Assembly (NCBI RefSeq): GCF_018205975.1
Contig: NZ_CP073577.1
Location: forward strand, 992,001-1,056,000
Reading direction: 5' to 3'
DNA: 64,000 bases
DNA from: Erythrobacter sp. JK5
GTDB lineage: Bacteria; Pseudomonadota; Alphaproteobacteria; Sphingomonadales; Sphingomonadaceae
The notes below the pieces were generated by a model, which was not told the DNA's origin, did not search any database, and saw nothing but the letters and a program-made list of their open reading frames with translations. How positions within the stretch are numbered: the first letter of the stretch is position 1; each line of letters begins with the position of its first letter. Below, piece after piece: positions 1 to 64,000 of the stretch. A program made the translations under genes and the position numbers.

Positions 1-369
1 GAAGGCGCGGTCCATATCCTCGCGCTCGTGCCCCAGCAGAATGTCAGCGCGTTCGGCGCGGTCCAGGCGACGATCGAAGAGGAAGCCCGCGACCGGGCGG
101 AAATGATCGCCCACGGTGTCGCCGGTAATCTCCTCGCCGAAAGCGGGATCATGCCGACGATCTCGGTCAAGATCGGCAACAGCCAGAAGATCGTGGCCGA
201 ATTCCTGACCGGTCATCCCGAGGTCGCCGCGCTGGTGCTCGGCGCGGCGAAGAGCAACAGCCCCGGACCGCTGGTCACGCACTTTTCCGCCATTGCCGGG
301 ACGCTGCCTTGCCCGCTCTACGTGATCCCGGCCGATTACGACGAGAAGCGCAGCGACCACATGGCGTGA
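1..369 (+). CDS. Universal stress protein, C-terminal part (5' end outside window)
   Basis: The reading frame is open from the first base and ends at the TGA at 367-369, giving 122 residues of a protein that begins upstream of the window. The sequence has the alternating hydrophobic strands of the UspA fold. It starts with a strand ending in LALV, then a helix rich in E/A, and ends with a G-x9-G-like nucleotide-loop region (VLGAAKSNSPGPLV) followed by CPLYVIP. That last strand is the usual final beta strand of UspA proteins. The family binds nucleotides and helps survival under stress; the substrate or partner cannot be told from this fragment. The assignment rests on overall pattern, so the exact subfamily is uncertain. 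Confidence 0.7.
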   Translation, partial: EGAVHILALVPQQNVSAFGAVQATIEEEARDRAEMIAHGVAGNLLAESGIMPTISVKIGNSQKIVAEFLTGHPEVAALVLGAAKSNSPGPLVTHFSAIAGTLPCPLYVIPADYDEKRSDHMA

Positions 370-388
370 GGGGCAAATCGACGCGAAA

Positions 389-904
389 TCAGGTGAGCGT
401 TCCGCGCACCGGGTAATCGTTTTCGAGAATGTGATCGATCCCTTCGAGCAACTGATCGAGCGGTGGTCTTGTGAATGGCGCGTTCTGAACGCAGGCGAAA
501 TGCAGCGCTCCATCGGGCCGCACCAGGAACAGGCCCGGCTCGGAAAAGACGTCCGGCTCTTCACTGTCCGGGCGTTTCTGCGATAGGTACAGACCCCATT
601 CGCGCGCGCTGCTCTCGCTGAGATTGTATACCAGCGGCACGTCGCCCGTATCCCATTCCTCGTGGACGACGGTGGCGCGTTCCTTGTTGTCCATCGAGAT
701 CGCAAACACGTTGATCCCGCGTTCGGTGAACGCGTCGAGCCTGTTCGACAGTTCCTTCAGATAGCCGCGGCAAATGGGGCAGTGCTTGCCGCGGTAGAAT
801 ACCAGCAGGTTGAAGTTCTCGGGGCTTTGCTTGTCGAGCGTGAAATGCGCGCCAATCGTCAATGGCCCTTCCAGCTTGGGGACTTTTTCATCGGGTTTCA
901 ACAT
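389..904 (-). CDS. Peroxiredoxin-like (AhpC/TSA fold) protein
   Basis: This encodes 171 residues with a thioredoxin-like fold. After the strand NLLVFYRGK comes CPIC at residues 42-45, the position of the peroxidatic cysteine in AhpC/TSA proteins, here as a CxxC pair. The C-terminal half carries the conserved LFLVRPDG strand. The likely role is thiol-dependent reduction of a peroxide or disulfide in the cytoplasm; no signal peptide is seen. I chose the ATG at 904 because AAAGGAGAA lies just upstream and because the frame further upstream is arginine-rich and not homologous in character. It is a stand-alone gene lying head to tail with rnr. Confidence 0.75.
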   Translation of the reverse strand: MLKPDEKVPKLEGPLTIGAHFTLDKQSPENFNLLVFYRGKHCPICRGYLKELSNRLDAFTERGINVFAISMDNKERATVVHEEWDTGDVPLVYNLSESSAREWGLYLSQKRPDSEEPDVFSEPGLFLVRPDGALHFACVQNAPFTRPPLDQLLEGIDHILENDYPVRGTLT

Positions 905-965
905 CGCGTTCTCCTTTGCCGATTCAATGGCTCGGAGGGTGCGATGTTCCGATCGACGTCGAATG

Positions 966-3257
966 TCAGCGCCGCTTGCGCCCTTGGTGGCGGATATTTC
1001 CGGGCCGCCCGCGCTTGCCGGTCGCATGCTTGCCGGCCTTGCCGGGATTGCCCCGACGGGGCGGAGGGCGGTTGCCGCGCGGTTCGATCGGCTGCCCGTC
1101 GGCATCGAGCGGGACGAACTTGAGCGCACCGGTCAGCGGGTTCGCTTCGCCCAGCTGCAATTTCAAGCGGTCGCCGGAAGCGTAGCGCTTGCCCGTGTCC
1201 TCGCCGATCAGGGCCTGCGCGGCTTCGTCGTAGCGGAAGTGTTCGGCACCCAGCGTCGAAACCGGCACCAGCCCGTCTCCGCCCAGCCCGACGATCGTTG
1301 CGAAGAATCCGAAGCCCTGCACGCCGGTGATCCGGGTATCGAACGTCTCGCCCACCCGGCCCGAAAGCCAGGCGGCGACGTAGCGATCGATCGTGTCGCG
1401 CTCGGCCTCCATCGCGCGCCGCTCGGTCTGGCTGATTGCGTCGGACACCTGCTGCAAAGAGGCACGGTCGACATCCGAAAGTCCGGTCGTCGGAGGGAGC
1501 GCGCCTGCGGGTTTCGGCTGTTCGAGCCCGTAGGCCTCGACCAGCGCCCGGTGCACCAGGAGATCGGCATAGCGGCGGATCGGCGAGGTGAAGTGCGCGT
1601 AGGAGCCGAGCGCGAGGCCGAAATGGCCGGCATTGGCGGGCCCGTAATAGGCCTGCATTTGGCTGCGCAGCACTGCTTCCATGATCAACGCCTTCTCGGA
1701 TTCGTCCGAGACGTCCTTGAGCATGCGGTTGAACAGGCTGGGCGTGACGACCTGCCCCAGCGCCAGCTTGCGATCCATCGTCTGGAGATATTCGCGCAGC
1801 GCAATCAGCTTCTCGCGGCTCGGCGGCTCATGGATGCGATAGACCACCGGCGCGGTCTTGGCTTCGAGCGCCTTGGCCGCCGCGACGTTAGCGGCGATCA
1901 TGAAATCCTCGACCACGCGGTGCGCATCAAGCCGTTCGCGGATCGCGATCTCGGCAATCCTCCCCTGCTCGTCGAGCACCACACGACGCTCGGGGAGCTC
2001 CAGCTCGAGCGGGTCGCGGCGGTGCCGTGCCCCTTCGAGAGCGCGCCACGCAGCCCACAGATGCCCCAGGTACTCGGGCGCATCCCCGCCGTCGATTGCG
2101 GCCTGTGCGTCCTCGTAGGCGATGTTGTGATGAATGCGCAGGATGGCGCGCGAGAACCGCCATTGCGTCACATTGCCCTGAGCATCGATCCTGAGATGGC
2201 AGGCCATCGCCGCCCGGTCCTCGCCCTGCTTGAGCGAACAGATGTCGGCGCTGAGCACTTCGGGCAGCATCGGTACGACCCGGTCTGGGAAATAGATCGA
2301 GTTGCCCCGCTTGCGCGCTTCGCGATCGAGCGCCGAACCGGGGCGGACGTAAAACGAAACGTCCGCGATCGCGACCAGCGCGTTGAAGCCGCCCTGCCCA
2401 TCGGGTTCGGCCCAGATCGCATCGTCGTGATCGCGCGCATCGGCAGGATCGATCGCCACGATCGGCAGGTGCCGCAGGTCCTCGCGCTGGTCCTCGTCGA
2501 GCGTAAGCTCGGCGGCGCGATGCGCTTCCTCGATGACCTCTTCGGGGAAGACATGCGGTATGCCGTGCCGGGCGATGGCGATCAGGCTGAAGCTCTTGGG
2601 CGCAAGCGGATCGCCAAACACTTCGGTGACCTTGACGCCCGAACGCTGCGAGCGGCCGGTGCGTTCGGCGAGCACCAGCTGGCCTTCTTCCGCCTCGCCG
2701 AGATCACTGATCCTGGCCGAGTGGCGAATGCGCTTGTCCACCGGCGCGAGCCAGGCCTGTCCGCTGCCGTCGATCTCGACCACGCCCATCAGGCCCTCGG
2801 TCCGCGCGGGCAGTTTCTTCATCGGATGCGCGATCCACCCCAAATCGCGTTCTTCCGTGCGCGCCAGCACCCGGTCACCGCGTTTCAGGGCCGGAGCCCG
2901 CTTTGCACCCCGCCCCTTCAATTCCTTCAGCACAAGGCGCGGGGGCTTTTCGGGAGCATCGGGGGCCCAGGCATCGGGCACGGCGATCGCCTCGCCATCC
3001 TCGATATCGACGACGCGGAGCACGGTGACCTTCGGCACCCCGCCCATCCGGTGATAGGCGGTCTTCTTGCCATCGATCAGGCCTTCCTCGGCCATGTCCT
3101 TGAGCAAGCGCTTGAGCGCGATCTTTTCCTGCCCCTTGAGGCCGAAAGCTTTCGCGATCTCGCGCTTGCCTGCGGGGGTTTCGCTCGACTGGATGAATTC
3201 GATGATCTGTTCGCGCGAGGGCATGCCCTGGGGGCGGTTCATAGGTCGTTTGGCCAT
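966..3257 (-). CDS. rnr: Ribonuclease R (3'-5' exoribonuclease)
   Basis: A 763-residue RNase II/RNB-family exonuclease that degrades structured RNA from the 3' end. Domain order: an N-terminal winged-helix/HTH region (about residues 12-65), cold-shock-type OB folds, the RNB catalytic domain with the metal-binding aspartates in IDPADARDHDD (about 269-279), and a C-terminal S1 domain (about 640-715). A basic, proline/arginine-rich tail ends in GRKRR, as is common for RNase R. ATG at 3257 is used; an ATG six codons in is an alternative. The C-terminal tail separates it from the shorter RNase II. Confidence 0.95.
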   Translation of the reverse strand: MAKRPMNRPQGMPSREQIIEFIQSSETPAGKREIAKAFGLKGQEKIALKRLLKDMAEEGLIDGKKTAYHRMGGVPKVTVLRVVDIEDGEAIAVPDAWAPDAPEKPPRLVLKELKGRGAKRAPALKRGDRVLARTEERDLGWIAHPMKKLPARTEGLMGVVEIDGSGQAWLAPVDKRIRHSARISDLGEAEEGQLVLAERTGRSQRSGVKVTEVFGDPLAPKSFSLIAIARHGIPHVFPEEVIEEAHRAAELTLDEDQREDLRHLPIVAIDPADARDHDDAIWAEPDGQGGFNALVAIADVSFYVRPGSALDREARKRGNSIYFPDRVVPMLPEVLSADICSLKQGEDRAAMACHLRIDAQGNVTQWRFSRAILRIHHNIAYEDAQAAIDGGDAPEYLGHLWAAWRALEGARHRRDPLELELPERRVVLDEQGRIAEIAIRERLDAHRVVEDFMIAANVAAAKALEAKTAPVVYRIHEPPSREKLIALREYLQTMDRKLALGQVVTPSLFNRMLKDVSDESEKALIMEAVLRSQMQAYYGPANAGHFGLALGSYAHFTSPIRRYADLLVHRALVEAYGLEQPKPAGALPPTTGLSDVDRASLQQVSDAISQTERRAMEAERDTIDRYVAAWLSGRVGETFDTRITGVQGFGFFATIVGLGGDGLVPVSTLGAEHFRYDEAAQALIGEDTGKRYASGDRLKLQLGEANPLTGALKFVPLDADGQPIEPRGNRPPPRRGNPGKAGKHATGKRGRPGNIRHQGRKRR

Positions 3258-3281
3258 TACACGCGGCCTATGGACGCTGGA

Positions 3282-4643
3282 TCAGTCGCTGTCACCTTCG
3301 GGAGTGGCCACCGGTGCGAACGCGCCACCCGGAACGGCGCTGGCGACTGGCGAGCAGAACTCCCCGTCACAGGCGCTCACGCCGAACAGCCAATCGTCGC
3401 CGCGCAGGGGAACGATGGCCGAAACGATGCCGACCCCGGCTGACTCTTCGAGGATTTCGATATCGAGCGGCTCGTCGCGCCAATATGGCTCGTCGGTCCG
3501 GCGCGCGAATATCCGGTAGTCGTAGGCACCGGCAACCGCGTTCCACGAAACCTCGGTGTCGACCCGCACGGCGGCGTCGGCCGTCGGAGCGGGTGGCATC
3601 GGCGTTCTTGCCAGCGCGTCGAGCGCGCTCACGTTCAGCCGTGCAGCGCGGGTCAGGTAATCGAAATCGATTTCGTCGACGGTGTCGCCATACTTGACCC
3701 CATCCTCGGTGCGCAGATCCTGGTGCTGATGCTCGTAATCCTCGACCGCGACGGTGATGCGCACTGCCGGATAGCCCTTGTCGAGAAACGGGATTTGGTC
3801 TCCGCCCCGCCCCATCCGGTCGGTGCGCCAGATCTGCCGCACCTGCATGCCTGCGGGATTCTCTGCGGCAAGATCGGCGAGCCAGCGCGACAGGTTGCGG
3901 CCCGGGCTGTCGTTCTCGCCACCGAACCGACGCTGGCGAGCACGCAGCTCCTCGGTCGAATCCGCCCGCAAACCTTCCGAAAACACCCGCACATGGGCGG
4001 CATCGCACACGCCGTCCGATCCGCACGAATTGCCGATCATGTCGTTGTTGAGCACCGCTTTCACCGTCATGCCCTGATCCTCGACCCAGTCGGCCAGGAT
4101 GCGCGCGCCGTGGAGACCCTGCTCCTCGCCGGTCAGCAAGGCGTAGATGATAGTCGAAGGATATTGCCGCCGGGAGAGGATACGCGCCGCCTCGAGGATC
4201 ATGACACTTCCCGAACCGTCGTCATTCGCTCCCGGCGCATCGTCGGTAGAATTGAGCGGATCGGTGACGCGGCTGTCGTAATGCCCCTGCACGATGATCA
4301 CCTCGTCGGGGCGCACGTTTCCGCGCTGGATGGCGACGGCATTGCGCACCAGCGTCGGCTCGGGAATGCGGGCGGCGGTGACGATTTCGCTCGGCGAAAC
4401 AACCTCGAGGCAATCTCCGCAGCGCGATCCGATCCGCCGGAATTCGTCCAGCGCCCAGTTGACGGCTGCGCCGATCCCGCGTTCGGGATCGTCCTGCGAC
4501 GACAGGGTATGCCGCGTACCGAAGCCGACGATCGTATCCATGTCGGCGCGCAGCCGCGCTTCGGACACCTCTTCGGCAGGTTCATTCTGGGCGGCGAGCG
4601 GCGCAGCACAGAGTGCGGCGATCAGGGCAATGTGTTTGATCAT
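3282..4643 (-). CDS. Secreted M28-family zinc aminopeptidase
   Basis: 453 residues. The N-terminus MIKHIALIAALCAAPLAAQ is a signal peptide, so the enzyme acts in the periplasm or outside. The M28 di-zinc ligands are visible: His in GHYDSR (about 121), Asp in GANDDGSG (about 141), Glu in TGEEQG (about 174), Asp in NNDMIG (about 201), and a late His in DYEHQHQD. After the peptidase domain a roughly 100-residue tail contains a fibronectin-III-like strand pattern (VSWNAVAGAYDYRIF). The ATG at 4643 was chosen over an upstream TTG because it begins the signal peptide directly. The substrate is unknown. Confidence 0.88.
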   Translation of the reverse strand: MIKHIALIAALCAAPLAAQNEPAEEVSEARLRADMDTIVGFGTRHTLSSQDDPERGIGAAVNWALDEFRRIGSRCGDCLEVVSPSEIVTAARIPEPTLVRNAVAIQRGNVRPDEVIIVQGHYDSRVTDPLNSTDDAPGANDDGSGSVMILEAARILSRRQYPSTIIYALLTGEEQGLHGARILADWVEDQGMTVKAVLNNDMIGNSCGSDGVCDAAHVRVFSEGLRADSTEELRARQRRFGGENDSPGRNLSRWLADLAAENPAGMQVRQIWRTDRMGRGGDQIPFLDKGYPAVRITVAVEDYEHQHQDLRTEDGVKYGDTVDEIDFDYLTRAARLNVSALDALARTPMPPAPTADAAVRVDTEVSWNAVAGAYDYRIFARRTDEPYWRDEPLDIEILEESAGVGIVSAIVPLRGDDWLFGVSACDGEFCSPVASAVPGGAFAPVATPEGDSD

Positions 4644-4706
4644 GGCAAGGTCTGTGCCGTGCCGGGCAGCGCAGATCAATAGGCTGCCGAACCGTGGATG
4701 GCGGAC

Positions 4707-5297
4707 CTACTTGCTGAGTTCGTCGAGCTTCTTCTGCATCGCCGCCATCTGCTCGCGCAGGGCCGCGATCTCGTCGCCCGGTTTCTCGTCTGCCGGTTTC
4801 GTGCTGCGCGGCGTTGCAGTGCGCGAAGCGGCACCGGGGATGAACACGTCGGCGGCGGCGCGCATCATCGCCATGTTGGTTTCATGGAGCGCCGCGAGCG
4901 GCCCGCCGCTCAGGCCCTTTTCGAACGCTTCGCGGATCTTGCTCTGGTTGGCGCGAAAATTGGCCATGCTGGCTTCAAGATAGGACGGCATCATCGCCTG
5001 CATGGAATTTCCATACATGCTGATCAATTGGCGCAGGAAGCTGACCGGGAGCATCTGCTGCCCGCTATGCGCTTCCTCGTCCATGATGATCTGGGTCAGG
5101 ATCGAATGCGTGATATCCTCGCCCGACTTGGCATCGATCACCTGAAATTCGACATTGTCGCGGACCATGCCGGCCAGATCGTCCAGCGTGATGTAGCTCG
5201 ACGAACTCGTATTGTAGAGCCGCCGGTTGGCGTATTTCTTGATGATGATCGCGTCGCCAGCGCTGTCGCCCTGCGTCGCATTTGCCTTGCGTGCCAT
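4707..5297 (-). CDS. phaR: Polyhydroxyalkanoate synthesis regulator PhaR
   Basis: A 196-residue DNA-binding repressor of polyhydroxybutyrate (PHB) granule genes. The conserved PHB_acc_N domain is plain near the N-terminus (IIIKKYANRRLYNT, then SSYITLDDLA), followed by the accumulation-regulator domain with LRQLISMYG and a C-terminal coiled coil (EIAALREQMAAMQKKLDEL). Family members bind both DNA and PHB and so tie phasin expression to granule formation. The start is ATG at 5297, with a weak purine stretch (CAGAGAA) upstream. No phaC or phasin gene lies nearby. A palindrome immediately upstream (5334-5348) fits autoregulation. Confidence 0.92.
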   Translation of the reverse strand: MARKANATQGDSAGDAIIIKKYANRRLYNTSSSSYITLDDLAGMVRDNVEFQVIDAKSGEDITHSILTQIIMDEEAHSGQQMLPVSFLRQLISMYGNSMQAMMPSYLEASMANFRANQSKIREAFEKGLSGGPLAALHETNMAMMRAAADVFIPGAASRTATPRSTKPADEKPGDEIAALREQMAAMQKKLDELSK

Positions 5298-5333
5298 GTT
5301 TTCTCTGCCCCGGTTAGGCAACGGGCTTAGCAC

Positions 5334-5348
5334 CTGCACAATGTGCAG
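5334..5348. promoter_or_regulatory. Candidate PhaR operator upstream of phaR
   Basis: CTGCAC-AAT-GTGCAG is a perfect 6-bp inverted repeat with a 3-nt centre, 36 bp upstream of the phaR start, and TGCAGTGCAAT continues from it. Alphaproteobacterial PhaR proteins are known to bind TGC/GCA-rich palindromes and to repress their own gene. The position between alr and phaR also fits an operator. That PhaR binds here is inference. Confidence 0.5.
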
Positions 5349-5364
5349 TGCAATATGGCATCAC

Positions 5365-6414
5365 TCAGAGACGCAGCCGCTGTCCCAGAACGGTAAGCAA
5401 TTCGTATTGGGAAAGAGCGGTTTGCTGCGCAGCAACAGGCAGATCGTAGGGCACATTCAACCAGTCGCCCGCCTGCAGATCGGGCGCATTCGCCAGATCG
5501 ACCACGATCATGTCCATCGATATCCGGCCAAGCACCGGCAGAGCGGCGTCGCCATGTCGCAGCACCGCCTTGCCGGCCCAGCTGCGCAGAAAACCGTCGG
5601 CATAGCCGAGCGAGACGGTCGCAACCTGCATCGGCACCGGTGCGACGAAGGTTGCGTTGTAACCGACCGCATCGCCCGCCTGGATCTCACGCCGCTGGAT
5701 GATCGCGGCTTCGATGGCTGCGACCGGCCGGATCTGGTCGGCGAGTTCGAGACGTGGCACGCCGCCATAGAGCGACAGACCGGGCCGCGTGAGATCGAAT
5801 GCGTAGTCGCTTCCCAGCGCGATGCCCGCACTGTTGGCGAGACTGAGTGAGCGGTGATTGACCACGTCTGCCGCAGCGCGAAACGCGGCAAGCTGGCGCG
5901 GGTTCATCGTGCTGTCCTCGTCGGCGCAGGCGAGGTGCGACAGCAGCACATCCACGTCGAGGGCGTGGATACGCGCATCGGACAGCTCGGATGGCGCGAT
6001 CCCGAGCCGGTTGATCCCGGTATCGACCATCAGGTGGCAGCGCCCCCCGCCCCCGGCCCGCCAGATTTCGGCCTGCGCCAGCGAATTTATCACCGGCACC
6101 GCGCCGCTGGCGCGCGCGTAGGCCGTATCGGCGTCGCTCAGCGGCCCGTGGAGGACAGCAATCCGATTGCCGGGCACATGCCTGGCAACGGCCGGAACCT
6201 CGCTCCAGTGCGCTACGAAGAATTGCTCGCATCCGGCATCGCGTAGCACCGGCACGCAGACATCCACGCCCAGCCCATAGGCATCCGCCTTGACCGCGGC
6301 CCCGGCACTGGCCGACCCGGACAGCCGATCGAGCGCGCGCCAGTTATGCGCGAGTGCTTCGGTATCGACCTGCAACCGCAGCGTGGATGGCGGCGGCTCA
6401 GGTTGGGACGTCAT
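5365..6414 (-). CDS. alr: Alanine racemase
   Basis: A 349-residue PLP enzyme that makes D-alanine for peptidoglycan. The PLP lysine sits in VKADAYGLG (Lys42) in the N-terminal TIM barrel. The catalytic tyrosine region of the C-terminal beta domain is VGYNATF, followed by the conserved LGYADGF and ISMDM. ATG 6414 was chosen because the preceding frame is arginine-rich and lies inside the upstream gene. The start overlaps the end of the MFS permease gene by about 17 bp, suggesting translational coupling. Confidence 0.95.
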   Translation of the reverse strand: MTSQPEPPPSTLRLQVDTEALAHNWRALDRLSGSASAGAAVKADAYGLGVDVCVPVLRDAGCEQFFVAHWSEVPAVARHVPGNRIAVLHGPLSDADTAYARASGAVPVINSLAQAEIWRAGGGGRCHLMVDTGINRLGIAPSELSDARIHALDVDVLLSHLACADEDSTMNPRQLAAFRAAADVVNHRSLSLANSAGIALGSDYAFDLTRPGLSLYGGVPRLELADQIRPVAAIEAAIIQRREIQAGDAVGYNATFVAPVPMQVATVSLGYADGFLRSWAGKAVLRHGDAALPVLGRISMDMIVVDLANAPDLQAGDWLNVPYDLPVAAQQTALSQYELLTVLGQRLRL

Positions 6415-8061
6415 CGGCGAAGTCTCGCGGCGGTCCGTCCGGAATGCCCCACCACGCGACAATCACGCCAAAGGCAACCACGACCCAGGTGTACCACAGC
6501 CCGGAATAGATATTGCCCGTGCTCGCGACGATCACTCCGGCTATCAGAGGCAGGAAGCCACCCAGATATCCCGCGCCGATATGGTACGGGATCGACATCG
6601 ACGAATAGCGGATCTTGGGCGGGAACATTTCCGACAGCAGCGCCGCAACCGACCCGTAGGTCAGCGCCGAGAGGAAACCGAGGCCGAGCAGGATCGCGAT
6701 GATGCCGACGACATTCGCGACTGCGGGCTGCTGCTTGGAAAAATCGAAACCGAATTCGCTCAGCGCGCCCCGGATACCTTCGGTGCGCGCGGACCCGCTG
6801 TCGAACCAGCTGGGATCGATGGCGATGTCCGCGTCGCCGGCCCGCAGCGTCAGGGTGTCTCCGGGAACGAGGGTGTAGCTGACGCCCGATGCGGTCAACG
6901 TCTCCAGGACCTTGCCGCAATCGGTCTGCTCGCGATCGAACAGGTCCGCAAACGGATCGGTGGTGCATTGCGGCCCGCTGACCGTGATCGGCGTACGTTC
7001 GGCGGCGTCGGCCAGCCCTGGGTTGGCGAGGCTGCCAAGGCCCCAGAACGCCGGGAACAGCAGCAGCAGCGTCGCGACCGCGCCGATGATGATCGGTTTC
7101 TTGCGTCCCACCCGGTCCGACCATTTGCCGACCACGAGATAGAAACTCATGGCGATGAGACCGGCGATCAACAGGATCATCTCGACCGTCTGATCGTCGA
7201 CATGCATCGGCCCGCGAAGGAAGCTCATGCCCGAGAAGAACGCGGTGTACCAGATCGTCGTCAAGATGCCGGTCACACCGAACAGCGCGACGAAGATGCG
7301 CTTCCTGTTGCCCGGGTAGGTGAAGCTTTCGACGAAGGGGTTCTTGGCGGTTTCGCCCGCGTCCTTCATCGCCTGAAATACCGGGCTTTCGGACAGCTTC
7401 AGCCGCATCCACAGCGATATGACCAGCAGCAGGATCGACAGCAGGAACGGGATGCGCCAGCCCCAGGCGACGAAATCGTCCTCGGGATCAGGAACCGGCA
7501 TGCCAGCACGACGATGATCGACAGCACGAAACCGCCGGCTACGCTGGCCTGGATGAAGCTGGTGTAAAAGCCGCGCTTTTCCGGCGGCGCATGTTCGGCG
7601 ACATAGATCGCCGCGCCGCCATATTCGCCGCCCAGCGCAAGTCCCTGGATCACGCGCAGCAGGATCACGATGATCGGTGCCGCAATTCCGATCGTGTCGA
7701 CCGTGGGGATGAAGCCGACCCCGGCGGTGGCAATCCCCATCAGCGTCACGGTTACGAGGAAGGTGTATTTGCGCCCCAGCTGGTCGCCGAGGAACCCGAA
7801 CAGGATCGCCCCGATCGGGCGGAAGGCAAAGCCCACGGCAAAGGTCGACCAGACCAGCAGCAGCCCCAGCGTGTCGTTATCGACGTCGTAGAACGCGTCT
7901 TTGAGGATATACGCGAGCGTGCCGTAGATGAAGAAATCGTACCATTCGAAGATCGTCCCGGCGCTGCTGGCACCGATGACGAGCTTGATTTCCTTTTCAC
8001 TCGGTTCGCGCGCGGCGAGCGCCGATGCATCAGCGGTCGTTCCCACCCCGTTTGCAGCCAT
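6398..8061 (-). pseudogene. MFS transporter (MHS/ProP-like), broken by a one-base frameshift
   Basis: The N-terminal portion starts at ATG 8061 and carries the MHS-type landmarks ASSAGTIFEWYDFF, GDQLGRKY and RVIQGLALGGEYGGAA. It shifts out of frame near 7484-7486 after ACRFLIP, and the rest continues one frame over from EDDFVAWGWRIPFLLS to the stop at 6398. Adding one base at the CCC/CCG junction restores 554 residues. The restored protein has 12 predicted helices and an unusually large hydrophilic insert (about 90 residues, with CTTDPF and TDCGK) in the second half, probably periplasmic. The family carries organic acids or osmolytes with protons. A sequencing error is more likely than decay, since the downstream part shows no other damage. 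Confidence 0.8.
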
Positions 8062-8116
8062 CTATCCCAACCCCTTGCTGCGGAATGCGCAGTCTCTCTC
8101 AGGCGAAGTCCTGCCT

Positions 8117-8566
8117 CTAGCCTGTGGGCGAACGCGATGAAAGCGCCAGCTCGGCGGCCTTCCACGGCAGCAGCAGGGCACCGTGGCGTGCGCTGTGGTC
8201 GCGCGCATCGAGCAGCGCGTCGAAATCCGGCCAGTCGGGGACGGCCCCCGCACCCGCGAGCCAATCCGCGATATCGGCATGAATGCTCCGCATCGTGTCA
8301 GCATCGGCCCCGATAATTCCGCGCGCCATGATCGCGGCAGAACTCTGCCCCACCGCACAGGCCGCAACCTGCATGCCGACCCGCGTCACGGCACCGTTTG
8401 CGTCGCAATCGAGCCCGAGCCTGATCGAACTGCCACACGTACGCGAGCGCGCCTCTGCATGATGGGCGAATTCATCTTCGTAGGGATGGTGTGCCAGTTC
8501 CGCCGACAGGGCCAGGAGACGGGGCGTATAGAGCTTGCCGGCCGGCGGCGCGGCAGACGCGTTCAT
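8117..8566 (-). CDS. NifU/IscU-like iron-sulfur cluster scaffold protein
   Basis: 149 residues resembling the N-terminal NifU domain. The conserved cysteines are in RTCGSSI, LDCDANG and QVAACAVGQSSA, the order expected for cluster ligands in this diverged alphaproteobacterial form. The C-terminus (HSARHGALLLPWKA) also matches the family pattern. The likely role is assembly or transfer of Fe-S clusters in the cytoplasm, but it is separate from any suf or isc operon here. The ATG at 8566 overlaps the cvpA stop by 4 bp (ATGA), which fixes the start and indicates co-translation with cvpA. Confidence 0.72.
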   Translation of the reverse strand: MNASAAPPAGKLYTPRLLALSAELAHHPYEDEFAHHAEARSRTCGSSIRLGLDCDANGAVTRVGMQVAACAVGQSSAAIMARGIIGADADTMRSIHADIADWLAGAGAVPDWPDFDALLDARDHSARHGALLLPWKAAELALSSRSPTG

Positions 8567-9108
8567 TCGTTCTCTTCGGCGGCCGCGGCTGCCGCAGCTT
8601 CCGCTTCGCCGCGCAATTGCGCGCGACGTTGCGCAATCATCGAAACCAGCTCGCGCGAGAACGCATCGGCGGCGGGATAGGTCCGCGCGGTGGTGATCCA
8701 GACCGGCCGGCCCTTGTATCCCCACACCGTGTCGAAACCGAGCACCAGCACCGAAAATGCAAAGACCACGATCAGCGCGCCCTTGACCGCGCCGAAGCCG
8801 AAACCCAGCACCCGGTCGATCGGACCGAGGATCGAATTGCGCGATGCCTGGCCGACATTGTTGGCAATGACCTTCATCGCAGCATAGGGAATCAGCAGCA
8901 GCAGTGCGAAGGCGAGGATGGAGGTGGCCGGATCGGCGTCGTAAAGCCCCCGCAGGGCATCGGTCAGCGGGGTGTGAAGATAGAAGATTGCGAACGCGGC
9001 AAGAACCCAGGCGGCGAGCGACAGCACCTCTTGCACGAGGCCGCGCATGAACCCGCCAACCGCCGCCACACCAACGATGACGAGGACGAGGATGTCGAAC
9101 AAAGTCAT
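8563..9108 (-). CDS. CvpA family membrane protein
   Basis: 181 residues with four hydrophobic helices (about residues 2-20, 30-47, 62-82 and 103-125). It begins MTLFDILVLVIVGVAAVGGF, typical of the CvpA/colicin V production family. The family signature GxxRGxxxE appears as GFMRGLVQEVLSL. The C-terminus is a charged alanine-rich tail. CvpA proteins are inner-membrane proteins tied to envelope homeostasis; the exact activity is unknown. It lies between radA and the NifU-like gene on the same strand, 11 bp after radA, so the three probably form an operon. Confidence 0.88.
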   Translation of the reverse strand: MTLFDILVLVIVGVAAVGGFMRGLVQEVLSLAAWVLAAFAIFYLHTPLTDALRGLYDADPATSILAFALLLLIPYAAMKVIANNVGQASRNSILGPIDRVLGFGFGAVKGALIVVFAFSVLVLGFDTVWGYKGRPVWITTARTYPAADAFSRELVSMIAQRRAQLRGEAEAAAAAAAEENE

Positions 9109-9119
9109 GGACGCGGGGG

Positions 9120-10487
9120 TTATGCGCTGCCCATCACATGGTCAACGAGGTTGGCGAGTTGTCCTAAGCCGCGATAATCGAGCTTCGACGAGCCGGTCTT
9201 GGCATCGGACGGACCGAATCCACGGGCAAATCCGAGCTTGGCCGCCTCGCGCAGGCGCAGGTCTGAATGTGCCACCGGGCGAATCTCGCCCGCCAGCGAC
9301 ACCTCACCAAACAGCACCGACTTGTCCGGCAACGGGCGATCGGCAAGCGCGGACACGAGCGCCCCGGCGACTGCAAGGTCCGCAGCCGGATCGCTCAGCC
9401 GGTACCCCCCGGCGATATTGAGGTAGACCTCTGCCGAACTGAAATTGAGCCCGCAGCGCGATTCGAGGACCGCAAGCAACATCGCGAGCCGCCCGCTGTC
9501 CCACCCGACCACCGCCCTGCGCGGGGTCGCCCCCGATTGCAGCCGCACGATCAGCGCCTGGATTTCCACCAGCACCGGGCGCGTTCCTTCGAGCGCGGGA
9601 AACACCGCGCTGCCCGCCAGCGCCTGATCGCGCCCGGACAGGAACAGCGAGGACGGGTTAGATACCTCTTCGAGCCCCTCGGTCTCCATCGAGAAAACGC
9701 CGATTTCGTCGACCGCGCCGAAGCGGTTTTTGAGCGCGCGCAGGATGCGGTACTGATGGCTGCGCTCACCCTCGAAGCTCATCACCACGTCGACCATGTG
9801 CTCGAGCACCCGCGGGCCGGCGATGCTGCCATCCTTGGTCACGTGACCCACCAGCACCAGCACCGTGCCCTTTTCCTTGGCGAAGCGAATCAGTTCGAGT
9901 GCGCAACCGCGCACCTGGCTGACCGTGCCCGGCGCCCCTTCGATCGTGTCCGAATGCATCGTCTGGATCGAATCGATCACCATCAGCGCGGGAGGGTCCT
10001 CTCGCCCCAGCGTGGTCAAGATGTCTCGCACCGAGGTTTCGGACGCGAGCCGGATCGGGGCGTCGGCAATCCCGAGCCGGGAAGCGCGCAGCCTTACCTG
10101 GCCCGCAGCCTCCTCTCCACTGACATAGACGACATCGTTGCCACCGCGCGCGATCGTCGCTGCGGTCTGGAGCAGCAGGGTCGATTTCCCGATTCCCGGA
10201 TCGCCGCCCATCAGCACCGCCGAGCCGGGCACGAGACCCCCGCCCAGCGCGCGATCGAATTCGGCGAGGCCGGTCGATTTGCGCACCGGCAGTTCGGTCG
10301 GGCGATTGAGCGGCACGAATTCGAGCGCCCGTCCGCCACTCGACAAGTTGTGTTTCTGCGAAAAAACCGTCGCCGGCGCGTCCTCGACGATCGAATTCCA
10401 CTCGGCGCAGTCAGGGCACTGCCCCTGCCAACGGGTCGAAACCCCGCCGCACGCCTGGCATACATATCGCCGCTTCGCCTTCGCCAT
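9120..10487 (-). CDS. radA: DNA repair protein RadA
   Basis: A 455-residue RecA-like ATPase that promotes branch migration during recombinational repair. In order it has an N-terminal C4 zinc finger (Cys10, 13, 24, 27), the Walker A GDPGIGKST, the RadA-specific KNRFG motif, and a C-terminal Lon-protease-like domain ending in DHVMGSA. The ATG at 10487 starts the zinc finger directly; the frame open further upstream lies opposite the patatin gene and is not part of RadA. It heads the radA-cvpA-nifU-like operon and diverges from the patatin-like gene over 72 bp. Confidence 0.96.
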   Translation of the reverse strand: MAKAKRRYVCQACGGVSTRWQGQCPDCAEWNSIVEDAPATVFSQKHNLSSGGRALEFVPLNRPTELPVRKSTGLAEFDRALGGGLVPGSAVLMGGDPGIGKSTLLLQTAATIARGGNDVVYVSGEEAAGQVRLRASRLGIADAPIRLASETSVRDILTTLGREDPPALMVIDSIQTMHSDTIEGAPGTVSQVRGCALELIRFAKEKGTVLVLVGHVTKDGSIAGPRVLEHMVDVVMSFEGERSHQYRILRALKNRFGAVDEIGVFSMETEGLEEVSNPSSLFLSGRDQALAGSAVFPALEGTRPVLVEIQALIVRLQSGATPRRAVVGWDSGRLAMLLAVLESRCGLNFSSAEVYLNIAGGYRLSDPAADLAVAGALVSALADRPLPDKSVLFGEVSLAGEIRPVAHSDLRLREAAKLGFARGFGPSDAKTGSSKLDYRGLGQLANLVDHVMGSA

Positions 10488-10559
10488 GGACCGGCCAATA
10501 CCCGGAACATTTGCGGAACGCAATTGCCATGGCGCTCTTTCCCCGGCATCAGTTTCACC

Positions 10560-12875
10560 ATGCGCCAGAAGGAATTGCGTCTTGCCCTCGTGTGCTATGG
10601 CGGCGTCAGCCTCGCCGTCTACATGCATGGTGTCACGAAAGAGGTCTGGCACCTCGCCCGCGCAAGCCGTGCCTATCATGCGAAGGATACCGAAAATCTT
10701 TCCGGCGTCGCCTGCGTGTACCACGAGCTGATCGCGGGTATCGAACGCGACAACAAGCTGCGGCTGAGGGTTTTGCCCGATATCCTCACCGGCGCCAGCG
10801 CGGGCGGGATCAACGCGGTGTTCCTCGCGCAGGCGATCCATTCCGGCCACTCGCTCGAACCGCTGACCGATCTGTGGCTGACCAACGCCGATGTCAGCAA
10901 GCTGACCGATCCCAAGGCCGAACCGATGTGGCGCTTTGCCAAGTTCTGGGCGCAGCCGATCGCCGAATGGTTCCTCAGCCGCCCGGGTAACGCCGTGAGC
11001 GAAACGGTGTCCCCCGAAACCCGCAAGGAGGTGAGGCACAAGGTGTCGCGGCTGATCCGGGGCCGGTGGTTCAGTCCTCCGTTTTCCGGCGAACGGTTTT
11101 CGACGATGTTGTTCGAAGCGCTCGAAAGCATGGAAGCCCAGGCCGGTGGCCATCCGTTGTTGCCCAACGGCCATCCGATCGACCTGTTCGTCACCGCGAC
11201 CGATTTTCGCGGCCACATCGAGCTGCTGCGGCTCAATTCCCCTCCGGTGGTGCAGGAGACCGAGCACCGGCTGCCGATCAGTTTCTGCGATCTCATCGGG
11301 CCGCATGGCAACGGCCGGCTGGGAGACCCGTTGGAGCTGGTGCTGGCGGCGCGGGCGACGGCCAGCTTCCCCGGAGCGTTCCCACCGCTCCAGATCAACG
11401 AGATCGACCGGCTGGCGGCGTATCGCGGGCATCACTGGGAATCGCGCGGGGCGTTCCTGTCGCGGCTGATGCCCGACCATGTCCGCGACGGGACGCTCGA
11501 CAGTGTGTCGCTGATCGACGGCGCCGTGCTGGTCAATGCCCCGTTCGGGGCCGCGCTGAACGCGCTGTCTCGCCGTCCTTCACAGCGCGAGGTCGATCGC
11601 CGGTTCGTCTATATCGACCCTCGGCCGGACAGGATTGGCGCGTTCGAGGAAAGCGCCGACCGCCCGATCGGATTCTTCGGAGCGATATTCGGTTCGCTGT
11701 CGACGATCCCCCGCGAGCAGCCGATCCGCGACAACCTCGAACGGATCGAACAGCAATCGCGCGACGCCGCGCGGTTGCGCCAGATCGTGATGGGATTGCG
11801 CCCCGAAATCGATCGTGCGGTCGAAAAGCTGTTCGGCCGGACGTTCTTCCTCGATCGCCCCACGCCCAAACGGCTCGCGAGTTGGCGTGCAAAAGCCCAG
11901 CAGGCGGCGGCGGAGCGGGCGGGCTATGCGTTTCAGGCCTACGCCCAGACCAAATACAGCGGCATCATCGAGCGGCTGGCCGCGGTTACGCATGCCGCGG
12001 CGCCTGAACTGGCGCTGGCAGATAGCGGCCCGATCGTGTCGCGCTTCCGTCAGGAGCTTTCGGCTCGCGGTCTTGAATCGCTCGCCGACGAGAACGGCGG
12101 TGCTAGTGCGGAGGCAATCGCCTTTTTTCGGGCGCACGACATCGGCTTCCGCATCCGGCGCCTGCAATTGCTCGCACGGCGGCTGTCACGCGACTGGGAG
12201 GTCGATCCGGAGATTCCCGACGATGCGCTCGATCTGGCGCGCGAGAAGATCTACGCCATCCTGGCGCTCTATTTCGAAGCCGACGATGCGGCGATGCTGG
12301 GCGATGATTTCAAAACGCTCGCCCGGACCTCGCTGAACGAGCCCGGTCCGGTGCTGGATTATCTCGAATTCAAGCGCTTGCTGCGGGAAACGGATCTCGA
12401 AGCCGAGGAAATGTTCGCCGCAGCGCTCGAGGAAATGCCCAAGAACCTGAAGCGCCGCATGCTGCTTACCTATCTCGGCTTCCCGTTCTACGACGTCGCG
12501 ACCCTGCCGCTGCTCCAGCGCGACGGGCTCAGCGAATACAATCCTGTGAAGGTCGATCGCATCTCGCCCGAGGACGCGCTGTCGATCCGTGACGGTGGCA
12601 CGCGCGCGACACTGCGCGGGATCGAATTCTACAATTTCGGCGCGTTCTTCAGCCGCCATTATCGCGAGAACGATTACCTGTGGGGGCGGCTGCACGGTGC
12701 CGAGCGGATGGTCGATCTCGTCACTTCGACGGTCGAGGACGGCGTTCGCGAAGGAGATATCCGCGAGGCCAAGCGCGCGGCATTTCTCGCCATCATCGAG
12801 GAAGAGATCGCCCTCGGGCGCTGCGAGCGCGGACTGCTGGAGCAGGTCCGCCTCGAAATCGAACAGCGCTTCTAG
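10560..12875 (+). CDS. Large patatin-like phospholipase
   Basis: 771 residues. The patatin catalytic Ser-Asp dyad is visible: the nucleophile elbow GASAGG in LTGASAGGINAVFLA (about residues 79-84) and the aspartate in LIDGAVLVNAPFG. An oxyanion-type glycine pair is at CYGGVSLAVYMHG near the N-terminus. The length and the long helical C-terminal region match the bacterial patatin-related family of about 750-800 residues. It probably hydrolyses acyl-ester lipids. There is no signal peptide. The ATG at 10560 begins MRQKELRLALVCYGG, the family's usual N-terminus. Confidence 0.85.
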   Translation: MRQKELRLALVCYGGVSLAVYMHGVTKEVWHLARASRAYHAKDTENLSGVACVYHELIAGIERDNKLRLRVLPDILTGASAGGINAVFLAQAIHSGHSLEPLTDLWLTNADVSKLTDPKAEPMWRFAKFWAQPIAEWFLSRPGNAVSETVSPETRKEVRHKVSRLIRGRWFSPPFSGERFSTMLFEALESMEAQAGGHPLLPNGHPIDLFVTATDFRGHIELLRLNSPPVVQETEHRLPISFCDLIGPHGNGRLGDPLELVLAARATASFPGAFPPLQINEIDRLAAYRGHHWESRGAFLSRLMPDHVRDGTLDSVSLIDGAVLVNAPFGAALNALSRRPSQREVDRRFVYIDPRPDRIGAFEESADRPIGFFGAIFGSLSTIPREQPIRDNLERIEQQSRDAARLRQIVMGLRPEIDRAVEKLFGRTFFLDRPTPKRLASWRAKAQQAAAERAGYAFQAYAQTKYSGIIERLAAVTHAAAPELALADSGPIVSRFRQELSARGLESLADENGGASAEAIAFFRAHDIGFRIRRLQLLARRLSRDWEVDPEIPDDALDLAREKIYAILALYFEADDAAMLGDDFKTLARTSLNEPGPVLDYLEFKRLLRETDLEAEEMFAAALEEMPKNLKRRMLLTYLGFPFYDVATLPLLQRDGLSEYNPVKVDRISPEDALSIRDGGTRATLRGIEFYNFGAFFSRHYRENDYLWGRLHGAERMVDLVTSTVEDGVREGDIREAKRAAFLAIIEEEIALGRCERGLLEQVRLEIEQRF

Positions 12876-12896
12876 AGGAACCTCACCGGGCGATGA

Positions 12897-13790
12897 TCAA
12901 TCGTCTATGCTGTTCCAGATTGCTGTCACGAAAGCATCCGGGCCGATGAAACCGCCCTCGCCGCGATCGATCCCCTCGAGCGGTTGCGCCGCTACCGCCT
13001 GGTCCAGTGTCAAACCCTGTGCATGAAGCGCTTCGACGCGTCTGACCGCCTCCCCGATCATTGCCCGATAGGCGACCAGTTCGGCCTTGTTCGACATCGG
13101 CCCGTGCCCCGGAATGACCTTCGTCTCGTCGTCGATCATGGCGATGACGAGATCGAGCGACTGCATGGCTGCATAGACATTCCCGCCCGAACTGACATCG
13201 ATGAACGGGTAGCCGGGGATCTTGAAATAGAGATCGCCCATGTGAACGATGTTCTTTTCGTCCCAGAACACGACGCTGTCGCCGTCGGTATGTCCGCCGC
13301 CCAGAAACATCAGGTTGATCGTATCGCCGTTGAGATGGAATCGCAGGCCCTGGCCGTAAGTGACGATGGGAAGCGCTTCCTTGGGCGAAGGTGGCGTGAC
13401 GCGATCGCCCCGCACCTGTTCGGTCGACATCCGCACCCGGACGTTATCGTGTGCGAAGATCGTCGCGCCGGTCTTGCCGAAATTCTCGTTCCCGCCGGTG
13501 TGATCGCCGTGCCAGTGGGTGTTGACGACATACTTGACCGGCGTCGCACCAAGCGCGGCAATGGCGATGGAAATCTTGTCGCTGAGCGGGGCGAATTGAT
13601 CGTCGATCAGGACTGTCGCGTCTTCGCCGTGCCCGACCGCGATATTGCCTCCTGCGCCGAACAGCACCGCCACGCCAGGCGCGATTTCCTCGGTTCGGAT
13701 TTCGACTTCGCTGAAATCACGCTGGGCGAACGCGGGCGATGCCAGCAGCGGCGCGGTGAGTGCGAGCGAAAGGGCGGCAAGACGGTTCAT
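12897..13790 (-). CDS. Secreted MBL-fold metallo-hydrolase
   Basis: 297 residues with an N-terminal signal peptide (MNRLAALSLALTAPLLASPAFA). The metallo-beta-lactamase zinc site HWHGDHTGG is at about residues 92-100. Further ligands are in GGGHTDGDS and the late GHGPM. The fold and sequence are those of the generic subclass often labelled SoxH/quinoprotein-relay or MBL hydrolase; nothing shows beta-lactam activity. It acts in the periplasm. It is convergent with the patatin gene, with a 21-bp gap and no visible terminator. Confidence 0.85.
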   Translation of the reverse strand: MNRLAALSLALTAPLLASPAFAQRDFSEVEIRTEEIAPGVAVLFGAGGNIAVGHGEDATVLIDDQFAPLSDKISIAIAALGATPVKYVVNTHWHGDHTGGNENFGKTGATIFAHDNVRVRMSTEQVRGDRVTPPSPKEALPIVTYGQGLRFHLNGDTINLMFLGGGHTDGDSVVFWDEKNIVHMGDLYFKIPGYPFIDVSSGGNVYAAMQSLDLVIAMIDDETKVIPGHGPMSNKAELVAYRAMIGEAVRRVEALHAQGLTLDQAVAAQPLEGIDRGEGGFIGPDAFVTAIWNSIDD

Positions 13791-13845
13791 GGGGGTCTCC
13801 TCTTCAGCGCTGGGGTAGCGCGACGAGAGGAGGCTGTCGACCGGC

Positions 13846-14975
13846 CTAGCTGCTGAAAGCGTCCTTCAGCTTGCTGAAAAAGCTGCGACTCTCGGGGCAT
13901 TCCTCGCCGGTTTCGGTCTCGCGAAACTGCTCGAGGATTTCCTTTTGCTTACGACTCAGCCTGGTCGGGGTCTCGACCTTGATCTCGACCACCAGGTCAC
14001 CCCGCCCGCGCCCTTGAAGCACGGGCATGCCCGCCCCGCGGACGCGCAACTGCTTGCCCGACTGGATGCCGACCGGGATGTCGACCGTGTTGGTCGACCC
14101 GTCGAGATCGGGAATATCCACGCTGCCCCCAGTGCCGCGGTGGTGAAGCTGATCGGAACACGGGTCGCCAGCGTGGTGCCCTCGCGCTCGAACAGGGGAT
14201 GCGGCTTGACGTGGATGAAGATGTAGAGATCGCCCGAAGGCGCACCGCGCGCGCCGGCTTCGCCCTTGCCCGAAAGGCGGATACGGGTGCCGGTATCGAC
14301 GCCGGGCGGAATTTCGACTTCGAGCACCTGCGGGCGGTCTACCCGGCCTTCGCCGCGACATTCGTCGCATGGGTCTTCGATCACCATGCCGCGCCCGCTG
14401 CAGGTCGGGCAGGAGCGTTCGACCACGAACAGGCCCTGCTTGGCGCGCACCGTGCCGCGCCCGTGGCACAGGTTGCATTGCCGCTCGCCGGTGCCGGGGG
14501 TCGCGCCCGATCCGTCACAGGTCTCGCAGCTCTGCGACACTTCGATCTCGATCTCGGTGGATTTGCCGTGAAACGCTTCGTCGAGGCTCACCTGCATGTC
14601 ATAACGCAGGTCTGCGCCCCGCCGGTTCTGCTGCCGCGCCGCTCCGCCGCCGCCGAACGCGCTGCCGAAGATCGTTTCAAAGATATCGCCGATATCCGCG
14701 AAGTCCCCGCGATGCCCCTGCCCGCTGCCGCCGTTCATGCCCTGGGTAAAGGCCTCGTGGCCGTAACGGTCGTACGCGGCACGCTTCTGCGGGTCCTTGA
14801 GGCATTCGTATGCCTCGTTGCAGGCCTTGAATCTGGCCTCGGCATCGGCATCGCCCGGATTGCGATCCGGATGATACTTCATCGCCAGCTTGCGATACGC
14901 GCTCTTGATCGCCGTGCCGTCGGCATCGCGCGACACGTCGAGCCTCTGATAATAATCGAGTTGTGCAGCAGCCAT
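13846..14975 (-). pseudogene. dnaJ: Chaperone DnaJ, coding sequence broken by one missing base
   Basis: The Hsp40 co-chaperone of DnaK. The J domain (HPD in KYHPDRNPGD, about residue 34), a G/F region and four CxxCxGxG zinc repeats (CETCDGSG, CNLCHGRG, CPTCSGRG, CDECRGEG) read in frame from ATG 14975. After TTAALG the frame fails: the coding strand has five Gs at 14126-14130 where six would give ALGGSVDIPDLDGST. The rest continues one frame over to the TAG at 13846. Adding one G restores a 376-residue DnaJ, the normal length. Since dnaJ is rarely lost and the tail is perfectly conserved, a homopolymer sequencing error is the simplest explanation. Confidence 0.93.
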
Positions 14976-15048
14976 GGGAACCTGTCCTCAAACCGGGCCG
15001 CCGCCAGCGCTTGTGGCACCAGCGGCGGTTCGGTTGGTCATCGGGACA

Positions 15049-16983
<1,935 letters not shown>

Positions 16984-17072
16984 GTGTTCCCCATCCATTG
17001 GAAGTCATTGGACACCGCCGTCGTGCGTTTCCCGGGACCGGCAAAACGCCTGGGCGGCTCGAATATGAGCGG

Positions 17073-17100
17073 GATATAGGTGCGGTTTTGCTTGGCACAA
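17073..17100 (-). promoter_or_regulatory. Candidate dnaK promoter
   Basis: On the minus strand TTGTGC (17100-17095), a 16-nt spacer and TATATC (17078-17073) lie about 90 bp upstream of the dnaK start. The wider form CTTGTG...CCTATAT also resembles heat-shock (RpoH) promoters of alphaproteobacteria, which would suit dnaKJ. No CIRCE repeat is seen here. This is a motif match only. Confidence 0.35.
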
Positions 17101-17148
17101 GAGATCGCAGCCCCTAGTTTTCGCCCCATCTCAGGAGGGGACAGAAAC

Positions 17149-17652
17149 GTGCTTGTGACAAAAAAGACGGGATCGAAAACGCGCATGCTGGCGCTGGCGG
17201 GGGCGCTGGCGGGAGCGATCGCACTCGGGGCATGCAGCGATGAACCCCCGCCGGTCGAAAAGGTCGAAGGCGTCGTTCCGGGGCTGACCATCAGCAACGC
17301 CCGGATGATGCTGGCCCCGGTCGAAGGCAATCCCGCAGCGGTCTATTTCGACGCTACTTACGAGGGGGAACGCGGCATCTCGATCAGCGGCGCCGAAGTG
17401 GCTGGCGCGGCGAACGCCACGGTGCACGACATGATGGAATACAATTTCGAGATGACCATGGCCGAAGCCGGACCGATCGCGATCACCAATGGATCGGAAC
17501 TGAATTTCGAACCCGGCGCGCTGCACATCATGGCGTTCGAACCGTCGGCCGATCTGCAGCCGGGCGGCAAGGCCGAGGTGACGCTCAAGATCTCCGGCGG
17601 TGCCCGCCACAAGTTTCAGGCCGATATTCTCGCAGCCGGGGACGAGCGCTGA
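17149..17652 (+). CDS. Periplasmic copper chaperone, PCu(A)C family lipoprotein
   Basis: 167 residues. A lipoprotein signal ends in the lipobox LGAC, so it is membrane-tethered in the periplasm. The PCu(A)C copper site is present as H-x-M-M in ATVHDMMEY, then EMTMA, and HIM in GALHIMAFEP, matching the H(M)x10Mx21HxM pattern. The family delivers Cu(I) to cytochrome oxidase. The GTG at 17149 was chosen because AGGAGG lies 10 nt upstream; a second GTG two codons on and an ATG at 17185 are alternatives. It is followed closely by the vgr-related gene. Confidence 0.82.
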   Translation: MLVTKKTGSKTRMLALAGALAGAIALGACSDEPPPVEKVEGVVPGLTISNARMMLAPVEGNPAAVYFDATYEGERGISISGAEVAGAANATVHDMMEYNFEMTMAEAGPIAITNGSELNFEPGALHIMAFEPSADLQPGGKAEVTLKISGGARHKFQADILAAGDER

Positions 17653-17783
17653 ACCAGTCGACTCCGGCAGCAGCGACGACGTCACCCGTTCCGGCTTGCC
17701 CGGTAGGGGGCGAACGGTCGCTGACGCCGGGAGAGACCGAACTGGCCCGCACCGTCTTCGGCGATGCGATCGATTATGGTGCA

Positions 17784-18179
17784 GTGAAACTCAGACGGCG
17801 AAAGTGGTTTCCGTTTCAACCGCGAAAAACCACCATGGCGCCGCGCGGGCATCTCCATTTCCATCCGCGCGGCACGGCCTATTGCGACGATTTCTCGACC
17901 ACCAACCTGGTGCGGCAGGGCCTGCTGATCCACGAACTGACCCATGTGTGGCAAACGCAGACGCGCGGGGACTGGTACCTGGTGCTCCACCGCCACCCGT
18001 TCTGCCGCTATGGCTACAGCCTCAAGCCGGGGCAGCCGTTCACCGCCTACGGCATCGAGCAGCAGGCCGAGATCGTGAAACACGCCTTCTGGTTGCGCCA
18101 CGGCGCGAAACTGACGGGCGTGGGCGACAAATCCGTGTATGATATGCTGGTGAGGTTTCCGGGAGCGACGATTGGCTAA
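17784..18179 (+). CDS. Vgr-related protein with HExxH-like motif (start uncertain)
   Basis: At least 131 residues from the first standard start, GTG 17784. The sequence has a zinc-peptidase-like HELTHVWQ motif (about residue 50) and HFHPRGTAYCDDF. Both are typical of a small sphingomonad family usually labelled vgr-related; its function is unknown. The same frame stays open upstream to about 17649 and reads convincingly as protein there (VPACPVGGERSLTPGE, then LARTVFGDAID), but it contains no ATG, GTG or TTG. A CTG at 17649 overlaps the previous stop as CTGA, so the true protein may be about 176 residues with a rare CTG start. The stop overlaps the next gene. Confidence 0.6.
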   Translation: MKLRRRKWFPFQPRKTTMAPRGHLHFHPRGTAYCDDFSTTNLVRQGLLIHELTHVWQTQTRGDWYLVLHRHPFCRYGYSLKPGQPFTAYGIEQQAEIVKHAFWLRHGAKLTGVGDKSVYDMLVRFPGATIG

Positions 18180-18666
18180 GATCGACTGGCAATTGCGCGA
18201 ATTCAGAGCGTCCGACGCGCCGGCCTTCGCCGCGCTCAACCGCCGCTGGATCGACGAGATGTTCGGGATGGAGGAAAAGGACCGCCGCCAGCTCGAGCAT
18301 CCCCAGATCGCGATCCTCGATCCGGGCGGCTATATCGCGGTGGCCGATGCCCACGGCTGGGTCGTGGGGACCGGTGCCTTTCTGCCGGCCGCCCACGCTC
18401 CCGACGACGGGCATCGCTGGATGGAGATTGTCAAGATGGCCACCGAACCCTCGGCCCAGGGGCAGGGAATCGGTGCTGCGGTACTCGATCGGCTGGTCGA
18501 CGAAGCAAAGGCGCGCGGTGCAGACCGGATCTGGCTCGAGACTAATCGCAAGCTCGAAGCGGCCACAGCGCTGTACGAGCGCAAGGGCTTCGTATCGCTG
18601 GGCGATGACGAATTCTGGGACACGCCGTACGATCGCTGCAACCTGCAGATGACGCTCGAACTCTAG
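18172..18666 (+). CDS. GNAT family N-acetyltransferase
   Basis: 164 residues with the GNAT acetyl-CoA-binding motif A (VKMATEPSAQGQGIGAAVL; the loop is QGQGIG at about residues 98-103) and motif B (ALYERKGFVSLGDDEF). It transfers an acetyl group from acetyl-CoA to an unknown amine. The start is a TTG at 18172 that overlaps the previous gene by 8 bp. The alternative is a start further in, but MAKIDWQLREFRASD is a normal GNAT N-terminus. No regulation is visible. Confidence 0.82.
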   Translation: MAKIDWQLREFRASDAPAFAALNRRWIDEMFGMEEKDRRQLEHPQIAILDPGGYIAVADAHGWVVGTGAFLPAAHAPDDGHRWMEIVKMATEPSAQGQGIGAAVLDRLVDEAKARGADRIWLETNRKLEAATALYERKGFVSLGDDEFWDTPYDRCNLQMTLEL

Positions 18667-18789
18667 CTCCTGCAAACTTTCTGCACGACCTGCCGCAACG
18701 CGTCGTAGCGGCATCCACAAAATTGCCATTGCGCCCACCGCGCGGCCCGATAACGCTCCGCGCAATCCATTTCTCGCCGGGAGGTTATC

Positions 18790-19458
18790 ATGATCACGAT
18801 CGAACAGCGCGACGGGGCGCACATCATCACGTTGGACGATGGCAAGGTGAACGCGCTCAACAAGGACAAGCTCGACGGTTTGGTAAACGCGCTCGCCGAG
18901 TGTGCCGCGGAGAAAGCGCCGGTCGCGATCCGGGGGCGCAAGGGCATCTTTTCCGCAGGATTCGATCTCAAGGGGTTCGCTGCCGGACCCGACGTCGCGA
19001 CCGCGCAGTTGCAGGCCGGCAAGGACGCGATCCTCGCTATCCTGCGCCACCCGGCCCCGGTCGTGACCGTGTGCGAAGGCCACGCCTACCCGATGGGGGC
19101 GTTCCTGATGCTCGCCGCCGACAAGGCGATCGGTACCGAAGGCGAGTTCGTCACCGGCATGAACGAAAGCGCGATCGGCATGGCGCTGCCGATCTACCCG
19201 ATGATCCTCGGCGCAGCGCGGCTGAGCCCGTTCGGTCGCAAGGCGGTCGCAACCTCGCAGATGTTTTCCCCGCACGAGGCGCGCGATGTGGGCTATTTCG
19301 ACGAAGTGGTCGCGCCCGATGCACTGGAGGACGCGGTCGCGGCCACGCTCACGCACATGAAGGGCCTCAACATGGGGGCGTTCCACGCGAACAAGTCGGC
19401 CATGAACAAGCATTTGATCGCCGATATCGAAGCCAGTCCATTGCCCGATTTCGGGTGA
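18790..19458 (+). CDS. Enoyl-CoA hydratase/isomerase (crotonase) family protein
   Basis: 222 residues of crotonase fold. The CoA-binding/oxyanion segment is GIFSAGFDLKGF (about residues 57-68) and the second oxyanion loop is GHAYPMGAFLMLAAD. The protein is short for a hydratase (usually about 260 residues). At the position of the second catalytic glutamate it reads FVTGMNESAIGM, so the glutamate of NES may serve. Acyl-CoA isomerase or hydrolase activity is equally possible. GGGAGG lies upstream of the ATG at 18790. Confidence 0.8.
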   Translation: MITIEQRDGAHIITLDDGKVNALNKDKLDGLVNALAECAAEKAPVAIRGRKGIFSAGFDLKGFAAGPDVATAQLQAGKDAILAILRHPAPVVTVCEGHAYPMGAFLMLAADKAIGTEGEFVTGMNESAIGMALPIYPMILGAARLSPFGRKAVATSQMFSPHEARDVGYFDEVVAPDALEDAVAATLTHMKGLNMGAFHANKSAMNKHLIADIEASPLPDFG

Positions 19459-19537
19459 CGCTTGAGCAGAATGGTTGCAAACGATACTGTCTCGACGTCC
19501 AGACGGCCAAACCCGCGCCTGGCGACGAGCACTCATA

Positions 19538-20704
19538 ATGGAGATCAAGGATTACGGACTGTCGCGTGAGCGCGGCTATCTTTCGCATCACGAAATCGAC
19601 GAGATCACCCTTCCGGCACAGTTCGACGAGGTCTGCCACGCCGCAGGCAATCTTTCGGGGCTGCTGTCCTCGGGCCGCGTACGACACTGGCTGAACCAGT
19701 TGCCCGATCCGCAGATCGAGGACTGGGCCAGACAAGCCTCCGAAGAACAGGTTCGCACCGCGATGGTGCATTACAGCTTTCTGGTTCAGGCCTATGTCTG
19801 GGGCGAAAGCACGGCCCCGCCCCACCTGCCGAGAAACCTCGCTCGCCCGATCGTGGCGCTGGGCGAGCGGCTCGATCAGGCACCGCTGCTCCCGTATTCG
19901 GGATACGTGCTCGACAATTGGGCGCGGATCGACAAGTCGCAGCCGGTGTCGCTCGACAACATCTACATGGTCCAGAATTTCTCGGGCGGAGACGACGAGA
20001 ACTGGTTCGTGCTCGTCCATGTCGCGATCGAGGCGGAAGCGGGCGTGTTGCTGGACAATGCGGCGAAACTGGTCACCATTTCAAACGAAGGCGGCGATCC
20101 GTCGGACGCGGAACACTTGCTGCTGGAGATGCACGCCGCGTGGGAGCGGATCTATGCCCATTTCGATCGGATGCCCGAACGCTGCGACCCCTACATCTAC
20201 TTTCACCGGGTGCGGCCCTACATCCACGGTTGGGCGAACAATCCGGCGCTCGATGGCGGTTTGATCTACGAAGGCGTCGAGAAATACGCCGGAAAACCGC
20301 AGGCATTCCGTGGCCAGACCGGTTCGCAATCCAGCATCGTCCCGGCGATGGACGCGCTGTTCCAGGTCCACCACTCGGACGATCCGCTCAAGGCTTTCCT
20401 CGACGAGCTGCACGCGTACCGGCCGGTGATGCAACGCCGGTTTATCGAGGATCTTGCGACCCAGTCACGGCTGCGCAGCTACGTGGCCGAAAGCGACAAT
20501 CGCGACCTGCGCGATGCGTTCAATGCCTGCCTTGAACAGACCACGCGGTTCCGCACGCGGCACCTCGAATACGCGGCGAGCTACATCAACAAGCAGGCCG
20601 GCTCGATCGCGGGCAACGACCCCGATGTCGGCACCGGCGGCACGCCCTTCATGCGGTACCTGAAAAAGCACCGCGACGAGAACCGCGACCAAGCGATCTC
20701 GTGA
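19538..20704 (+). CDS. Indoleamine 2,3-dioxygenase-like heme protein
   Basis: 388 residues. The IDO family signatures are clear: MVHYSFLVQAYVWGE, GQTGSQSSIVPAMDALF (the conserved G-x-S-G-x-Q-S segment), a helix RTRHLEYAASYI carrying the proximal heme histidine, and GTGGTPFMRYLKKHRDE near the C-terminus. IDO opens the indole ring of tryptophan with O2 to give N-formylkynurenine, using heme. No other kynurenine-pathway gene is near, so the natural substrate is not settled. The ATG at 19538 was chosen because it begins MEIKDYGLS; the frame upstream is not homologous in character. It is followed by a hairpin terminator and convergent grpE. Confidence 0.82.
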   Translation: MEIKDYGLSRERGYLSHHEIDEITLPAQFDEVCHAAGNLSGLLSSGRVRHWLNQLPDPQIEDWARQASEEQVRTAMVHYSFLVQAYVWGESTAPPHLPRNLARPIVALGERLDQAPLLPYSGYVLDNWARIDKSQPVSLDNIYMVQNFSGGDDENWFVLVHVAIEAEAGVLLDNAAKLVTISNEGGDPSDAEHLLLEMHAAWERIYAHFDRMPERCDPYIYFHRVRPYIHGWANNPALDGGLIYEGVEKYAGKPQAFRGQTGSQSSIVPAMDALFQVHHSDDPLKAFLDELHAYRPVMQRRFIEDLATQSRLRSYVAESDNRDLRDAFNACLEQTTRFRTRHLEYAASYINKQAGSIAGNDPDVGTGGTPFMRYLKKHRDENRDQAIS

Positions 20705-20713
20705 CGAACAAAA

Positions 20714-20743
20714 AGGCCGGGGTGCATGATCGCGTCCCCGCCT
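20714..20743. terminator. Hairpin between convergent IDO-like gene and grpE
   Basis: GGCCGGGG (20715-20722) pairs with CCCCGCC (20736-20742) with one bulged base. On the plus strand it is followed by the T-rich stretch CTGTTGTTCTAGTTCTT and preceded by AAAAA, so it may serve both converging genes. Confidence 0.5.
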
Positions 20744-20765
20744 CTGTTGTTCTAGTTCTTGAAGA

Positions 20766-21344
20766 TCACTCCGGCTTCTTCGCCACGCCCACCATTGCGG
20801 GGCGCAGCAGGCGGTCCTTGATCATCCAGCCCGACTGCATCTCCTGCACGATCGTGCCCGGCTCCTGCTCGGCGCTCGAAATCTCGATCATGGCCTGATG
20901 CTGGTTGGGATCGAGCGGCATACCGGTCGACGCGATGCGTTCGATACCGTGCTGCTTAAACACCTTTTCGAGCTCGCGCTGGGTCGCTTCGATCCCGGTG
21001 ACGAGACCCTTCATCTTCTCGTCTTCGCGCAGGCTGTCTGGGATCGCCTCGACCGCGCGCGAGAGGTTGTCCCACACACTCAGAACATCGCGGGCGAAGC
21101 CGGTCGCGGCGTAGTTGCGCGCATCGGCGATGTCCTTTTCAAGGCGCCGGCGAACATTTTGCGTTTCAGCCTGCGCGTAGAGTACGTCCTGCTTTGCCGA
21201 TTCGAGGTCCTGACGCAGGTTGTCGAGCGCGTCTGCCACGCTGCCCTCGTCTTCCGATTCGTCACCGTCTTCGAGGAACTCCTCCGGCACGCCCTTCAAT
21301 TCTTCAGCCACCGCTTCGTCTTGCGGTTTGTCGTTGTCGATCAT
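20766..21344 (-). CDS. grpE: Nucleotide exchange factor GrpE
   Basis: 192 residues. GrpE releases ADP from DnaK and completes the DnaK-DnaJ-GrpE cycle. A long acidic N-terminus and coiled coil (about residues 40-90, AQAETQNVRRRLEKDI) is followed by the conserved beta-wing segment with MPLDPNQHQAMIEI and the C-terminal RLLRPAMVGVAK. The ATG at 21344 is used; an upstream TTG is non-conserved. It lies 27 bp downstream of hrcA on the same strand, the usual hrcA-grpE operon. Confidence 0.96.
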   Translation of the reverse strand: MIDNDKPQDEAVAEELKGVPEEFLEDGDESEDEGSVADALDNLRQDLESAKQDVLYAQAETQNVRRRLEKDIADARNYAATGFARDVLSVWDNLSRAVEAIPDSLREDEKMKGLVTGIEATQRELEKVFKQHGIERIASTGMPLDPNQHQAMIEISSAEQEPGTIVQEMQSGWMIKDRLLRPAMVGVAKKPE

Positions 21345-21371
21345 GTATCTGGTTCCAGCTTGTGTGGTCAA

Positions 21372-22415
21372 TCAAGCGATCAGTTTGCCCAAGGATCGGG
21401 CGGTCAGGTCAACCATGGGGACGACCCGCGCGTAATTCAACCGCGTCGGTCCGATCACGCCCAGCACGCCCACGACCCGGCCTTCGCGGTCGCGGTAGGG
21501 CGAGGCGATGACCGAAGAGCCCGACAGCCCGAACAGCCGGTTTTCGCTGCCGATGAAGATGCGGGTGGCATCCGCCTCTCGGGCACTTTCGAGCAGGGCG
21601 GCGACCGATTGCTTGTTTTCGAGATCGTCGAGCAGCGAGCGCACCCGCTCGATATCGCCCAGAGCCGATTCGTCGAGCAGGTTGGCAGCGCCGCGCACGA
21701 TCAGCACCGGGCGCGCATCGGCGTCCTCGCTCCAGACGGCCAGACCGCGCTCGACAAGGTCCCGGCTGGCGTCGTCGAGCTGCGATTTGCCCGCGCCGAT
21801 TTCGGCGCGCATCGCCTGCGCCGCTTCGGCAAGCGTGCGTCCGGAAAGCCGCGCGGTGATGAAATTGCTCGCCTGGTCGAGCGCGCCCGGACTGATCCGC
21901 CCGCCGATCTCCAGCACCCGGTTTTCGACCCCACCATCCTCGCCGACCAGCACCGCCAGTGCCCTGCCCTGGCCAAGGTCGACGAGGTTGAACTGCGCAA
22001 GCCGTTGTTCGCGTGTCGGCACCATCACCATGCCCGCCGCACCCGAAAGATCGGACAACAGCGAGCTCGCCTGCCGTAGCGCCTGTTCGACCGGCCCCGC
22101 CCCTTCGAGCCGTGCCTCGATCTGCGCGCGTTCCTCCTCGGTCGGCTCGGCCACGCGCATCATTCCGTCGACAAACATTCGCAGCCCCGCATCGGTCGGC
22201 ATGCGGCCGGCACTGGTGTGCGGGGCGGCGAGCAATCCGAGCCCTTCGAGATCGGCCAGCACCGATCGGATCGATGCGGGCGAAAGGTTCAGGGTCCCGT
22301 CCGTCGCCAGCGTCTTCGACCCCACCGGTTGCCCGCTATCGATGTATCCTTCGACCACCCGGCGAAAGATTTCGCGGGCGCGTTCGGTCAGTTCTGCGAT
22401 CGGAGGGGCAGCCAT
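21372..22415 (-). CDS. hrcA: Heat-inducible transcription repressor HrcA
   Basis: A 347-residue repressor of groESL-type heat-shock operons. The N-terminal winged-helix domain contains SPASIRSVLADLEGLGLL and the family's SAGRMPTDAGLRMFVD (about residues 68-83). The central and dimerisation domains follow with VVGVLGVIGPTRLNYARVVPMVD at the end. HrcA binds the CIRCE repeat (TTAGCACTC-N9-GAGTGCTAA), but I find no CIRCE in this window. Its targets, such as groESL, must lie elsewhere. Confidence 0.96.
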   Translation of the reverse strand: MAAPPIAELTERAREIFRRVVEGYIDSGQPVGSKTLATDGTLNLSPASIRSVLADLEGLGLLAAPHTSAGRMPTDAGLRMFVDGMMRVAEPTEEERAQIEARLEGAGPVEQALRQASSLLSDLSGAAGMVMVPTREQRLAQFNLVDLGQGRALAVLVGEDGGVENRVLEIGGRISPGALDQASNFITARLSGRTLAEAAQAMRAEIGAGKSQLDDASRDLVERGLAVWSEDADARPVLIVRGAANLLDESALGDIERVRSLLDDLENKQSVAALLESAREADATRIFIGSENRLFGLSGSSVIASPYRDREGRVVGVLGVIGPTRLNYARVVPMVDLTARSLGKLIA

Positions 22416-22518
22416 ACCTGCAACTTAGCGTCCAGATTGTCCGCGCCAAGCCTTGCGGGCAAGGATGTTCCCAGCCACACCGCGCGCACGCACCGAATCA
22501 CCCAGACAGGAACAGACC

Positions 22519-23232
22519 ATGCGGCCATCCGGACGCGCGCCCGACGAAATGCGCGCCATCACCATCGAAACGGGTTTCACCAAGCATGCCGAGGGATCGT
22601 GCCTGATCAGCTTCGGCGATACGCGCGTGTTGTGCACCGCAAGCGTCGAGCGCGGCGTCCCCCCGTGGATGCGCGGCAAGGGCACGGGCTGGGTCACCGG
22701 CGAATACTCGATGCTCCCGCGTGCCACGCACACCCGTGGCAGTCGTGAGGCGGCGCGCGGCAAACAGAGCGGGCGGACGCAGGAAATCCAGCGGCTTATC
22801 GGCCGTTCCTTGCGCGCAGTCGTCGATCTCGAGAAGCTCGGCGAACGGCAGATCACGCTCGATTGCGACGTGATCCAGGCCGATGGCGGCACCCGCACCG
22901 CTGCAATCTCCGGCGCATGGGTGGCACTGCGGCTGGCCGTCAACGGACTGATCGCCGCCGGCGATGTCAAGGAAGACCCGATCATGTCGCAGGTCGGGGC
23001 GATCTCCTGCGGCATCTTCCAGGGCACGCCAGTGCTCGATCTCGATTACGACGAGGATTCGAGCGCAGATGCCGATGCGAATTTCGTGCTGCTCACCGGC
23101 GGCCAGATCGCTGAGGTGCAAGCGACCGCAGAAGGTGCGACCTATGACGAGGAAGGCTTGCTGCGGCTGCTACGGCTCGCGCGGATCGGCTGCGACGGGA
23201 TCTTTGCCGCGCAGATGGACGCGGTGAAGTGA
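22519..23232 (+). CDS. rph: Ribonuclease PH
   Basis: A 237-residue phosphorolytic 3'-5' exonuclease that trims tRNA 3' ends. It shows the conserved [12 protein letters not shown] start, [31 protein letters not shown], the phosphate-binding RSLRAVVDL region and [17 protein letters not shown]. The ATG at 22519 was chosen because it gives the canonical N-terminus after CAGGAACAGACC. It diverges from hrcA over about 100 bp and overlaps rdgB by 4 bp, so the two are co-translated. Confidence 0.97.
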
Positions 23233-23858
23233 CCCGCAGGCTCGGCGGTGGCTCGCTGGTCATAGCGACGCACAATGCGGGCAAGCTGAAGGAGATTTCG
23301 GCGCTGCTCCAACCATACGGGATAAAGTGCCTGTCGGCAGGGTCGCTCGGGCTGCCCGAGCCGCCCGAGACAGGCAAGACCTTTGCCGAGAACGCGCTGA
23401 TCAAGGCCCGCTCCGCCGCCGAAGCATCCGGGCTTGCGGCGCTCGCCGACGACAGCGGTCTGAGCGTCGATGCGCTGGACGGGCGCCCCGGAGTCTACAC
23501 CGCCGATTGGGCCGAGAGGCAGTGGTTCGAAGGCGAACCGGGCCGTGACTGGTACATGGCGATGGGCAAGGTCGAGGGGATGTTGCATCAGCTCGGGCCC
23601 GATACCGATCGCAGTGCGGCGTTTCACTGCGTGCTGGCGATCGCGTGGCCGGACGGCGAGCACGCCGTCTACGAGGGGAAATGCCCCGGCTCGCTGACAT
23701 GGCCGCCGCGCGGCACGCTCGGCTTCGGGTACGATCCGGTATTCGTCCCGTCAGGGCGCGAACAGACCTTTGCCGAAATCGATCCGGCGGAAAAGCACGC
23801 CATCAGCCATCGTGCCGACGCGTTCGCCAGGCTGGTCGCGGACCAGTTCGAACGCTAG
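23229..23858 (+). CDS. rdgB: RdgB/HAM1 family non-canonical purine NTP pyrophosphatase
   Basis: 209 residues. The enzyme hydrolyses ITP, dITP and XTP to keep deaminated purines out of nucleic acids. Motifs: [12 protein letters not shown] (NTP-binding N-terminus), [20 protein letters not shown] (metal aspartates), FGYDPVFVP and SHRADAF. The start is GTG at 23229, overlapping the rph stop as GTGA. Its stop overlaps the convergent CAP-protein stop. Confidence 0.96.
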
Positions 23859-24400
23859 CGATTGGCCACTCTCGGTCGGGGTGCCACCTGCGCACCCGTC
23901 GCGTTTCCGGCAGGCCAGTACCGACACACCAGCACATCGAAATCCCTGCCCTGCGCCATCGCGCAACCGACGTCGCGCGTGTCGCGCCACACGATCTGGG
24001 TGTAGTGCCCCACATCGGCCCAATTGCCGGTAGTCGAGACCTGGGGAAAGGTTCCCGCGCGGAAATGGCGTTTCTCCGAGGCGAAGCTCGCGATCATCTG
24101 TTCGGGACGGAAATAGCCGCGCGTGCCCATCCACAGGTTCTCGCCCGACCCGTTGCGCGCAGCGATCGGAGCATGGCGCATCCGGCCCTCGCGCGCCAGT
24201 CGAACCGCCCATCGGCGGGCCTCATCGGCGAGCGCGTCGTTCCAGCGCAGCGGCTCGCTGCCAAACTCCGCGCGTTCGGCGTTGTGCGCATCGAGCCAGA
24301 TCGTTTCGGGCTTCGGAGTGGGCGATTGCGCGGCGGCGACGCTCGCAGCAAGAGCCGCGATGCCTGCCGCCAACGCGAGAGAATCGGCACGGAAACCCAT
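23855..24400 (-). CDS. Secreted CAP (SCP/PR-1) domain protein
   Basis: 181 residues. A signal peptide (ALAAGIAALAASVAAAQS) precedes a CAP domain with HNAERAEFG, RWNDALADEARRWA, GENLWMG, and the CAP signature HYTQIVWRDTRDVGCA. Bacterial CAP proteins are extracytoplasmic and mostly uncharacterised. The catalytic-like His/Glu cavity residues appear intact. The ATG at 24400 was chosen because it begins the signal peptide; the longer open frame upstream runs opposite hemW. Confidence 0.85.
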   Translation of the reverse strand: MGFRADSLALAAGIAALAASVAAAQSPTPKPETIWLDAHNAERAEFGSEPLRWNDALADEARRWAVRLAREGRMRHAPIAARNGSGENLWMGTRGYFRPEQMIASFASEKRHFRAGTFPQVSTTGNWADVGHYTQIVWRDTRDVGCAMAQGRDFDVLVCRYWPAGNATGAQVAPRPRVANR

Positions 24401-24448
24401 CACCCAGCCTTGACTCGCGGCGCTTAAGAAAGGCTGAAAGGCAGGATC

Positions 24449-25600
24449 GTGGCCCGCGCCCTCTACATCCACTGGCCCTTCTGCGCGAAGAAGTGCCCCT
24501 ATTGCGATTTCAACTCGCATGTGCGCGATCGCGTCGACCATTCGGCGTGGGAGGGTGCCTTGCTCGCCGACATGCGGGCCGAAGCCGCTGTCGCCGGGGG
24601 AGAAGCACTCACCTCGATATTCTTCGGCGGTGGTACGCCTTCGCTGATGCCGCCTGCCCTCGTCGCGCGCCTGCTGCGCGAAGCTGAACAATTGTGGGGG
24701 TTTGCGCCCGGTATCGAAGTGACACTCGAGGCAAATCCCTCGTCGGTCGAGGCTGCGAATTTCGCCGCATTGGCGCGCGCGGGCATCAATCGCGTTTCGC
24801 TCGGGGTGCAATCGCTCGACGAGGAGACCCTGCGCTGGCTGGGGCGGCTTCACGGCAGCGAGGAGGCGCTGAAGGCGCTCGAAACGGCGCAGAAGCACTT
24901 CGAGCGGGTCAGTTTCGACCTGATCTATGCCCTGCCCCGCCAGTCACCCGAAGACTGGCGTCGGCAGCTTGAGCGCGCGCTCGGTTTCGGCACCTCGCAC
25001 CTGTCGCTGTACCAGCTGACGATCGAGCCCGGCACACGGTTTGCGACCGATGTCCGGCGCGGGGTGTTCGAGCCGCTGGACGATGACGCCGCGGCAGACC
25101 TGTATGCAATCACGCAGGACCTGACCGAGGCGGCCGGTCTGCCCGCGTACGAGACGAGCAACCACGCCGAACCGGGCGAGGAGAGCCGCCATAACCTCAC
25201 CTACTGGCGCTATCAGGATTATGCCGGGATCGGCCCCGGCGCGCACGGACGGCGGGGAGGTTTCGCGACCCAGCGCCACCGCAAGCCGGAGAACTTTCTC
25301 GCCGCGATCGCAGAGCGCAGACACGGTATCGCCGAACAGCGCATGCTTCCGGCAAACGAACAGGCAGCCGAAGCGCTGCTGATGGGGTTGCGCCTGGCCG
25401 AAGGGGTCGATCTTGCAGCGCTCGCCACGCGTTTTGCTCTCGCGCAGGACGACCTGATCGATCCGGCGGCGCTCGCACGGCATGCCGAGCTTGGTCTTGT
25501 CCGCACAGACGGATCGCGGATCGTGCTTACCCGCGCAGGGCAGCCGCTGCTCGATGCGCTGCTGGGCGAGCTTGTGTGCGACCGACTGGTCGCGGCATGA
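24449..25600 (+). CDS. hemW: Radical SAM heme chaperone HemW
   Basis: 383 residues. The 4Fe-4S radical SAM motif is CAKKCPYC (Cys12, 16, 19) directly after the N-terminal YIHWPF. It continues with FFGGGTPSL, EANPSS and VSLGVQSLDE, then the HemW C-terminal domain. Like HemW proteins, and unlike HemN, it lacks an N-terminal extension, so it likely inserts heme into respiratory proteins rather than oxidising coproporphyrinogen. The start is GTG at 24449. It overlaps xerC by 4 bp (ATGA). Confidence 0.92.
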   Translation: MARALYIHWPFCAKKCPYCDFNSHVRDRVDHSAWEGALLADMRAEAAVAGGEALTSIFFGGGTPSLMPPALVARLLREAEQLWGFAPGIEVTLEANPSSVEAANFAALARAGINRVSLGVQSLDEETLRWLGRLHGSEEALKALETAQKHFERVSFDLIYALPRQSPEDWRRQLERALGFGTSHLSLYQLTIEPGTRFATDVRRGVFEPLDDDAAADLYAITQDLTEAAGLPAYETSNHAEPGEESRHNLTYWRYQDYAGIGPGAHGRRGGFATQRHRKPENFLAAIAERRHGIAEQRMLPANEQAAEALLMGLRLAEGVDLAALATRFALAQDDLIDPAALARHAELGLVRTDGSRIVLTRAGQPLLDALLGELVCDRLVAA

Positions 25601-26496
25601 GCGTGCCCGAAATCCTCGAGTGCTGGCGCGCGCACCTCGCCGAGAGCCGCCGCCGCTCCCCGCATACGGTGCGCGCCTATTGCTCGGCGGCGCAACGTCT
25701 GGTCGGGAACAAAGAGCTCGAAACGCTTGAAGATGTCGCCGCGCTCGAAGCGTCCGACCTGCGCCGCCATCTCGCCGCGCGGCGCGCCGAGGGACTGGGC
25801 AACGCCAGCGCCGCGCGGGAACTGTCCGCGCTCAAGGCCTTCATCGCCTTCGCCCGCGCTGAAACGGGCGACCCCGATCCTGCTGCCCCGCGGCTGCGCG
25901 GCCCGCGCATCAAGAAGGGCCTGCCCCGCCCCGTGACCCCGGATGAAGCGATCAACCTTGCCGATCTCGTCGATGGCACCGCCGAGGAAAGCTGGATCGG
26001 CGCGCGCGACCGGGCGGTGCTGCTGCTGATGTACGGATCGGGGCTGCGGATAGCCGAAGCGCTGTCGTTGCAGGGCCGCGACGCGCCGCTCGGCGAAGTG
26101 CTGCAGGTTACCGGCAAGGGCGGCAAACAGCGCGTGGTCCCGGTGCTGCCGATCACGCGCGATGCGGTGGCGGAGTATGCGAAGCACTGCCCCTGGCCGA
26201 TCGGCGCCGACACCCCGCTGTTTCGCGGTGCCAAGGGCGGACCGCTGTCGCAAGGCATGGTGCAGAAGGCGATGTCGAAAGCGCGGCGCGCGCTGGGCTT
26301 GCCCGACACCGCGACACCGCATGCGTTGAGGCACTCGTTCGCAACGCATCTGCTGGGGGCTGGAGCGGACCTGCGGAGCCTGCAGGAACTGCTGGGCCAC
26401 GCTTCGCTGGGATCGACGCAAATCTACACCAAGGTCGATGCGGCGACCCTGCTGGAGAATTACCGCGACGCGCATCCACGGGCGAAGAAGCGGTAA
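25597..26496 (+). CDS. xerC: Tyrosine recombinase XerC
   Basis: 299 residues. XerC/XerD resolve chromosome dimers at dif during cell division. The SAM-like N-terminal core-binding domain (about residues 1-85) precedes the catalytic domain with the active-site residues: Arg in YGSGLRIAEAL, Lys in GKGGKQR, His-x-x-Arg in HALRHSFATHLL, His in LGHASL, and the nucleophile Tyr in STQIYTKV. XerC is preferred over XerD by length and the QIYTKVDAATLLENYRDAHPRA tail. No dif site was recognised nearby. Confidence 0.9.
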   Translation: MSVPEILECWRAHLAESRRRSPHTVRAYCSAAQRLVGNKELETLEDVAALEASDLRRHLAARRAEGLGNASAARELSALKAFIAFARAETGDPDPAAPRLRGPRIKKGLPRPVTPDEAINLADLVDGTAEESWIGARDRAVLLLMYGSGLRIAEALSLQGRDAPLGEVLQVTGKGGKQRVVPVLPITRDAVAEYAKHCPWPIGADTPLFRGAKGGPLSQGMVQKAMSKARRALGLPDTATPHALRHSFATHLLGAGADLRSLQELLGHASLGSTQIYTKVDAATLLENYRDAHPRAKKR

Positions 26497-26507
26497 CCCC
26501 AAGGTTC

Positions 26508-26607
26508 GTCATTGCGAGCGAAGCGAAGCAATCCAGCTCCAGACGGCGCCGCCTGGGGAAACCTTTGAAGCTGGATTGCCGCGGCGCCTTCGGCTCCTCG
26601 CAATGAC
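26508..26607. repeat. 100-bp palindromic REP-type element (TCATTGCGAGCG family)
   Basis: The outer arms GTCATTGCGAG (26508-26518) and CTCGCAATGAC (26597-26607), and the inner arms GCAATCCAGCT (26528-26538) and AGCTGGATTGC (26569-26579), pair perfectly as nested inverted repeats. The element fills the gap between the convergent xerC and gshB genes almost exactly and probably works as a bidirectional terminator. Similar repeats are scattered widely in proteobacterial genomes. Confidence 0.85.
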
Positions 26608-26611
26608 AAGT

Positions 26612-27574
26612 CTATTTCTTGCGCTCAGCCAACCGCGCCTCAATCGCGTCCCAGATCATCCCCGCCGTATCGGTCCCGTTAAACCGGTCGATCGCAACGA
26701 TCCCCGTCGGCGAGGTGACGTTGATCTCGGTCAGCCATTTGCCGCCGATCACGTCGATGCCAACAAAGGTCAGGCCGAGGCGCTTCAGTTCCGGCCCCAT
26801 CGCCTCGCAGATTTCGCGTTCGCGCTCGGTCAGCTGGGTCGCTTCGGCGCTGCCGCCCATGGCGAGGTTCGAGCGAAACTCGCCCTCGCCCGGCTTCCGA
26901 TTGATCGCTCCGGCAACCTCGCCGTCGATCAGGACGATGCGCTTGTCGCCCTCGGCCACCTCGGGGAGGAAGGGCTGGACCATGTGCGGCTCGGGCCAGG
27001 TCATGTTGAACACTTCGAACAGCGCGGAAAGGTTCTCGCCATTCTCGGGAATGCGGAAAATCGCCTTGCCGCCGTTGCCGTGGATCGGCTTCACCACCAC
27101 CGCGCCGTGTTCGGCAATGAAGCGCTTCACTTCGTCCACCGACCGCGTGACCAATGTGGGTGGCATGAAACGGCGATAATCGAGCACCATCACCTTTTCG
27201 GGCGCGTTGCGGACATTCACCGGGTCGTTGACCACCAGCGTCTCGCCCCGGATGCGCTCGAGCAGGTGCGTCGCAGTGATGTAGCCCATGTGAAACGGCG
27301 GATCCTGCCGCATCAGCACCACGTCGATATTCTTGCCGAGATCGAGCCGCTGCGCCTCGCCCTTGCTGAAATGGTCGCCCTCGACCCGCTGGACCGTTAC
27401 CGGATAGCACTCGGCAAACAGGCGGTCGTCGGCATCGAGCGTGAGGCTTTCGACGTGATACTCGAACACCGAATAGCCGCGCTCCTGCGCCTTCAGCATC
27501 AGCGCGAAGGACGAATCCCCGGCGATGTTGATGTTCTCGATCGGGTCCATCTGGACGGCAACGCGTAGCGACAT
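26612..27574 (-). CDS. gshB: Glutathione synthase
   Basis: A 320-residue ATP-grasp enzyme joining gamma-glutamylcysteine and glycine. It starts MSLRVAVQMDPIENINIAGDSSF, the canonical GshB N-terminus, and carries VMLRQDPPFH-type (VVLMRQDPPF), the ATP-grasp loop GNGGKAIFRI (glycine-rich), and GIDVIGGKWLTEINVTSPTG at the C-terminus. The ATG at 27574 is certain: the open frame upstream runs into a palindromic repeat and is not part of the protein. A repeat lies 12 bp before the start. Confidence 0.96.
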   Translation of the reverse strand: MSLRVAVQMDPIENINIAGDSSFALMLKAQERGYSVFEYHVESLTLDADDRLFAECYPVTVQRVEGDHFSKGEAQRLDLGKNIDVVLMRQDPPFHMGYITATHLLERIRGETLVVNDPVNVRNAPEKVMVLDYRRFMPPTLVTRSVDEVKRFIAEHGAVVVKPIHGNGGKAIFRIPENGENLSALFEVFNMTWPEPHMVQPFLPEVAEGDKRIVLIDGEVAGAINRKPGEGEFRSNLAMGGSAEATQLTEREREICEAMGPELKRLGLTFVGIDVIGGKWLTEINVTSPTGIVAIDRFNGTDTAGMIWDAIEARLAERKK

Positions 27575-27585
27575 GATCCAATTCC

Positions 27586-27671
27586 GTTCGTGTTGAGCTT
27601 GTCGAAGCACCGCTCTTCTTCGAACGCTCGGATAAAGGGAAATGCGGCCCTTCGACAAGCTCAGGACGAAC
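27586..27671. repeat. Inverted repeat of the GTTCGTCCTGAGCTTGTCGAAGGG type
   Basis: The left copy GTTCGTGTTGAGCTTGTCGA (27586-27605) and the right copy TCGACAAGCTCAGGACGAAC (27652-27671) form an imperfect inverted repeat around a 46-bp centre. This consensus is a very common REP-like repeat in sphingomonads and other proteobacteria. Here it separates yraN from gshB in the same transcription direction and lies only 12 bp before the gshB start. Confidence 0.85.
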
Positions 27672-27686
27672 GGGCCCGGAGGCGGC

Positions 27687-28043
27687 TCACGGCATCCACG
27701 CGTTCTCGATGTGGCGCGGCTTGGTACCGGGTGCAAGCAGGATCACGTCGATCCGGATATCCTCGCCCCCCGTGGCATACTCATGCGCGACGATTTCGAC
27801 CGCGGCCGCCACCCGCGCGAGCCGCCGCTCGTCGATCGCTTCGGCAAGATTGCCGGGATGCCTGCGCCACTTCACCTCGACGAAGGCGACTATCCCCTGC
27901 CTCGCCGCGATCAGGTCGATCTCCCCCAGACTGGTCTTCACCCGTTCGCCGAGGATGATCCAGCCTTGCGCGGCAAGCCACTGTGCCGCCTGCGCTTCGC
28001 CTTCGCGTCCGCGACGTTCGGCAATCTCGCGTTTCGCGCTCAT
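27687..28043 (-). CDS. YraN/UPF0102 family endonuclease-like protein
   Basis: 118 residues of the YraN family, a restriction-endonuclease-like fold. The conserved core is visible: GREGEAQAAQWL, GWIILGERVKTSLGEIDLIA (ExD motif) and IVAFVEVKWR (the E-x-K motif). Its biological role is unsettled. It nearly always follows rsmI, as here; the ATG at 28043 overlaps the rsmI stop by 4 bp, which sets the start. Confidence 0.9.
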   Translation of the reverse strand: MSAKREIAERRGREGEAQAAQWLAAQGWIILGERVKTSLGEIDLIAARQGIVAFVEVKWRRHPGNLAEAIDERRLARVAAAVEIVAHEYATGGEDIRIDVILLAPGTKPRHIENAWMP

Positions 28044-28897
28044 TGCGCCTTGAGTTCCACCGCGCGCGCATACAGCGCCTGGCGGTCGAGCCCGGTGGCC
28101 TTGGCCACCTTCGCGGCGGCCTTGCTGGGGCTGGCTTCGGACAGCGCCGCGCGCAGCATCTCGTCGGGATCGGCATGGTTCTCCAGCACTCGGGGCGGGC
28201 CGATAAGCAACACGATCTCGCCCTTGGGCGGGTTCGCCGAATAATGGCTGGCGAGATCGCGCGCCGATCCGGTGCGGCATTCCTCGTGAAGCTTGGTGAG
28301 TTCGCGGGCCACCGCGACGTCGCGCTCCGGCCAGCGCCGGGCGATCGCTTCGAGACTGCGCACCAGTCGCGGTCCTGTTTCGTAGAAGATCAGCGTCGCG
28401 TCCGTGTCTGCCAGCCCGTCGAGCACGTCTCCGCGCGCCTTGTCCTTGTGCGGAAGGAAACCGGCGAACAGGAACCGGTCGTTGGGCAGGCCCGCCAGCG
28501 TCAGTCCCGCAATCGCGGCGCAGGCACCGGGTACGGTGAACACGGCGATGTCGGCTTCACGCGCCTCGCGCACCAGACGATATCCGGGGTCGGACACCAA
28601 GGGCGTTCCCGCATCGCTGACCAGCGCCACAGGTTCGCCGCGGGCCAAATCGATCAGGCGCGCACGCTGGTCTTCGGATGCGTGATCGTCGTACCGCCGC
28701 ATCCGCGTGGACACGCCGAGATGCTTGAGCAGACGTCCGGTTACGCGCGTGTCTTCGCAGGCGATCAGGCTCGACCGCTGCAATACGTCGACTGCGCGGA
28801 GCGTTATGTCGCCTAGATTGCCAATCGGCGTCGCCACGATGTAGAGACCGGGATCAAGGTGTTCAGTCAAAGCTGATTCAGGTGCGGGCGTGTTCAC
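28040..28897 (-). CDS. rsmI: 16S rRNA 2'-O-ribose C1402 methyltransferase
   Basis: 285 residues. RsmI methylates C1402 of 16S rRNA with SAM. The tetrapyrrole-methylase-like fold is clear: GLYIVATPIGNLGDITLRA, LIACEDTRVTGRLLKHL, ALVSDAGTPLVSDPGYRLV and FTVPGACAAIAGLTLAGL. The GTG at 28897 is used because AAAGAAGAAC lies just upstream; a TTG at 28933 is the alternative. It is in an operon with yraN and divergent from the PBP activator gene. Confidence 0.95.
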   Translation of the reverse strand: MNTPAPESALTEHLDPGLYIVATPIGNLGDITLRAVDVLQRSSLIACEDTRVTGRLLKHLGVSTRMRRYDDHASEDQRARLIDLARGEPVALVSDAGTPLVSDPGYRLVREAREADIAVFTVPGACAAIAGLTLAGLPNDRFLFAGFLPHKDKARGDVLDGLADTDATLIFYETGPRLVRSLEAIARRWPERDVAVARELTKLHEECRTGSARDLASHYSANPPKGEIVLLIGPPRVLENHADPDEMLRAALSEASPSKAAAKVAKATGLDRQALYARAVELKAQ

Positions 28898-28989
28898 GCG
28901 TTCTTCTTTGAAGCAGCCATCGGGGGTCGGCAAGAATGAAGGGTATGGGCGCAGCCGTTTGGGGCAAGTCGCTGGTCGAGAAGACGAAG

Positions 28990-30147
28990 ATGGTGGTGAA
29001 CCGGCGCACTCTGGTGATCGCCGGAACCGCGATGCTGTTGGCGGGCTGCAAGCTGATTCCGGAAACCGTCGAACCGACCACCTCCGTTCCGGAAGCCACC
29101 CCCACTCCCGAACCGAGCGCGACCGCGCTGCCGAGCGATTCCACGCGTCATCGGGTCGCCTTGCTGGTCCCGATGTCGGGCGAGGCCGGAGCGGTCGGGC
29201 AATCGCTCGCCAATGCGACCACGATGGCGCTGATCGATACCAACGCCAACAATCTGCGGATCACCACCTACGATACTTCGCAGGGGGCCTCGGCCGCTGC
29301 ACGGCGTGCGATTGCCGATGGCAATGCCCTGATCCTCGGGCCGCTGCTAGCCGGCAACGTCCCGGCGGTGCAGGCTCAGGCGCGGCCCGCCGGGGTGCCT
29401 GCGATCGCGTTCTCGAACGACACGTCGGTGGCAAGCGCCGATGTGTTCGTGATGGGCCACATTCCCGAACAATCGATCGCGCGCAGCGTGCGCTATGCGC
29501 GCCAGCAGGGGGCAAGAAATTTCGCAGCCCTCCTGCCCGAAGGCGATTACGGCCAGAGGTCCTATTCGGCCCTGACAAACTCGCTGCGCGAATATGGCGG
29601 CACGCTCGCCGCGTTCGAGCGCTACGCGCGCGGCAACACCTCGATCGTCGGCGCTGCGCAGCGGCTCAAGACGCGGGGCGGGTTCGATACCGTGCTGATC
29701 GCCGATGGCGCCCGCCTGGCGGTGCGCGCCGCCGATGAACTGAAGAGCGGCGGTGGAGGCCTGCAACTGGTCGGCACGGAATTGTGGAGCGGCGAATCCG
29801 CCCTCACCCGTTCCAGCGCCGTCAACGGCGCGATCTTCTCGGCGGTCTCCGATGGACGGTTCAGGCGCTTTTCCGACAGCTACGAGGCACGCTTCGGCAG
29901 CAAGCCGTATCGCATCGCAACGCTCGGCTACGATTCGGTGCTGCTGACCCTGCGCGTGGCGCGCGACTGGCGTGTCGGCAGCCGCTTTCCGAAGAACGAG
30001 CTCTACGATGCCGGTGGCTTCCTGGGTGTCGACGGGCCGTTCCGCTTCATGCGCAACGGCGTGGCCGAGCGCGCGCTCGAAGTCCGCGAAATCCGCGGGA
30101 ACGAGATCGTCGCGGTCGATGCCGCCCCGACCGCGTTCAGCCGCTGA
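28990..30147 (+). CDS. Penicillin-binding protein activator (LpoA-like) lipoprotein
   Basis: About 385 residues. It begins MVVNRRTLVIAG and has the lipobox LLAGC, then a Pro/Thr-rich linker and a type-1 periplasmic-binding-protein fold (VALLVPMSGEAGAVGQSLANA, then ILGPLLAGNVPAV). LpoA-type lipoproteins sit in the outer membrane and stimulate class A PBPs. ATG 28990 was chosen because it gives a normal short signal peptide; ATG 28936 would add 18 residues before it and is the alternative. The neighbours rsmI-yraN are also next to lpoA in E. coli, which supports the call. Confidence 0.85.
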   Translation: MVVNRRTLVIAGTAMLLAGCKLIPETVEPTTSVPEATPTPEPSATALPSDSTRHRVALLVPMSGEAGAVGQSLANATTMALIDTNANNLRITTYDTSQGASAAARRAIADGNALILGPLLAGNVPAVQAQARPAGVPAIAFSNDTSVASADVFVMGHIPEQSIARSVRYARQQGARNFAALLPEGDYGQRSYSALTNSLREYGGTLAAFERYARGNTSIVGAAQRLKTRGGFDTVLIADGARLAVRAADELKSGGGGLQLVGTELWSGESALTRSSAVNGAIFSAVSDGRFRRFSDSYEARFGSKPYRIATLGYDSVLLTLRVARDWRVGSRFPKNELYDAGGFLGVDGPFRFMRNGVAERALEVREIRGNEIVAVDAAPTAFSR

Positions 30148-30173
30148 ACTTGCGCAAAAGCCTGCGCGGCTGC

Positions 30174-30203
30174 TTGTGAGGGTGCGAGCGCGCGCCCTAT
30201 ATC
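30174..30203 (+). promoter_or_regulatory. Candidate promoter of a leaderless parE transcript
   Basis: TTGTGA (30174-30179), an 18-nt spacer and TATATC (30198-30203) lie so close to the parE ATG (30210) that transcription would begin at or beside the start codon. No Shine-Dalgarno sequence precedes the ATG (CGACCCC). Both facts fit a leaderless mRNA. Confidence 0.45.
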
Positions 30204-30209
30204 GACCCC

Positions 30210-32186
30210 ATGTCCGAAGACCTGTTTGAAAACACGCCGACTTCGAGCGGCGATTACGACTCTTCCTCGATCGAGGTGCTCGAGGGGTTGGAGCCGGTGC
30301 GCCGCCGCCCGGGCATGTATATCGGCGGGACCGACGATCGCGCGCTGCACCACCTCGCCGCCGAAGTGTTAGACAATTCGATGGACGAGGCGGTGGCCGG
30401 CCACGCCAGCCGGATCGAGGTGCGGCTCGACGAAGGCAACCGGCTGACCGTTACGGACAACGGACGCGGCATCCCGGTCGACGAACACCCCAAGTTTCCG
30501 GGAAAGTCGACGCTCGAGGTGATCCTTTCGACACTGCATTCGGGCGGTAAGTTCTCGGGCAAGGCCTATGCGACGTCCGGCGGTCTGCACGGGGTGGGTG
30601 TCAGCGTGGTCAACGCGCTGTCATCGCACACGCGGGTCGAGGTGGCGCGCGACAAGCAGCTTTACGTACAGGAATTCTCCAAAGGGCAGACGCTCGGCAA
30701 GATCGAACAGCTCGGCGCTGCACCCAACCGGCGCGGCACCAGCGTGACCTTCACGCCCGACACCGAGATTTTCGGCGAACGGCAGTTCAGGCCACAGCGC
30801 CTGTTCAAGCTCGCCCGGTCGAAAGCGTATCTGTTCGCCGGGGTCGAAATCCGCTGGAAATGCGCCGAGAGCCTCACCGGCGAGGATGTGCCTGCCGAAG
30901 CGACCTTCAGGTTTCCCGGCGGTCTCGCCGATCATCTCGCCGAACAGGTCGGCACGCGCGAATGCGTGACCGCGCAGCCCTTCACCGGCAACCAGGACTT
31001 TGCCGACGATCAGGGCCGGGTCGAATGGGCGATCGCCTGGCCGCTCTATTCCGACGGTTCGACCAGCTGGTATTGCAACACCGTGCCCACCCCCGATGGC
31101 GGCACCCACGAACAGGGCGTGCGCGCGGCGCTGACCAAGGGCCTGCGCGCGTTCGGCGACCTCACCGGCGCAAAGAAGGCCAAGGACATCACCGCCGACG
31201 ACGTGATGACCGGCGCGGAAGTGATGCTGAGCGTCTTCATCCGCGATCCGCAGTTCCAGTCGCAGACCAAGGACCGCCTGACCTCGCCCGAAGCTGCGCG
31301 CCTCGTCGAGAACGCGGTGCGCGACCATTTCGACCACTTCCTCACCGACAACATGGAGCGCGGCAAGGCGCTGCTGGGCGAGGTGATGGAGCGCATGGAC
31401 GAGCGCCTGCGCCGCAAGCAGGAACGCGAGATCAAGCGCAAGACCGCGACCAACGCCAAGAAGCTGCGGCTGCCGGGCAAGCTCACCGATTGTTCGGGCG
31501 ACAGCGATGCAGATACCGAGCTGTTCATCGTCGAAGGCGACAGCGCGGGCGGCAGCGCCAAACAGGCGCGCAACCGCAAGACGCAGGCGATCCTGCCGAT
31601 CCGCGGCAAGATCCTCAACGTCGCCTCCGCCACCGCCGACAAGATCCGCGCCAACAGCGAAATCGCCGACCTCTCGCTCGCGCTCGGCTGCGGCACGCGC
31701 AAGGACTGCGACGCGGAAAACCTGCGCTACGATCGCATCATCATCATGACCGACGCCGATGTCGACGGCGCGCATATCGCGACGCTGCTGATGACGTTCT
31801 TCTTCCAGGAAATGCCCGACGTGGTGAAGAAGGGTCACCTGTTCTTGGCCCAGCCACCGCTCTACCGCCTTACCGCGGGCAAGGAGAGCCGCTACGCCCG
31901 CGACGAAGCCGATCGCGCCAAGCTCGAAGAGACGGTGTTCAAGGGCAAGAAGGTGGAGGTCTCACGGTTCAAGGGCCTCGGCGAGATGAACCCGCAGCAA
32001 TTGCGCGAAACCACCATGAACCCCGACACGCGCTCGCTGGTGCGGATTACTCTGCCGCAGGAGTTCGAGGACCGCGCAGGAGTCGCCCGGCTCGTCGACG
32101 AGCTGATGGGCCGCAATCCGGAACACCGCTTCAACTTCATCCAGAACCACGCCAGCGACGTGGACCGGGATATGATCGATGCCTGA
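30210..32186 (+). CDS. parE: DNA topoisomerase IV subunit B
   Basis: A 658-residue ATPase subunit that with ParC decatenates daughter chromosomes. The GHKL ATPase domain has EVLDNSMDEA, VTDNGRGIPVD and SGGLHGVGVSVVNALS. The TOPRIM domain has EGDSAGGSAKQARNRKTQAILP and MTDADVDGAHI. ParE rather than GyrB is indicated by the length, by RPGMYIGGTDDRALHHL and by the absence of the GyrB insert. It overlaps the next small membrane-protein gene by 8 bp. Confidence 0.96.
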   Translation: MSEDLFENTPTSSGDYDSSSIEVLEGLEPVRRRPGMYIGGTDDRALHHLAAEVLDNSMDEAVAGHASRIEVRLDEGNRLTVTDNGRGIPVDEHPKFPGKSTLEVILSTLHSGGKFSGKAYATSGGLHGVGVSVVNALSSHTRVEVARDKQLYVQEFSKGQTLGKIEQLGAAPNRRGTSVTFTPDTEIFGERQFRPQRLFKLARSKAYLFAGVEIRWKCAESLTGEDVPAEATFRFPGGLADHLAEQVGTRECVTAQPFTGNQDFADDQGRVEWAIAWPLYSDGSTSWYCNTVPTPDGGTHEQGVRAALTKGLRAFGDLTGAKKAKDITADDVMTGAEVMLSVFIRDPQFQSQTKDRLTSPEAARLVENAVRDHFDHFLTDNMERGKALLGEVMERMDERLRRKQEREIKRKTATNAKKLRLPGKLTDCSGDSDADTELFIVEGDSAGGSAKQARNRKTQAILPIRGKILNVASATADKIRANSEIADLSLALGCGTRKDCDAENLRYDRIIIMTDADVDGAHIATLLMTFFFQEMPDVVKKGHLFLAQPPLYRLTAGKESRYARDEADRAKLEETVFKGKKVEVSRFKGLGEMNPQQLRETTMNPDTRSLVRITLPQEFEDRAGVARLVDELMGRNPEHRFNFIQNHASDVDRDMIDA

Positions 32187-32550
32187 CCGGCCCGACTATC
32201 CCGATCCGCGCAAGGAAGACATCATCTACGGCGACCGCCGCATTTCGCGGCCCGATGTGTCGTTGCCGGACTGGGAAATGCCCGATACGGCCTATCGTCC
32301 CATACCCATCGTCTGGTTCACCGCCGCGATGCTGGGGCAGTTGCTGGCGCTGGGCGTTGTCTTCACGCTGTTCGGCACCAGCCACGGCGCTTTCACCATC
32401 GGCACGTCCGCACTCGTCACCGCAGTGATCGGCGCATGGACGTGGGAGCGCGGTATGCGTTCGGCCTCGACCGGATGGAAAATCGCGACCATCGCGGTCC
32501 TGCTCGTTCAGTTTCTGCTTATCGGCGTGGCTGCAAGCGAGCGGTTGTGA
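32179..32550 (+). CDS. Small membrane protein of unknown function
   Basis: 123 residues, not recognised. About 45 polar N-terminal residues rich in Asp/Pro/Arg are followed by three hydrophobic helices (roughly 46-67, 72-88 and 101-117). It starts inside the last codons of parE and its stop overlaps the next gene as GTGA, so all three are probably expressed together. Nothing suggests a catalytic role. Confidence 0.7.
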   Translation: MPDRPDYPDPRKEDIIYGDRRISRPDVSLPDWEMPDTAYRPIPIVWFTAAMLGQLLALGVVFTLFGTSHGAFTIGTSALVTAVIGAWTWERGMRSASTGWKIATIAVLLVQFLLIGVAASERL

Positions 32551-33689
32551 ACCAGCCCGCCCATCGATTCCTCGCCTTGATACTCGCTGCGCTGGCACTT
32601 TCGGCCTGCGCGATACAGCCGCCCGATCCGCTGCCCCTGACCCGCAACTGCACCGATTCCGAAGTGGCGTTGCCGCAAGACGAGGCGCACCAGCTGTCGT
32701 TCTTCCATTCCACCGCAATCCCCGATTGTGGCGGGCCGCAATTCGTCATGCAGCTGTTTCGTCACACCGAACCGACCTTCGGCACCGGAACGTACCAGTA
32801 TCTCGCCGACGAACCCGGCGATCCCGTCCTTGCCCGGCATTCCGAAACGCGCTGGCTCGCCGCGCTCCAGCAGGCGATCGACCGGCCGGAGGCGCAGGGG
32901 CGGCTGATCGTCTTCATCCATGGCTACGCGACGGAATTCGACGAGGCGCATATGGATGCCGCCGAGCTTCGCCGCCTCGCCGGAGACGATGTTCCGCTGG
33001 TCATGCTGCACTGGCCCTCGCGCGGTTCGGCCAGCGCCTATTTCAGCGATCGCGCCAGCATCGAATGGGCGCAAGACGAGATTACCCGCCAGATTGCGCG
33101 GTTCACACGGATGTCGAACGACATCACGCTGGTGTCGCACTCGCTCGGGGCGCAGGCGCTCACCAACGCTGCCATCGCGATCGAGAGCGATCCCCTCGCC
33201 CGGCCCGTCGCGATCCGGAGGATCGTGCTGGCTTCGCCCGACCTCGACCGGCATCAAGCCCTGCGTCCCGGCGGTATCGTCGACCAGGTACTCAAGCACG
33301 ATCGCAGGATGGTGATCTACGCGTCGGCCAGGGACAATGCGCTGCGCGCCTCGCGCAACGTCAACGGCTATTCCCGCCTGGGATCGACCAGCTGCAAGCA
33401 CGATGTCGTGTTCGCACGGCGCGCGCTGGGCGATGACGGGTCCTGCCATCTGACCGCACCGCGCGACGGACTGGCGATCGTCGACACCGGCCCGTCGGAT
33501 GCCAAGGGCCTGCTGCGACACAACGATTTCCTGAAGAGCTGCCAGGTGCGCGAAGACCTGCGCGCCTTCCTGCGCGACGAGGCCGCACCGGCCTATCGAA
33601 GCGCCATTTTCGACGAAGCCGGTGCGACGGGCTTCGTCATCGACCCAAGCATGGATTTCGACGGAGCGCCCTGCGATCCGATCATGTGA
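32547..33689 (+). CDS. Alpha/beta-hydrolase lipoprotein (DUF900-like)
   Basis: 380 residues. A lipoprotein signal (LALILAALALSAC) is followed by an alpha/beta hydrolase of the DUF900 type. It shows VFIHGYATEFDEA (oxyanion region), the block VMLHWPSRGSASAYFSDRASIEWA typical of the family, the nucleophile elbow SHSLGAQ, and a late histidine in LLRHNDFL. The substrate is unknown. GTG 32547 was chosen because it begins the signal peptide and overlaps the upstream stop by 4 bp; longer starts lie within the preceding gene. Confidence 0.82.
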   Translation: MNQPAHRFLALILAALALSACAIQPPDPLPLTRNCTDSEVALPQDEAHQLSFFHSTAIPDCGGPQFVMQLFRHTEPTFGTGTYQYLADEPGDPVLARHSETRWLAALQQAIDRPEAQGRLIVFIHGYATEFDEAHMDAAELRRLAGDDVPLVMLHWPSRGSASAYFSDRASIEWAQDEITRQIARFTRMSNDITLVSHSLGAQALTNAAIAIESDPLARPVAIRRIVLASPDLDRHQALRPGGIVDQVLKHDRRMVIYASARDNALRASRNVNGYSRLGSTSCKHDVVFARRALGDDGSCHLTAPRDGLAIVDTGPSDAKGLLRHNDFLKSCQVREDLRAFLRDEAAPAYRSAIFDEAGATGFVIDPSMDFDGAPCDPIM

Positions 33690-33701
33690 GGCGACACGCG
33701 T

Positions 33702-34925
33702 CTATCCGGCGGTCTCGGTATGGATATGCAGGTGCCCTTCGAGCGTGCGGTGGACCGGGCATTTGTCGGCAATCTCGATGATCCGCTGGCGCTGATCGTC
33801 GGTCAGGTCGTCGCCGATCAGTTCGATCGCACGGTACAATGCCTGCGCTGGCATGGCTTCCTCTTCGGCGGCCAGAACATGCCCGCAATCCTCGGCATGG
33901 TTGCGCTCATGGGTGAGATGGATGCGTGTGCCGTCCATCGGCCATTGCTTGCGATCGGCATACATCTTCATCGTCATCGCGGTGCAGGTGCCGAGCGCGG
34001 CGAGCAGCAAATCGTAGGGTGTCGGCCCGGTGTCGTCGCCGCCAAAGGAGCGCGGCTCGTCGGCGACGAAGCGGTGCGAGACGGTGTGCACTTCGGTGCC
34101 GAACTTGCCGTGCCCGGTCTGCACCACCACGCCGTCTTCCGGCATCGGCCAGTCCGCGCGCAGCGGCAGGTATCGGTGCGCCCAACTGGCGATCATGCTC
34201 GCTGCAAACTCCGCGTCCGCAGCATTGGTCAGGAGGTGATCGGCTCCGGCGAGACTCACGAAGCTTTTCGGGTGATAGGCCGCGCCGAACAGCGCGCTGG
34301 CGTGTTCCACCCCCACGATCTCGTCGGTCGGGGAATGCAGCGCGAGGTATGGCAGGCGCAATTGCTTCACCAGCTCCAGCAGATCGACGGATTCGGTCCG
34401 CTCCAGAAACTCCCGGCTGACCGAAAACGTCTGGCCGCCGATGGTGACGGGCCCTTCCCCGTCGCGCTTGATCGCCTCGTGATCGCCCTTGATGATGTGC
34501 AGCACATGCGGAACGTCCGAAGGCGCCCCGATCGTCGCGACGGCGGCGACTGTCTTGCTGCCGAGCTCGTGCGCCGCCGCAAGTACGGCTGCCCCTCCGA
34601 GACTGTGGCCAATCAGCAGCAACTGACTGTCAAAGCGAGCGGTCAAGATCTCCGCAACCGAAACGAGATCCGCAATGTCGGCGGCGAAGCCGGCGCGGCC
34701 GAAATCGCCTTCGCTCCTGCCAAGCCCGGTAAAGTCGAACCGCAGACAGGCGATGCCTTGCCTCGCCAGTGCGCGCGAAACGCTGATCGCGGCCTTGCTC
34801 TGCTTCGTGCATGTGAAACAATGCGCAAACACCGCCGCGCCGCGCACGAGCCCGGTTGGCATTTCGAGCGAACCTTCGAGCGTGTGACCGCCGGCAGCCG
34901 CGATCGCGAGTGTCTCCATCGGCAT
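33702..34925 (-). CDS. Fused alpha/beta hydrolase - OsmC family protein
   Basis: 407 residues made of two domains. Residues about 1-255 are a serine hydrolase with AHCFTCTKQSKAA, the nucleophile elbow GHSLGGAAVLAAA, HSPTDEIVG and a late histidine in GADHLL. Residues about 270-407 are an OsmC/Ohr domain with GPTPYDLLLAALGTCTAMTMKMYA and the second cysteine in IADKCPVHRTLEG, the paired thiols that reduce peroxides. This fusion is a known architecture. ATG 34925 is preceded by GGGAGATTGAAT. It faces the serine hydrolase gene divergently. Confidence 0.9.
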   Translation of the reverse strand: MPMETLAIAAAGGHTLEGSLEMPTGLVRGAAVFAHCFTCTKQSKAAISVSRALARQGIACLRFDFTGLGRSEGDFGRAGFAADIADLVSVAEILTARFDSQLLLIGHSLGGAAVLAAAHELGSKTVAAVATIGAPSDVPHVLHIIKGDHEAIKRDGEGPVTIGGQTFSVSREFLERTESVDLLELVKQLRLPYLALHSPTDEIVGVEHASALFGAAYHPKSFVSLAGADHLLTNAADAEFAASMIASWAHRYLPLRADWPMPEDGVVVQTGHGKFGTEVHTVSHRFVADEPRSFGGDDTGPTPYDLLLAALGTCTAMTMKMYADRKQWPMDGTRIHLTHERNHAEDCGHVLAAEEEAMPAQALYRAIELIGDDLTDDQRQRIIEIADKCPVHRTLEGHLHIHTETAG

Positions 34926-35080
34926 ATTCAATCTCCCGCCTGAATGTGCAACCGTTGGAGCATGCACCTTCGGCCGGCCTTGCAACAGGCCTTTCGCCTG
35001 CGCATGCGGAAAAATTGCGCCGGTCCGGCTTTCCGCCTCATCCCTTGTGGCTTACAGTGCTGACAAATAGGAGAATTTCG

Positions 35081-36397
35081 ATGCGAATAGTCGCCACCCT
35101 GCTGATCGCGATACTTCTGGCGCTGGGGACCGCTGGACCTTCGTCTGCGCAGGAAACGGATCGCGAGACCGACCCCGCTCCCAGCGCGATCGAACTGCGC
35201 AGCCGGCAGGTGGTCGATGTCATCAATGGCGATATCGAACCCGAACAGGTCTTCAGCGCTTCGTTTCTCGCGACCCTCCCGCCCGCACAGATCAAGGCCT
35301 TTGCCCAGAGCCTGACGAGCCAGTTCGGTGCGGCAATCGCGGTCGAAAGGCTCGATCCCGGAGACGGCACTCGGGCCGCGCTGGATGTGCGGTTCGAGCG
35401 CGGGATTGCACGCGGCGGCCTTGCCATCCTTCCGGCCGAGGATGATCGCATCAGCGAACTGGTGTTCACCTCGGTCGAGCCGATCATCGCCGCAGACGAC
35501 AGCGCCGAGAGGATCCGCGCCGATCTCGCGGCCCTGCCCGGCACCACCAATGCGTTGTTCGCCAGGCTCGGCGGCGGCGGCGAATTCGATCCCGTCCTCG
35601 CGCACAACGATACGACACAACTGGCGCTCGGCTCGACCTTCAAGCTTTACGTACTCTCGACGCTGGCGCGATCGGTCGCGGACGGCAGCCGGGCGTGGGA
35701 CGAAGTTGTCGCGCTGTCCGAAAAGTCGTTTCCAAGCGGCCAGATGCAGGACTGGCCGCAGGGTTCTCCGGTAACGCTCCATACGCTTGCCACCCTGATG
35801 ATCTCGATCAGCGACAACACCGCGACGGATCAGCTCATCGCCACGCTGGGCCGCGAGGCGATCGAGGCGGAACTGGTCGCCAGCGGCAACGCCTCGCCAT
35901 CGAACACCGTGCCACTGCTCAAGACCCGCGAACTGTTCGCGATGCGCGGGGTCAGCGATGAACTGATCGAAAGCTACCGGGCGGCCGACGATGCCGGACA
36001 GCGCCGCATCATCGCCGGGCTTACCGAAGCCGATGTGTCGCAGGACAAGGTGCAGAGGACCTTCGCGACCGACACGCCCGGTGCGATCGACATCGAATGG
36101 TTCGCCTCCCCGCGCGATCTCGCGGGGCTGCTGCGGCGGCTGGCGGGGCCCGACGGGGCGACGGCCCGCGACATCATGGCGGTGAAGCCGCGCCTTACCG
36201 ACACCCTCCGCGAGAGCTGGGACTATGCCGGGTTCAAGGGCGGATCGGAGCCGGGCGTGCTCAATCTCACCTGGCTCCTGCGCGATGCCAAGGGGGCCTA
36301 CTGGATCGCGACGGTGGGTTGGAACAATCCCGAAGCGAAGGTCGATCCGACCGCGCTCGAGGCGATCGCTCAGCGAATGATTGCGCTTCCTCGCTAA
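35081..36397 (+). CDS. Secreted serine hydrolase, class A beta-lactamase fold
   Basis: 438 residues with a signal peptide (MRIVATLLIAILLALGTAGPSSAQ). After an N-terminal accessory domain (about 35-150) comes a penicillin-recognising domain with STFK (SxxK nucleophile, about residue 188), SDN in ISISDNTATD, and KGG in YAGFKGGSEPG. The region where class A lactamases have Glu166 reads NTVPLLKTRELFAM, without the ExxLN motif. A true beta-lactamase is therefore unlikely; it may be an esterase or peptidase. AGGAGAATTTCG precedes the ATG. Confidence 0.82.
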   Translation: MRIVATLLIAILLALGTAGPSSAQETDRETDPAPSAIELRSRQVVDVINGDIEPEQVFSASFLATLPPAQIKAFAQSLTSQFGAAIAVERLDPGDGTRAALDVRFERGIARGGLAILPAEDDRISELVFTSVEPIIAADDSAERIRADLAALPGTTNALFARLGGGGEFDPVLAHNDTTQLALGSTFKLYVLSTLARSVADGSRAWDEVVALSEKSFPSGQMQDWPQGSPVTLHTLATLMISISDNTATDQLIATLGREAIEAELVASGNASPSNTVPLLKTRELFAMRGVSDELIESYRAADDAGQRRIIAGLTEADVSQDKVQRTFATDTPGAIDIEWFASPRDLAGLLRRLAGPDGATARDIMAVKPRLTDTLRESWDYAGFKGGSEPGVLNLTWLLRDAKGAYWIATVGWNNPEAKVDPTALEAIAQRMIALPR

Positions 36398-36493
36398 TCT
36401 GCCAGCACCCTCCCCCTTGCGCGGCAGCATCGCGCGCCTTATCGCGTGCTCGACAAATTCAGTTGCCAATCGCAATCAACTCACAGGACCCGC

Positions 36494-37354
36494 ATGACCG
36501 ACCAGCAGCAGCGTTTCGAAGGCACCAGTTCGTATATCGCCACCGACGATCTCAAGGTCGCGGTCAACGCTGCGGTCACGCTGCGCCGGCCGCTGCTGGT
36601 CAAGGGCGAGCCCGGTACCGGGAAGACGGTGCTGGCGCATGAGATTGCGCAGGCGATCGGCGCGCCGCTGATCGAGTGGAACGTAAAATCGACCACGAAA
36701 GCGCAGCAGGGTCTCTACGAATACGACGCAGTCGCGCGTCTGCGCGACGGCCAGCTCGGCGAGGAGCGGGTCCACGACATCCGCAACTACATCAAGAAGG
36801 GCAAGCTGTGGGAGGCATTCACGTCCGAACAGCTGCCCGTGCTGTTGATCGACGAGATCGACAAGGCCGATATCGAGTTCCCCAACGACCTGCTGCAGGA
36901 ACTCGATCGAATGAGCTTCGACGTTTACGAGACGAGGGAGCGGATCGAGGCGAAGGAACGCCCGATCGTCGTGATCACCTCGAACAACGAGAAGGAACTG
37001 CCCGACGCATTTCTGCGCCGTTGCTTCTTCCACTACATTAAGTTTCCCGATCGCGAGACGATGCAGGAGATCATCGACGTCCACTATCCCGGCATCCAGA
37101 AAACGCTGGTGAAGAAGGCGATGGATATTTTCTACGAATTGCGGGAAGTGCCGGGCCTCAAGAAGAAACCCTCGACCAGCGAGCTGCTCGACTGGCTCAA
37201 GCTGCTGCTTAACGAGGACATGCCGCTCGAAGTGCTGCAGGACAGCAACCCCAACAGCGCGATCCCGCCTCTGCACGGTGCGCTGCTCAAGAACGAGCAG
37301 GACGTGATGCTGTTCGAACGGCTCGCCTTCATGGCGCGCCGCAATCCCAGCTGA
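36494..37354 (+). CDS. MoxR-family AAA+ ATPase (CoxD-like)
   Basis: A 286-residue AAA+ chaperone-like ATPase. Walker A GEPGTGKT (about 38-45), Walker B VLLIDEIDKAD, sensor-1 VVITSNNEKELPDAFLRRCF and the arginine-finger region are all present. MoxR ATPases work with VWA-domain proteins to mature or insert cofactors into enzymes. The VWA/CoxE-like gene at 39414 is the likely partner. The downstream gene overlaps by 1 bp. No carbon-monoxide dehydrogenase gene is near. Confidence 0.92.
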   Translation: MTDQQQRFEGTSSYIATDDLKVAVNAAVTLRRPLLVKGEPGTGKTVLAHEIAQAIGAPLIEWNVKSTTKAQQGLYEYDAVARLRDGQLGEERVHDIRNYIKKGKLWEAFTSEQLPVLLIDEIDKADIEFPNDLLQELDRMSFDVYETRERIEAKERPIVVITSNNEKELPDAFLRRCFFHYIKFPDRETMQEIIDVHYPGIQKTLVKKAMDIFYELREVPGLKKKPSTSELLDWLKLLLNEDMPLEVLQDSNPNSAIPPLHGALLKNEQDVMLFERLAFMARRNPS

Positions 37355-37902
37355 TGCCTGAACGCCGGGCCACCCAGCCCGGCGATTCTGCGCAACTGTG
37401 CCTGTCGTGCGGATTGTGCTGCGATGGCAGCCTGTTCGCGCGCGGAGAAATCGAACGGGCCTCCGCCGAAACATGGCAGCGCCGCGGCCTCGATTGTGCC
37501 GAAAGCGACGGCAGGGCGTTCTTCCTGCAACGCTGCGCCTGCCTCGATGGAACGGCCTGCAGCCTGTTCGCAACCGGTCGTCCAGCCATCTGCGAGCGTT
37601 TTCGATGTGTCCCGCTGCGCGAACTCGAAGCCGGGCAGAAATCTCTCGAGCGATCGCGCGAAACCATCGAGCGGGCGGTGCGCCTGCGCGGCGAAGTCAG
37701 GTCGGCATCACACGCGGCGGGCGTTTCGTTCCGCAACTTCCTGCACTTGAAGGATGAACTGGCAGCGGCATTCGTTACGCGGGCCGACGGTTCCGACCAC
37801 GACGCCATCGCTGGCGCGCTTGTCGCGCTTGCACGTTTCAATGCCTTTGCCGAAGCGGAACTGCTGCCCGACGACGAAGGCGATCAATTGTCGAAGCTGT
37901 AG
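37354..37902 (+). CDS. YkgJ-like cysteine-cluster protein
   Basis: 182 residues. The N-terminus carries [14 protein letters not shown], the CxxCGxCC motif of the YkgJ/UPF0153 family, and further cysteines at [12 protein letters not shown] and ICERFRC. Together they are thought to bind zinc or an Fe-S cluster. Function is unknown. It overlaps the MoxR stop (TGATG), so it is co-translated with it, and it overlaps the convergent MCP gene by 19 bp. Confidence 0.8.
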
Positions 37903-39287
37903 GCCAGCTCGAAGTCGCCCCAGCGGCGACCATTCACGAACAAGGGCACATACACGTTGCGGACGACGCGATAGTCCTTGCCGTTCCCCTCCTGCCGATA
38001 CACCGCCATCATGTAGGGTGCGCTGCTTTCCTTGGCCTTGCGGTCGATCGCCTCGAGGATGATCCGTCCGTTGCGGCAGTATTGGGTGTCATGAGTCTGA
38101 TCGCCCGTGGGCCTGCGCGAGAATTCCTCGAGATGCGTCGGCAGAAAGCCCTTCATGTCGGTACAGGCGGCGGCGATTACCCTGCTGTCATCGCTTCGGG
38201 TCCGGTCGAGAAACGGACGCCAGTTGGCATCCGACCAGTCCGAAAGGCGTGTGCGAAACAAGGGCGGGTTGCTTCCTTCGACCTGCCTGTATTCCTGATC
38301 GAACAGCGCGTGCTCGTCGAGCTTCCCGTCCGCGATCTGGCTTTCCGTGAGCGTAGCGATCTCGTCCGCGATCGCCTGAGCCCGCTGGACCATCGCGCTG
38401 TCTTCAGGGCTGAGACCTGCCTGCACGATCCGGTCGAACATTTCGCTCGCGGTCATTTCCAGCTCGCCCATGCGTTTGTGGGCGCCCTGCAGCTGATCCT
38501 CGTTTTCGCGCGCGGCGGCATCGTAGCTGGTGAGCACGCGCTGCACCCCGTCGACGTGCCCGCTGATCGTTCCGGTCGAGCGCGCGATCACGTCGTTCTG
38601 CTTGTCGACTTCCTCGACCAGCTCACCAACGCTCGCAATGGTGTTCTCGATCCGCGCGACCGATGTCTTCGCCTCGCCGCTGGCCCCTGCACCGGCTTCG
38701 ATCCGGCCAATGACCACGCTCGCCTCCTCGCCCAGCGCCTCGACCGTCAGGGTGATTTCCTCGGTCGCCTTGCGCGTATCGTTAGCGAGGCTCTTCACTT
38801 CGCTGGCTACCACCGCAAACGTCCTCCCGGCATCGCCCGCACGCATCGCCTCGATCGTGGCGTTGAGCGCGAGGATGTTGGTGGTTTCGGCGATATTGTC
38901 GATATCCAGCGCGCTGCGGCGCACCTGCTCGATGGCGGCGGAAAAGCTGGTGACGTGCTGGCCCAGCGCATCGACCAGTTCGAGCACCGAATTGATCTGT
39001 GCGAGCGACGACTGGATCAGCGAGGTCCCCTCGCCCAACCGCTCGATCGCGCGTTCGGACAGCAGCCGCGCTTCGTCGCTCGCTTCGGAGACCTTGACCT
39101 GATCGGCTTCGAGCGCGCTCACCGTCCCGCGCAAGGCCTCGTGCTCGGCCCGCAGCCGTTCAGAGGATCTGATGACCGCTTCGACCACCCCGGCAACATC
39201 GGTGCATCCGACGGTGACTGCACCGCAACTTTCGGGGATCTTGTCGAGTGCGGTTGCGCTGCCGGTATCGATTGCGATCGGTTTCAT
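37884..39287 (-). CDS. Soluble methyl-accepting chemotaxis protein with C-terminal sensor
   Basis: 467 residues, no transmembrane segment and no HAMP domain. The signalling hairpin is central: [38 protein letters not shown] (about residues 135-170). The C-terminal about 150 residues ([43 protein letters not shown]) resemble the sensor domains seen at the C-terminus of some soluble MCPs. It should signal through CheA/CheW to chemotaxis or a related output. No che or flagellar gene is near. It sits between the MoxR and VWA genes on the opposite strand. Confidence 0.85.
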
Positions 39288-39413
39288 TTCTGCGGCCCCT
39301 GTTGTTGCGATCGGCAGTAATCCGGGATGGTTAGCGAAGCCTTAAACCGTGCGCGTGCTGCGCCGCGTCAACAGGGCTGGAAAGCGGACCCGGTCGCGGC
39401 TACATCCGCCTTC

Positions 39414-40598
39414 ATGTTTTTCAACTTCGTCGACGAACTGCGCGAAGCCGGGATTCCGGCGAGCTTCAAGGAACACCTGACGCTGCTCGAGGCGCTCGAC
39501 CGGGACGTGATCGAGCAGACGCCCGAAGCGTTCTACTACCTCTCGCGCGCGACCTTCGTGAAGGACGAAGGTTTGCTCGACCGCTTCGACCAGGTGTTCC
39601 ACAAGGTGTTCAAGGGGATCATGTCCGATTACGGGCAAAACCCGGTCGATATCCCGGAAGACTGGCTGAAGGCGGTGGCCGAGAAATTCCTCACCGAGGA
39701 GGAAATGGCCGCAATCGAGAAGCTCGGCGACTGGGACGAGATCATGGAGACGCTGAAAAAGCGGCTCGAGGAACAGGAAAAGCGCCACCAGGGCGGCAAC
39801 AAGTGGATCGGCACCGGCGGCACCTCGCCGTTCGGCAATTCGGGCTACAACCCCGAAGGCGTCCGGATCGGCGGCGAAAGCAAGCACAAGCGCGCGATCA
39901 AGGTCTGGGAAAAGCGCGAGTTCAAGAACCTCGACAACACCAAGGAGCTCGGCACCCGCAACATCAAGATGGCGCTGCGCCGCCTGCGCCGGTTCGCCCG
40001 CGAGGGCGCGGCGGACGAGCTCGATCTGGATGCGACGATCGACGGCACGGCCAAGCAGGGCTGGCTCGACATCCACATGCGGCCCGAGCGGCACAATGCG
40101 GTGAAGCTGCTGCTGTTTCTCGATGTCGGCGGCTCGATGGATCCGTTCATCAAGCTGGTCGAAGAGCTGTTCAGCGCCGCCACAGCCGAATTCAAGAACC
40201 TCGAATTCTTCTACTTCCACAATTGCCTGTACGAAGGCGTGTGGAAGGACAATCGCCGCCGCTGGCAGGAACGCACCAAGACCTGGGACGTGCTCCACAA
40301 ATATGGCCACGATTACAAGGTGATCTTCGTCGGCGATGCCGCGATGAGCCCTTACGAAATCACCCACCCGGGCGGCAGTGTCGAGCATATGAACGAGGAA
40401 GCGGGCGCGGTGTGGATGCAGCGCGTGGCCAACACCTATCCTGCGACCGTATGGCTCAATCCCGTGCCCGAAAAGCAATGGGGCTATTCGCAGTCTACCA
40501 AGATGCTGAAGCAACTGGTCGGCGACCGGATGTACCCGCTGACGCTGGACGGCCTCGACGATGCGATGCGTGAATTGAGCAGGAAGCAGGGACACTAG
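39414..40598 (+). CDS. VWA domain-containing CoxE-like protein
   Basis: 394 residues. It starts MFFNFVDELREAGIPASFKEHLTLLEAL, the usual CoxE-like N-terminus, so ATG 39414 is preferred to one 29 codons upstream. The C-terminal von Willebrand A-like domain has LFLDVGGSMDPF, a MIDAS-type site where the usual D-x-S-x-S reads D-V-G-G-S. CoxE-like proteins act with MoxR/CoxD ATPases. The partner ATPase is at 36494, separated by the MCP. Confidence 0.88.
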   Translation: MFFNFVDELREAGIPASFKEHLTLLEALDRDVIEQTPEAFYYLSRATFVKDEGLLDRFDQVFHKVFKGIMSDYGQNPVDIPEDWLKAVAEKFLTEEEMAAIEKLGDWDEIMETLKKRLEEQEKRHQGGNKWIGTGGTSPFGNSGYNPEGVRIGGESKHKRAIKVWEKREFKNLDNTKELGTRNIKMALRRLRRFAREGAADELDLDATIDGTAKQGWLDIHMRPERHNAVKLLLFLDVGGSMDPFIKLVEELFSAATAEFKNLEFFYFHNCLYEGVWKDNRRRWQERTKTWDVLHKYGHDYKVIFVGDAAMSPYEITHPGGSVEHMNEEAGAVWMQRVANTYPATVWLNPVPEKQWGYSQSTKMLKQLVGDRMYPLTLDGLDDAMRELSRKQGH

Positions 40599-40625
40599 AG
40601 AACTTCAGACCAGAGGAGCGCGGCG

Positions 40626-41015
40626 ATGAAAGCGGTCATTCTAACCGTACTGGCCATCGGACTCATCGGTGCCAAAGGCGACGTGGACCCGGCCGAAAGT
40701 CGCTCTTCCAATCCGCCGCCGACATTGGCGCCGAGTTCCGACGCAGCCATTTCGTCAAGGCTTGCCGATCTGCTGAAGCGGGTCCGCGCGGAGGATTGCC
40801 GCGATCGCATCCATCGCGCCCGCGCAGCCGCAGGTCTGCCGCTGCTCGACCGCGAGCCTGCTGCGCCCGACAGGCCGTATCTGATCTACGCGGTCGATCG
40901 CCGGCAGGATGGCTGTTCGGTGATGATGATGAAGGGCGACCCGGACGATATCCGGCAATTACCCCGTCCGATGGAGGGTTCGCAGCTGATCCCCGCCCGA
41001 AAGCCCGGCGAGTAA
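40626..41015 (+). CDS. Secreted protein of unknown function
   Basis: 129 residues, not recognised. A short hydrophobic N-terminus (MKAVILTVLAIGLIGAKG) suggests export. The rest is polar with two cysteines (EDCRDRI and DGCSVMM) that could form a disulfide. AGAGGAGCGCGGCG precedes the ATG. It lies 27 bp after the VWA gene and 53 bp before the kinase gene on the same strand. Confidence 0.6.
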   Translation: MKAVILTVLAIGLIGAKGDVDPAESRSSNPPPTLAPSSDAAISSRLADLLKRVRAEDCRDRIHRARAAAGLPLLDREPAAPDRPYLIYAVDRRQDGCSVMMMKGDPDDIRQLPRPMEGSQLIPARKPGE

Positions 41016-41068
41016 GGCTGGCGCCCCCGTCGATCGCCTGCCATATTGCCGCACGGGGTGGGCAAGAT

Positions 41069-42295
41069 ATGACCGAAAAGCCAAGCACTTCGCGCGCCGC
41101 GCCGGCCCGGCTCGAACCCGGTACGATCCTCAACAACAATTACCGGATCGAAGAGGCGATCGGCGAAGGCGGCATGGGCAAGGTCTTCCTCGCCACCAAC
41201 ACCTTCATCGAAGAGGACCGGGTGGCGATCAAGATGATTCGCGCCGAACAATTGCACGATGAGTTGGTGCGCGAGATGTTCAGCAAGGAAGTGCGGGCCA
41301 TGGTGCGGATCACCAACCCGCGCGTCGTCTCGTATCGCACCTTCGCGCACGATCCCGATCTCGATGTCGGCTTCGTGGTCACCGAATTCATCGACGGGCC
41401 AAGCCTCGAACAGCTGATCAGGGAGGGGAAGCGGTTCACCTGCGAGGATTTGCTCACCCTGCTGACCGAAATCTGTATCGGGCTGCGTGCCGCCCACAAG
41501 GAAGGGGTGATCCATCGCGATCTGGCGCCTGACAACATCCTGCTCGAAGACGGCGATATCGACCGTCCCAAGATCATCGATTTCGGCATCGTCAAGGACA
41601 CGCGCGACCGCGAGACCATCGTCGGCACGGGGTTCGCCGGAAAGCTCAATTTCGTCGCTCCCGAACAGCTTGGCGAGCCCGAATACGAGATCGGGCCGTG
41701 GACCGACATCTACAGCCTGGCGCTGGTCGTCCTCGGACTGGCCGGGGGCGAGGAAATCGACATGGGGCACACTCCCGGCGCGGCGATCCGCAAGCGGCAC
41801 GAACCGATCGATCTCGCCGCTGCCGATCCTGCGCTGCGGCCGCTGCTGGCGGATATGCTGGCGTTGCACCCCGACCAGCGCCTGCGATCGACCGAAGACG
41901 TGATGATGCGGGTGGAAGACATACGACAGGGCGCCGCTCCACCGGACAGCTGGCCAGAGCACGCGGACAAGACGATCGTGGTGCCCAACGCGGATTTCAA
42001 CACACTGTATCGACCGCCGCCCGAGCCAGATCCCGCGCCGGTTCCGGACCCGGTCGCGGAACCTGACGAACGCGACGAATGGCTCGACGAAGCGGACGAG
42101 GAATACGGGTTCGACGAAGGCGCCGAATACGATGACGATGACGATGCCGAGGCCGGCGAGCAAACCGTCGGCAACATCATCCTGGCACTGATCCTACTCG
42201 GCGCGCTGGCCGCCCTCGCCGTGTTCGGCGGCAGCTATTTCGGGCAGTTCGCATCGATCCCGGAAAACCAGTCCGAACAATCAGGCGGCGACTGA
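41069..42295 (+). CDS. Membrane-anchored serine/threonine protein kinase
   Basis: 408 residues. Eukaryotic-type kinase domain (about 25-285): glycine loop IGEGGMGKVF, ATP lysine in VAIKMI, catalytic HRDLAPDN, DFG in IIDFGIVKD, and APE-like VAPEQ. An acidic proline-rich linker (DEADEEYGFDEGAEYDDDDD) leads to a single transmembrane helix (NIILALILLGALAALAVFGG) and a roughly 20-residue tail. There are no PASTA or other recognisable sensor repeats. The kinase domain should be cytoplasmic. ATG 41069 was chosen because upstream sequence in this frame overlaps the preceding gene. Confidence 0.9.
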   Translation: MTEKPSTSRAAPARLEPGTILNNNYRIEEAIGEGGMGKVFLATNTFIEEDRVAIKMIRAEQLHDELVREMFSKEVRAMVRITNPRVVSYRTFAHDPDLDVGFVVTEFIDGPSLEQLIREGKRFTCEDLLTLLTEICIGLRAAHKEGVIHRDLAPDNILLEDGDIDRPKIIDFGIVKDTRDRETIVGTGFAGKLNFVAPEQLGEPEYEIGPWTDIYSLALVVLGLAGGEEIDMGHTPGAAIRKRHEPIDLAAADPALRPLLADMLALHPDQRLRSTEDVMMRVEDIRQGAAPPDSWPEHADKTIVVPNADFNTLYRPPPEPDPAPVPDPVAEPDERDEWLDEADEEYGFDEGAEYDDDDDAEAGEQTVGNIILALILLGALAALAVFGGSYFGQFASIPENQSEQSGGD

Positions 42296-42297
42296 TC

Positions 42298-43499
42298 TCA
42301 ATACAGCAGGTGCTGGCGCACCTCGGCGATCCACGCCGCTTCGTCATGCGATGCCAGCGCATCGAGATCGTCCGGGGATGCGAGCGGATCGTCAACCCAT
42401 TCGCGCAGCGACGGCCCGCCGTTGATGACGTCGATCGCGCGCCGTTCAAGCTCATATTCATAGGCAAAATCACGCCACAGCTGATACGATGGATACAGCC
42501 GCCGGATAGCCTTGAAGGCCAGCGCCTGCATTCGCCACGGTCTGAATTCCCCGTGCGTGTAGTGCGTACCTTCTGCGTGGATCATCAACGCGTTGCAGAG
42601 TGTTCCTGAGTGCTTGTGAAAAGTTGGCTCGAACCAGCATTCGCGGATCGCCGCCCCTTCATCCAGTCCGGCGCGAGCCTGTGCATTCCGGCCAGCACGG
42701 CCTTCGCGTCGATATCGGGCGCGCCGGTCAGCACCTCCAGCGGGCGCGTCGTCCCCCGCCCTTCGGACAGAGTTGTGCCTTCGAGCATCACCGTTCCGGC
42801 GTAGCACCGCGCCATGTTGACGCTTGCCGCATTGGGAGAGGGGTTGATCCAGATCCGCGAGGTCGGCCAGCCAAACCCGTCTCCGTCGGGCTCCCAGCCT
42901 TCCATCGCCACAACCCGGTATTCGAGATCGAGCCCGAAATGCGCGATGAACCAGTGCCCCATTTCGCCCATGGTCAGCCCGTGCCGCATCGGCATCGGTG
43001 CGGCCCCCACGAAGCTTTCCTGCCCTGGCACGAGCATGGTTCCCTCTACCGGGCGACCGGCAGGATTGGGTCTGTCGAGCACCCACACTTCCTTGCCGTA
43101 TTTTGCTGCTTCTTCCAGCAGGTACAGCAGCGTCGTGACGAAGGTGTAGATGCGGCAGCCGAGATCCTGCAGGTCGAACAGGAACACGTCTGCGCTCGAC
43201 ATCATCTGTCCGGTCGGGCGGCGGACCTCACCGTAGAGCGAGAACACCGGGATGTTGTAGACCGGATCAAGCTCGTCGACGGTCTCGACCATGTTGTCCT
43301 GCTTGTCGCCCTTCAACCCGTGCTGCGGACCGAAAGCGCTGGTGACATTCACTCCCGTCGCGATCAGCGCATCGAGGCTGTGCGTCAGGTCGTCGGTCAC
43401 GCTGGCGGGGTGCGCCACCAGCGCGACCCGTTTGCCGGCGAGTTCACTCAGCAGGTCCTGGTCAGCGAGCAGGCGATCGATTCCCAACTTCATGGCCAT
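42298..43499 (-). pseudogene. DUF1343 (NamZ-like exo-muramidase) protein, broken by a one-base frameshift
   Basis: DUF1343 proteins include NamZ, an exo-beta-N-acetylmuramidase acting on peptidoglycan fragments. The N-terminal part reads well (GKRVALVAHPASVTDD, FGPQHGLKG, FLFDLQDLGCRIYTFVTTL, VLDRPNPAGR). At 42654-42657 the coding strand has four Gs where five would give DWMKGAAIRECWF; the tail continues one frame over (FEPTFHKHSGTLCNALMIH) to the stop at 42298. One added base restores 400 residues. No signal peptide is evident. The start is ATG 43499 or 43493, without a clear Shine-Dalgarno. It converges on the kinase gene with a 2-bp gap. Confidence 0.85.
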
Positions 43500-43564
43500 C
43501 CGGTTGGAGCAGCCGCGCGGCAAAGGCAATGGCATTTGCGCCGCCGTTCCCTATAACGGCTGAC

Positions 43565-44056
43565 ATGGACTGGACCATCGCACTTGTCGCCGCCGGCTGG
43601 GCTATCATCCTCGGTGGCGCAGGCGGTTTTCTGACCGAGATCGGCGACTGGTACCACGATTTGCGCAAACCGAGCTGGCAACCGCCCGACTGGCTGTTCG
43701 GCCCCGCATGGACGGTGATCCTCGCCCTGTCGGGCTGGAGCCTGTACCTTGCGTGGAGGGGTGCGCCATCGCCGAGCGACAAGACAATCGTGGGCGCACT
43801 GTTCGCCGTGAACTTTATCCTCCACCTCGCCTGGTCGCCGTTGTTCTTCAAGGCCAAGCGGCCCGACTGGGCACTAGTCGAGAATTTTTTCCTGTGGCTG
43901 TCGGTTCTCTCGTTGTGCGTCGTTCTGCCTGCCTACTCGCCGCTCGCCGGATGGCTCAACGTTCCGTATCTTGCCTGGGTGAGCTTCGCGTTCCTGCTCA
44001 ACTGGAAGATCATGCGACTCAACGCCCCCTTCAGAGATCGCCCGGACGAGGCGTGA
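43565..44056 (+). CDS. tspO: TspO/MBR family protein
   Basis: 163 residues with five hydrophobic helices. The signature is present: WYHDLRKPSWQPPDWLFGPAW after helix 1, then SLYLAW, and NFILHLAWSPLFF. TspO is an outer- or inner-membrane protein that binds porphyrins and lipids and tunes pigment or stress responses in alphaproteobacteria. ATG 43565 starts MDWTIALVAAGW; the few codons before it belong to the DUF1343 region on the other strand. It diverges from DUF1343. Confidence 0.9.
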   Translation: MDWTIALVAAGWAIILGGAGGFLTEIGDWYHDLRKPSWQPPDWLFGPAWTVILALSGWSLYLAWRGAPSPSDKTIVGALFAVNFILHLAWSPLFFKAKRPDWALVENFFLWLSVLSLCVVLPAYSPLAGWLNVPYLAWVSFAFLLNWKIMRLNAPFRDRPDEA

Positions 44057-44121
44057 GCAGCGCCACGTTTTCGGCAGATTGCGGTGCTATGGGCCCGTAA
44101 GAACCTGCTTGGGAGAGGTGT

Positions 44122-45189
44122 ATGGTTCTCGTTCCGCCATCAGACTACATCAATTGGGTGAAGCGCTCTGTGAACCGATTGGCCGGGACGGAGATGGCGC
44201 AGGATGGACTCAAGAACAAGGAGTACATCCTGGCCGTCAAAGGGTTTCAAGCATACGAAGGCATACCCGACAATGGTGAGGTCGATAAGCGAACCCAGGA
44301 CCACCTGATCAAGGCAAACATCCTCGTCGTTGAATATTGTGACTGGATACGAAAGGTTGTGACCAAAGAGCTGCCGGGGACGCCTGTGGGCGCGGGCCCG
44401 TGGGCAAAAGCTACTGATCACGCGGCGGTGCGCACTTATCAACGCAAGATTGGGCCTGCTCATGGAGGGCTGACCGTAGATGGCTGGGTCGGGCCTCATA
44501 CGGAATTCATCATGAACCGGTCCTCCGGGATCACGGTTCCGCCGACTTCCAAAGATCCGGTCTACGAATTCGGTGACGACGTCGTCACCGGACTGGTCCC
44601 GATGACGGTCGATGAGATCAAGGCGACGACATGGGTCATTGTAGGGCATGAGCCTAAGCCGAACTGGATGAACGCCCTCAAGGTTGGGTTTCAGTTCGCC
44701 AAGGCACTGCGATCCTTTGCCAAAGGAAGCGTCACGGTACCGACCCCTTCGATAGGAGATATCTCTTCTGCGCTTGGCGATCCGAAAAATGCTCTTATCG
44801 AAGCGGATGCAATGAAAGGCATGGCCTATGGTCTGGTAGACTTCGCATTCCACAAGGTGCGGGGCAACCGGGAACTGAAGGCCGAAAACGTACCGGGAAT
44901 CACCACGGAGGGGTTCGCCAAGGGTTATCGTATAATGCAGAGACGCTTGAGCCACCTGCACATGCGGACGGATTCAAACGGAAAGGCCATCATCGCACGA
45001 ATCAAGAAAGAAACTTCGAAACCCCGGACCATGAAGCATGTCTACAGGGGGTTGTTCGACGTTTACCAAAGCAAAGGGGCATTGGGCGGCGGACATGCAC
45101 GCGTCACCAAAATGTCTCAGCGGCACTGCAAATTCGCCTATCCCGAAATGTCAGTGGAATGCGGACCACGCGGCGATTTATCGGAATGA
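44122..45189 (+). CDS. Orphan protein with two peptidoglycan-binding-like repeats
   Basis: 355 residues, not recognised as a whole. Two stretches resemble the peptidoglycan-binding_1 fold: YILAVKGFQAYEGIPDNGEVDKRT (about 35-58) and AVRTYQRKIGPAHGGLTVDGWVGPHT (about 102-127), each with the FQ/YQ and G-x-V-G patterns. The remaining about 220 residues have no motif I know. There is no signal peptide. The base composition is clearly lower in GC than its neighbours, hinting at recent acquisition. GGGAGAGG precedes the ATG. Both flanking genes are ordinary. Confidence 0.75.
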   Translation: MVLVPPSDYINWVKRSVNRLAGTEMAQDGLKNKEYILAVKGFQAYEGIPDNGEVDKRTQDHLIKANILVVEYCDWIRKVVTKELPGTPVGAGPWAKATDHAAVRTYQRKIGPAHGGLTVDGWVGPHTEFIMNRSSGITVPPTSKDPVYEFGDDVVTGLVPMTVDEIKATTWVIVGHEPKPNWMNALKVGFQFAKALRSFAKGSVTVPTPSIGDISSALGDPKNALIEADAMKGMAYGLVDFAFHKVRGNRELKAENVPGITTEGFAKGYRIMQRRLSHLHMRTDSNGKAIIARIKKETSKPRTMKHVYRGLFDVYQSKGALGGGHARVTKMSQRHCKFAYPEMSVECGPRGDLSE

Positions 45190-45222
45190 ACCTGCGCGAC
45201 GAAACGGCAGTTTGGAGCGCTT

Positions 45223-45738
45223 CTATCTTTCGACGATCAACTGGCGGCAGGCTTCGCTGTGAAACTCCGGCTTGCCCGGCGGGAAGGCGAGCGCCCAGAA
45301 CTGCATGCCGCCATCGGCATGCTCGACAATCCCGTTGAGCGCTACCTGCGCAGGCGCGGGTAACTCGGCAGCGATGCTGGCCTTCAGAACCAGTCCTTGA
45401 TCGTTGTGCGAGCACGACAGCGCAATCGCATCGACCGGCGCATCGCGCATTCCCTCGCGAAACGAGTCGAAATCGTAGGCCGCCCAGCGGCCCGAGGGCG
45501 AAAGGTTGAATTCGCGGTAATACGTACCACCGATGGGCTGCCAGAAGATTTCGAAACAGCTGGTCTTCCAAAGATCGTCGGTCCGCATCGAAGGGCCGGG
45601 TTCAGGCAGCTTGATCGCGCCGACATTGCCTTCGAAGCGGAACTCCGCATCGCAGCCCGAAGACGTGGCGGTGATGGAAGCGGTCACAGCCTTGATCGGC
45701 CCGAGATCGCAGGTCTGGTGAAGCATCAAAGGTTGCAT
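45223..45738 (-). CDS. DOMON-like domain protein
   Basis: 171 residues. The beta-rich sequence has the hallmarks of the bacterial DOMON-like family: LWKTSCFEIFWQP, YREFNLSPSGRWAAYDFDSFREGM and the C-terminal FWALAFPPGKPEFHSEACRQ. DOMON folds bind heme or sugars in other proteins; the ligand here is unknown. No signal peptide is seen. It is convergent with the low-GC orphan and divergent from tyrS. Confidence 0.78.
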   Translation of the reverse strand: MQPLMLHQTCDLGPIKAVTASITATSSGCDAEFRFEGNVGAIKLPEPGPSMRTDDLWKTSCFEIFWQPIGGTYYREFNLSPSGRWAAYDFDSFREGMRDAPVDAIALSCSHNDQGLVLKASIAAELPAPAQVALNGIVEHADGGMQFWALAFPPGKPEFHSEACRQLIVER

Positions 45739-45816
45739 GTTGCCCCTATTGCCGAGGGGAATGCGGTGAGCAACCCACTTCCCCCGCCTCCCCAGCGCTG
45801 TTAAGCGCCGCGCACC

Positions 45817-47049
45817 ATGTCACAAAGCTACCAATCCGACCTGCTGCGCATGCTCGACGAGCGCGGCTACATCCACCAGGTTACCGATCCCGGCGCGCTC
45901 GATCAGCTCGCCGCCAGGCAGATCGTGCCCGGCTATATCGGCTTCGATGCAACCGCACCGAGCCTGCATGTCGGCAGCCTCGTGCAGATCATGATGCTGC
46001 GGCGCCTGCAGCAGACCGGACACAAGCCGATTGTCGTGATGGGCGGCGGGACGACCAAGATCGGCGACCCGTCGGGCAAGGACGAGAGCCGCAAGCTCCT
46101 CACTCCCGAGATCATCGACGCCAACATCGCCACGATCCGCGCCGTGTTCGAGCGGCTGCTGACCTTCGGAGACGGCCCGACCGACGCGATCATGGTCAAC
46201 AACGACGAATGGCTGTCAGAACTCGGCTATATCGATTTGCTGCGCGATGTCGGACCGCATTTCACGATCAACCGCATGCTGACCTTCGATTCCGTGCGGC
46301 TGCGGCTCGATCGCGAACAGCCGCTGACCTTCCTCGAATTCAACTACATGATCCTGCAGGCCTACGATTTCCTCGAGCTTGCGCGCCGCTATGACTGCCG
46401 CTTGCAGATGGGGGGCTCGGATCAGTGGGGCAATATCGTCAACGGCATGGAACTGGGTCGCCGCATGGAAGGGCATGAACTGTTCGGGCTGACCACGCCG
46501 CTGTTGACAACCGCAGACGGTGCCAAGATGGGCAAGACCGCAGCGGGTGCCGTGTGGCTCAATGAAGACCAGCTGCCCGCCTACGATTTCTGGCAATATT
46601 GGCGCAACACCGATGATCGCGACGTCGGCCGGTTCCTGCGCCTGTTCACCGACCTGCCGCTGGAAGAGATCGCCCGACTCGAAGCGCTCGAAGGCGCGCA
46701 GATCAACGATGCCAAGGTGGTGTTGGCCAACGAGGTGACGAAACTGGTGCGCGGCGACGACGCGGCCATCGCCGCGGAAGCGACCGCGCGCGAGACCTTT
46801 GCCTTGGGCGGTGCGGGTGAAGACCTTCCCACTCTCGCCGTCGGCCCCGACGGGATGCGGATCGGAGCGGTGCTGACCGAAATCGGCTTCACCGCTTCCA
46901 ATGGCGAGGCCAAGCGCAAGCTTGCCGAGGGCGCGGTCAAGCTGGATGGCGAGACCGTCAGCGATCCCGGATTCGTGGTCGCTCCCGGCGAAGGCGAAAG
47001 CCTCAAGCTCAGCCTCGGCAAGAAGAAGCACGGCATGGTGGCGCGCTAG
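45817..47049 (+). CDS. tyrS: Tyrosyl-tRNA synthetase
   Basis: A 410-residue class I synthetase. The HIGH-like motif reads HVGSL (about residue 52), the tyrosine-specific region has GGSDQWGNI, and the KMSKS-like loop is KMGKT. An S4 RNA-binding domain forms the C-terminus ([20 protein letters not shown]). ATG 45817 has no clear Shine-Dalgarno and follows TTAAGCGCCGCGCACC, so a very short leader is possible. Confidence 0.97.
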
Positions 47050-47220
47050 CTGCCGGCTGTCTCGTTTCGCCGCGCCCCAGGCACGGTTGCGCACGCCCGT
47101 CGCGCGCTGCGAACCTCCGACCGCAGCGGGGCAGGCAGCCTGTCCCGGGCGCTTTACCAAATATCAGCCTTTCTCCCGCATTAGGGACTCCGCTCGATAA
47201 TAATAGGAGGGTCGGAGACT

Positions 47221-47559
47221 GTGTCTGCCGGAGCCAATCTGAGTGTAACCGATATGCGCCGCGCGGCGCGTCATCCGGTCGATTTCCCGGTCATCGCCGA
47301 GCACCACGTGCATGGCGACATGAACCTTCACGTCTCGAACCTGTCGGCGCACGGCTTCATGGTCGACGATGCCGCCAATCTCAATCGCGGCGATCGCGTG
47401 ATCATCCGCCTGCCGATTGTCGGACGGATCGAGGCCTACGTCATCTGGACGCGCGAGAATCGCGCCGGCTTCCAGTTTGAACGCATCATCCGGATCGACG
47501 ACTTCGTCTCGATTATCGACACGCTGCAACCCAATCCACGCCTGCGCCGCCCGCGCTGA
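47221..47559 (+). CDS. PilZ domain protein
   Basis: 112 residues that are essentially one PilZ domain. The c-di-GMP-binding RxxxR reads RRAARHPVDFPV (about 13-24), and the second motif D/NxSxxG reads NLSAHGFMV (about 40-48). It probably senses c-di-GMP and acts by protein-protein contact, as single-domain PilZ proteins do. The start is GTG 47221, preceded by GGAGACT and a second GGAGG. The 171 bp upstream, after tyrS, hold no gene that I can see. Confidence 0.85.
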   Translation: MSAGANLSVTDMRRAARHPVDFPVIAEHHVHGDMNLHVSNLSAHGFMVDDAANLNRGDRVIIRLPIVGRIEAYVIWTRENRAGFQFERIIRIDDFVSIIDTLQPNPRLRRPR

Positions 47560-47621
47560 TCCCAAGCTAGACTAGCCGCAGCGATACATTCGCTGGCTTG
47601 GCAGCGCGCTGTGCGACTGTC

Positions 47622-48935
47622 ATGGGCGAAGGTGTGACTGACCCCGCGCCCACACATCCGATCCAGATCCACAACTTCCGCGCCTATTGGCTGGCGCGGT
47701 TGACCATGACGCTGGCGCAGTATGCGATGCTGCTGGTGATCGGCTGGCAGGCCTACAATCTGGCGCGCGACAGCGGGATGAACATCGCCGAGGGATCGGG
47801 CACGCTGGCAATCATCGGTCTGCTGCAATTCCTGCCGCTGTTCTTGCTTACTCCGTTCTCGGGGCTCGCCGCCGACCGGTTCGACCGGCGCATGCTCGGC
47901 CTGCTGACTGTCATTCTGCAGCTGGTCTGCGCTGCCACGCTCGCCTGGTTCAGCTGGAATGACGCGATATCGCTGCAGCTGCTGTTCGTGATCGCAATCG
48001 CACTCGGTATCGCGCGCGGGTTTGCCGGGCCTGCCCTGTCATCGCTTGCGCCCAACCTCGTGCCCAAAGCCCTGCTGCCTACTGCAATCGCCCTATCCTC
48101 GATTTCCTGGCAGGTCGGCGCGCTGGTAGGACCCGCCATCGGTGCCATTCCCTACGCCTTCGACCCTGCCCTGCCCTACGCCCTCTCGGCAGTGCTCTTC
48201 GCCATTTCGGCGGCGGCATTGCTGACGATCGGCAAGGTACCGCAACCGGCCATGCGCAAGGACCAGCGACCGATCGGTGCGATCGTCGACGGGCTCAGAT
48301 ATGTCGGCCAGAACAGGATGGTCCTGAGCGCCATCACGCTCGATCTGTTTGCGGTTTTCCTGGCCGGTGCCAACGCGCTCATACCCGTGTTCGCCCGCGA
48401 CATCATCCAGACCGACGAGAACGGGCTTGCCATGCTCGCATCGGCCACACCGGCGGGAGCATTGGTCACCGCGATTGTCTTCTCCTTCCGTCCGCTGCGC
48501 ACGCAGGTCGGCCCGAAGATGCTCGGAGCGGTTGCTGTCTTCGGCCTCGCCACAATCGTCTTCGGCCTGTCGACCAGCCTGCCGCTGAGCCTCGCGATGC
48601 TGTTCATCATCGGCGCGTCGGACATGTTCAGCGTCTATGTCCGCCAGTCGTTGATCCAGCTGCACACGCCGGACGACAAGCGCGGGCGCGTCTCGTCCGT
48701 CAGCATGATGACGATCAGCGCATCGAACGAAGGCGGCGATGCGTTCTCCGGCAGCCTCGCCTATCTGATGGGACCGGTCGCCGCGATCGTCGTCGGCGGC
48801 GCGGGTGCGCTTGTCACCGTCGCGGTGTGGAGCCGGCTGTTTCCGGTCCTTCGCACAACCAAGACCTTCGATCCGCCCGACAACCTGCTAGAAGACCGGA
48901 AAACCGGAAACAGCCAGCACCCCCAGGAGGCCTGA
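47622..48935 (+). CDS. MFS transporter (EntS/MFS_3-like)
   Basis: 437 residues with 12 hydrophobic helices. The MFS loop motif between helices 2 and 3 reads [12 protein letters not shown]. Other landmarks are [13 protein letters not shown] and [23 protein letters not shown], which match the MFS_3/EntS-like group. These are often exporters of siderophores or drugs, but the substrate is not shown. ATG 47622 or GTG 47634 could be the start. It ends 1 bp before the cysK start codon region, so the two may be co-transcribed. Confidence 0.85.
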
Positions 48936-48936
48936 C

Positions 48937-49857
48937 ATGAAAGCTGCAAACATCCTCGAGACGATCGGCAACACCCCGCACATCCGCCTGTCGCGGCTGT
49001 TCCCCGATCACGAAGTGTGGCTCAAGTCCGAGCGCGCCAATCCCGGCGGCTCGATCAAGGACCGGATCGCCCTGGCCATGGTCGAGGACGCCGAAGCCTC
49101 GGGCAAGCTCAGGTCGGGTGGCACGATCGTCGAGCCGACCAGCGGTAACACCGGGATCGGCCTGGCGATGGTTGCGGCGGTCAAGGGCTACAAGCTGGTG
49201 CTCGTGATGCCCGAATCGATGTCGATCGAGCGTCGCCGCCTGATGCTCGCCTATGGTGCGACCTTCGATCTCACACCCAAGGAAAAGGGCATGAAGGGCG
49301 CGATCGAACGCGCCACCGAAATCGTCGAGAGCACCGACGGCGCGTGGATGCCGAGCCAGTTCGAAAACCCCGCCAACGTGGCCGTGCACGCCCGCACGAC
49401 CGCGCAGGAAATCCTGCGCGATTTCGCCGACAATCCGATCGACGTGATGATCACCGGCGTGGGCACCGGCGGCCACCTGACCGGCTGCGCGGAAGAACTG
49501 AAGAAGGTCTGGTCGGGTTTCAAGGCGTACGGGGTCGAACCCGAGCTTTCGCCGGTGATCAACGGCGGTCAGCCCGGACCGCACCCGATCCAGGGCATCG
49601 GCGCGGGCTTCATTCCGGAAAACCTCCACACCGACGCAATCGACGGGGCGGTTCAGGTAAACGCCGACGATGCGAAGGAAATGGCCCGCCGCGCGGCGCG
49701 CGAGGAAGGCATGCTGATCGGGATATCGTCGGGCGCGACGCTGGCCGCAATCGCCAAGAAGCTGCCCGATCTCGACACTGGAGCCCGCGTGCTCGGGTTC
49801 AATTACGACACCGGCGAACGCTACCTTTCGGTGCCCGATTTCCTTCCGACCGAATAG
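48937..49857 (+). CDS. cysK: Cysteine synthase A
   Basis: A 306-residue PLP enzyme making cysteine from O-acetylserine and sulfide. The PLP lysine is Lys41 in [11 protein letters not shown]. The asparagine loop is [10 protein letters not shown], the phosphate loop is [10 protein letters not shown], and the C-terminus has [10 protein letters not shown]. It ends at [18 protein letters not shown] without the C-terminal extension seen in CBS. AGGAGGCCTGAC precedes the ATG. Confidence 0.95.
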
Positions 49858-49985
49858 CTCCCGTCGAGGCCAGTCAACGGGTCGTCGTCCCGGCTGTTGA
49901 TTGGTCGCATTTCGACAAGCATCCTTTTCGTGGGGGCGCTAGCGTCCCGTTCACGGGTCGCGTCGCTGGAAAGGAGCGTCGCATC

Positions 49986-50762
49986 ATGGGTTGGTCGAAT
50001 GCGTTCGGGCTGTTGTCCAACGATACGAGTCGCCCGCTGCACTATCGCTTCGCCAAGAAGCAGCGGCACAAGATGAACGACCTGATCGCGCGAAGCTCGC
50101 TGATCTCCAACGCGCCGCTGCTGCAACCGTCCGACTTCGACTGGACCGCGCCGCTCGCACGCGAGTGGGAAGCGATCCGGGACGAAGCGCTGGCCATACT
50201 TGAGCATCGCCATGCGATTCCGCCCCTGCGCGACATCTCCCCGGATCACCGCCGGATCATGAAAGACGAAAGCTGGCGCAGCTTTTTCCTGGTGGGCTAC
50301 GGCCATCGCCAGGCCGAGAACATCGCCCGCGCTCCGCGCACTGCCGCGCTGATCGAGAATATTCCCGGCCTCAATTCGGCGTTCTTCTCGATCCTCGCCC
50401 CGGGATCGGTGATCGTGCCGCACCGCGGCGTGACCAAGGCGTTCATCACCGCGCATCTCGGCCTGGTCGTCCCTTCACGGCCCGAAAGCTGCTGGATGCG
50501 GATCGACGGGCGAAAGCTGCGGTGGGAGGAAGGCAAGTGGCTGGTGTTCGACGACACTTACGAACACGAGGTGCAAAACCGGACCGACGAGACCCGGATC
50601 GTGCTGCTGTGCCAGATCGCGCGTCCGCTGAAGGCGCCGGGATCATGGCTCGCCAATGCGACGATGAACTACATCCGGCGCAGCAAGTTCGTCAGCGAAG
50701 CGAGGGACAATCTCGCCGACTGGGAAACCGCCTATGCCAAGGCGGAGCGCGGAAAGGCGTAG
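49986..50762 (+). CDS. Aspartyl/asparaginyl beta-hydroxylase-like protein
   Basis: 258 residues of the Asp/Asn beta-hydroxylase family, Fe(II)/2-oxoglutarate oxygenases. The core has SAFFSILAPGSVIVPHRG (first metal histidine and 2OG arginine region), HLGLVVP, WMRIDGRKLRWEEGKWLVFDDTYEHEVQN with the second histidine, and DETRIVLL. Target unknown. AAAGGAGCGTCGCATC precedes ATG 49986. A strong hairpin follows the stop. Confidence 0.88.
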   Translation: MGWSNAFGLLSNDTSRPLHYRFAKKQRHKMNDLIARSSLISNAPLLQPSDFDWTAPLAREWEAIRDEALAILEHRHAIPPLRDISPDHRRIMKDESWRSFFLVGYGHRQAENIARAPRTAALIENIPGLNSAFFSILAPGSVIVPHRGVTKAFITAHLGLVVPSRPESCWMRIDGRKLRWEEGKWLVFDDTYEHEVQNRTDETRIVLLCQIARPLKAPGSWLANATMNYIRRSKFVSEARDNLADWETAYAKAERGKA

Positions 50763-50765
50763 GCA

Positions 50766-50811
50766 CACCAAAAAAGGGGCCCGATCCCCCCGGACCGAGC
50801 CCCATTTGGTG
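50766..50811. terminator. Bidirectional hairpin terminator
   Basis: CACCAAA (50766-50772) pairs with TTTGGTG (50805-50811), and GGGGC (50776-50780) with GCCCC (50799-50803). It lies between the convergent hydroxylase and acyl-CoA dehydrogenase genes, and the A/T-rich ends serve both directions. Confidence 0.65.
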
Positions 50812-50827
50812 ACGAATTCGTATTGCG

Positions 50828-52633
50828 TCAGGCTGCGGTGGCGAACGCCTCTTCCGGCAGCTTCATCATGTTTTCCGAACCCGCCTCGAGCTTGCGGCGC
50901 AGCGCGCCGGCGTCGGGCAGAAAGCGTTCGGTATAATAGGCAGCCGAGGTCAGCTTGGCTTCGTAGAAGGCGGCGTCTTCGGGCGAACCCTTGAGCGCAT
51001 CGACGGCGACCTTGGCCATCTTGAGCCACATGAAGCCGAGCGTCACGATGCCCATGATGTGCATGTAGTGATGCGCGCCCGCGCCGAGGTGGTTGGGGTT
51101 CTGCATCGCGTTCTGCATGAACCACATGGTCGCGGCCTTCTGTTCGCCGAGCGCCTTCTCGAGGCGACCGGCCATGTCGGCGAGCCCTTCGATCTGCTTG
51201 GCCGAGGCGATTTCCTCGTCGATCGCGGCAAAGTACGCCTGGACCGCGCGGCCGCCATGCTGCGCCAGCTTGCGCCCGCACAGGTCCATCGCCTGCACCC
51301 CGTTGGTGCCTTCGTAGATCATGGCAATCCGGCTATCGCGCACGAACTGCTCCATGCCCCACTCTTTCACATAGCCGTGCCCGCCGTAGACCTGCTGCAT
51401 GTTGTTGGCGATGTCGTAGCCCTTGTCGGTGCCGTAGCCCTTGATGACCGGGGTCATCAGACCGATCAGGTCATCGGCCAGCTGCCGCTCCTCTTCGGTC
51501 TGGGCCTTGTGCGTCAGGTCGACCTGAAGCGCGCCCCACAGGCACAGCGCGCGCATGCCTTCGTTGAACACCTTGGCATCCATCAGCATCCGGCGCACGT
51601 CCGGGTGGACGAAGATCGGATCGGCCTTCGCCTCGGGCTCCGCCGGCCCGGTCAGCGCGCGGCCCTGACGCCGGTCGAGCGCGTAGGTGACGGCGTTCTG
51701 GTAGCTGACTTCGGCCTGTGCAAGACCCTGAAGCCCCACGCCCAGACGCGCAGCGTTCATCATCACGAACATCGCGGCGAGGCCCTTGTTCTCCTCACCC
51801 AGCATCCAGCCTGTCGCGCCGTCGTAGTTGAGCACGCAAGTCGAGTTCCCGTGGATGCCCATCTTCTTTTCGATCGAGCCGCAGGTCACGCCGTTGCGCT
51901 CGCCCGGTTCGCCATTCTCATCGAGGATGAACTTCGGCACCACGAACAGCGAGATACCTTTCGAGCTGTCGGGCGCGCCCGGCGTCTTGGCCAGCACCAG
52001 GTGGATGATGTTGCTGGTGAGGTCGTGCTCACCGGCAGAAATGAAGATCTTGGTCCCGGTGATCGCATACGATCCGTCGCCGTTCGGCACGGCCTTGGTG
52101 CGGATCATCCCGAGATCGGTGCCGCAATGCGGCTCGGTCAGGTTCATCGTGCCCGACCATTCGCCCGAAATCATCTTCGGCAGGTACATTTCCTTCTGTT
52201 CCTGCGAACCGGCAGCCTGCAGCGCCGCTGCGGCGCCGCCGGTCAGGCCCGGATACATAGCGAACGCCTGGTTGGCGGTGCCGATATATTCCTCGAACGC
52301 AAAGCCAAGCACATGCGGCAGGCCCTGCCCGCCGAATTCCTCGGGGCCGGTCAGGGTGGTCCAGCCCGCCTCCACCAGCTGCTGGTAGGCTTCCTTGAAT
52401 CCGTCAGGCGTGGTGACCGAACCGTCTTCGTGACGGGTACACCCCTGCTCGTCGCCGATCTGGTTGAGCGGTGCGAGAACCTCAGAACAGAATTTGCCCG
52501 CCTCGTTCACGACCGTATCGATCATGTCCTGCGTCGCGTTCTCGAATCCCGGCAGATTGCCGTAGCTTGCCAGGTCGAGCATTTCGTTGATCACGAAGCG
52601 CGTGTCGCGGGTGGGTGCGGTATAGGTCGGCAT
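50828..52633 (-). CDS. Acyl-CoA dehydrogenase with C-terminal domain (DmdC-like, 601 aa)
   Basis: 601 residues, longer than the usual 380-residue enzymes; it belongs to the group that includes DmdC (3-methylmercaptopropionyl-CoA dehydrogenase). It has LTEPHCGTDLGMIRTKAVP, SYAITGTKIFISAGEHD, and the catalytic-glutamate region IYEGTNGVQAMDLCGRKL (about residues 440-457). It uses FAD to oxidise an acyl-CoA. The substrate is not shown; no other dmd gene is near. ATG 52633 follows AAGGGGATCAAGTG. The MerR gene upstream is probably its regulator. Confidence 0.9.
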   Translation of the reverse strand: MPTYTAPTRDTRFVINEMLDLASYGNLPGFENATQDMIDTVVNEAGKFCSEVLAPLNQIGDEQGCTRHEDGSVTTPDGFKEAYQQLVEAGWTTLTGPEEFGGQGLPHVLGFAFEEYIGTANQAFAMYPGLTGGAAAALQAAGSQEQKEMYLPKMISGEWSGTMNLTEPHCGTDLGMIRTKAVPNGDGSYAITGTKIFISAGEHDLTSNIIHLVLAKTPGAPDSSKGISLFVVPKFILDENGEPGERNGVTCGSIEKKMGIHGNSTCVLNYDGATGWMLGEENKGLAAMFVMMNAARLGVGLQGLAQAEVSYQNAVTYALDRRQGRALTGPAEPEAKADPIFVHPDVRRMLMDAKVFNEGMRALCLWGALQVDLTHKAQTEEERQLADDLIGLMTPVIKGYGTDKGYDIANNMQQVYGGHGYVKEWGMEQFVRDSRIAMIYEGTNGVQAMDLCGRKLAQHGGRAVQAYFAAIDEEIASAKQIEGLADMAGRLEKALGEQKAATMWFMQNAMQNPNHLGAGAHHYMHIMGIVTLGFMWLKMAKVAVDALKGSPEDAAFYEAKLTSAAYYTERFLPDAGALRRKLEAGSENMMKLPEEAFATAA

Positions 52634-52693
52634 CACTTGATCCCCTTGGTGTGCGTTTTTTCCGGATGGAAACGGGTGTTGCTGCTGAAGCCG

Positions 52694-53158
52694 TCAGCCG
52701 AGATCGAGGTTCTCGATCTCTTCGACGAAGTCGGTAAGTTCCTTGATCGACGAATCGATATCGGCGCGCTGCGCCTTGAGCTTGGCGATGTGCGCCCGGC
52801 ATTTTTCCACCGTGACCCGGCGCTGCTCGACGCGGCCGTCATCGAGATCGTAGAGGTCGATCATCTCGCGGATTTCGGTGAGGCTGAAGCCGACATTCTT
52901 GGCGCGCATGATCCACGCGAGCCGGGCGCGATCGCGCTTCGAATAGACGCGGGTAAGCCCGACGCGCGCCGGGCTGATCAACCCTTCGTCTTCGTAGAAG
53001 CGCAGCGCGCGAGCGGTGCAGCCGAATTCGGTGGTGAGATCCGAGATCGAAAACTGTTCGCGGCTGAGCTTGTCCGGGCGCTCGAGATGCGCGCCGTTGC
53101 GCCGGTGTTCGGTTTCGCTCGATTTCGAATCGCTATTGCGTGCGGGTGCGGTAGCCAT
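52694..53158 (-). CDS. MerR family transcriptional regulator
   Basis: 154 residues. After a polar N-terminal 35 residues comes the MerR winged helix: FSISDLTTEFGCTARALRFYEDEGLISPARVGLTRVYSKRDRARL. A dimerisation coiled coil follows (RVTVEKCRAHIAKLKAQRADI). It lacks the metal-binding cysteines of MerR/ZntR. It sits just upstream of the acyl-CoA dehydrogenase on the same strand, like LiuR-type regulators of acyl-CoA catabolism. Confidence 0.9.
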   Translation of the reverse strand: MATAPARNSDSKSSETEHRRNGAHLERPDKLSREQFSISDLTTEFGCTARALRFYEDEGLISPARVGLTRVYSKRDRARLAWIMRAKNVGFSLTEIREMIDLYDLDDGRVEQRRVTVEKCRAHIAKLKAQRADIDSSIKELTDFVEEIENLDLG

Positions 53159-53177
53159 GACGTTTGTGCTACCTTAC

Positions 53178-53195
53178 CTTTACGTGAGCGTCAAG
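53178..53195. promoter_or_regulatory. Candidate operator of the MerR-type regulator
   Basis: CTTTACG-TGAG-CGTCAAG is an 18-bp inverted repeat (6 of 7 positions match) about 20 bp upstream of the MerR start. It has the TTTACGT-type shape reported for LiuR-like MerR regulators. It overlaps the hisI stop codon. Confidence 0.5.
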
Positions 53196-53589
53196 TCTTG
53201 ACCTTAACGAGAGCCACACCATCCTCCGCCCCCGGTTCGAGCCGGCGATAGAAGCAGCTGCGCTCGCCGGTGTGGCATGTCGGCCCGGCTGGCGAGGCAT
53301 GGATCACCAGCGCGTCCTGATCGCAATCGACGAGGATTTCTTCGACCGTCAAAACGTTGCCCGAACTTTCGCCTTTTTTCCACAGTGTGCCGCGCGATCG
53401 CGACCAGAAATGGACCATACCGGTGCTGCGGGTCCGGGCCAGCGCGTCTGCATTCATGAACGCCACCACCAGCACTTCGCGCGTGGCCGCGTCGACCACC
53501 ACCGCGGTCAGCAGACCGAGCGAATCGAACCTGGGTGCAAAGGTGTTTCCGGTTTCGCGCTGCTCGGTCGAAAGATTGTCGTCGATCAC
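53191..53589 (-). CDS. hisI: Phosphoribosyl-AMP cyclohydrolase
   Basis: A 132-residue zinc enzyme of histidine synthesis (third step). It shows [40 protein letters not shown], the metal-binding DCDQDALV, and the cysteines of [14 protein letters not shown]. The HisE domain is absent, so this is a stand-alone HisI. The start is GTG 53589 with GAAGGTGG 4-5 nt upstream. No other his gene is close. Confidence 0.95.
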
Positions 53590-53930
53590 TTGCCACCTTC
53601 GATTATGGTTAAGGAAATCTTGCGATAGCGACGAATGGGACGGGAGCTGCGTTCGTTTGTTGCAGGATAACCACAGACGCTCCCGAAAATCGGCACTCAG
53701 AGTGGATTGACCTAGCGGTTAACAGGCGGGTTTGGAAGAAGACGCCCTGCGAACTTTAGCGAGTTCGTCCACCGAACATCGGCGCAGCATAGTGCCAGGT
53801 TCAGGGGGTGGTCGGATCAAGCCAACGCGGGGTGTTGGCAGGTCCGATTGAACGATGAGGGATAGGATCCTGATGGCCAAGTTAGGGGGTGGCCATCTGA
53901 GCTCTGCAAGAGCGGTTCCGCATCATTTCG
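53590..53930. other. 341-bp gap between comF and hisI with several hairpins
   Basis: No convincing protein-coding frame is seen. It contains several short perfect inverted repeats: GATGGCCA/TGGCCATC, GCCAAC/GTTGGC, GTTCG/CGAAC and CGAAC/GTTCG. They crowd the right-hand 200 bp and could belong to a structured RNA or to comF 3'-end processing. I do not recognise a known RNA family (not SRP RNA, tmRNA, RNase P or 6S by their core motifs). Confidence 0.4.
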
Positions 53931-54736
53931 TCACGTGGCGCCCGGGGTCGTAATGGCCTCGGGCGTTGTGTTTGGGGCGACGCTTTCCACGCCCGATACC
54001 ACCCGCGCGAAGCAGGCGATCCTAACCGATGCCGCACCCGCATCGAGCAGTGCCGCGACGCAGGCATCGCTGGTCGCCCCACTCGTGAGCACATCGTCGA
54101 CGAGGATCACGTCCTTGCCGGCGACCCGCTCGCGCCTGCCGGTTTTCACGTCGATGGCTCCACGGAGCACACTCTCGCGCTGGGCGCGTCCCAATCCTCC
54201 CAGGCTCGGTGTGCGTTTCTTGCGCACCAGCGCGTCCACCAGCACCTTGCCTTTCCCGTGCCGTTCCAGCTCGCCCGCCAGCAGCACGGATTGGTTGAAG
54301 CCCCTGCCCAGCAGCCGCCAGCGATGCAGCGGCACCGGAACCAGCACCGGCGGCTCGGCTCCGCCATCGGGTAGGCGCGAGGCCATCAGCCGCCCCAGCA
54401 GGCGCGCCAGGGCGATCTTTCCGCCGTGCTTGAGACCGAGGATGAGCTTGCGCGACGCATCGTTGTAGAGCGTCGCGGCATAGATGCCCGCATGGCGCGG
54501 CGGGTCGATCCGACACAGGGCACATTCTTCGGGCTGGCGACCCGTGCTGCCCGTCGGGCGCAGGCAACGCGGGCAAGACGGCTCGCCGGGCGTTTCGATC
54601 TGGCTCCAGCACTCGACGCACAGCCCGCCCTGGTCGGCAATCGCATCCCCGCACAACGGACAGCGCGGGGGTAGACCAGATCGACGACCGGCCTCAATCC
54701 TTCGGCCAGATGGGATGCGACACTCACGCCGCGCAT
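53931..54736 (-). pseudogene. comF: ComF family protein, broken by a one-base frameshift
   Basis: ComF proteins combine an N-terminal zinc finger and a phosphoribosyltransferase-like domain and take part in DNA uptake or recombination. The short N-terminal part (MRGVSVASHLAEGLRPVVDLVYP) and the main body (CPLCGDAIADQGG, CPRC, CALC, then PVPLHRWRLLGRGFNQS and the PRPP-loop VILVDDVLTSGAT) are in different frames. At 54667-54671 the coding strand has five Cs where six would join them as VYPPRCPLCG. One added base restores 268 residues. It is divergent from the methyltransferase gene. Confidence 0.85.
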
Positions 54737-54782
54737 CTCGCACGTCTTGCTTCGTGGTGGCAAGCGAGGCAGTGCGGGCGCG

Positions 54783-55538
54783 ATGAACCGGCAGCACGTT
54801 CCCCGCATCTTCGATCGTCGGCAGGCCGCCGCCAAATGGGACCGTGCGCGCTCCCGGCAGCGACGAGGCGGGGCGAGCTATCTCGTCGATACGATGGCGA
54901 GCGACATTGCCGAGCGGCTCGACTTCATGCGGTTGCAACCGGAACACGCGCTGATCGTCGGCGAAGCGACCGGCGCGTTGCAGGCTTCGCTCGCGTCCGG
55001 GAATACGCAGGGCAAGGTGGCCCTGCTGGGGCAGTTCGACGAGGAGCAACCTGGCCCGCACGCCGCGTTCGACCTCATCGTCCACCTGCTCGGGCTGGGC
55101 ATGGTCAACGATCTGCCCGGTGCGCTGATCCACGCTCGCAACGCGCTGGCCCCGGGCGGGCTCCTCATCGCCGCCTTTCCCGGGGCGGGCAGCATGCCGA
55201 TGCTGCGCCGGATCGCGCTGGAGGCGGATGGCGACCAGCCCTCCGCCCGGATGCACCCGCTGGTCGATAATCGCGCCGCGACCGGCCTGCTCGAACGCGC
55301 CGGGTTCGGGCGGCAGGTGGTCGATACCTACCCGGTCCGGGTGCGCTACCCGTCTTTGCAGCGCATGATCGGCGACCTACGCGATCACGGGCTGACGCGC
55401 TCGCTGTGCAGCCCGGTCCCGCCGATAACCCGCCGCTGGGTCGAGCGCGCCGAGACGAGCTTCGATGCTTTGCGAGAAGACGACGGCAAGGTTGTCGAGA
55501 CTTTCGAAATCCTCGTGCTGACCGGCTGGCGCGACTAG
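54783..55538 (+). CDS. SAM-dependent methyltransferase (NDUFAF5/BioC-like)
   Basis: 251 residues. It begins IFDRRQAAAKWDRA, the usual start of the NDUFAF5/C20orf7-like bacterial family. It continues with FDLIVHLLGLGMVNDLPGALIHARNALAPGGLLIAAFPGAGSM (post-I and motif IV-V of the Rossmann methyltransferase fold). The glycine-rich motif I is degenerate here (IVGEATG). The substrate is unknown; BioC activity is possible but no bio genes are near. It converges on ppdK. Confidence 0.78.
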   Translation: MNRQHVPRIFDRRQAAAKWDRARSRQRRGGASYLVDTMASDIAERLDFMRLQPEHALIVGEATGALQASLASGNTQGKVALLGQFDEEQPGPHAAFDLIVHLLGLGMVNDLPGALIHARNALAPGGLLIAAFPGAGSMPMLRRIALEADGDQPSARMHPLVDNRAATGLLERAGFGRQVVDTYPVRVRYPSLQRMIGDLRDHGLTRSLCSPVPPITRRWVERAETSFDALREDDGKVVETFEILVLTGWRD

Positions 55539-55549
55539 TCCCCTATTCC

Positions 55550-58213
55550 TTAATTCAGCGCCGCCTGCGCTGCCGCCAGCCGCGCGATCGGCACGCGGTA
55601 GGGAGAGGCGCTGACGTAATCGAGGCCGACTTCCTCGCAGAACGCGATGCTCGCCGGATCGCCGCCGTGCTCGCCGCAAATGCCGAGCTTGATGTCGGGC
55701 CGCGTGCGCCGCCCGCTCTCCGCCGCCATCTCGACCAGCTGGCCGACCCCGTCGATATCGAGGCTGACGAACGGATCGCGCGGGAAGATGCCCTTGTCGA
55801 CATACGGGGCGAGGAACCGCGCGGAATCGTCGCGGGAGACGCCCAAAGTCGTCTGCGTCAGGTCGTTGGTGCCGAAGCTGAAGAACGCGCCCTCTTCGGC
55901 GATCTCACCGGCCATCAGCGCCGCGCGCGGCAGTTCGATCATGGTGCCGACGAGATAGTCGACCCGCGCGCCCTTCTCGGCGAACACTTCCTCCGCGACT
56001 TTGTCGACCAAAGCGCGCAGAATCTGCAATTCGCGCTTCGTCGCCACCAGCGGGATCATGATCTCGGGCAGCGGCGCTTCGCCGGAAGAGGCTTGCACAT
56101 CGCACACCGCCTCGAAGATGGCGCGCGCCTGCATCTCGTAGATCTCGGGAAAGGTGATCCCCAACCGGCACCCGCGATGGCCCAGCATCGGGTTGAATTC
56201 GTGCAATTCGCCCGCGCGCCGCTTGAGGTAGTCGACCCCCAGCCCGGTCGCATCGGACAGGTCGGCGAACTCCGCGTCGCTGTGCGGCAGGAACTCGTGC
56301 AACGGCGGATCGAGCAGACGGATCGTGCAGGGCAGACCCGCCATGACCTCGAAAATCGCGGTGAAGTCCGCGCGCTGTTCGGGCAGCAGCTGGTCGAGCG
56401 CCGCGCGCCGCCCGCGTTCGTCTTCGGCAAGGATCATCTGGCGCACCGCGCTGATCCGGCCGGCTTCGAAGAACATGTGCTCGGTGCGGCACAGCCCGAT
56501 GCCCTCCGCCCCGAACTGCCGCGCCATCTTGCAGTCCGCCGGGGTCTCGGCATTGGTGCGCACCTTCATCCGGCGCAGGCCATCGGCCCAAACCATCAGC
56601 GTGGCAAAATCACCGACCAGCTCCGGCTCGACGGTCGGCACGATCCCGAGCATCACTTCGCCCTTCGCCCCGTCGAGCGTGATCTCGTCGCCCTCCTTCA
56701 GCTCATGCGAACCGATCCGCAGCGTGCGTGCGTCGCGATCGATCGAGACCGCGCTCGCACCGGAAACGCAGGGCCGCCCCATGCCGCGCGCGACCACCGC
56801 AGCGTGTGACGTCATGCCGCCGCGCGCGGTCAGGATGCCCTGCGCCGCGTGCATGCCGTGGATGTCCTCCGGACTGGTCTCGACCCGGACGAGGATCACC
56901 TTGTCGCCGCGCTGCGACCATTGCTCCGCCGTATCGGCATCGAGCACGATCTTGCCTGCAGCCGCGCCAGGCGAGGCTGGAAGCCCTGTCGTCAGCACAT
57001 GACGCGGCGCATCGGGATCGAGCGTCGGGTGGAGCAGCTGGTCCAGAGCCATCGGGTCGATGCGCCGCACCGCCTCGCGCTCGTCGATCAACCCCTCGAC
57101 CACCATCTCGACCGCCATCTTGAGCGCGGCCTTTGCGGTGCGCTTGCCCGAGCGGGTTTGCAGCATCCACAGTTTCCCGCGTTCGACGGTAAACTCGATG
57201 TCCTGCATGTCCTTGTAATGACCCTCGAGCAGGTCGAACACGCGCGCCAGCTCGCCATAGGCCTCGGACATAGCCTCTTCCATCGACAGCGGCTTGGCCC
57301 CCGCCGCCTCGCGCGCGGCTTTCGTCAGGTATTGCGGCGTACGGATGCCCGCGACAACGTCCTCGCCCTGCGCGTTGATCAGGTATTCGCCGTAATAGGC
57401 GCGCTCGCCGGTCGCCGGGTCGCGGGTGAAAGCGACGCCGGTGGCGCTGGTATCGCCCATGTTGCCGAACACCATTGCCTGCACGTTGACGGCAGTGCCC
57501 CAGTCGGCCGGGATGTCGTTGAGGCGGCGATAGACCTTGGCGCGGTCGCTGTCCCAGCTGTCGAACACCGCGCGGATTGCGCCCCACAGCTGCTCGTGCA
57601 CGTCCTGCGGGAACGGCTGGCCCAGTTCGGCTTCGGCGATACCCTTGTATTCGGCGACAATCGCTTTCCAGTCGTCCGCCGACAGCTCGGTATCGGCGTA
57701 GAAGCCATTGTCTTCCTTGACGATCTCCAGTGCTTCTTCGAACAGGCCGTGATCGATCCCGAGCACCACGTCGGCATACATCTGGATGAAGCGACGGTAG
57801 CTGTCCCACGCGAACCGCTCGTCACCGCTGGTGCTCGCCAGCCCTTCGACGGTGGCGTCGTTGAGGCCGAGGTTGAGCACTGTGTCCATCATGCCGGGCA
57901 TCGAGACGCGCGCGCCCGAGCGCACCGATACCAGCAGCGGGTCCGCCGCATCGCCGAAGCGTTTGCCGACCGCGTTTTCGATGTGGGCGAGCGCGGATTC
58001 GACATCGGCCTTCAGCGCATCCCCGAACGAGCCATCGGCAAGGTAGCGCACGCATTCCTCGGTCGTGATGGTGAAGCCGGGCGGGACCGGCAGCCCGATG
58101 CTCGCCATTTCGGCCAGGTTCGCGCCCTTCCCACCGGTGACCACCTTGTCCTTCTGGCGCGGGTCGTCGTGCGGGGTGTTTCCGCCGAAAGGATAGACCG
58201 TTTGCTCGGACAT
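55550..58213 (-). CDS. ppdK: Pyruvate, phosphate dikinase
   Basis: An 887-residue enzyme converting pyruvate, ATP and phosphate to PEP, AMP and PPi (and the reverse). Domain order is correct: N-terminal ATP-grasp (GGKGANLAEMASIGLPVPPGF), the central swivelling domain with the phospho-histidine in GGMTSHAAVVARGMG (about residue 470), and the C-terminal PEP/pyruvate barrel with GICGEHGGDP. The length is that of normal PPDK. A perfect palindrome lies 26 bp upstream of the start. Confidence 0.97.
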   Translation of the reverse strand: MSEQTVYPFGGNTPHDDPRQKDKVVTGGKGANLAEMASIGLPVPPGFTITTEECVRYLADGSFGDALKADVESALAHIENAVGKRFGDAADPLLVSVRSGARVSMPGMMDTVLNLGLNDATVEGLASTSGDERFAWDSYRRFIQMYADVVLGIDHGLFEEALEIVKEDNGFYADTELSADDWKAIVAEYKGIAEAELGQPFPQDVHEQLWGAIRAVFDSWDSDRAKVYRRLNDIPADWGTAVNVQAMVFGNMGDTSATGVAFTRDPATGERAYYGEYLINAQGEDVVAGIRTPQYLTKAAREAAGAKPLSMEEAMSEAYGELARVFDLLEGHYKDMQDIEFTVERGKLWMLQTRSGKRTAKAALKMAVEMVVEGLIDEREAVRRIDPMALDQLLHPTLDPDAPRHVLTTGLPASPGAAAGKIVLDADTAEQWSQRGDKVILVRVETSPEDIHGMHAAQGILTARGGMTSHAAVVARGMGRPCVSGASAVSIDRDARTLRIGSHELKEGDEITLDGAKGEVMLGIVPTVEPELVGDFATLMVWADGLRRMKVRTNAETPADCKMARQFGAEGIGLCRTEHMFFEAGRISAVRQMILAEDERGRRAALDQLLPEQRADFTAIFEVMAGLPCTIRLLDPPLHEFLPHSDAEFADLSDATGLGVDYLKRRAGELHEFNPMLGHRGCRLGITFPEIYEMQARAIFEAVCDVQASSGEAPLPEIMIPLVATKRELQILRALVDKVAEEVFAEKGARVDYLVGTMIELPRAALMAGEIAEEGAFFSFGTNDLTQTTLGVSRDDSARFLAPYVDKGIFPRDPFVSLDIDGVGQLVEMAAESGRRTRPDIKLGICGEHGGDPASIAFCEEVGLDYVSASPYRVPIARLAAAQAALN

Positions 58214-58238
58214 AAAGTTTCCTACGAAGTTGACACAA

Positions 58239-58253
58239 GTGACATAGTGTCAC
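58239..58253. promoter_or_regulatory. Palindrome upstream of ppdK
   Basis: GTGACA-TAG-TGTCAC is a perfect 6-bp inverted repeat with a 3-bp centre, 26 bp upstream of the ppdK ATG. A further TGACAC lies 3 bp to its left. It looks like a repressor or activator site; the factor is unknown. Confidence 0.45.
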
Positions 58254-58332
58254 CCAAAGATTTGGCGCGTAAGCCTATCAAAATGCGAAGCTTTCCGGTC
58301 GAAAAGCGAAGCTGACACCTTCCCAACCCGGT

Positions 58333-60507
58333 TCACCCCTCGATCCGGCTGAAATCGGCCACCCGGTGCACCGCATCGCGGAACCGCGCCAGCAGGGCGA
58401 GGCGAGCTTCGCGTTTGGCCGGATCGTCGTCATTGACGGTTACCTCGTCGAAGAAGGCGTCGATGGGAACGCGCAGGGTGGCGAGCGCGGCCATCGCGCC
58501 TTCGAAGTCTTCGGCCTCGATTGCCTGTGCAGCCGTGGGCGCCGCGGCATCGAGCGCATCGATCAGCGCCTTCTCGGCCGGTTCGGGCGAGTAGGAAAGG
58601 GGATTGTCGCCTTGAGCCCCTTCCCTTGAGGGAAGGGGTTGGGGATGGGTGTTCGACGCATCGGACGTGGCACCCCCCACCCCCGGCCCCTCCCCCGTGG
58701 GGAGGGGAGTTGGATAGTCCTCCTTCTTCAGGATATTCGCAGCGCGCTTGTAGCCTGCGAGCAGGTTCACGCCGTTGTCTGTCTCGATAAAGCCTTGCAG
58801 CGCCTTCACGCGGGCTAAGAGGCGAACGAGATCATGCTCATCACCCAAATCCTCATCGCCTCCCAGCGAAGCTACAGCGTCGATGACATCATGCCGGACA
58901 CCTGCTTCGCGCTGCTGCACCTTCAGACGATCAAGAACAAATGAACCGAAATGACCACCTGCGATCACCGTTTCGAGCAAACTATCGCCACCTATAGCGC
59001 GATCAAATGCATCTATGAAATCGAACCGCAGCGAGTTCTCAACGCTAATGGAGATCATCCCGATCACAGCGCGACGCAGTGCAAACGGGTCTTTTGAGCC
59101 AGTAGGACGCTCATCAATTCTGAAGAATTGGGCCAAAGTATCCAACTTATCCGCCAGCGACACCGCCACCGTCACCGGCGCAGTCGGCACGTCGTCGCCT
59201 TGCCCCACCGGTTTGTAGTGATCGCGGATCGCGTCGGAGACTTCCTGCGGCAGACCTTCCTTCTCGGCGTAATATCCGCCCATCAGGCCCTGCAATTCAG
59301 GGAACTCGCCGACCATCTCGGTCACGAGATCGGCCTTGCACAGCCGCGCGGCCTGTTCGGCGAGGCCAGGGTCGCCTTTGACGATGCCCTCTTCACACAA
59401 CCACCGCGCCAGCTTCGCCACGCGCTCGACCTTGTCGGCGACCGTGCCCAGCTTTTCGTGGAATGTAATCCGCTCGAGCTTCTGCGCGTGTTCGGCGAGC
59501 GGCGTTTTCTGGTCCAGCTCCCAGAAGAACCGCGCATCGGAAAGCCGCGCGGCAAGGACCTTCTCATTGCCTGCCGCAACCGCATCGCCGCCATCGTTCG
59601 CTTCGATATTGGCTACGCAGGCAAATACCGGCGCGAGGCTGCCGGCGCGGTTCGCCATGAAATACTTCTGATTGAGGCGGGCCGTGAGCTGGATCACCTC
59701 GGGCGGGACGTCGAGGAATTCCTCGTCGAACCCGCCCACGAGTGGGACCGGCCATTCGGTCAGGCCGGCATTCTCGACCACAAGGCCTTCGTCCTCGATC
59801 ATGTCGAGGCCCATCGCGTCGAATTCCGCGGCCACCTTCACGCGGATGATGTCCTGCCGCTCCTCGTGGTCGACGATCACGTGCGCCGCGCGCAATCTGT
59901 CGGCGTAGTCGCCCGCGCCGTCGATCGCGATCGGCCCGGTGGAATGGAAGCGGTGACCCACAGTTTCGCGCCCGCTGGCAAGCCCGTCCATCACGCACGG
60001 CACGACCTCGCCGTCGAGCAGCGCGACGATGCCTGAGAGCGGACGCACCCACTTCAGGCTTTCGGTCGAGATCGAGGCTTCGCCCCAGCGCATCGACTTG
60101 GGCCAAGAGAAATCGCGGATGATCGCGGGAATGGCGGCGGCGAGCAGGTCGCTGACGGCCTGCCCCGGCTTTTCGATCACGGCAAACCAGGTCGCGCGGC
60201 CCTTGACGTCGCGCTCTTCCAGCTGGTCGCGCGTCACGCCATTCTTGCGGCAGAACCCGTCGACCGCCTGGTCGGGCGCGCCCACCGGCGGGCCTTTCGC
60301 TTCCTCATGGACTGCCCCGGTCTCGGTCGGCAGGCCCTTCGCGATCAGCGCCAGCCTGCGCGGAGTGGACCAAACGGTCACCTCGCCGGTTTCGACGCCA
60401 GCTGCCTCCATCTCGCGGCGGAAGAGCTTTTCTAGCTCCGCACGCGCTCCCGCCTGCATGCGGGCGGGTATCTCTTCAGAGCGCAGTTCGAGCAGGAAGT
60501 CGGCCAT
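58333..60507 (-). CDS. glyS: Glycyl-tRNA synthetase beta subunit, with in-frame repeat insertion
   Basis: 724 residues. With GlyQ it forms the alpha2-beta2 glycyl-tRNA synthetase. It starts [18 protein letters not shown], the canonical GlyS N-terminus, and carries EWPVPLVGGFDEEFLDVPPEV and SLADKLDTLAQFFRIDERPTGSKDPFALRR. Between the anticodon-binding region helix NILKKEDY and EPAEKALIDALD lies a stretch of about 40 Pro/Gly/Glu-rich residues (about 595-635), encoded by a palindromic repeat, which explains the above-normal length. ATG 60507 overlaps the glyQ stop (TGATG). Confidence 0.95.
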   Translation of the reverse strand: MADFLLELRSEEIPARMQAGARAELEKLFRREMEAAGVETGEVTVWSTPRRLALIAKGLPTETGAVHEEAKGPPVGAPDQAVDGFCRKNGVTRDQLEERDVKGRATWFAVIEKPGQAVSDLLAAAIPAIIRDFSWPKSMRWGEASISTESLKWVRPLSGIVALLDGEVVPCVMDGLASGRETVGHRFHSTGPIAIDGAGDYADRLRAAHVIVDHEERQDIIRVKVAAEFDAMGLDMIEDEGLVVENAGLTEWPVPLVGGFDEEFLDVPPEVIQLTARLNQKYFMANRAGSLAPVFACVANIEANDGGDAVAAGNEKVLAARLSDARFFWELDQKTPLAEHAQKLERITFHEKLGTVADKVERVAKLARWLCEEGIVKGDPGLAEQAARLCKADLVTEMVGEFPELQGLMGGYYAEKEGLPQEVSDAIRDHYKPVGQGDDVPTAPVTVAVSLADKLDTLAQFFRIDERPTGSKDPFALRRAVIGMISISVENSLRFDFIDAFDRAIGGDSLLETVIAGGHFGSFVLDRLKVQQREAGVRHDVIDAVASLGGDEDLGDEHDLVRLLARVKALQGFIETDNGVNLLAGYKRAANILKKEDYPTPLPTGEGPGVGGATSDASNTHPQPLPSREGAQGDNPLSYSPEPAEKALIDALDAAAPTAAQAIEAEDFEGAMAALATLRVPIDAFFDEVTVNDDDPAKREARLALLARFRDAVHRVADFSRIEG
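58612..58716. repeat. Double-hairpin REP element inside glyS
   Basis: Two perfect 9-bp stems are present: CCCCTTCCC-TTGA-GGGAAGGGG (58617-58638) and CCCCTCCCC-CGT-GGGGAGGGG (58687-58707), about 50 bp apart. This is the layout of paired REP elements spread by RAYT-type transposases. It is translated as part of glyS with no stop codon in that frame. Confidence 0.85.
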
Positions 60508-61463
60508 CACACCAAGCTCCAGCCCGGGAACTTCTCGGCCCATTTCGGCGCCATCTGTTCGGCGTAGGTCTCGCACGAAGACCGCGCCAGATCGCGCACC
60601 CGGCCCATATAGCTCGCGCGTTCCTGCACGCTGATCACGCCGCGTGCCTGCAGCAGGTTGAAGATGTGGCTGGCTTCGACGGCCTGTTCATAGGCCGCGA
60701 TCGGCACCGCATTGGCGAGCGCATTCTGGCACTCGGCTTCGGCCTTGTTGAACAGGTCGAACAGCGCATCGGTGTCGGCGACTTCGAAGTTCCATTTCGA
60801 CATCTGCTTCTCGTTCTCGAGAAACACCTCGCCGTAGCTCACGCCGCGACCGTTGAAGTCGAGGTCGAACACGTTGTCGACGCCCTGGATATACATCGCC
60901 AGCCGCTCGAGCCCGTAGGTGAGTTCGCCCGCGACCGGCTTGCAGTCGAAGCCGCCCATCTGCTGGAAATAGGTGAACTGGGTGACTTCCATCCCGTCGC
61001 ACCAGACCTCCCAGCCCAGCCCCCATGCGCCGAGAGTGGGCGATTCCCAGTCGTCCTCGACGAAGCGAATGTCATGCTTGAGCGGGTCGATCCCGATCGC
61101 CTTCAGGCTGTCGAGATAGAGCTCCTGGATGTCGCCCGGCGATGGCTTCAGGATCACCTGGTACTGGTAGTAATGCTGCAACCGGTTGGGGTTTTCGCCA
61201 TAGCGCCCGTCGGTCGGGCGGCGGCACGGCTGAACGAAGGCGGCGTTCCACGGCTCCGGGCCGAGCGCGCGCAGGGTCGTCGCGGTATGGAACGTCCCCG
61301 CCCCCATGCGCATGTCATACGGTTGCAGGATCACGCAGCCCTGGGCGCTCCAGAAGTCGTGCAGCGTCAGGATCATGTCCTGGAACGAGCGCGTCGGGTC
61401 GCGACCCGAATCACCTCTCGTTGCAAGCGATTCGTTCGCGGCGTTTCTGACCTCGGATACCAT
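60507..61463 (-). CDS. glyQ: Glycyl-tRNA synthetase alpha subunit
   Basis: 318 residues, the catalytic class II subunit. It has [43 protein letters not shown] (motif 2-like region), [34 protein letters not shown] (as [19 protein letters not shown]), and the GlyQ-specific [22 protein letters not shown] 61463 is used; the region before it is not conserved. It forms an operon with glyS and is divergent from urcA. Confidence 0.97.
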
Positions 61464-61570
61464 GCCGCGCGCAATGGCTGATGCCCCTCTCAGCGTCAAT
61501 GATGCAGTGCAGCATACACCCGATTTTCACAGCCGAAACCCGCACAAATCCTCGGTTTTTGTCACCCCAT

Positions 61571-61589
61571 CCTTACGAAATGTCAGGTC
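61571..61589. promoter_or_regulatory. Left arm of long inverted repeat flanking the urcA promoter
   Basis: CCTTACGAAATGTCAGGTC matches the reverse complement of the right arm (61630-61648) at 18 of 19 positions. It ends 3 bp before the -35 box. It looks like one of two operator sites for a repressor of this locus. Confidence 0.6.
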
Positions 61590-61592
61590 ATG

Positions 61593-61621
61593 TTGACATG
61601 GTCAGCGAATCGCGACATAAA
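61593..61621 (+). promoter_or_regulatory. Sigma-70-type promoter of urcA
   Basis: TTGACA (61593-61598), a 17-bp spacer and CATAAA (61616-61621) match the housekeeping consensus well. The expected start lies near 61628, about 60 bp before the urcA ATG. Both repeat arms bracket it. Confidence 0.65.
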
Positions 61622-61629
61622 GTAAGGGC

Positions 61630-61648
61630 GACCTGACATTTCGGAAGG
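61630..61648. promoter_or_regulatory. Right arm of long inverted repeat flanking the urcA promoter
   Basis: GACCTGACATTTCGGAAGG is the near-perfect partner of 61571-61589. It lies just downstream of the predicted transcription start, a position where a bound protein would block the polymerase. The two arms are 40 bp apart. Confidence 0.6.
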
Positions 61649-61687
61649 TTGATGCGACAAACTTCTCACTCCCCAGGAGAATTAATC

Positions 61688-62029
61688 ATGCGTTTCATTG
61701 CTGCCACTTTCGCCACTTCCCTCGCTCTCATCGCCGCACCGGCCGCCGCCAGCGGGATGAACGCCACCGAGTTCACCGCGGAGGTCCAGCACAAGGATGT
61801 CGACCTCACCAGCCGCGACGGTGTTGCGCTGCTCGATGAGCGACTGAAGACGACAATCCGCCAGCAATGCGCCAATGGCGGCCGCGACCTTCAGTCGATC
61901 CGGCTCGAGCGCGAATGCCGCCAAAGCGCCCTCGCCTCGGTCGAGAGGCAGGTTCGCTTCGCCGTCGCCGAAGCCAAGGCCAACAAGGTCCGTCTTGCCC
62001 AGGGCACTCCAGTTGCACCTCAGGGCTGA
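61688..62029 (+). CDS. UrcA family protein (secreted)
   Basis: 113 residues. A signal peptide (MRFIAATFATSLALIAAPAAAS) precedes a mature part with LTSRDGVALLDERLKTTIRQQC and ECRQSALASVERQV. Two cysteines (QQCANG and ECRQ) could form a disulfide, as in the UrcA family. Function is unknown; the family was first noted as induced by uranium in Caulobacter. CCAGGAGAATTAATC precedes the ATG. A strong hairpin follows, before the membrane-protein genes. Confidence 0.85.
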   Translation: MRFIAATFATSLALIAAPAAASGMNATEFTAEVQHKDVDLTSRDGVALLDERLKTTIRQQCANGGRDLQSIRLERECRQSALASVERQVRFAVAEAKANKVRLAQGTPVAPQG

Positions 62030-62042
62030 CGACACAGCCGTC

Positions 62043-62082
62043 TCTCGGCGGAAGACACCCCAAATCCGGCCTTCCGCCGAGA
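62043..62082 (+). terminator. Strong hairpin after urcA
   Basis: TCTCGGCGGAAG (62043-62054) pairs perfectly with CTTCCGCCGAGA (62071-62082) over 12 bp with a 16-nt loop. No T-run follows, so it may be an attenuator or RNA-stability element that lowers expression of the downstream genes instead of a full terminator. Confidence 0.5.
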
Positions 62083-62118
62083 AAGGCACCCCAACTGGAT
62101 CGAACGAGAAAGAGACCG

Positions 62119-62523
62119 ATGAGCTACCCTGAAGACCCCCACGGACCGCGCAGCTACGGCAGGATGCACCTTGTGCTGAGCCATGTCGCAGCGGTCTCGT
62201 TCCTCGTCATGGTCTTGAGCAGGTTCGAAGTTATCCCGACTTCATTTGGCGTGATTGGCATCACGTTCGGCGTCCTCTCCCTGGTCGTGATGTTCACCAC
62301 ACGCAACAGCGACGAATGGATCGCTTCCCTATGGTCGGCAGGCGCGAATGCGGGATTTTTTGCCGCCATGGCGTGGCTGCTGATCCTGCCGTTTGCCGAA
62401 GGCGCCTACGATGGTCTGCTGGCCAACGAACGCCGACAGGATTTGCCCACTGACCTCGCCTCCTTTGTGGCGATGGGCGCATTTCTCGTCGCCTTTAATC
62501 TCAAGCGGCTGAGAGGATACTGA
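62119..62523 (+). CDS. Four-helix membrane protein A of three-gene set
   Basis: 134 residues, not a recognised family. There are four hydrophobic segments (about 18-33, 41-57, 74-90 and 114-126). Between helices 2 and 3 lies TRNSDEWIASLWSAGANAGFF, whose DE-aromatic motif recurs in the next two genes. The C-terminus ends FNLKRLRGY, closely like that of gene B (QYKRFKGAY). It is the first of four closely packed genes ending in an XRE regulator. GAGAAAGAGA precedes the ATG. Confidence 0.75.
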   Translation: MSYPEDPHGPRSYGRMHLVLSHVAAVSFLVMVLSRFEVIPTSFGVIGITFGVLSLVVMFTTRNSDEWIASLWSAGANAGFFAAMAWLLILPFAEGAYDGLLANERRQDLPTDLASFVAMGAFLVAFNLKRLRGY

Positions 62524-62524
62524 C

Positions 62525-63046
62525 ATGACCGATGCTACACCCGTCTCGTCTCGCCAGAAAGCAGTCGATCGCTATCTCAGGGCCGGGAATATCGGAACGG
62601 CGGCCGCAATCGCTTCTCCCGTCATTTACTTTGCGATGGTAAGCATTCTTGCAGATTGGAAAGAGGGCGATTCCGTTCTCCTGGTCTTGCTCCTCTTTCT
62701 CGCGATCGTGGTCTATCTGATTTGCGAGGCATATTCGGTCTTTCACGTGTTCTTCCGCCGCAAGACGGACGAGTACACCCTGGCAATGTGGCATAGCGGA
62801 ACGACCTTCGCGTTCTTCGCAGCCATGCTCTGGCTTATCCTTGGGCCATGGGTCGAGACAGGCGTCTACGTGTATCTGGATTTCGACGTATTCGAGAGCG
62901 CTTCGGCGCGCGAGAACACGAGCTTCGAAGGCATCCTGGACGAGCCGGCCACTAGGGCCAGTGTTATCGAGCAATTCGCCACTCCGGTGATTCTGGCCGC
63001 GTTCTTTCTCGGCTTCCAATACAAGCGCTTCAAAGGAGCATATTGA
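62525..63046 (+). CDS. Four-helix membrane protein B of three-gene set
   Basis: 173 residues. The layout is as in gene A: two helices, then RRKTDEYTLAMWHSGTTFAFF, then two more helices, ending FLGFQYKRFKGAY. The loop between helices 3 and 4 is longer and acidic (about 40 residues) and probably lies in the periplasm. It is clearly a paralogue of gene A. GAGAGGATACTGAC precedes the ATG, 1 bp after the previous stop. Function unknown. Confidence 0.75.
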   Translation: MTDATPVSSRQKAVDRYLRAGNIGTAAAIASPVIYFAMVSILADWKEGDSVLLVLLLFLAIVVYLICEAYSVFHVFFRRKTDEYTLAMWHSGTTFAFFAAMLWLILGPWVETGVYVYLDFDVFESASARENTSFEGILDEPATRASVIEQFATPVILAAFFLGFQYKRFKGAY

Positions 63047-63498
63047 TGCCCTACGTTCCCAATGAGCCGGACACATATGAGCGCAGCAAGGTCTATCAGA
63101 CCATCTGGATCAGCGCGGCTGCGTCCATTCCGACATTCGCGAACACTTTCATCGGATGGGAAAACTTCCTGATGGCGATCCTGTTCGGAGCGAGCGTCGG
63201 CGGACTTATCGTCGCTTTCATGGCCAACCGGGCCGACGAATACTTTCAGGCCATGATCGGTACCGGGATGCGCTGGGTGATGCTGATCCTGGGGCTGTAT
63301 CTGTTCGCGATTTTCCTGCTCAACATCTCCGATATTTCGTTTTCAGCCGGTGCTGTCATGGCGGGCGGCATTGAGGGAGGATCCGGGGTATCCCCGCTGC
63401 GACATCTCTTGGACGCCAACGTGCTGGGCAAGGGATTGATGATCACATTCTACGCCGGATATGCCTTTGCCTGGAGCAAAGACTGGTGGGGCGGATAG
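63046..63498 (+). CDS. Four-helix membrane protein C of three-gene set
   Basis: 150 residues. It shares the same plan with a more diverged motif, ANRADEYFQAMIGTGMRWVM, between helices 2 and 3, and a Gly/Ser-rich loop before the last helix. Its start overlaps the previous stop (TGATG) and AAAGGAGCATATTG precedes it, so translation is coupled. Function unknown. The three genes differ too much to be recent duplicates. Confidence 0.75.
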   Translation: MPYVPNEPDTYERSKVYQTIWISAAASIPTFANTFIGWENFLMAILFGASVGGLIVAFMANRADEYFQAMIGTGMRWVMLILGLYLFAIFLLNISDISFSAGAVMAGGIEGGSGVSPLRHLLDANVLGKGLMITFYAGYAFAWSKDWWGG

Positions 63499-63502
63499 GG
63501 AC

Positions 63503-63703
63503 GTGAAAAACCGCCTCAAGGTCCTGCGCGCCGAACGCGACTGGAGCCAGGCCGAACTGGCCGCGCGGCTCGACGTGTCGCGTCAGGCCGTGAACGCGAT
63601 CGAGACCGGAAAGCACGACCCCTCGCTCCCTCTGGCCTTTCGCATCGCCCGCCTGTTCGACATGGCGATTGAAGAGGTGTTCGATGACGGCGAAAACAGA
63701 TAA
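63503..63703 (+). CDS. Small XRE-family (Cro/C1-type) regulator
   Basis: 66 residues that form a single helix-turn-helix: KVLRAERDWSQAELAARLDVSRQAVNAIETGKHDPSLPLAFRIARLFDM. It is of the short YozG-like kind that often accompanies small membrane proteins. GTG 63503 starts 4 bp after gene C, so it is translated with the three membrane proteins. It is the obvious candidate to bind the inverted repeat at the urcA promoter. Confidence 0.9.
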   Translation: MKNRLKVLRAERDWSQAELAARLDVSRQAVNAIETGKHDPSLPLAFRIARLFDMAIEEVFDDGENR

Positions 63704-63767
63704 CCCACTCCCGTTCAACCTTCCGAAAAGCTTCCGCCCCTAATCAGCCCCCCGAAAGGATCGCTTC

Positions 63768-64000
63768 ATGAAATTCTCGAAAGTTCTCACGCTGACATCG
63801 GCCCTCAGCCTCGCGCTGTTGGCCGCCAATCCGGTGCTCGCCGACGACCACGCCGCGCACGAGGCCGCGGCTGCGGTCGCCAAAGGCCCGGCACTGTGGA
63901 AGGTCGCAGACGAGGACACCACCATCTACCTGTTCGGGACGATCCATGCCTTGCCCAAGGAAATCGAGTGGTACGATGCCGAAATCGCCGAGGCGCTGAC
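63768..64000 (+). CDS. TraB/GumN family protein, N-terminal part (cut by window end)
   Basis: At least 77 residues; the gene runs off the window. A signal peptide (MKFSKVLTLTSALSLALLAANPVLA) is followed by ALWKVADEDTTIYLFGTIHALPKEIEWY, the GTIH signature of the TraB/GumN (PrgY-like) fold, a putative metalloprotease relative. GAAAGGATCGCTTC precedes the ATG. The complete protein is probably near 300 residues. Confidence 0.85.
   Translation, partial: MKFSKVLTLTSALSLALLAANPVLADDHAAHEAAAAVAKGPALWKVADEDTTIYLFGTIHALPKEIEWYDAEIAEAL

Follow-up and report, generated by a model that had tools for sequence, protein, structure and literature searches.

Among regulatory pairs that combine a small repressor with a membrane protein, CylR1/CylR2 of Enterococcus faecalis is the best known. 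According to an excerpt of the published work (PMC3709268), the cytolysin promoter is a binding target of CylR2, and induction depends on CylR1, a suspected membrane protein. How the signal is transferred from CylR1 to CylR2 is stated there as not understood, and the mechanism of such pairs is therefore unsolved even in the best-known case. Another described gene of relevance here is urcA, which in Caulobacter encodes a uranium-induced periplasmic protein of unknown function (PMC8963506, in the excerpt available).

The locus considered here brings together an urcA gene, three membrane proteins and a small XRE-type regulator. It lies towards the end of the window, that is, the whole stretch of 64,000 nucleotides of Erythrobacter sp. 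JK5 that was analysed, and all coordinates are positions in that window. Its genes and neighbours are as follows.

60507..61376, minus strand: glyQ (glycyl-tRNA synthetase alpha), divergent neighbour; PF02091, E 3.5e-143; start approximate
61688..62029, plus strand: urcA, UrcA-family protein of 113 aa, optional first gene; TIGR04433, E 3.3e-19
62043..62082, plus strand: hairpin between urcA and gene A; 12-bp stem, 16-nt loop
62119..62523, plus strand: membrane protein A, 134 aa, four helices, TRNSDEW loop
62525..63046, plus strand: membrane protein B, 173 aa, four helices, RRKTDEY loop
63046..63498, plus strand: membrane protein C, 150 aa, four helices in the AlphaFold2 model, ANRADEY loop
63503..63703, plus strand: putative XRE repressor, 66 aa, GTG start, CylR2-like, HTH_3
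63768..64000, plus strand: GumN/TraB-like gene, downstream neighbour; start only, cut by the window end

The cassette genes (urcA, A, B, C and XRE) all lie on one strand. A single base separates A from B, the last base of the B stop codon is also the first base of C, and the XRE gene begins 4 bp downstream of C (C ends at 63498, XRE starts at 63503). A sequence-only reading had reported urcA, three related membrane proteins and an XRE regulator with this spacing; the gene calls place all five genes as it had them, and the observation is confirmed as real. The GumN/TraB assignment comes from a match of PF01963 to the relative in one other locus (L014), and Pfam support for glyQ, TraB/GumN, rplY (ribosomal L25), pth (peptidyl-tRNA hydrolase) and thrS (threonyl-type synthetase) comes from one representative each.

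The XRE protein matches HTH_3 (PF01381) with an E value of 2.2e-15 and 56.9 bits, against a gathering cut-off of 23, and a phmmer search aligns it with CylR2 over residues 3-61 of 66 (E 1.6e-12). We take CylR2 to be its closest relative with a described role among solved structures; a PbsX-family chain, 9k3w, lies closer still.

When five loci from different genera were compared, a conserved block was found 5' of the first gene. Its 27-bp core, searched with up to three mismatches, was matched in 57 of the 298 family genomes, representing 27 of the 96 genera, and never more than once in a genome; a reversed control pattern gave no match in the same search. The promoter that the earlier reading proposed in front of urcA is borne out as one conserved promoter. 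The conserved promoter is about 100 bp long, and in a gapless alignment of the 57 promoters the column pattern resolves into repeated sites of the form GTCA-N8-TGAC. In the window these sites, and the promoter elements among them, are placed as follows.

61561..61576, plus strand: operator-like site O0, GTCACCCCATCCTTAC; 7/8 letters; at least 7/8 in 24/57 loci
61582..61597, plus strand: operator-like site O1, GTCAGGTCATGTTGAC; 8/8, overlaps the -35 box; at least 7/8 in 57/57 loci
61593..61598, plus strand: -35 box TTGACA; conservation partly due to its inclusion in the search pattern
61601..61616, plus strand: operator-like site O2, GTCAGCGAATCGCGAC; 7/8, between -35 and -10; at least 7/8 in 42/57 loci
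61616..61621, plus strand: possible -10 box CATAAA; spacer 17; CATATA in most relatives; inferred from column conservation
61622..61637, plus strand: operator-like site O3, GTAAGGGCGACCTGAC; 7/8, over the likely start site; at least 7/8 in 57/57 loci
61643..61658, plus strand: weak fifth site O4, GGAAGGTTGATGCGAC; 5/8 in the window; at least 7/8 in 27/57 loci

Counted from the TTGACA box, the sites begin at -32, -11, +8, +29 and +50. The steps between successive sites are thus 21, 19, 21 and 21 bp, which puts them on about one face of the DNA. The search pattern took in the right half of O1 and the whole of O2, but had no part in the left half of O1 or in O0, O3 and O4. Of the 57 loci, 52 contain four or five sites with at least six letters and the remaining 5 contain three, and a spacer of 8 gives 210 near-perfect sites in the 57 promoters, as against 0-24 for the other spacers from 4 to 12. 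The window has no more single matches to GTCA-N8-TGAC than shuffled sequence does (19 versus 19.8), so that only the array is informative, not one site. A consensus promoter scan of the region returned no sigma-70 match by the scan's own rule.

The array can also be approached from the regulator. Seven distinct XRE loci lack the DNA pattern, of which six are readable, the seventh (G178) matching the pattern with 4 mismatches. All six readable loci carry 2-4 clustered sites upstream, forming 1-6 site pairs within 95 bp where 0.034 would be expected per 1.4 kb of background; one step among them is 37 bp instead of 39-40 (L078). With up to two mismatches, a pair of sites 21 bp apart occurs in the JK5 genome at the promoter of the A/B/C-XRE locus only. 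A regulon elsewhere in this genome was considered and rejected, as the other site pairs carry 3 mismatches and are close to the control in number (7 versus 4 per strand). The GTCA-N8-TGAC dyad array is presented as a set of predicted repressor sites at the promoter.

The first gene behind this promoter is not a fixed one. The UrcA protein of the window scores 68.8 bits against TIGR04433 (curated cut-off 25), and urcA occurs in 13 of the 57 loci, always ahead of the other genes and 88-99 bases from the TTGACA box; in a second locus set, described below, 30 of 71 loci have an urcA-like gene. Thus, the proposed link of urcA to the membrane genes through a shared promoter holds in so far as one conserved promoter lies 5' of urcA, but urcA itself is optional. 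None of 100 shuffles reaches the 12-bp stem of the hairpin behind it, and the hairpin in this position exceeds shuffles in 20 of 37 loci. The UzcR motif CATTAC-N6-TTAA was also sought before urcA and rejected: there is one match, with 2 mismatches, at 61637, and the window as a whole holds 4 matches against 7.5 in shuffles.

Behind the promoter, the setting of the locus is largely constant. In all 57 loci the XRE gene is present on the same strand and is followed by a GumN/TraB-like gene, and glyQ lies divergently upstream in 42; in the other 15 it was not found next to the locus. All 57 have one or more membrane genes, called in 55 and read by hand in the two low-GC loci L127 and L128, which bears out the co-occurrence of membrane genes with the XRE gene. 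Between one and four membrane genes are called per locus (up to five in the second set), with a single one in 29 of the 57, and in 13, L127 and L128 among these, none is called after the XRE gene. The set of three paralogues is real in the window, although the number of membrane genes at the locus varies from genome to genome. Position follows family: the A/B members (33/33), the C members (26/26) and all but one of a D-type family (11/12) precede the XRE gene, while all 97 placed members of a post-XRE family come after it. Overlap of the XRE gene with the gene before it is seen in 24 of 38 loci, and with the gene after it, where this is not GumN, in 41 of 47.

The second locus set was obtained by scanning a 21-letter core in one genome per species, and its species overlap with those of the first. 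It comprises 104 stretches, and the 80 listed come from sphingomonad genera (Erythrobacter, Qipengyuania, Sphingopyxis, Novosphingobium, Blastomonas and others) or from unspecific proteobacterial bins; we take the named genera to be Sphingomonadales. At least 1000 bases lie downstream in 69 of the 80. Among these 69, XRE is present in 68, GumN in 63 and glyQ in 64, and the sole stretch without XRE (L211) ends 1.3 kb past the promoter. A membrane gene is called in 64 and a membrane frame was read by hand in the other five, of which L190 yields a 67-residue piece only and L203 is cut by the end of the stretch. Gene order is thus kept in relatives, and the earlier claim withstands a comparison that a lack of conserved order would have overturned.

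None of A, B and C exceeds Pfam or NCBIfam cut-offs, no PADLOC family matched them or two relatives at an E value of 0.1, and a fold comparison gave no match favouring a sensor role for the membrane proteins. Judged from their sequences, A, B and C are nonetheless paralogues of one family. A search of the JK5 genome aligns A with B at 39% identity across 44 residues, and BLAST between the two gives E values of 1.5e-8 and 5e-4, depending on the direction of the search. When the membrane proteins called in the first locus set are clustered by single linkage (BLAST, E<1e-6), A, B and C fall together in a cluster of 34; tightening the limit to E<1e-8 keeps A with B (33 members) and sets C apart (26 members). 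In HHalign, the A/B profile aligns with that of C over 134 columns at 98.7% probability, as against 24.2% and 19.9% when one profile is reversed. Rotated profiles keep local blocks and mostly still score high, and are unsuitable as a negative control. Against A/B, the D-type family reaches 96.4% and the post-XRE family 92.6% (reversed, at most 2.2%). Some pairs fail to align alone, namely C with D type (7.4%), post-XRE with D type (7.5%), and the family of a second XRE locus, described below, with A/B (15.7%) and with C (8.4%), so that a superfamily of all the membrane families would rest on a chain. The relatedness of the three proteins is upheld by these comparisons, since the families align by profile and do not fall into unrelated ones.

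The architecture proposed for these proteins fares similarly. The motifs TRNSDEW, RRKTDEY and ANRADEY are all found, in A, B and C respectively, and A and B share a C-terminus, ending in KRLRGY and KRFKGAY. AlphaFold2 models of B (pLDDT 85.6) and C (pLDDT 82.0) each show four long helices, the third of which opens with the DE pair. Two helices on either side of a DE loop are therefore predicted for both, although for C this depends on the model, as simple hydropathy counted only two strong segments. Both D and E are invariant in 27 A/B proteins, and D is invariant in 12 C proteins; in A and B the loop motif reads R-x-x-D-E-aromatic. The A/B alignment used 11 of 15 listed members, four of 79-88 residues having been dropped. 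The tails of the DE-motif proteins are basic. In 75 of the 78 proteins with four predicted segments, D[DE] falls within loop 2-3. Lysine and arginine are enriched in the N-tail, in loop 2-3 and in the C-tail, and it is therefore predicted that the DE loop is cytoplasmic.

A second XRE gene in the JK5 genome, 74% identical to the first, lies directly behind a DE-motif membrane gene beside thrS. Of 21 loci of this type, 19 yielded an XRE gene, in every case with a DE-motif membrane gene immediately before it. Exact 8/8 GTCA-N8-TGAC sites occur in 6 of these 19 loci and sites of at least 7 letters within 1.2 kb upstream in 12, where background would give about 0.8 per locus. Because the second locus of JK5 itself has no site of at least 7 letters, an operator shared by both XRE loci is not established. 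Further afield, 9 of 190 genomes of the class contain XRE at an E value of 1e-15 or better, and in all seven loci read outside the family a DE-type membrane gene adjoins it. A profile of six such proteins and one from a genome of the same family (L275) reaches 98.4% in HHalign against the second-locus family and 95.6% against the post-XRE family (reversed, at most 1%), but 49.6% against C and 0.2% against D type; these membrane proteins matched no named family. By homology, then, pairing of XRE with a DE-motif membrane protein is widespread in the Alphaproteobacteria.

The best explanation of these data, given a probability of roughly 0.58, is that the locus is an autorepressed membrane-signalling operon which works like CylR1/CylR2. 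Its genes would be read as one transcript. The XRE protein would sit as dimers on the GTCA-N8-TGAC sites over the -35 box, the -10 box and the start, about two helical turns apart, and its occupancy would turn the operon off. The DE-motif proteins would expose their cytoplasmic loop and basic tails and might, by contact with XRE, hold or release it according to membrane state or a ligand. A membrane event would then lead to derepression, and so to higher levels of the membrane proteins, of the repressor and, at loci that have it, of UrcA; a set of paralogues may allow several inputs to be read by one repressor. That XRE represses its own operon and that the DE-motif proteins hold or release it is suggested by analogy with CylR1/CylR2. 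A less probable reading extends this to a core-genome hub of the Sphingomonadales, in which a CylR2-like repressor on a phased array of five operators would be run by an expandable set of paralogous four-helix receptors, each sensing a different membrane cue via its cytoplasmic DE loop, giving one-step signalling from membrane to DNA without phosphorylation.

The main rival, itself unlikely, makes the membrane proteins effectors, which might protect the envelope against a peptide, a metal or membrane stress or confer antimicrobial immunity, while XRE would be a local autorepressor released in some other way and without contact. Membrane genes that vary in number and type (one to four called, first set) around a constant XRE and operator are as expected of effectors under changing selection, and urcA, uranium-induced in Caulobacter according to the excerpt of PMC8963506, leads some of the loci. 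However, the XRE and membrane genes overlap, the pair also exists without urcA outside the family, and 29 of the 57 loci have one called membrane gene only, all of which argue against this reading. Among the gene calls, no toxin or bacteriocin gene was noticed.

Two further readings concern how the genes belong together. If urcA and the membrane genes merely lay side by side and were independent, the promoter would serve urcA or XRE only; the occurrence of urcA in just 13 of 57 loci is consistent with this, as is a hairpin that could end most transcripts behind it (above shuffles in 20 of 37 loci), but the same promoter precedes the membrane genes or the XRE gene where urcA is missing, and the reading is considered improbable. 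A toxin-antitoxin or phage-defence module with XRE as the antitoxin is very improbable indeed. Small XRE proteins beside small membrane proteins bring such modules to mind, and XRE resembles antitoxins, control proteins and CapH in a generic way; the NCBIfam matches listed for it, however, lie below the curated cut-offs. This reading was rejected on the absence of PADLOC matches for the membrane proteins and on the constant position of the locus, which in most genomes is fixed between glyQ and GumN and not found in varied places.

The operator array, the glyQ-GumN setting and the similarity to CylR2 are additions to the sequence-only reading. Its view that the locus is undescribed stands within the open-access literature searched, where no paper describing it was found and from which most subscription papers are missing. 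Since the promoter is conserved over some 100 bp, the repressor has 66 residues and partner number varies across 27 genera, the contact between membrane protein and repressor predicted by the signalling model is directly testable with a reporter. Such a test would assign a function to membrane families that carry no Pfam, NCBIfam or PADLOC name.

Compared with described systems, the first gene of the operon belongs to the UrcA family (TIGR04433); the UzcR motif reported for Caulobacter urcA in the excerpt of PMC8963506 is no better than chance in the urcA promoter of the window. The resemblance to DUF2178 suggested by the sequence-only reading is limited to that suggestion, as PF09946 matches neither A, B and C nor anything else in the genome, and membership was rejected. 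CylR1/CylR2 comes closer, with an XRE repressor of about 66 residues that is similar along most of its length and is encoded beside a small membrane protein; the likeness concerns the repressor sequence and the adjoining membrane gene. CylR2 acts at the promoter region of its own operon (PMC3709268, excerpt), and at the sphingomonad promoter a dyad array is predicted. The two systems differ in several respects. The predicted array has up to five sites, unlike CylR1/CylR2. CylR1/CylR2 regulate a divergent lanthipeptide operon, while the divergent gene here is glyQ, and CylR1 is a single protein with three predicted helices, in place of which the sphingomonad locus has several four-helix paralogues. 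The second XRE locus has the same kind of DE-motif membrane gene directly upstream, at a different chromosomal place. The pairs in other Alphaproteobacteria likewise combine an XRE protein with a DE-motif four-helix protein, but have one or two membrane genes and no urcA seen alongside. Given these related pairs, the locus in the window may be regarded as an expanded form of a known kind.

Immediately 3' of urcA, in the gap that separates it from the first of the three membrane genes (gene A), lies a hairpin, and the operon is followed by a GumN/TraB-like gene that may itself belong to it.

62043-62082: hairpin with a 12-bp stem, TCTCGGCGGAAG...CTTCCGCCGAGA, between urcA and gene A
63768-64000, continuing beyond the window end: GumN/TraB-like gene, downstream of the operon

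A hairpin 3' of urcA exceeds the length found in shuffled sequence at 20 of 37 loci, and it perhaps acts as a partial terminator, separating urcA from the remaining operon genes. In one stretch (L193), two UrcA-like genes lie in tandem downstream of the promoter, at offsets 61 and 499. The order of operon then GumN/TraB-like gene is found in all 57 loci carrying the conserved promoter core, many of which have a second GumN/TraB-like gene, often with rplY and pth next.

Genes encoding DE-motif membrane proteins also accompany XRE genes in other arrangements.

L014:4113-5205 (another DNA stretch): tandem duplicate of the D type DE-motif family (FMRDDY, FMRDEY), 5' of the XRE gene
L011:5067-5894 (own genome, C1 2529066-2529893): second XRE gene and DE-motif membrane gene, adjoining thrS

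Exact GTCA-N8-TGAC sites lie upstream of 6 of 19 loci of this second XRE kind; none was found upstream of the own genome's copy. In three further stretches (L084, L085 and L086), membrane proteins encoded in the post-XRE position have no recognisable DE pair and are possibly divergent or decayed copies; an intact post-XRE protein adjoins them in L084 and L085.

Comparison with solved structures revealed close similarity between the operon XRE protein and a PbsX-family repressor (PDB 9k3w; E 4.8e-24).
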